Assembly (NCBI GenBank): GCA_902796295.1
Contig: CADBOL010000212.1
Location: 1 to 17,394 of the forward strand
Direction of reading: 5' to 3'
Length of the DNA: 17,394 nucleotides
Source of the DNA: Oscillospiraceae bacterium
Lineage (GTDB): Bacteria > Bacillota > Clostridia > Oscillospirales > Acutalibacteraceae
Part shown: piece after piece, positions 1-17,394 of the stretch
Layout: each line of letters starts with the position of its first letter
Position numbering within the stretch: the stretch's first letter is position 1
Notes under the pieces: model-generated
What the model was told of the DNA's origin: nothing
The model's database searches: none
The model's input: the letters and a program-made list of their open reading frames with translations, nothing else
Position numbers and translations under genes: made by a program

Positions 1-1709
1 AGAACACCTATCGATGATACTCTTTCGCCTTTATTTAGCTCATAAACATTTGCGATTGTTAAACCATTATTAGATATTCCGCTTCTATAAGCCTGTTCTA
101 CTGTCACCGTTGAACCTTGGCCCATAACACCTGTATAAGAGTACACTTTTTCGTAAACATCCTTGGATGCAGAATAACCCAAAATACCAATTATAGCATC
201 ACTCTCATAGCTTATCCAATTGTATCCATTATCATAATTCCAAGTTCCATGAGAATTCTTAACAAGCCATGCTCCGTTTTTTTCCGGGTTCTCATCAAAT
301 TTGGATTTGCTGTAATTGTCATCCCATCCGACAATTGTCACAAAATGATTTGCTCCATACAACTCTTGATCAAAAGATTCACTATGATAAATATTAGTAC
401 CCTCACCTTTGGCTTTCCATCTTGTGAATAAAACAGCGCTACCGTGATCTATAACCCATTGCTTAGCCTCATCAATTGTATTAAGGCTTTCCATATTTCT
501 CATCATAAGACCGCTGTCGCTGTCAAATCTTTTGGAAGTATAATCCACTTTTTCATTTGCTATTCCGGAACGAACCGCCAGAGCGTTAGCGGCCATATTC
601 ATGCTTCCGCCGCCACCGCCATCTAAACCGAATCCATCCATAAAGACATCATCGTAATAAAACAACCTCGTATATCCATCACCTAAAAAGAACAGGAATA
701 AATCTCCGTTTACGCAGGAATTAGGAATAAACCCGTCATTATCAAGATACATTTTAGGAATAATTATTTCTCTTTTTTCTTTCTCTTCTATAGGCTCATC
801 AGGGTCATCCGGTTCATCATTTGTCTTTGCTCTGAATTTAATCTTCAACCCGTCTTTAAATATCTCGCCTAGCTTAAAGCGCTTATCACTGACATTATCA
901 TATAAGTAAACAACGTTATCCTCGGCATAAATATAGTTTGCGGGTATACCGTCACGAACAAAAACACAATCAATTACTGTCATGTCATAATCAAGGATCA
1001 AAACATAGAGAGAATTAATCGGTTCACCGCTGTCATTATTACCCATGCATACAAATTCAACAATCGGATTGCTGTCAATTTCTTCTTCGGTTATTTCATA
1101 TTCCGATATTACTTCATAGTCTTCGGGCGATGCATTGTCGGATTTACCTTCAAAGAGAGAAACGACTCTGTAAAGCTTGCTTTCTCCAGGCTCAGAATCT
1201 GTTGCAGGATCCGCAGGCGATGCCCCGGTCGGCGTAGCCTCAACCGCTGATTCTTTTGTTGAAAACATTACTGAATAAACCAGTTCTTCAGTATCGTTTA
1301 AAATAATATGATACTCATTGAGATTATCATCCTTAAGACCGTAACGGGTTCCGGAATACACCATAAATTTAGAGCGGATATAATAATCTCCGATTCCGTC
1401 ATCAACCGCACCGTTCACCCAGTAAGTTAAATGATTCTCTGAAAAATCGGTAGTATTCACATCATAACCGAAATTCTTTATCGCATCTGTTTCAAGACAG
1501 CTTATTGTAGCCTGCGCCCAGCAATTGCCATATGATCCCTGATCCTTAACCGGGGTTACAATATTATCTTTTCTCGCGTCATATTTTGCGGGGAAAGCAG
1601 AGGCTGTCTCAGCCTGAGCGGAATTCTTACCGGCAACCGCTGTGCCCGCGAGGGTCACAAGCATTGTCAGCGCCATAATCACCGCAAGAACCGATTTGAA
1701 CTTTCGCAT
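1..1709 (-). CDS. Secreted papain-family (C1A) cysteine peptidase, C-terminus cut by window edge
   Basis: The first 569 codons of a secreted cysteine peptidase are visible; the gene runs off the left edge. Residues 1-26 form a signal peptide (MRKFK, hydrophobic core, then AVA). The papain triad is complete: Gln57 and Cys63 in QGSYGNCWA, His455 in ANHFVTIVGWDD, and Asn485 in WLVKNSHGTW. Prokaryotic C1A enzymes of this kind are exported and often carry lectin-like or cell-surface modules after the catalytic domain; that part lies outside the window. Cys63 and His455 are about 390 residues apart. An extra segment of about 250 residues (about 105-357), including a Pro/Glu/Ser-rich linker (about 160-175) and an Asp/Glu/Pro-rich stretch, interrupts the fold before the GGGGGSMNMAANALA helix. 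The start is the ATG at 1709, 9 nt after AGGAGG. An in-frame ATG at 1715 lies only 3 nt from it, too close. Confidence 0.9.
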   Translation of the reverse strand, partial: MRKFKSVLAVIMALTMLVTLAGTAVAGKNSAQAETASAFPAKYDARKDNIVTPVKDQGSYGNCWAQATISCLETDAIKNFGYDVNTTDFSENHLTYWVNGAVDDGIGDYYIRSKFMVYSGTRYGLKDDNLNEYHIILNDTEELVYSVMFSTKESAVEATPTGASPADPATDSEPGESKLYRVVSLFEGKSDNASPEDYEVISEYEITEEEIDSNPIVEFVCMGNNDSGEPINSLYVLILDYDMTVIDCVFVRDGIPANYIYAEDNVVYLYDNVSDKRFKLGEIFKDGLKIKFRAKTNDEPDDPDEPIEEKEKREIIIPKMYLDNDGFIPNSCVNGDLFLFFLGDGYTRLFYYDDVFMDGFGLDGGGGGSMNMAANALAVRSGIANEKVDYTSKRFDSDSGLMMRNMESLNTIDEAKQWVIDHGSAVLFTRWKAKGEGTNIYHSESFDQELYGANHFVTIVGWDDNYSKSKFDENPEKNGAWLVKNSHGTWNYDNGYNWISYESDAIIGILGYSASKDVYEKVYSYTGVMGQGSTVTVEQAYRSGISNNGLTIANVYELNKGERVSSIGV

Positions 1710-1758
1710 TTGCATTATCCTCCTTATCGTGCCCTGCACGTTTTAAAAATACATATTT

Positions 1759-1787
1759 ATTATATATTAATAATTTGTAAATGTCTA
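1759..1787 (-). promoter_or_regulatory. Sigma-A promoter of the C1A peptidase gene
   Basis: On the minus strand, TAGACA (1787-1782) and TATAAT (1764-1759) are separated by 17 bp. A transcript would start near 1752 and have a leader of about 43 nt. That leader contains a small hairpin, CGTGC-AGG-GCACG (1740-1728), directly before the AGGAGG ribosome binding site. Confidence 0.65.
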
Positions 1788-1830
1788 TAATTATACGCAA
1801 GTTTTTTCATTTTTGATTAAAATAACAATT

Positions 1831-1871
1831 AAAAAAGGCTGTCACAAATGGTTAAACCAAAAGTAACAGCC
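1831..1871 (-). terminator. Intrinsic terminator after the acyl-CoA synthetase gene
   Basis: On the minus strand, a 9-bp outer stem with one G-U pair (1871-1863 with 1845-1837) encloses an inner TGGTT-T-AACCA hairpin and is followed by six T residues (1836-1831). It lies 15 nt after the stop codon of the synthetase gene and separates it from the peptidase gene downstream. Confidence 0.85.
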
Positions 1872-1885
1872 CGTAACCCGTTATT

Positions 1886-3631
1886 TCATTTCTTGTTTTG
1901 TTTCTTGTTTTGTTTCTTTTGCTGCTTTTTCGCTTCCACCCTGGTATTGAGCGAATTTGCTCCTCGCTTGATTTTTTTTGCGGTGGTTCTGATGAAATCT
2001 TCCTGCCTGACGGTGAATTTCCTGATTTTTTTGAAATCCGGAACTCTTTCATTGACGGAATCCACAGCATTTTTGACTATGGCAAAAACTTCTTTTTCCG
2101 TAGGTTCCTTATCAAGATATTCCCTTATTTCTTCATAGTCGGGATATATCTGAGCGGTAACCACCGGATCCTCATGAGTGCCGACACCTTCCACCATACT
2201 TGACTGTATGAAGCTGTCTTTGTCAAGCAGATATTCAAGCTCTTCCGGATAAATATTCTTGCCGTTTGAGGTTACTATAACGCTCTTGCTTCTGCCGGTA
2301 ATGTGATATCTGCCCTTTTCATCGCAATAGCCGATATCACCCGTGTGGAGATAGCCGTCGGCATCTATCACTTCATCTGTCGCGGCCTTATCCTTATAGT
2401 AACCGAGCATTACCATACCGCCCTTGACGCAGATTTCACCCGCTCCGGTCTCATCAACATTTTCCAGCCTGACATCGACACCGGGAAGCGGCTCTCCGAT
2501 TGAGTCTGTCGTTCTGCATCTGTCATGGTTTATAATTGCAAGAGGCGCGCATTCGGTAAGCCCGTATCCGTAAAGAACCTGTATGCCGAACGAATCAAAA
2601 TCCTTGATAATCTGCGGATCTATGGGAGCACCGCCGCAGATAATAAGTCTCATTCTGCCGCCGAATGCATCCTGAATCTCTTTGAAAAATACCTTTTTAA
2701 GATCGATATGAACCTTGCTCGCGCCTTTACAGAGCGCGGTGCCGATTTTGAATTTAAGCTCGCCGTTCTTTTTCGCGGCAATCTGTTTCATGATTCTTTT
2801 GTGAACTATTTCGAGCACCATCGGAACGGCAACAAATACAGTCGGGTTGAATTCCTTCATATTGCTCAGCACATATTTGAAGCCGTCGCAGAATGTTACC
2901 TTTGCTCCGCAATAGGGAGCGAAAAACAGGATAATCGAACTCTCAAATGTATGATGAAGCGGCAGGAGCGAAATACCGCAGTCGCTCGGAGTGATTTTAA
3001 GCACACCCATCGCCGCCTTGACTTCAAAAGCAAAGTTTCTCTGACAGAGCATAACGCCTTTCTGAGCGCCCATAGTGCCGGATGTGAAAAGAAGAGTGCA
3101 GAGTTTCTCCGGATCATGCTTCACCTGTTTGTAGAGAAGATTGCCGCTCCTGTTTATCTGCTTACCGTGAGAAATGAGCGAAGACCAGGAAGAAACACTG
3201 CCCGCGCACTCATCATCATAACAGAATACTTTGATCTGAGGAATTTTACTCAGGTCAAATCTGTCAAGGAATTTCTTATCGCAAAAAAGAATCCTGACCT
3301 CGGCAGTTTTAAAAATCCCGGTTATGTCATCATCATTAAGCTCTTTATCGGTGGGAACTATGACACCGCCTGCAAGAATTGTGCCGATATAAGTCACGGC
3401 GTATTCATACCTGTTATCGGAGCAGACAGCAACAGCTCCGCCGTCAAGCCCGAGCTCAATCACGGCAGAGGTAAAAGCGTTTAAATCTTCGAGATATTCT
3501 CTGAAAGTGATTATGTAGTTTTGCTTTTTCTTTTTGATTTCAAATGCGGGGAGATTCGAATACGCAGCGGCACTCATATCAATGAGCTCTCTGATGGTAC
3601 TGAATTCCTTCACTTTGTAAAAAGCATCCAT
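1886..3631 (-). CDS. AMP-dependent acyl-CoA synthetase (long-chain fatty acid-CoA ligase-like)
   Basis: A 581-residue member of the ANL adenylating family. It activates a carboxylic acid with ATP to an acyl-AMP, then transfers it to CoA; the size and motifs fit long-chain fatty acyl-CoA ligases, but the substrate cannot be read from sequence. Motifs in order: the phosphate-binding loop TSGTMGAQKG (183-192), YGYGLTE (354-360), HTGD (429-432), the hinge GRSKSVIVTSNGKNIYPEE (about 446-464), and a C-terminal TTAKKIKR with the likely catalytic lysine near 553. The protein ends in an unusual Lys/Gln/Asn tail encoded partly by a 12-nt tandem repeat. The ATG at 3631 is chosen because GGAG lies 5 nt upstream; an in-frame ATG at 3649 has no such site. 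The gene is single, with a terminator after it and TATAAT at 3672-3667 as a likely -10 box. Confidence 0.9.
   Translation of the reverse strand: MDAFYKVKEFSTIRELIDMSAAAYSNLPAFEIKKKKQNYIITFREYLEDLNAFTSAVIELGLDGGAVAVCSDNRYEYAVTYIGTILAGGVIVPTDKELNDDDITGIFKTAEVRILFCDKKFLDRFDLSKIPQIKVFCYDDECAGSVSSWSSLISHGKQINRSGNLLYKQVKHDPEKLCTLLFTSGTMGAQKGVMLCQRNFAFEVKAAMGVLKITPSDCGISLLPLHHTFESSIILFFAPYCGAKVTFCDGFKYVLSNMKEFNPTVFVAVPMVLEIVHKRIMKQIAAKKNGELKFKIGTALCKGASKVHIDLKKVFFKEIQDAFGGRMRLIICGGAPIDPQIIKDFDSFGIQVLYGYGLTECAPLAIINHDRCRTTDSIGEPLPGVDVRLENVDETGAGEICVKGGMVMLGYYKDKAATDEVIDADGYLHTGDIGYCDEKGRYHITGRSKSVIVTSNGKNIYPEELEYLLDKDSFIQSSMVEGVGTHEDPVVTAQIYPDYEEIREYLDKEPTEKEVFAIVKNAVDSVNERVPDFKKIRKFTVRQEDFIRTTAKKIKRGANSLNTRVEAKKQQKKQNKKQNKK
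1889..1916. repeat. 12-nt tandem repeat at the synthetase 3' end
   Basis: The unit TTTCTTGTTTTG occurs at 1889-1900 and 1901-1912, with a partial third copy (TTTC) at 1913-1916. On the coding (minus) strand it encodes the repeated Lys-Gln-Asn-Lys tail. Copy number could vary by slippage without changing the reading frame. Confidence 0.8.
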
Positions 3632-3778
3632 AAAGACTCCAAAATACACACTTTAAATACAGAGTTATTATATAAGTTATTTATTAATAAAATATGAATT
3701 TTAATATGAATTAATTTAAATAATATTAAGAAAAAACAGCGTATTTATCCGGTGCGGAAAAATAACGATTTCAGAGTA

Positions 3779-3807
3779 TTGAGAGTGAAATAAGGATATG
3801 ATATAAT
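3779..3807 (+). promoter_or_regulatory. Sigma-A promoter with extended -10, O-acetyltransferase gene
   Basis: TTGAGA (3779-3784) and TATAAT (3802-3807) are spaced by 17 bp, and TG at 3799-3800 makes an extended -10. The predicted transcript starts about 24 nt before the ATG at 3838. Confidence 0.8.
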
Positions 3808-3837
3808 ACCCTTAACAAATAAATGCAAGGTGATGAA

Positions 3838-4491
3838 ATGACACATACAGAAAGAATGAAAGCGGGTATGATTTATGACCCGGGAGCAGATGAAATAATG
3901 AGCGTTCAAATTCCGTATCAGGTGAAACTCAGGGAATTCAACGCTCTCTCCCAGACCGATTACGCCGGCAAGGAAAAATATATGAAAGAGGTCTTTGCCG
4001 AGTGCGGCGAAAACTGCTATATTGAGCTTCCGTTCTACGCTAACTGGGGCGGCCGTCATGTCCATTTCGGCAGCAATATCTATGCGAATTTCGGCCTCAC
4101 GCTGGTGGACGACGGTGAGATATTCGTCGGAGACCGCGTTCTCTTCGGCCCTCATGTTACAGTCGCAACAGCGAATCATCCGGTCAACCCGGAAATCCGC
4201 TCAAAATCTTATCAGTACAATAAAGACGTGCATATCGGCAGAAACGTCTGGATAGGCGCAAACACCGTAATCGTCCCCGGAGTCACCATAGGGGAAAACT
4301 GCGTGATAGGCGCCGGAAGTGTTGTGACAAAGGATATTCCTCCAAACACCGTCGCCGTAGGAAACCCATGCAGAGTACTGCGGGAAATCGGTGACCGCGA
4401 TGATGAATTCTTTTATAAAGAAGAAATAATCGATGATGAAATGAAAGAAATGATAAAAGAAATCAGAAACGGTTCCGCCGGCACTATCTGA
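3838..4491 (+). CDS. Sugar O-acetyltransferase, maltose/galactoside acetyltransferase type (LacA/Maa family)
   Basis: A 217-residue acetyl-CoA-dependent acetyltransferase of the hexapeptide-repeat (left-handed beta-helix) superfamily, expected to form a cytoplasmic trimer that acetylates a sugar hydroxyl. The N-terminal maltose-acetyltransferase cap (MTHTERMKAGMIYDP) is followed by hexapeptide turns from about residue 75 to 175, such as VHIGRNVWIGANTVIVPGV. His114 in TANHP matches the catalytic histidine of this family. The start at 3838 follows AAGGTG by 5 nt; an in-frame ATG at 3823 lies within the predicted leader and has no ribosome binding site. It is a single-gene unit with its own promoter. 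Its last 8 bases overlap the 3' end of the thiamine diphosphokinase gene on the other strand, with no terminator between. The physiological acceptor is unknown; these enzymes are often read as detoxifying non-metabolised sugars. Confidence 0.92.
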   Translation: MTHTERMKAGMIYDPGADEIMSVQIPYQVKLREFNALSQTDYAGKEKYMKEVFAECGENCYIELPFYANWGGRHVHFGSNIYANFGLTLVDDGEIFVGDRVLFGPHVTVATANHPVNPEIRSKSYQYNKDVHIGRNVWIGANTVIVPGVTIGENCVIGAGSVVTKDIPPNTVAVGNPCRVLREIGDRDDEFFYKEEIIDDEMKEMIKEIRNGSAGTI

Positions 4492-5107
4492 AAATTTTAA
4501 TAAGAACCGGGGTGCCTTCATCGGCCCAGACCTCGGCTGTTTTTCCGGGAAGCACCTCATTACTGACACCGAATGACCAGTCAACGGTGACATCGGCATT
4601 TTCAAGCGGATATCTGGCGTTTCTTATGTTTACTCCTTTTATGTCTGATGCGTATGCTATAACCGAAAAGAATCTGTATTTATCTTCAATATATACTTTT
4701 TTGCTGCCGAATATTTCGGTTTCGCCCCGGTCATCAACCGCAAGGGCGGTTTTGCCGAGTTTAAAGAGCTTAAGAAGCATGGACAGATTGCTGAGAGTCT
4801 GGTCAAATCGCCCCCCGAAAACTCCGAGAAACAGAAAATCATCAAATCCCCGGCTCAGCGCTTCCTTCATGGCATAAACGGTGTCGGTATCATCCTTGAC
4901 TGTGGGAAGAACTATTGTTTCCGTATCACTGTGAGGGTTATCATATGAATCAAAATCGCCGATAATAAGATCGGCATCTCTGCCGAGTCCGTCCCGGTGT
5001 TTTAAGCCGCAATCGCAGTAAATCATATAATCGTCTTCTCTGAGATATGACTTTGAAATGTCATATCTCTTTATTTGTGCCCCTCCGACTATTACGCATC
5101 TTTTCAT
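4484..5107 (-). CDS. thiN: Thiamine diphosphokinase
   Basis: A 207-residue enzyme that transfers diphosphate from ATP to thiamine, giving thiamine diphosphate for cytoplasmic enzymes. The N-terminal Rossmann-like catalytic half carries CDCG (31-34), GDFDS (50-54), KDDTD (71-75) and GGRFDQ (98-103). The C-terminal thiamine-binding beta-domain carries SFGVSNE (178-184). All conserved positions of the family are present. It is the last gene of a three-gene operon: its ATG overlaps the TGA of the MGMT-family gene (ATGA), and GGGAG lies 9 nt upstream inside that gene, so translational coupling is likely. No TPP riboswitch-like leader is visible before the operon, so control by TPP is not suggested. 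The tail overlaps the O-acetyltransferase gene by 8 bp. Confidence 0.93.
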   Translation of the reverse strand: MKRCVIVGGAQIKRYDISKSYLREDDYMIYCDCGLKHRDGLGRDADLIIGDFDSYDNPHSDTETIVLPTVKDDTDTVYAMKEALSRGFDDFLFLGVFGGRFDQTLSNLSMLLKLFKLGKTALAVDDRGETEIFGSKKVYIEDKYRFFSVIAYASDIKGVNIRNARYPLENADVTVDWSFGVSNEVLPGKTAEVWADEGTPVLIKIFR

Positions 5108-5424
5108 CTGAATTCACTCCCGCCCGAAAAATCCGCAATATATACTTTAAGGTCAACCCTGTTATCACGAACCTCTACTCCGTCATTTTTAAGCAGCTCA
5201 GCCTGCGCCCCAATCCCGCCGAAAGCAAAGCTTCCGGATAAATATCCCTTTGAATTAACTACTCTCCAGCAAGGGATTTCACCGGGAAACGGATTGTTAT
5301 GAAGCGCGTTTCCGACAGCTCGTGCTCCCTTGGGATTGCCCGCAAGAGCGGCAATCTGACCGTAAGTTGCAACCCTGCCCGCCGGTATTCTTTTTACCGC
5401 ATTGTAAATATCGTTATATTTCAT
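5104..5424 (-). CDS. MGMT-family DNA-binding protein (alkyltransferase-like), variant PCWR active-site motif
   Basis: A 106-residue protein equal to the C-terminal DNA-binding half of O6-methylguanine-DNA methyltransferase, without the N-terminal domain of Ada-C/Ogt. It shows IPAGRVATYGQIA, the helix-turn-helix with the arginine finger (ARAVGNAL, Arg35), and a Gly-rich tail (LSGSFAFGG). The active-site motif, PCHRV in repair methyltransferases and PWHRV in many alkyltransferase-like proteins, reads PCWRV (51-55): the acceptor Cys52 is kept but the activating His is Trp53. It may therefore flip and flag alkylated guanine rather than dealkylate it efficiently; that is inference. The ATG lies 3 nt after the stop of the AlkD-like gene with no clear Shine-Dalgarno, which suggests coupling. 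The gene overlaps thiN by 4 nt. Confidence 0.88.
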   Translation of the reverse strand: MKYNDIYNAVKRIPAGRVATYGQIAALAGNPKGARAVGNALHNNPFPGEIPCWRVVNSKGYLSGSFAFGGIGAQAELLKNDGVEVRDNRVDLKVYIADFSGGSEFR

Positions 5425-5427
5425 ATG

Positions 5428-6111
5428 TCATTTGATTTTCAAAGTACGAAGATAATCTTTGTGATCCTGACTTATCCTGAAGCTTTCCAAAGATTTCTGA
5501 ATGGCCTTATTATGCGTAAACACATCAAGCTTTTTTTCTTCAATAAAAGGCAGCGTTTTGTCATATTGCTTTGCGAGAGCCGTCGCAAAGTACCAGGCCC
5601 TCATCATATTGACATAGTATTCGTCCGACTTTATCCCGGCAACTTTTACGGCATATGAAACATCAAAGAGATCATCGAGAAAATGATTCATCAGCACTCC
5701 GATTCCGAAACGCACCGTGTATGTTTCTCCGGAGTCAATCCATTTTTCGGCATAAGGCAAAAGCCTGTCACGGTGTTTTCCGAATGTCTTCGGAAGAAGC
5801 TGATCGCAGACAGCCCAGTTGTCAACATAAGGCAGGAATTCCTCCACCCGCCTGATACATTCGTAAAAATCTTTGATTTCGCTGATTATAAATGCGTGAA
5901 GGCGGTTTTCGTCAAAGTAATAATGCGGAAGAGACGATAAGAATTCATCTGTATTATTCTCTTTTATCAGTTTCCGGGCAAACTGCCTGAGTTCCGGAGT
6001 ACGCACTCCCAGCACACACCCCGGGTCTACTCCCGGCGTCAGCTTCAGATGAAACTCACGGTATTCGCCGTCCGCCATATTCTTCAGTTCTCTGATAATC
6101 CCGTTATCCAT
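5428..6111 (-). CDS. AlkD-like DNA alkylation repair glycosylase (HEAT-like repeats)
   Basis: A 227-residue all-helical protein of the DNA alkylation repair family. AlkD enzymes excise N3- and N7-alkylated purines without flipping the base. Trp99 and Asp103 (NWAVCDQ), Arg134 (TVRFGIG) and Trp173 (MMRAWYFA) match, in order and nearly in spacing, the functional Trp109, Asp113, Arg148 and Trp187 of Bacillus cereus AlkD. The C-terminal HNKAIQKSLESFRI is also typical. The start at 6111 has GGAG 8 nt upstream. It is the first gene of an operon with the MGMT-family gene and thiN. Only about 23 nt separate it from an intrinsic terminator of the preceding transcription unit, so its promoter must overlap or lie beyond that terminator. 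Confidence 0.9.
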   Translation of the reverse strand: MDNGIIRELKNMADGEYREFHLKLTPGVDPGCVLGVRTPELRQFARKLIKENNTDEFLSSLPHYYFDENRLHAFIISEIKDFYECIRRVEEFLPYVDNWAVCDQLLPKTFGKHRDRLLPYAEKWIDSGETYTVRFGIGVLMNHFLDDLFDVSYAVKVAGIKSDEYYVNMMRAWYFATALAKQYDKTLPFIEEKKLDVFTHNKAIQKSLESFRISQDHKDYLRTLKIK

Positions 6112-6134
6112 AATATCCGCTCCGTAAATGAATG

Positions 6135-6159
6135 AAAAACCCGCCTCTGGCGAGACGGG
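6135..6159 (-). terminator. Intrinsic terminator after the zinc-finger protein gene
   Basis: On the minus strand, an 8-bp stem with one G-U pair (6159-6152 with 6147-6140), a 4-nt loop and five T residues (6139-6135). It lies directly next to the left inverted-repeat copy and just before the AlkD-like gene. Confidence 0.85.
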
Positions 6160-6189
6160 ATTCTATCAACTCTGCTTAAGTGATAACAC
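6160..6189 (-). repeat. Left copy of a 30-nt inverted repeat flanking the zinc-finger gene
   Basis: On the minus strand this reads GTGTTATCACTTAAGCAG and on through GATAGAAT. It matches the copy at 7207-7236 (plus strand) at 27 of 30 positions, in opposite orientation. Similarity stops abruptly on the outer side. Read on the minus strand, the last bases give an extended -10-like box, TGATAGAAT. Confidence 0.85.
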
Positions 6190-6197
6190 TCCAATAC

Positions 6198-6248
6198 GCG
6201 TGATCACGCTCCGGCGTGTCGGGAAAGGCCGGCCGGGCCGGCACTTTC
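6198..6248. other. Palindromes in the 3' untranslated region of the zinc-finger gene
   Basis: Two strong dyads lie between the stop codon at 6257 and the left inverted repeat. One is a perfect 12-bp palindrome, GCGTGATCACGC (6198-6209). The other is a GC-rich hairpin at 6223-6248, where GAAAG/CTTTC and GCCGGC/GCCGGC arms pair around a 3-nt loop with a single bulged base. Neither is followed by a T-run, so they are not simple terminators; they could stabilise the mRNA 3' end or bind protein. Confidence 0.6.
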
Positions 6249-6256
6249 ATAAAGAC

Positions 6257-7060
6257 TTACGCCTTTTTCTTGGAGCAAACATAAGCTGCTGCAGCCGCTG
6301 CGGAGATAATGGCAAATACTGCCATACCCGCTGATGCGGAACCGGTATCTACAGGAGCTTCTGCATTAGTGGTTTCTTCTATAGCTGTCTCTCTGTTGTT
6401 AGCATAGAGATCCTTGATTTTTTCTTTGATGGTGCTCATAAAGCCGTTGAAGTTAAGTAAATCGGCTGCGGGAAGGTTAAGCTTTGCGATTGCCGCGTCG
6501 AGTCTCTCGGCAGCGCCTGCAACCTCAGCTTCACCTGCAGCACCTGCGCCGTTCATAACTACTTCAATAACTCTGCTATAGAGATCCCAAAAGAGATCAT
6601 TGAGGGTTCCAAGGAAGCCCGATGCCTGGATGTAGTTAAAGAACTTATCCATGATTTCGGGAAGCTTGAGACCTATATACTTTGTCCAATAATGGTCACC
6701 TGTATTGTTGTGTGTGGCAAGGTGCTCATTGTAAGCTTCTTTGTTTCTGAAACTTGCGCCGCATGTAGCGCAGACATATTCTTTATCGTTTTTGTGGTTG
6801 TTGAGATCGGCAACATAAGCATCGGGATTCTCGTATTTTCTGCCGCATTCCTGGCATACAAAGTATCCGTTGGGGTCCCTGTGGTTATCAAGACAATAGT
6901 TATAGTCTGTGATACTTGTGTAAACCTTTCCGCAAACCGGGCAGGTATAAGCTGTGGGAGCATCACTGCCTGACGATTTGGCGGTTTCCGCTGCAAATGC
7001 CATAGTACCGATCGAGAATGTGAGAATGAATGCTAAGATTACTGCAATTAATTTCTTCAT
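6257..7060 (-). CDS. Secreted, C-terminally anchored protein with three C2H2-like zinc-finger modules
   Basis: I do not recognise this as a named family. The 267-residue product has a signal peptide (1-23, ending AFA). Three zinc-finger-like modules follow: finger 1 with C40, C43, C56, H60; finger 2 with C69, C72, D85, H89 (first His replaced); finger 3 with C97, C100, H113, H117 and canonical x2-x12-x3 spacing. A helical region (about 128-225) includes an Ala/Gly-rich stretch. The end is a sorting-signal-like tail: PVDTG (236-240), a hydrophobic segment (about 245-260) and SKKKA. It is probably held at the cell surface by sortase or as a membrane anchor, so DNA binding is unlikely; zinc, metal or protein binding is possible. 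The ATG at 7060 has AAGGG 10 nt upstream; an in-frame ATG at 7087 has no such site. It lies within inverted repeats, with a 24-bp palindrome in its leader. Confidence 0.85.
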   Translation of the reverse strand: MKKLIAVILAFILTFSIGTMAFAAETAKSSGSDAPTAYTCPVCGKVYTSITDYNYCLDNHRDPNGYFVCQECGRKYENPDAYVADLNNHKNDKEYVCATCGASFRNKEAYNEHLATHNNTGDHYWTKYIGLKLPEIMDKFFNYIQASGFLGTLNDLFWDLYSRVIEVVMNGAGAAGEAEVAGAAERLDAAIAKLNLPAADLLNFNGFMSTIKEKIKDLYANNRETAIEETTNAEAPVDTGSASAGMAVFAIISAAAAAAYVCSKKKA

Positions 7061-7096
7061 AGTTACAATTCCCTTCAGTATTTCCATTTTGTAGGG

Positions 7097-7120
7097 TTTT
7101 TAGATATCGATATCTAAAAA
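7097..7120. promoter_or_regulatory. Perfect 24-bp palindrome, possible operator in the zinc-finger gene leader
   Basis: The left half TTTTTAGATATC is followed without a gap by its exact reverse complement. The centre (between 7108 and 7109) is about 48 nt before the ATG at 7060. It has the size and symmetry of an operator for a dimeric repressor, or it could act as an AU-rich hairpin in the leader. No regulator gene adjoins it. Confidence 0.55.
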
Positions 7121-7206
7121 GAAGTTCGTTCCTGCCAGCTAAACAGGACGTGTGAGCAATTTTTCACAATACATGGCCATATATTATGATTAGTTAGCTT
7201 TTTGAT

Positions 7207-7236
7207 GTGTTATCACTTAAGCAAAGCCGATAGAAT
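7207..7236 (+). repeat. Right copy of the 30-nt inverted repeat
   Basis: It reads GTGTTATCACTTAAGCAA and on through GATAGAAT, and pairs with the copy at 6160-6189 in opposite orientation, differing at three positions. The two outer edges span 1077 bp. The flanking bases outside the copies (ACGGG on the left, AAAAT on the right) show no target-site duplication. Confidence 0.85.
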
Positions 7237-7445
7237 AAAATAGCCGTTTACTGTGAACATCCAGAGCCTTTCCGATCACCTCACTTTTCTCTTGTTCATA
7301 AACAGTACATATTGTGTATGCAACTACATAATGATACATCATATAGTACGCCTTATTCTAATACATCCAAATGAAAAAATCAAGCTTTTTTTGAAATTTT
7401 TTTACAAATTATTACATTTTTTTAATTTTTTCCCCGAAAAACCGC

Positions 7446-7811
7446 CTAAAAAGTAATTTTCAGCCCGGATTTAATCAGTTTTTCATAAAAATCGTAGTCT
7501 ATGGGACCGAAGCAAATCAAATCACGGGAACCCGGATTTACGGTGTAAAAAACATCGCATTTTCCTCTTCCCTCACCGATTTCTATACGTCCGGGTCTGA
7601 TTTCGCCGATTGATTCGGACAATCTCGCACTGTCTCTGCCCACGGCTACCGGAAGGATGTATTCCCTGTCACTGTACAGTATTACCGAAGGCTCTTCAAA
7701 AAGAGCAGCCAGACAAGAAACGGTATCCGTCACCTGTTCATCTTCGCAGAGCCTCAGGATAATCCGGCGCCTGCCGTTGTTTTCATATGAAAAATCACCT
7801 GTCAGTTTCAT
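7446..7811 (-). CDS. Hypothetical protein of 121 residues
   Basis: I do not recognise this protein. It is soluble, with no signal peptide or membrane segment, and looks rich in beta-strands (for example RRRIILRLC, PSVILYSDREYILPVAV, GRIEIGEG, DVFYTVNPG, LICFGPIDYDFYEKL). Composition and codon use resemble its neighbours, and a strong consensus promoter stands 37 nt or so upstream, so I think it is a real gene. The start at 7811 has GGGGA 10 nt upstream, a modest ribosome binding site. It is monocistronic, convergent with nothing, and divergent from the TetR operon across a 333-nt gap. No function is proposed. Confidence 0.7.
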   Translation of the reverse strand: MKLTGDFSYENNGRRRIILRLCEDEQVTDTVSCLAALFEEPSVILYSDREYILPVAVGRDSARLSESIGEIRPGRIEIGEGRGKCDVFYTVNPGSRDLICFGPIDYDFYEKLIKSGLKITF

Positions 7812-7854
7812 AATGTTTCTGTCCCCGGAAATATAAATATATAATGTATTGTAT

Positions 7855-7884
7855 ATTATAACATATTCCGGGACCGGTTGTAAA
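7855..7884 (-). promoter_or_regulatory. Sigma-A promoter with extended -10, hypothetical gene
   Basis: On the minus strand, TTTACA (7884-7879) and TATAAT (7860-7855) are separated by 18 bp; the -10 is preceded by TGT, giving an extended -10 element. The leader to the ATG at 7811 would be about 37 nt. Confidence 0.75.
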
Positions 7885-8012
7885 GCATATCCGGGCCGCA
7901 GAAAGCGACCCGGACAATCAGCAGTTATATGGTACCTGTCATCTGTCAGATCAAACCGATCACAGTCTTTCGCCGCAATATATACTTAACTTTCCCCACG
8001 GGTCGTTTTGTG

Positions 8013-8041
8013 TTGACAAGAAAGACAAAATATCATATAAT
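8013..8041 (+). promoter_or_regulatory. Consensus sigma-A promoter of the TetR-redox operon
   Basis: TTGACA (8013-8018) and TATAAT (8036-8041) are separated by exactly 17 bp, a perfect match to the housekeeping consensus. The -35 TTGACA has an inverted counterpart, TGTCAA, at 8052-8057, on the other side of the -10. The leader to the ATG at 8145 is about 97 nt. A promoter this strong usually needs repression, which fits the TetR gene it drives. Confidence 0.85.
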
Positions 8042-8092
8042 CAATGTGATGTGTCAAGTGTAACCTCAAAACCGGATTATGTCAATATTTTA

Positions 8093-8105
8093 ACACTCGG
8101 AGTGT
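8093..8105. promoter_or_regulatory. Candidate TetR operator (13-nt dyad)
   Basis: ACACTC-G-GAGTGT is a perfect inverted repeat in the leader of the TetR gene, about 40 nt before its start. Many TetR-family proteins repress their own operon through dyads of about this kind near the promoter. The link to this regulator is inferred from position only. Confidence 0.4.
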
Positions 8106-8144
8106 ACAATTAAGCAAAAAACTGTATCATCGAAAGGACATATT

Positions 8145-8729
8145 ATGGAAGCTATAAGAAATCTTACAAACGAAGAGCTCCTCAGGCTTTCAAACGAGGA
8201 AAGCAAAAAAATCACAAAAGAATCCATTGTCACGGCTGTTGTTCTTCTCTGCGCCGAAAAGCCTTTTGAAAAGATTACCGTCACCGAAATAGTCCGAAAA
8301 GCCGGTGTTTCACGTACCGCATTTTACAGAAACTATGACAGCAAAGAGGATGTTCTTAAAGAACTCGGCGCCGGTGTGATAAAAAAGCTGAATGATTTTT
8401 TTGAGGGAAAAAAATACAACCGCGACGGCAGGGCCCTTTTACTTGATCTGCTTAACAGCATCAAAAAAAACGCCTCAACCGTAAAGCTCCTTTTAAACTC
8501 AAATCAGATTGTTTTTGAAATTCTGTGCGGCCCGACATATCTGGAACAGTTTCTGCTGCAGGAAACTAGCGAGAATCGCTATGACACTATCGTTATTGAA
8601 TCAATGATCAAAAAAGTAATAATTGAATGGTTCAAGGCAGGAATGAAAGAATCTCCCGAATACATTGCGGCGTACTGCAGCAATGCGGCAAGAGTAATCT
8701 GGAACACCCCGCAGACTGAATCGGAATGA
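8145..8729 (+). CDS. TetR/AcrR-family transcriptional regulator
   Basis: A 194-residue regulator. The N-terminal DNA-binding domain has a helix-turn-helix at about residues 44-66 (ITVTEIVRKAGVSRTAFYRNY) with the YRNYDSKEDVL continuation typical of TetR proteins. The remainder is a helical ligand-binding and dimerisation domain. The start at 8145 follows AAAGGA by 6 nt. It is followed after 39 nt by the aldo/keto reductase gene on the same strand, with no terminator, so the three genes at 8145-10515 probably form one operon. It likely represses this operon from the leader region and responds to a small molecule or redox-active compound handled by the two reductases; the ligand cannot be read from sequence. 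Confidence 0.9.
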   Translation: MEAIRNLTNEELLRLSNEESKKITKESIVTAVVLLCAEKPFEKITVTEIVRKAGVSRTAFYRNYDSKEDVLKELGAGVIKKLNDFFEGKKYNRDGRALLLDLLNSIKKNASTVKLLLNSNQIVFEILCGPTYLEQFLLQETSENRYDTIVIESMIKKVIIEWFKAGMKESPEYIAAYCSNAARVIWNTPQTESE

Positions 8730-8768
8730 TAACCAATTAAAAATATATATATTAACGGAGGAATAAAA

Positions 8769-9860
8769 ATGAAACTCGGATTCGGACTGATGAGATTGCC
8801 CAAAAAAGGAATAATAACAGATATAAATGAAACATGCGAAATGGTGGATCTTTTCATCGGGGCGGGCGGAACATACTTCGACACGGCGTTTGTCTATCCC
8901 GGCTCGGAGGATGCCACAAGAAAAGCGCTCGTTGAAAGATATCCGCGTGAGAGTTTTATCCTCGCAACAAAGCTTAATGCCTCAATAGCCGTAAACAAAA
9001 AGATGGCCCTTTCACAATTTGAAACAAGCTTAAAGAGAACAGGCGCCGGCTATTTTGACTATTATCTGCTTCACTCTCTGATGGAGAGAAACCACGGCAG
9101 ATATGATAAATTCGAGCTCTGGGATTTTGTCAAAGCGGAAAAGAAATCCGGCAGGATAAAGAATTACGGCTTTTCATTTCACGGAGGGCCCGCGCTTCTT
9201 GATGAGCTCCTGACCGAACACCCCGACGTGGATTTCGTTCAGCTTCAGATCAATTACTGCGACTGGGAAAGCCCCAAAGTTCGCGCAAGAGAAAACTATG
9301 AAGTCGCAAGAAAACACAATAAACAGATTGTAATCATGGAGCCCGTCAAAGGCGGAAGCCTTGCCGATCCTCCCAAAAAAGTCAGGGAGGTGTTTGACAA
9401 GGCAAATCCGAACGCATCATATGCATCCTGGGCAATAAGATTCGCCGCCTCACTTGACGGCGTTCTCAGTGTGCTCTCGGGCATGTCAAACACAGCCCAG
9501 ATGCTTGACAATCTGTCTTATATGAAAGACTTCTCACCTTTGAGCGAGGAGGAAAGAAATATTATCAGGACGGCGCAGAAAGCATTCAACGATGTGAAAT
9601 CAATCCCCTGCACCGCCTGCAAATACTGCACCGGCGGCTGCCCGATGAGTATTCCGATTCCCGCAATCTTTGCCGCCAGAAACAATCAGGTTGTATTCGG
9701 CAGGATTGAAGACGGAAAAAGAGACTATGAAGCCGCGGTCAAAGACAGCGGCAGGGCAAACGCCTGCATAGAGTGCGGACAGTGTGAGAGAGCATGCCCG
9801 CAGCACATTGAAATAATCAGGGAATTAAAAGCGTGCTCGGAGGTGTTTGACAATGACTGA
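8769..9860 (+). CDS. Aldo/keto reductase fused to a 4Fe-4S ferredoxin-type domain
   Basis: A 363-residue oxidoreductase of the aldo/keto reductase superfamily, in the branch with a C-terminal ferredoxin-like region. The (beta/alpha)8 domain shows the family tetrad Asp38 and Tyr43 (DTAFVYPGSED), Lys68 (LATKL) and His102 (LLHSL). The C-terminus has two CxxCxxCxxxCP motifs, at 281-291 and 333-343, each expected to hold a 4Fe-4S cluster. This suggests electron flow between the clusters and a carbonyl substrate or NAD(P)H in an anaerobe; the substrate is unknown. ACGGAGG precedes the ATG at good spacing. The gene lies between the TetR gene and the nitroreductase-like gene, whose start overlaps its end by 8 nt. 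Confidence 0.92.
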   Translation: MKLGFGLMRLPKKGIITDINETCEMVDLFIGAGGTYFDTAFVYPGSEDATRKALVERYPRESFILATKLNASIAVNKKMALSQFETSLKRTGAGYFDYYLLHSLMERNHGRYDKFELWDFVKAEKKSGRIKNYGFSFHGGPALLDELLTEHPDVDFVQLQINYCDWESPKVRARENYEVARKHNKQIVIMEPVKGGSLADPPKKVREVFDKANPNASYASWAIRFAASLDGVLSVLSGMSNTAQMLDNLSYMKDFSPLSEEERNIIRTAQKAFNDVKSIPCTACKYCTGGCPMSIPIPAIFAARNNQVVFGRIEDGKRDYEAAVKDSGRANACIECGQCERACPQHIEIIRELKACSEVFDND

Positions 9861-10515
9861 TTATGAGCTGATGCTCTCACGCCACTCTGTCAGAAGCTAT
9901 CTTGACAAACCGATTGAAGAGGAAAAGGTCAGGGCTCTGAGAGAAAAAACCGAAGAGGTGAACCGCAAAAGCGGGCTTCATATCGCTCTTTTTACAGAAG
10001 AGCCCAAATGCTTCAAGGTCAGCGAACCCGGATACGGCATTTTCAAAAACTGCAAAAATTATTTTGCCATGGTGGGGCCGTCTGATGCAGATGAAAAAAT
10101 CGGATATTACGGTGAAGAGCTTGTTCTTTTCGCTCAGTCACTCGGTCTCAACACCTGCTGGGCGGCAATGAGCTACAAAAAAGGCGGAGTTGATATAAAA
10201 CCCGCAAAAGGTGAAAAGCTTCACATTGTCATAGCACTCGGCTACGGCGAAACTCAGGGACACGAGAGAAAATCCAAATCAATCAGCGAGGTCTCAAACG
10301 CCGTCGATTCATCGCCCGAGTGGTTTATAAACGGTGTGAAAGCTGCTTTAACGGCACCCACGGCAATCAACCAGCAGAGATTCCGCCTGAAACTTGAAGG
10401 CGATAAGGTCAGTGCAAAAGCAGGTCTTTTCGTATACACTAAGCTCGATCTGGGCATTGTGAAGTATCATTTTGAACTCGGCGCCGGAAAAGAAAACTTT
10501 GAATGGGCGGACTGA
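9853..10515 (+). CDS. Nitroreductase-like flavoprotein (TM1586 type)
   Basis: A 220-residue protein of the nitroreductase superfamily, most like the putative TM-nitroreductase (TM1586) group, where two half-domains form an FMN-binding fold in one chain. It shows the N-terminal RHSVRSY (10-16), then YYGEELVLFAQSLGLNTCW (about 89-107), then a second-half APTAINQQRF segment. It probably uses FMN and NAD(P)H, but no substrate is evident. The start is the ATG at 9853, because GGAGGTG ends 7 nt upstream, inside the aldo/keto reductase gene; an in-frame TTG at 9847 is too close to that site. The 8-nt overlap with the reductase gene implies translational coupling and a joint redox role. No terminator stem follows the gene. 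Confidence 0.87.
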   Translation: MTDYELMLSRHSVRSYLDKPIEEEKVRALREKTEEVNRKSGLHIALFTEEPKCFKVSEPGYGIFKNCKNYFAMVGPSDADEKIGYYGEELVLFAQSLGLNTCWAAMSYKKGGVDIKPAKGEKLHIVIALGYGETQGHERKSKSISEVSNAVDSSPEWFINGVKAALTAPTAINQQRFRLKLEGDKVSAKAGLFVYTKLDLGIVKYHFELGAGKENFEWAD

Positions 10516-10563
10516 ATCCTGCTAAAATTTTATTTTTATTAACATTTTCTTATTTTTCCGTGA

Positions 10564-10569
10564 TATAAT
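10564..10569 (+). promoter_or_regulatory. Probable -10 box of the GH25 muramidase gene
   Basis: TATAAT preceded by TGA forms an extended -10 element, 49 bp before the ATG at 10618. The best -35 candidate, TTAACA (10539-10544), is 19 bp away and weak. A second TATAAT at 10598 is too close to the ribosome binding site to serve. Confidence 0.5.
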
Positions 10570-10617
10570 AATAAACTACATCCGCAGATATTTCGTATAT
10601 AATACAACGGAGGAAAT

Positions 10618-11886
10618 ATGAAAAAGTCATTCAAATCAGCCCTGTGCACCATACTGAGCATAATCATGCTCTGCACGGTTATTCTGCCTACGGTCAATGC
10701 GCTTTATGACGACCCGATGAGCGGCAGATTTGAAAACGGGGGCACAGCATCAAAAAACAGCACTCAGGAAGAGATTGTCTATGTTCACGACTCGAAATTC
10801 AGCACCGGCTACACAAGAGCCGAAGTTGTCGATGTCTCATCACATAACGGCGATATCAACTGGTCATCCGTCGCGGCATCAGGAATAAAATACGCTATGG
10901 TCCGCGCCGGTTACAGAGGATACGGCTCTGACGGCGCTCTCAATACCGACAGCAAATTCCGCGCAAATGTCAGCGGAGCAATTGCCGCCGGTCTCGATGT
11001 AGGCGTATACTTCTATACCCAGGCTACAAGCAACGCCGAGGCAATCGAAGAGGCGGATTATGTAATCGGACTCATCTCGGGATTCGACCTCAAGCTACCG
11101 GTGGCGTATGACTGTGAGTTCGCCGAGAGCGGCGGAAACTATACAGGCAGATTCTATAACGCGAGGCTGACATCATATCAGATAACCTCCATGTGCAACG
11201 CATTCTGCGACCGCGTTGTATCCGCAGGCTACAGCGGTATGGTTTACGCAAATCCGTATATGTTTGCAAATAAAATCAATGCCGCTTCTCTTCAGTATCC
11301 GGTCTGGCTCGCGTCTTTCTCAGACAGCGCGAAATATGACGGCGACTACACCATGTGGCAGTATTCAAGCAAAGAGACCGTGCCCGGCATCGACGGCAAT
11401 GTTGATAAAAGCTTTTATTATATCAAGGACGGCACTGCTCCCGAAAGATTCAGAGTGCACACGTCAAAGCTCAATGTCTATCTCGGAGAAACCGCGCAGA
11501 TGTCCGCTTTCTTTGATTCCGCGGAGTTTCTCAATGCGGGATGCAGGGTCGGCGGCGTAACCTGGGCATCATCAAATGAAGAAGTGCTCAAAGTTGACTC
11601 CTACGGCAATGTGACGACAGTCGCTCTCGGTCAGGCCTCGGTAACCGCTACACTCACCGTTTCGGTTCCCGATTCACGGGCATCCGGCGGATACACCGAT
11701 TACATCCAGCAAAAAACAATTCCGATTACGGTTTCCGAAAAGCCCCCCGAGCCGGATCCGATAAGCTCTTTGCTCCCGTCCGGCGGCGGAGGCGACTATA
11801 TAACGATGATTATGAATCTGCTCTCGATGTTCATCAAATTCATCGCGAGGATTATCCCGATGCTCACAGGCGGACTTGCACAGTAA
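10618..11886 (+). CDS. Secreted GH25 muramidase (lysozyme) with Big_2 domain
   Basis: A 422-residue exported peptidoglycan hydrolase. Residues 1-28 are a signal peptide. The GH25 beta/alpha-barrel (about 68-270) shows VVDVSSHNGDINW with Asp72, the catalytic YDCE (Asp165, Glu167), WLASF (230-234) and MWQYSS...VPGIDGNVDKS at its end; these enzymes cleave the MurNAc-GlcNAc beta-1,4 bond. A bacterial Ig-like Big_2 domain (about 278-372; VTWASSNEEVLKVDSYGNVTT) probably mediates surface or wall contact. After a Pro/Gly-rich linker the protein ends in a hydrophobic, amphipathic segment (about 394-418; MIMNLLSMFIKFIARIIPML), which may attach to the membrane. Start: CGGAGG lies 6 nt before the ATG. 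It is monocistronic, with its terminator at 11964-12013. Role in wall turnover or in lysis of competitors cannot be separated here. Confidence 0.93.
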   Translation: MKKSFKSALCTILSIIMLCTVILPTVNALYDDPMSGRFENGGTASKNSTQEEIVYVHDSKFSTGYTRAEVVDVSSHNGDINWSSVAASGIKYAMVRAGYRGYGSDGALNTDSKFRANVSGAIAAGLDVGVYFYTQATSNAEAIEEADYVIGLISGFDLKLPVAYDCEFAESGGNYTGRFYNARLTSYQITSMCNAFCDRVVSAGYSGMVYANPYMFANKINAASLQYPVWLASFSDSAKYDGDYTMWQYSSKETVPGIDGNVDKSFYYIKDGTAPERFRVHTSKLNVYLGETAQMSAFFDSAEFLNAGCRVGGVTWASSNEEVLKVDSYGNVTTVALGQASVTATLTVSVPDSRASGGYTDYIQQKTIPITVSEKPPEPDPISSLLPSGGGGDYITMIMNLLSMFIKFIARIIPMLTGGLAQ

Positions 11887-11953
11887 CCGCGCGGCAATAT
11901 CCCTGCGTATATATCAGTAATAAAAATAATTACAAATAATTGTAAAATAATAC

Positions 11954-11982
11954 TTGAAATACAGCTTTGCGTGTGATATACT
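11954..11982 (+). promoter_or_regulatory. Sigma-A promoter of rpsB-tsf, embedded in an upstream terminator
   Basis: TTGAAA (11954-11959) and TATACT (11977-11982) are separated by 17 bp. The 5' arm of the preceding terminator fills most of the spacer and the -10 box is the first part of its loop. A transcript starting near 11989 would lack the 5' arm, so it would escape the terminator. The leader to rpsB is then about 115 nt. Confidence 0.7.
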
Positions 11983-12013
11983 TTTGTGGCAATTCACACG
12001 CAGGGCTTTTTTT
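11964..12013 (+). terminator. Intrinsic terminator of the GH25 gene
   Basis: A 13-bp stem with two G-U pairs (11964-11976 with 11994-12006), a 17-nt loop and seven T residues (12007-12013). It starts 78 nt after the muramidase stop codon and overlaps the rpsB promoter. Confidence 0.85.
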
Positions 12014-12104
12014 ATTGACAGTGCGGAAGCTTTTCCGTTTCAATATCAGGCCTTGCGGCGGTTGTGTCTGACATAAGATACAAAATAACTAAGGAGGAAA
12101 AATC

Positions 12105-12878
12105 ATGTCAGTAGTATCAATGAAGCAATTGCTTGAAGCAGGCGTTCACTTCGGTCACCAGACCAGAAGATGGAACCCGAAGATGGCGGAGTACATTTTC
12201 ACGGAGCGTAACGGTATCTACATCATCGACCTTCAGAAGACCGTTAAGAAGCTTGAAGAAGCTTATCTTTTCGTCCGTGAGATCGCGGCAGACGGCGGCG
12301 ACATTCTTTTCGTAGGCACAAAGAAGCAGGCTCAGGATTCCATCAAGGAAGAGGCAGTCCGCTGCAATATGCCTTATGTTAACGCCCGCTGGCTCGGCGG
12401 TATGCTTACAAACTTCAACACCATCAAAAAGAGAATCGGCCGTCTCAGTCAGTTAAAGGCCATGGAGCAGGACGGCACATTTGACCGCTTGACCAAAAAA
12501 GAAGTTACAAAACTCAGCCTCGAAATCGAAAAGCTCGAGAAATTCCTCGGCGGTATCACCGAGATGAAAAAGCAGCCCGCTGCAATGTTCATCGTTGACC
12601 CCCGTAAGGAGAAGATAGCTGTTCTTGAAGCAAAGAAGCTCGGCATCCCCATCGTAGCGATAGTTGACACAAACTGCGACCCCGATGAGGTTGACTATGT
12701 TATCCCCGGCAACGACGACGCCATCCGCGCTGTCAAGCTTATCGCAGGCGCAATGGCAGACGCTGTCATCGAAGGCAGACAGGGTGAAACAAGCGCTCCC
12801 GCTGCACAAGCCGATGAAGCTCCCGCAGCAGAGGAAACAGCTGAAGAAGCAGAAGAAGCAAAGGCAGAGGAGGAATAA
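12105..12878 (+). CDS. rpsB: 30S ribosomal protein S2
   Basis: A 257-residue ribosomal protein S2, a component of the small subunit. Canonical segments are present: the N-terminal [22 protein letters not shown], then [27 protein letters not shown], the coiled-coil stretch (about 115-155), and [12 protein letters not shown] with [14 protein letters not shown]. The last 30 or so residues form an acidic Ala/Glu tail ([11 protein letters not shown]), common in clostridial S2 proteins. AAGGAGG stands 7 nt before the ATG. It is followed after 3 nt by tsf, the usual rpsB-tsf operon. The roughly 115-nt leader can fold a small CGGAA-GCTT-TTCCG hairpin and could be a site of autoregulation by S2, as known in other bacteria, but I do not recognise a specific leader motif. 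Confidence 0.97.
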
Positions 12879-12881
12879 TAA

Positions 12882-13973
12882 ATGGCATTCACAGCTAAAG
12901 ATGTTGCAGCTCTCAGAGAGAGAACAAATGTCGGCATGATGGACTGCAAAAAGGCTCTCCAGGAAGCTGACGGCGATATGGATAAAGCAGTTGAAATCCT
13001 TCGCGAAAAGGGTCTTGCATCCGCAGCGAAGAAGGCAGGCAGAATCGCGGCAGAAGGCACAATCGGCGTTTACACCGAGGCAGGCGCTTCCGCTCTTGTC
13101 GAGCTCAACTGTGAGACCGACTTTGTCGGCAACAACCCCGATTTCAAAGCTCTTGCAAATCAGATAGCAAAGACAGTTGTAGCTGTCAGACCTGCCGATG
13201 TTGAGGCGCTCAGCGCAGCGACAATCGCAGACGGCAGCATCAGCGTTGCAGACGCTATCCAGGAGCTTTTCCTTAAAATCCGCGAAAACCTTCAGCTCCG
13301 CCGTTTCGCGCTCGTTGAAGGCACAGCCGTTTCTTACATTCACGGCGGCGGCTCAGTCGGCGTTCTTGTATCTTTTGATACCGACGCTGCAGACAAGCCC
13401 GAATTCGCTGAGATGGGCAAAAATGTTGCGATGCAGGTCGCGGCTATGAGCCCCGAGTATCTCCGCAAGGAAGATATCTCCGAAGCTGAGCTTGAGAATC
13501 TCAAGAAGATCACCGTTGAGAGCGCTCTCAACAAGCCGGATTCACTTCCCAAGCCCATTCTCCTCAAACTTATCGAGAAGGCGATCGGCGATAAACTCTG
13601 GAGCGATGAAGACTGCGCAGCTTATGAAGAGCAGAAGCAGAATAAATTCCTCTTCAATTTCCTTTCAAAGGATGCTCCCGCTGTTCTTGCTGACCTTGCT
13701 CTCAAAGCAAAGGAAGAAATCCTTGAGAATAAGATTTTCGGCGGCCTTGTCGACGGAAGAATCAACAAGCAGCTCAAGGAAATCTGCCTTCTTGATCAGC
13801 CGTTCGTACGTACCGATATCTTTGACGGTACTGTAGGCGGATATATCGCAGACGTAGCCAAAAAGCTCGGCGCAAACATCACCATCACAGGCTTCACCCG
13901 TTTTGCAAAGGGCGAAGGCATTGAAAAGAAAGCCGATGACTTCGCGGCAGAAGTCGCCAGCATGGTGAAATAA
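12882..13973 (+). CDS. tsf: Translation elongation factor Ts, long form
   Basis: EF-Ts, the guanine-nucleotide exchange factor that reloads EF-Tu with GTP. The N-terminal UBA-like domain (MAFTAKDVAALRERTNVGMMDCKKALQEADGD) leads into the core with TDFV (79-82), which contacts EF-Tu. The C-terminal core half shows ICLLDQPFV (301-309) and FTRFAKGEGIEKK (338-350). At 363 residues it is longer than the roughly 280-310 usual in bacteria. The excess lies at about 218-288, between ESALNKP and VDGRINKQLKEICLLDQPFV: an added helical, Lys/Glu-rich segment in the region where typical EF-Ts goes straight from ALNEGKP to the last subdomain. GAGGAGG at the end of rpsB lies 8 nt upstream of the ATG, so the two genes are co-translated. 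Confidence 0.96.
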   Translation: MAFTAKDVAALRERTNVGMMDCKKALQEADGDMDKAVEILREKGLASAAKKAGRIAAEGTIGVYTEAGASALVELNCETDFVGNNPDFKALANQIAKTVVAVRPADVEALSAATIADGSISVADAIQELFLKIRENLQLRRFALVEGTAVSYIHGGGSVGVLVSFDTDAADKPEFAEMGKNVAMQVAAMSPEYLRKEDISEAELENLKKITVESALNKPDSLPKPILLKLIEKAIGDKLWSDEDCAAYEEQKQNKFLFNFLSKDAPAVLADLALKAKEEILENKIFGGLVDGRINKQLKEICLLDQPFVRTDIFDGTVGGYIADVAKKLGANITITGFTRFAKGEGIEKKADDFAAEVASMVK

Positions 13974-13975
13974 TT

Positions 13976-14092
13976 ATGCTGCACCATATTTATGGGCTTG
14001 TTGTCGACCAATTTGAAAATCTGTTAATAGCTTTCTTTCAATGGATTGCTACCGCAGATATCAATGACATGCCGTTCTTTTTCAAATTTTAA
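13976..14092 (+). CDS. Candidate 38-residue small protein after tsf
   Basis: An ATG 2 nt after the tsf stop opens a 38-codon frame (MLHHIYGLVVDQFEN, then a Phe-rich hydrophobic part ending MPFFFKF) that closes 13 nt before the tsf terminator. A weak GGTGA lies 7 nt upstream. It fills the gap almost exactly, as an operon member would, but I recognise no family, and the same bases also contain complementary segments that may be structural. It may not be translated. Confidence 0.3.
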   Translation: MLHHIYGLVVDQFENLLIAFFQWIATADINDMPFFFKF

Positions 14093-14105
14093 CAGATGTT
14101 TTTTA

Positions 14106-14136
14106 CCCCTTCCGAAAAAATCCGGAAGGGGTTTTT
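14106..14136 (+). terminator. Intrinsic terminator of rpsB-tsf
   Basis: A perfect 9-bp stem, CCCCTTCCG (14106-14114) with CGGAAGGGG (14123-14131), an 8-nt A-rich loop, then five T residues. The minus strand lacks a T-run, so it serves tsf and not the convergent hydrolase gene. Confidence 0.95.
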
Positions 14137-14140
14137 GTTA

Positions 14141-14968
14141 TTATATTCCTTTTTCATTCAGCCATTGTGTCGCGAGCACATAGGCCTTTTTACCGTCCTG
14201 CGACATATAGGTGCTGTGGCTTGCGCCTTTCACTATCGCCATATCGCTGCCCTTGATATTCTCGTGAATATACACCGTGTCGCTTATCCACATGATATCA
14301 AACTGACCGCCGACAATATATGCCGGGCAGGTTATCCTCGAAAGGTACTCCGGGGTAAAATCAGGCAGAGTGAGCATCATATCATTAAGCTTGTCCGGCT
14401 TAAACAGATTTTTAACCGCCACTCCGAGCGGAAAATAAAGCTTGAATGTTTTCGGGTGTGAATTTGCTCCGGTTGAGATTATCGCTCCCGGAATATCGGG
14501 ATACATTGCGGCGAGGGTTATCGCGTTGATTCCGCCGTCGCTGTGTCCCATTATTACGGGCTTTTCAAGACCCATCGCCTCGATGAATTCTTTTAAATCC
14601 GTTGCCATGAGCTCATATGAGATTTCACCGGGGTCGCTGCTCTGCCCGTGGCACCTGCTCTCGGGGAGATAAACGGTATAGTCATTCGCGAGATATGATG
14701 CCGCCTCTTTGAGAGAATTCACGCTGCCGCCGTTTCCGTGAATGAGCACAAGCGGCGTCTTTCCGCTTCCGTAGATACGGTAGTGCATTTTAACCTGAGA
14801 AAGCTGTATGAATGAATCCTCCGATGGCTCCTCCACCGGCGCGGGAACGGCGGAAGTATCAAGCTCAATCGCATTGTACTTCTGCGGGTTGAATATGAAA
14901 TCAATCTGAGAGGCAAGACCGCCGGCAAGAGTAGTGAATGTAAGCAGAATACTTATGAGAGCTTCCAT
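14141..14968 (-). CDS. Alpha/beta-hydrolase, membrane-anchored or exported
   Basis: A 275-residue alpha/beta-hydrolase fold protein. The N-terminal hydrophobic segment (about 2-22) suggests a signal anchor; an acidic Pro-rich linker (39-51) leads to the catalytic domain. The triad is Ser143 in GHSDGG, Asp224 in GGQFDIMW and His251 in GASHSTYM; the oxyanion loop is HGNGG (77-81). The substrate is unknown; the sequence looks like general esterase/lipase-like hydrolases. AAGGA lies 7 nt before the ATG. It is the third gene after ychF and the Pr6Pr-like gene, 26 nt behind the latter, with no terminator between. It faces tsf, with the tsf terminator lying 4 nt after its stop codon. Confidence 0.9.
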   Translation of the reverse strand: MEALISILLTFTTLAGGLASQIDFIFNPQKYNAIELDTSAVPAPVEEPSEDSFIQLSQVKMHYRIYGSGKTPLVLIHGNGGSVNSLKEAASYLANDYTVYLPESRCHGQSSDPGEISYELMATDLKEFIEAMGLEKPVIMGHSDGGINAITLAAMYPDIPGAIISTGANSHPKTFKLYFPLGVAVKNLFKPDKLNDMMLTLPDFTPEYLSRITCPAYIVGGQFDIMWISDTVYIHENIKGSDMAIVKGASHSTYMSQDGKKAYVLATQWLNEKGI

Positions 14969-14994
14969 TCTTTTTCCTTTCTGTGCTTTTCAGT

Positions 14995-15798
14995 TCACTG
15001 CGCGTCACTGTTCTCCGCTGTCTGAAGGTATTTTTTTACCCTCGCGTTATGAATCGCGTTCAGCGCGCATCCGACCGCAAAGAAAACTCCGGAGAGGATT
15101 ACGACAACCGCCACAAGAAGCAGCACGCCGGTCGCCGGGTTATAAGGCTGCTCTTTGAGCCCGGGGATGAAATCCCACATCTGTCTGCCGTTGAGGAAGG
15201 GATAGGGATAAAAGCCGTCTATCGAGCCGAGAATTATGCACATGATAAAATAGCAGATGGGATAAACAAGGTAGCAGAGACCGTACTTCACAACGGGAAT
15301 TTTTTTCTTCTCAACAGGGAAAAACCAGAAAGCGGTGAAGAATACCGGAGTAATGAGATGATCCCAGATATTGACAACATTTGAGAACCACATTCCGCCG
15401 GTGCTAACGCCGTTTACCTCTGAGGGGAAGGATGAGCTGCTCGGGAGAAGAACGGTGAAATAGATGATGCCGGTCACGGCGATATTCAGCGTAATCGCGC
15501 CTCTGAGAAGCTCATTGTGGGTCAGCTTGTAGAGCTTTTCGTTCCCGAAAATCCCGCACGCAAACAGCACAAGGAAAATATCGACAAGTATGTTTGATTC
15601 GTTCGTAAACATCCTGAGGAATGTTATTCCGTTGAGATCGTTTGTGATTACCTTGTTTTCGATAAGATAATCCATAAAAGGTCTGAGAATGGCTTCATAG
15701 CTTACAATATGGTGAGCCATAATAAGCAGTCCCCAGATACCGAAGAGCAGAGCGAAGCACGCGAAGCCCTTCTTTTCGATAAGTGATTTTTTCTCCAT
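14995..15798 (-). CDS. Pr6Pr / FAR-17a-AIG1-like six-helix membrane protein
   Basis: A 267-residue integral membrane protein with about six transmembrane segments (near 13-30, 68-83, 100-118, 150-161, 173-192, 224-246). It resembles the Pr6Pr family, related to FAR-17a/AIG1. The signature FTNESN (64-69) and a conserved His before a Pro (WDHLITP, His147) correspond to the Thr and His that act as catalytic residues in human AIG1 and ADTRP, which hydrolyse fatty-acid esters of hydroxy fatty acids. Thr65 and His147 are therefore the candidate active site; whether this protein is a hydrolase is inference. GGAG lies 10 nt upstream of the ATG. It starts 12 nt after the ychF stop and precedes an alpha/beta hydrolase gene, so it is probably co-transcribed with both. 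Confidence 0.75.
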   Translation of the reverse strand: MEKKSLIEKKGFACFALLFGIWGLLIMAHHIVSYEAILRPFMDYLIENKVITNDLNGITFLRMFTNESNILVDIFLVLFACGIFGNEKLYKLTHNELLRGAITLNIAVTGIIYFTVLLPSSSSFPSEVNGVSTGGMWFSNVVNIWDHLITPVFFTAFWFFPVEKKKIPVVKYGLCYLVYPICYFIMCIILGSIDGFYPYPFLNGRQMWDFIPGLKEQPYNPATGVLLLVAVVVILSGVFFAVGCALNAIHNARVKKYLQTAENSDAQ

Positions 15799-15810
15799 TT
15801 TATTTCTCTC

Positions 15811-16905
15811 CTATACATTAAATCTGAAAAGAACGACATCGCCGTCTTTCATTACATAATCCTTGCCTTCACTCCTGATAAGGCCCTTCTCTCTTGCCGC
15901 AGCCATTGAACCGAGTCTGATAAGATCGTCATAGGCGATAACTTCGGCTCTGATGAATCCTCTTTCAAAATCGGAGTGAATCTTGCCCGCCGCCTGGGGA
16001 GCTTTTGTCCCGTTTTTAATCGTCCACGCTCTGACCTCGGGCTGCCCCGCAGTCAGGTATGATATGAGCCCGAGAAGGGCATAACTCTTCTTGACAAGCA
16101 GATCGAGTCCGCCGCTCGCAACTCCGAGCTCGCTCAGGAACATTTCCTTTTCGTCCGGGCTGAGAGATGCAATCTCCGCCTCAAGCTCGGCACATATCGG
16201 TAGCACTTCACTGCCCTCAGCCGCGGCAATTTCACAGACCTTTTTATAATTCGCGTTATTATCTATACCGTTTGCAAAATCATCCTCACTGAGATTGCAG
16301 GCGTATATGACGGGCTTTGCGGTCAGAAGCGCAACCTCCGCAAGCATTGCCTTTTCATTTTCGTCACACTCAATATTTCTCGCGGGCACATTGTTTTCAA
16401 GCTCGTCTTTGACACGTTTCAGAAATTCAAGCTCTCCCGCAAGGGATTTATCGCCCTTGAGCGCTTTCGACACTCTGTCGATTCTTCGCTCAACCATTTC
16501 AATATCGGAGAAAATGAGCTCGAGGTTGATTGTTTCGATATCGCGCTCGGGGTTAATGCTCGCGTCAACATGAACTATATCATCATTTTCAAAACATCTG
16601 ACAACATGTATGACGGCATCTGTCTCCCTGATATGAGAAAGGAATTTGTTGCCGAGCCCCTCGCCTTTTGAGGCACCTCTTACGAGACCGGCTATATCAA
16701 CAAATTCGATAAATGCGGGCGTAACTTTTACAGGATTATACAGCTCAGCCAGCTTATCGAGTCTCTCATCGGGAACGGCAACCACTCCCACATTTGGTTC
16801 TATGGTGCAGAAAGCGTAGTTTGCGCTCTGCGCTCCCGCGTTTGTTATCGCATTAAAAAGCGTGCTTTTGCCGACATTCGGCAGACCGACAATTCCGAGT
16901 TTCAT
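15811..16905 (-). CDS. ychF: Redox-regulated ATPase YchF (Obg-family)
   Basis: A 364-residue P-loop protein of the Obg/YchF family, a universally conserved ribosome-associated ATPase. It shows the G1 loop GLPNVGKST (7-15), DIAG (70-73) and NLSE (204-207), which replaces the NKxD guanine-specificity motif and explains the preference for ATP in this family. A helical hairpin (about 130-200) is followed by a C-terminal TGS domain (about 281-364; RAWTIKNGTKAPQAAGKIHSD split by one strand). The start is the ATG at 16905, 8 nt after GAGGAG, giving the standard MKLGIVGLPN terminus; an in-frame ATG at 16911 lies only 2 nt from that site. It heads an operon with the Pr6Pr-like and hydrolase genes. Confidence 0.96.
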   Translation of the reverse strand: MKLGIVGLPNVGKSTLFNAITNAGAQSANYAFCTIEPNVGVVAVPDERLDKLAELYNPVKVTPAFIEFVDIAGLVRGASKGEGLGNKFLSHIRETDAVIHVVRCFENDDIVHVDASINPERDIETINLELIFSDIEMVERRIDRVSKALKGDKSLAGELEFLKRVKDELENNVPARNIECDENEKAMLAEVALLTAKPVIYACNLSEDDFANGIDNNANYKKVCEIAAAEGSEVLPICAELEAEIASLSPDEKEMFLSELGVASGGLDLLVKKSYALLGLISYLTAGQPEVRAWTIKNGTKAPQAAGKIHSDFERGFIRAEVIAYDDLIRLGSMAAAREKGLIRSEGKDYVMKDGDVVLFRFNV

Positions 16906-16939
16906 TTGCATTGCTCCTCTGTGAGTATTGAACGGAATT

Positions 16940-16968
16940 ATTATACTCTTATAACAGTAAAATTACAA
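16940..16968 (-). promoter_or_regulatory. Sigma-A promoter of the ychF operon
   Basis: On the minus strand, TTGTAA (16968-16963) and TATAAT (16945-16940) are separated by 17 bp. The leader would be about 28 nt. Confidence 0.8.
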
Positions 16969-17016
16969 CAATAAAAAGTTATAAAAAATCAATTTAAAAT
17001 TATAAATAAAATACAG

Positions 17017-17045
17017 TTTACAAAAAAATATATTTACTGTATAAT
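17017..17045 (+). promoter_or_regulatory. Sigma-A promoter of the substrate-binding protein gene
   Basis: TTTACA (17017-17022) and TATAAT (17040-17045) are separated by 17 bp. A TACAGT/ACTGTA dyad (17012-17017 and 17036-17041) overlaps both boxes and may be an operator. Confidence 0.75.
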
Positions 17046-17082
17046 ATAATAGACTAATTTTAAGAAAACAGGATTTATATAT

Positions 17083-17394
17083 ATGAAAAAGATTCTTTCC
17101 ATCCTTATGACAGCGGTGCTTCTGCTCACGCTTCTCGTCTCCTGCTCGGGAACACCTGTCAAAAAGCCGGGTGCAAAAACGACAGATCCCGAAAGCACCG
17201 GTGAGCAGAATACGCTCAAACTTGCATACTCAAAGAACGACTCCCTGAATCCCACTCTCTGCGAAACGATAATAAATTCGCAGATTACCGGTCTGGTTTT
17301 TGATGGTTTATATAAACTCGACAGCTCATATAAGCCCGTTCCTCTTGTGGCGAAATCGGCAGTTGTCGGCTCTTCAATCGTGAGCATCACGATA
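17083..17394 (+). CDS. ABC-transporter substrate-binding lipoprotein, family 5 (partial)
   Basis: The first 104 codons of a gene that continues past the right edge. The lipoprotein signal MKKILSILMTAVLLLTLLVSC ends in the lipobox LVSC with the acylated Cys21, followed by a Ser/Thr/Pro/Lys-rich spacer (22-43). The mature part begins with LKLAYSKNDSLNPT and ITGLVFDGLYKLDSSYKPVP, the typical opening of the SBP_bac_5 family that binds oligopeptides, nickel or other small solutes for ABC importers. AGGA stands 9 nt before the ATG. It is divergent from ychF across about 177 nt and has its own promoter. Transporter genes would be expected beyond the window. Confidence 0.85.
   Translation, partial: MKKILSILMTAVLLLTLLVSCSGTPVKKPGAKTTDPESTGEQNTLKLAYSKNDSLNPTLCETIINSQITGLVFDGLYKLDSSYKPVPLVAKSAVVGSSIVSITI

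Follow-up and report, generated by a model that had tools for sequence, protein, structure and literature searches.

The window analysed here is a stretch of 17,394 nt from an Oscillospiraceae bacterium (contig CADBOL010000212.1), and its minus strand carries a gene for a protein of 267 amino acids (6257..7060, from the ORF listing and translation; ATG at 7060, N-terminus MKKLIAVILAFILTFSIGTMAFA) within an open frame spanning 6257..7087. All parts of the gene named below lie on this strand. From its N-terminus the protein consists of a signal peptide, three fingers of C2H2-like type, a four-helix bundle (predicted), the motif PVDTG, a hydrophobic stretch and KKKA. The signal peptide, placed by alignment and by eye, comprises residues 1–23 (6992..7060), of which F22 and A23 are invariant in 39 aligned proteins. 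The predicted bundle, from alignment and structure prediction, occupies residues 131–223 (6392..6670); relatives that lack fingers have the C-terminal part of this bundle as well. It is followed by the sorting-signal-like PVDTG (residues 236–240, 6341..6355; alignment and tail listing) and by the hydrophobic stretch 246–262 with the lysines 264–266 (6263..6325; by eye and alignment). A sequence-only reading of this DNA had described three modules of C2H2 spacing, carried by a protein that has both a signal peptide and a tail resembling an anchor, which we confirm, and this order of parts is kept in homologues. Between the window and locus L024 the finger gene has a dN of 0.05 and a dS of 0.55. 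The gene is adjoined by an ORF of 121 residues (window 7446-7811, minus strand), which also lies beside it in L024 with 74% identity. Further along, an ORF of 422 residues with a hydrophobic C-terminus (10618-11886, plus strand) appears to resemble a secreted GH25-type lysozyme.

The three fingers differ in their ligands. Finger 1 (residues 40–60, 6881..6943; Pfam, finger profile and alignment) has Cys40-Cys43-Cys56-His60, finger 2 (residues 69–89, 6794..6856; finger profile and alignment) has Cys69-Cys72-Asp85-His89, and finger 3 (residues 97–117, 6710..6772; Pfam and finger profile) has the canonical Cys97-Cys100-His113-His117, so that the grading of the modules had been read exactly. The proposed check against Pfam came out in favor of true fingers, with a match to zf-C2H2 (PF00096) at E 1.6e-10 and 41.2 bits against a cut-off of 25.2, and a match to zf-C2H2_4 at E 1.2e-08. 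The Cys/His pattern was checked in close homologues, and no loss of it was found. In 35 aligned homologues the third ligand is C in 17, H in 16 and another residue in 2 for finger 1; C in 18, D in 6 and a gap in 11 for finger 2; and H in 31 and C in 4 for finger 3, in which both Cys of the first pair are invariant (35/35). As almost every residue at these positions is Cys, His or Asp, metal binding by the fingers looks to be under selection, judging from the alignment. The fourth ligand is H in 28 of the 35 for finger 1, in 27 for finger 2 (other 2, gap 6) and in 27 for finger 3 (C 4, other 4), and in some cases the departures may be shifts by one residue (H-x4-H). In 85 non-redundant proteins (of 107) we surveyed 122 CxxC windows, and 98 of these have H, C or D followed by H or C at ligand positions 3 and 4 (HH 38, CH 27, HC 26 and DH 7). 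By eye, the loop is longer in about 14 of the remaining 24, and in 8 the third ligand is present but the fourth is missing; since the fingers of the BspA-type proteins described below also seem to lack the fourth ligand, only some copies, and not all, can be four-ligand sites.

The predicted fold agrees with the assignment. An AlphaFold2 model of the ectodomain contains three ββα units, with block pLDDT values of 81–91 for fingers 1 and 2 and of 63–73 for finger 3, the least confident of the three, which reached 53–58 in another prediction. Among PDB sequences the fingers of PRDM9 match over three stretches (E 1.9e-23). All 50 of the Foldseek matches listed against the PDB are C2H2 proteins; these structural matches are weak, with 3 at E≤0.001 in one search and, in another, none at that level among the matches listed (2e-3 or worse, query TM 0.13–0.29). 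The units are predicted to have the fold that had been expected of them.

The next question is how widely the protein occurs. Among 7996 scored candidates, namely those sharing most words with the query, 38 proteins were relatives at E 0.001; the finger region is present by rule in 30 of them, and the alignment shows no CxxC finger in the remaining 8. The whole protein matches 35 of 60 relative genomes, its own included, all of one genus, and many of these matches are confined to the C-terminal part. PF00096 has matches at E≤0.001 in 20 of 37 genus genomes (own included) and in none of 23 genomes of other genera. A profile built from 33 fingers has matches at E≤0.01 in 36 of 41 genus genomes, again with its own, two of which (G006 and G024) have only matches near E 0.01; the window's own genome is 79% complete. 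Outside the genus, a search that scored at most 22 candidates per genome gave matches at E≤0.001 in 4 of 391 other genomes of the class, all weak (21–24 bits). One of these (G418) is a full finger in a frame of 131 residues in which no signal peptide was seen by eye, two (G302 and G275) have an incomplete ligand set, and the fourth (G417) does not match the finger pattern. Among named genome records, 40 loci are labelled Clostridia, Clostridiaceae, Ruminococcaceae or Oscillospiraceae, and the host animals named in the record titles are ruminants or horse. Apart from these weak matches, the finger is confined to one herbivore-gut genus among the genomes searched; homologues of the same order in gut Clostridia, which had been anticipated, do exist, but their range is narrower than that. 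We also noted, in another genus of the class, an exported-looking frame of 1163 residues (L146, in G302) with many repeats WTCSVCQKMFSD that has CxxC without the finger histidines; L121, likewise from outside the genus, is an exported-looking protein in which CxxC is repeated and the finger histidines are missing.

Within the genus we find at least four kinds of secreted finger protein. The first is that of the window, with fingers, bundle and TG tail. In the second, two to four fingers precede another C-terminal region (L133, L134 and L139), which may be Ig-like and which, in L133 and L139, has no match in Pfam. The third kind is built of BspA leucine-rich, Big_3 and Flg_new repeats and carries a single finger close to the C-terminus, as in L087, where Pfam identifies LRR_5, Big_3 and Flg_new; the frames of this and of L142–L145 have 950 to 1239 residues, one finger near the C-terminus and a common end like FFQKIISFFKNLF, and several of their fingers are among those that seem to lack the fourth ligand. 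The fourth is a secreted protein of about four fingers with no tail (L085, L086 and L116). A signal peptide was found, by a home-made rule and by eye, in 53 of 53 assessable finger ORFs of the genus, which came from part of the finger-profile matches. The set started from 62 listed ORFs, of which 6 from other genera were dropped; from the 56 left, L054 (whose frame starts inside the matched stretch) and L036 and L104 (at a contig edge) were omitted. Of the 53, 49 pass the rule and L130 was accepted by eye; the other three are L106, L117 and L135 after extension (as L142, L145 and L143), and rule matches inside the cut-off ORFs L104, L106, L117 and L135 were excluded from the count. A further arrangement was seen in L136 (G063:C31), where two finger genes stand in tandem with frames of 142 and 242 residues.

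The tail invites comparison with sortase substrates. By eye, the signal peptide, the C-terminal hydrophobic stretch and the positive tail are all present as in such substrates, and the anchor tail of the earlier description stands as a TG motif followed by the hydrophobic stretch and KKK, but the LPXTG pentapeptide is absent from the window protein, which has PVDTG instead. Among 79 tails collected by a pattern requiring TGS, all with a hydrophobic stretch, 61 have P[VAS][DE]TGS and 46 have AP[VA][DE]TGS; [VI]PATG or [VI]PTG occurs in 6, and 71 have a Cys that follows [YF]V where the hydrophobic stretch ends. The same tail ends larger frames, for example one of 543 residues with Flg_new repeats in the window's own genome. 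That genome has 3 matches to the sortase family (PF04203), which was found in 34 of 36 genomes searched, in 33 of them over the cut-off; in G009, which is 76% complete and carries the finger gene, no sortase was matched. Membrane anchoring without sortase is possible. A pilus-like locus was recognized by eye elsewhere in the window's own genome (L082, C257, 1-11192), with two sortase-family genes, a signal-peptidase-like gene, a surface-type protein of 1872 residues and proteins with (I/V)PTG tails.

What, then, is the finger for? We lean towards the view that the C2H2 finger serves as a zinc-folded, disulfide-independent extracellular module of a surface protein, most likely for contacts with proteins or surfaces and not with DNA, a reading to which we give moderate confidence. 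The finger protein would be exported by its signal peptide, and its tail, of sortase type or a membrane tail, would probably hold it in the envelope; the four-helix bundle is a putative stalk. The three N-terminal fingers would fold around zinc outside the cell, and a small, stable module of this kind would suit a setting in which cysteines likely stay reduced. Such contacts would be those of an adhesin or scaffold.

An alternative is that the fingers form a zinc store or chaperone on the surface, buffering or capturing zinc for uptake, with stability not the point. Each protein has three potential sites, and the C/H/D variation of the ligands could tune their affinity. The recurrence of the aromatic and helix core positions (F/Y, YN) alongside the ligands fits a fold rather than a loose chelator, however, and no zinc transporter was recognized by eye among the window ORFs, so that we consider this alternative unlikely.

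The role of cysteine bears both on the preferred reading of a zinc-folded module and on a second alternative, in which the Cys pairs are redox or disulfide sites and the likeness to a finger is a relic. CxxC is also a redox motif, and, in the part of the source available, some Clostridia are described as having working DsbA and VKOR homologues (PMC12453122). Against this, neither PF13462 (DsbA-like) nor PF02600 (DsbB) has a match in 23 genus genomes (0/23 for each), in a search that covered these two profiles; in 14 controls, which include E. coli and B. subtilis, the two profiles have matches in 9 and 6. In 30 relatives only 18 Cys are counted among 4457 residues once the finger regions, the first 25 residues and the last 12 are set aside, and exported proteins of obligate anaerobes tend to exclude cysteines, according to the text seen of the same source (PMC12453122). 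Moreover, ligand positions 3 and 4 mostly stay C, H or D together with CxxC. A redox role is on these grounds improbable, and we infer that zinc may take the place of disulfides here as the stabilizer of small exported domains.

Extracellular DNA had been named as one possible ligand, which the charge of the fingers disfavors. The finger region of the window protein has a net charge of -3 and a pI of 5.7, and positions -1/2/3/6 of the helix are S/T/D/Y, N/D/A/A and N/E/A/E in fingers 1, 2 and 3, with no basic residue at the recognition positions of any of the three. That the fingers bind extracellular nucleic acid, be it biofilm DNA, DNA in uptake or phage, is very improbable: in its favor are the fold class, shared with fingers that bind DNA, and the best-matching PDB proteins, which bind DNA too, but in the database relatives the finger regions are acidic without exception (30 of 30, pI below 6.5), and this together with the lack of basic recognition residues makes DNA an unlikely ligand, as far as it can be judged from sequence.

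The finger gene of the window is also flanked by an inverted repeat. The arms, identified by repeat search and from the arms of orthologues, lie in the 5′ UTR (7197..7236) and in the 3′ UTR (6160..6199), the latter just before a terminator-like GC hairpin with a run of T after it (6135..6159, by eye). As arms of the long-range helix discussed below, they are placed at 7202..7236 and 6160..6194. Upstream of the 5′ arm is a promoter-like TTGATT-17-TAGAAT (7355..7383), a consensus match only. Between the 5′ arm and the gene are a hairpin TCCTG-TTTAGCTGG-CAGGA (7130..7148; alignment and by eye), whose stem letters change in relatives, and, from the orthologue alignment, a 24-nt leader palindrome TTTTTAGATATCGATATCTAAAAA (7097..7120), whose core GATATCGATATC is kept in 11 of 12 aligned orthologues (not in L016). 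The 3′ UTR holds a palindrome GCGTGATCACGC (6198..6209) that is identical in 12 of 12.

The inverted repeat is best read, from its pattern of substitution, as a helix between the 5′ and 3′ UTRs of the finger-gene mRNA, which is predicted to pair over a core of 26 bp. It is conserved in orthologues of about 50–90% protein identity. In the covariation test, which used 10 distinct arm pairs of the 12 (L026 and L028 were dropped, being identical to L025), standard pairs fill 95.3% of 300 cells and 9 pairs are changed on both sides, a number that 0 of 500 shuffles reach and that compares with at most 3 in slid versions; the number of further pair types discriminates less well, as 40 of 500 shuffles reach it. 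In the 26-bp core of 12 orthologues, 312 cells comprise 274 Watson-Crick pairs, 32 G.U, 5 A.C and 1 other; the excess of G.U over A.C is a strand bias that favors RNA, on few independent positions in related sequences (G.U at 5 pair positions, A.C at 3). Minimum free energy folding of all 12 transcripts forms 23–26 of the 26 core pairs. We suggest by analogy with the icaR and hbs mRNAs that the helix could protect the mRNA from RNase or control translation; a role as a stalk for RNase III processing is equally possible.

The two arms of about 30 nt bracket the gene, and could in principle be the terminal inverted repeats of a mobile cassette or of an invertible, phase-variable segment. The orientation of the gene relative to mgmt in L025, L026 and L028 is indeed opposite to that in the window and L024. 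A promoter-like site outside the 5′ arm is nevertheless the best-scoring one in 5 of 12 orthologues and is seen by eye in 6 more, being absent to the eye in L032 only, and since it lies on the upstream side of the gene, a flip would have moved the whole unit. The arm pair was found in 13 of 45 genus genomes, with a single pair in each, always around a finger gene of the window family; a scan of viral_contigs gave no relative, and the prevalence of G.U among the non-Watson-Crick cells also speaks against a DNA repeat of this kind. We therefore think a mobile or invertible element rather improbable, and keep to the UTR helix.

This helix is limited to one clade of finger genes. A stem score of 50 or more was obtained for 10 of 305 genes in longer loci, of which 9 are the finger gene and 1 is a simple repeat, and the CCHC-type relatives (L012, L014, L017 and L020) have no stem above background. 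In G063:C31 (L136) one arm pair encloses both tandem finger genes, one arm having a G.U-compatible change. Single arms occur beside the finger gene in G452 and at a contig edge in G035, and four more single arm matches with one mismatch were found in loci where no finger ORF was seen. The high stem score of L134 was rejected, since one hairpin, present in two copies, makes up its arms. Another family of secreted finger proteins, that of the four-finger protein (L107, L115 and L116), has unrelated inverted-repeat arms of 34 nt and long conserved UTRs, with no Rfam match near the cut-off in these flanks; by eye, its arms sit between further complementary stretches. Separately, L032 contains a SAM riboswitch over the Rfam cut-off (4384-4478).

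Taken further, these observations lead us to a tentative proposal, quite possible but short of probable: in one genus the C2H2 finger may be a standard extracellular domain, shuffled among anchored proteins with a helical bundle, giant LRR proteins of BspA type and other secreted proteins, with the mRNA ends locked by a long conserved helix in one clade and in the L107/L115/L116 family. If true, the finger domain would be a zinc-based counterpart of the disulfide-rich domains of animals, and would show how anaerobes with little use of disulfides stabilize small exported domains. It would also offer a natural library of metal-site variants (CCHH, CCCH, CCDH and CCHC), apparently without the constraint of DNA binding, and the UTR helix would provide a strong example from nature of 5′–3′ communication in bacterial mRNAs, few of which are described in the text available to us.

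C2H2 fingers are usually regarded as domains that bind nucleic acids inside the cell. The window protein is like the classical C2H2 family (PF00096) in its spacing C-x2-C-x12-[HCD]-x3-H, its predicted ββα units, its Pfam score over the cut-off and, by eye, the five-residue linker between fingers 2 and 3. It differs in its signal peptide, its acidity, its CCCH and CCDH ligand sets, the common Tyr-Asn at helix positions 4-5 and the recognition positions devoid of basic residues; the basic surface for recognizing nucleic acids, which is not required of all C2H2 members, is not found on the window fingers. This would be a known fold in a new use, and one larger than first stated, being genus-wide rather than that of a lone protein. 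Ros/MucR likewise has a bacterial C2H2-type finger, and an Asp as zinc ligand has a precedent, as second ligand, in Mesorhizobium Ml1-3, as described in the text seen (PMC9779718). There, the Ros/MucR proteins are presented as regulators in which the finger belongs to a DNA-binding domain of larger fold (PMC9779718), whereas the window protein has a signal peptide and small fingers in tandem. Ros/MucR is not among the 25 of 41 Pfam matches listed, nor is any Ros structure among the 50 Foldseek matches listed in either search. With LPXTG sortase substrates the protein shares the signal peptide, a short TG motif, the hydrophobic stretch, the positive tail and sortase-family matches in the genome, and departs from them in the motif itself, given that P[VAS][DE]TGS prevails among the tails collected. 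The mRNA, finally, resembles those of icaR in S. aureus (as far as described in the source available) and hbs in B. subtilis in having complementary 5′ and 3′ UTRs on one molecule. The hbs pairing is of 14 nt and is described, in the text seen, as not conserved in close relatives (PMC7821165), whereas the window gene has a 26-bp core with covariation over species; and the icaR pairing lies over the ribosome site, whereas the 5′ arm of the finger gene is located about 140–175 nt upstream of the start codon.
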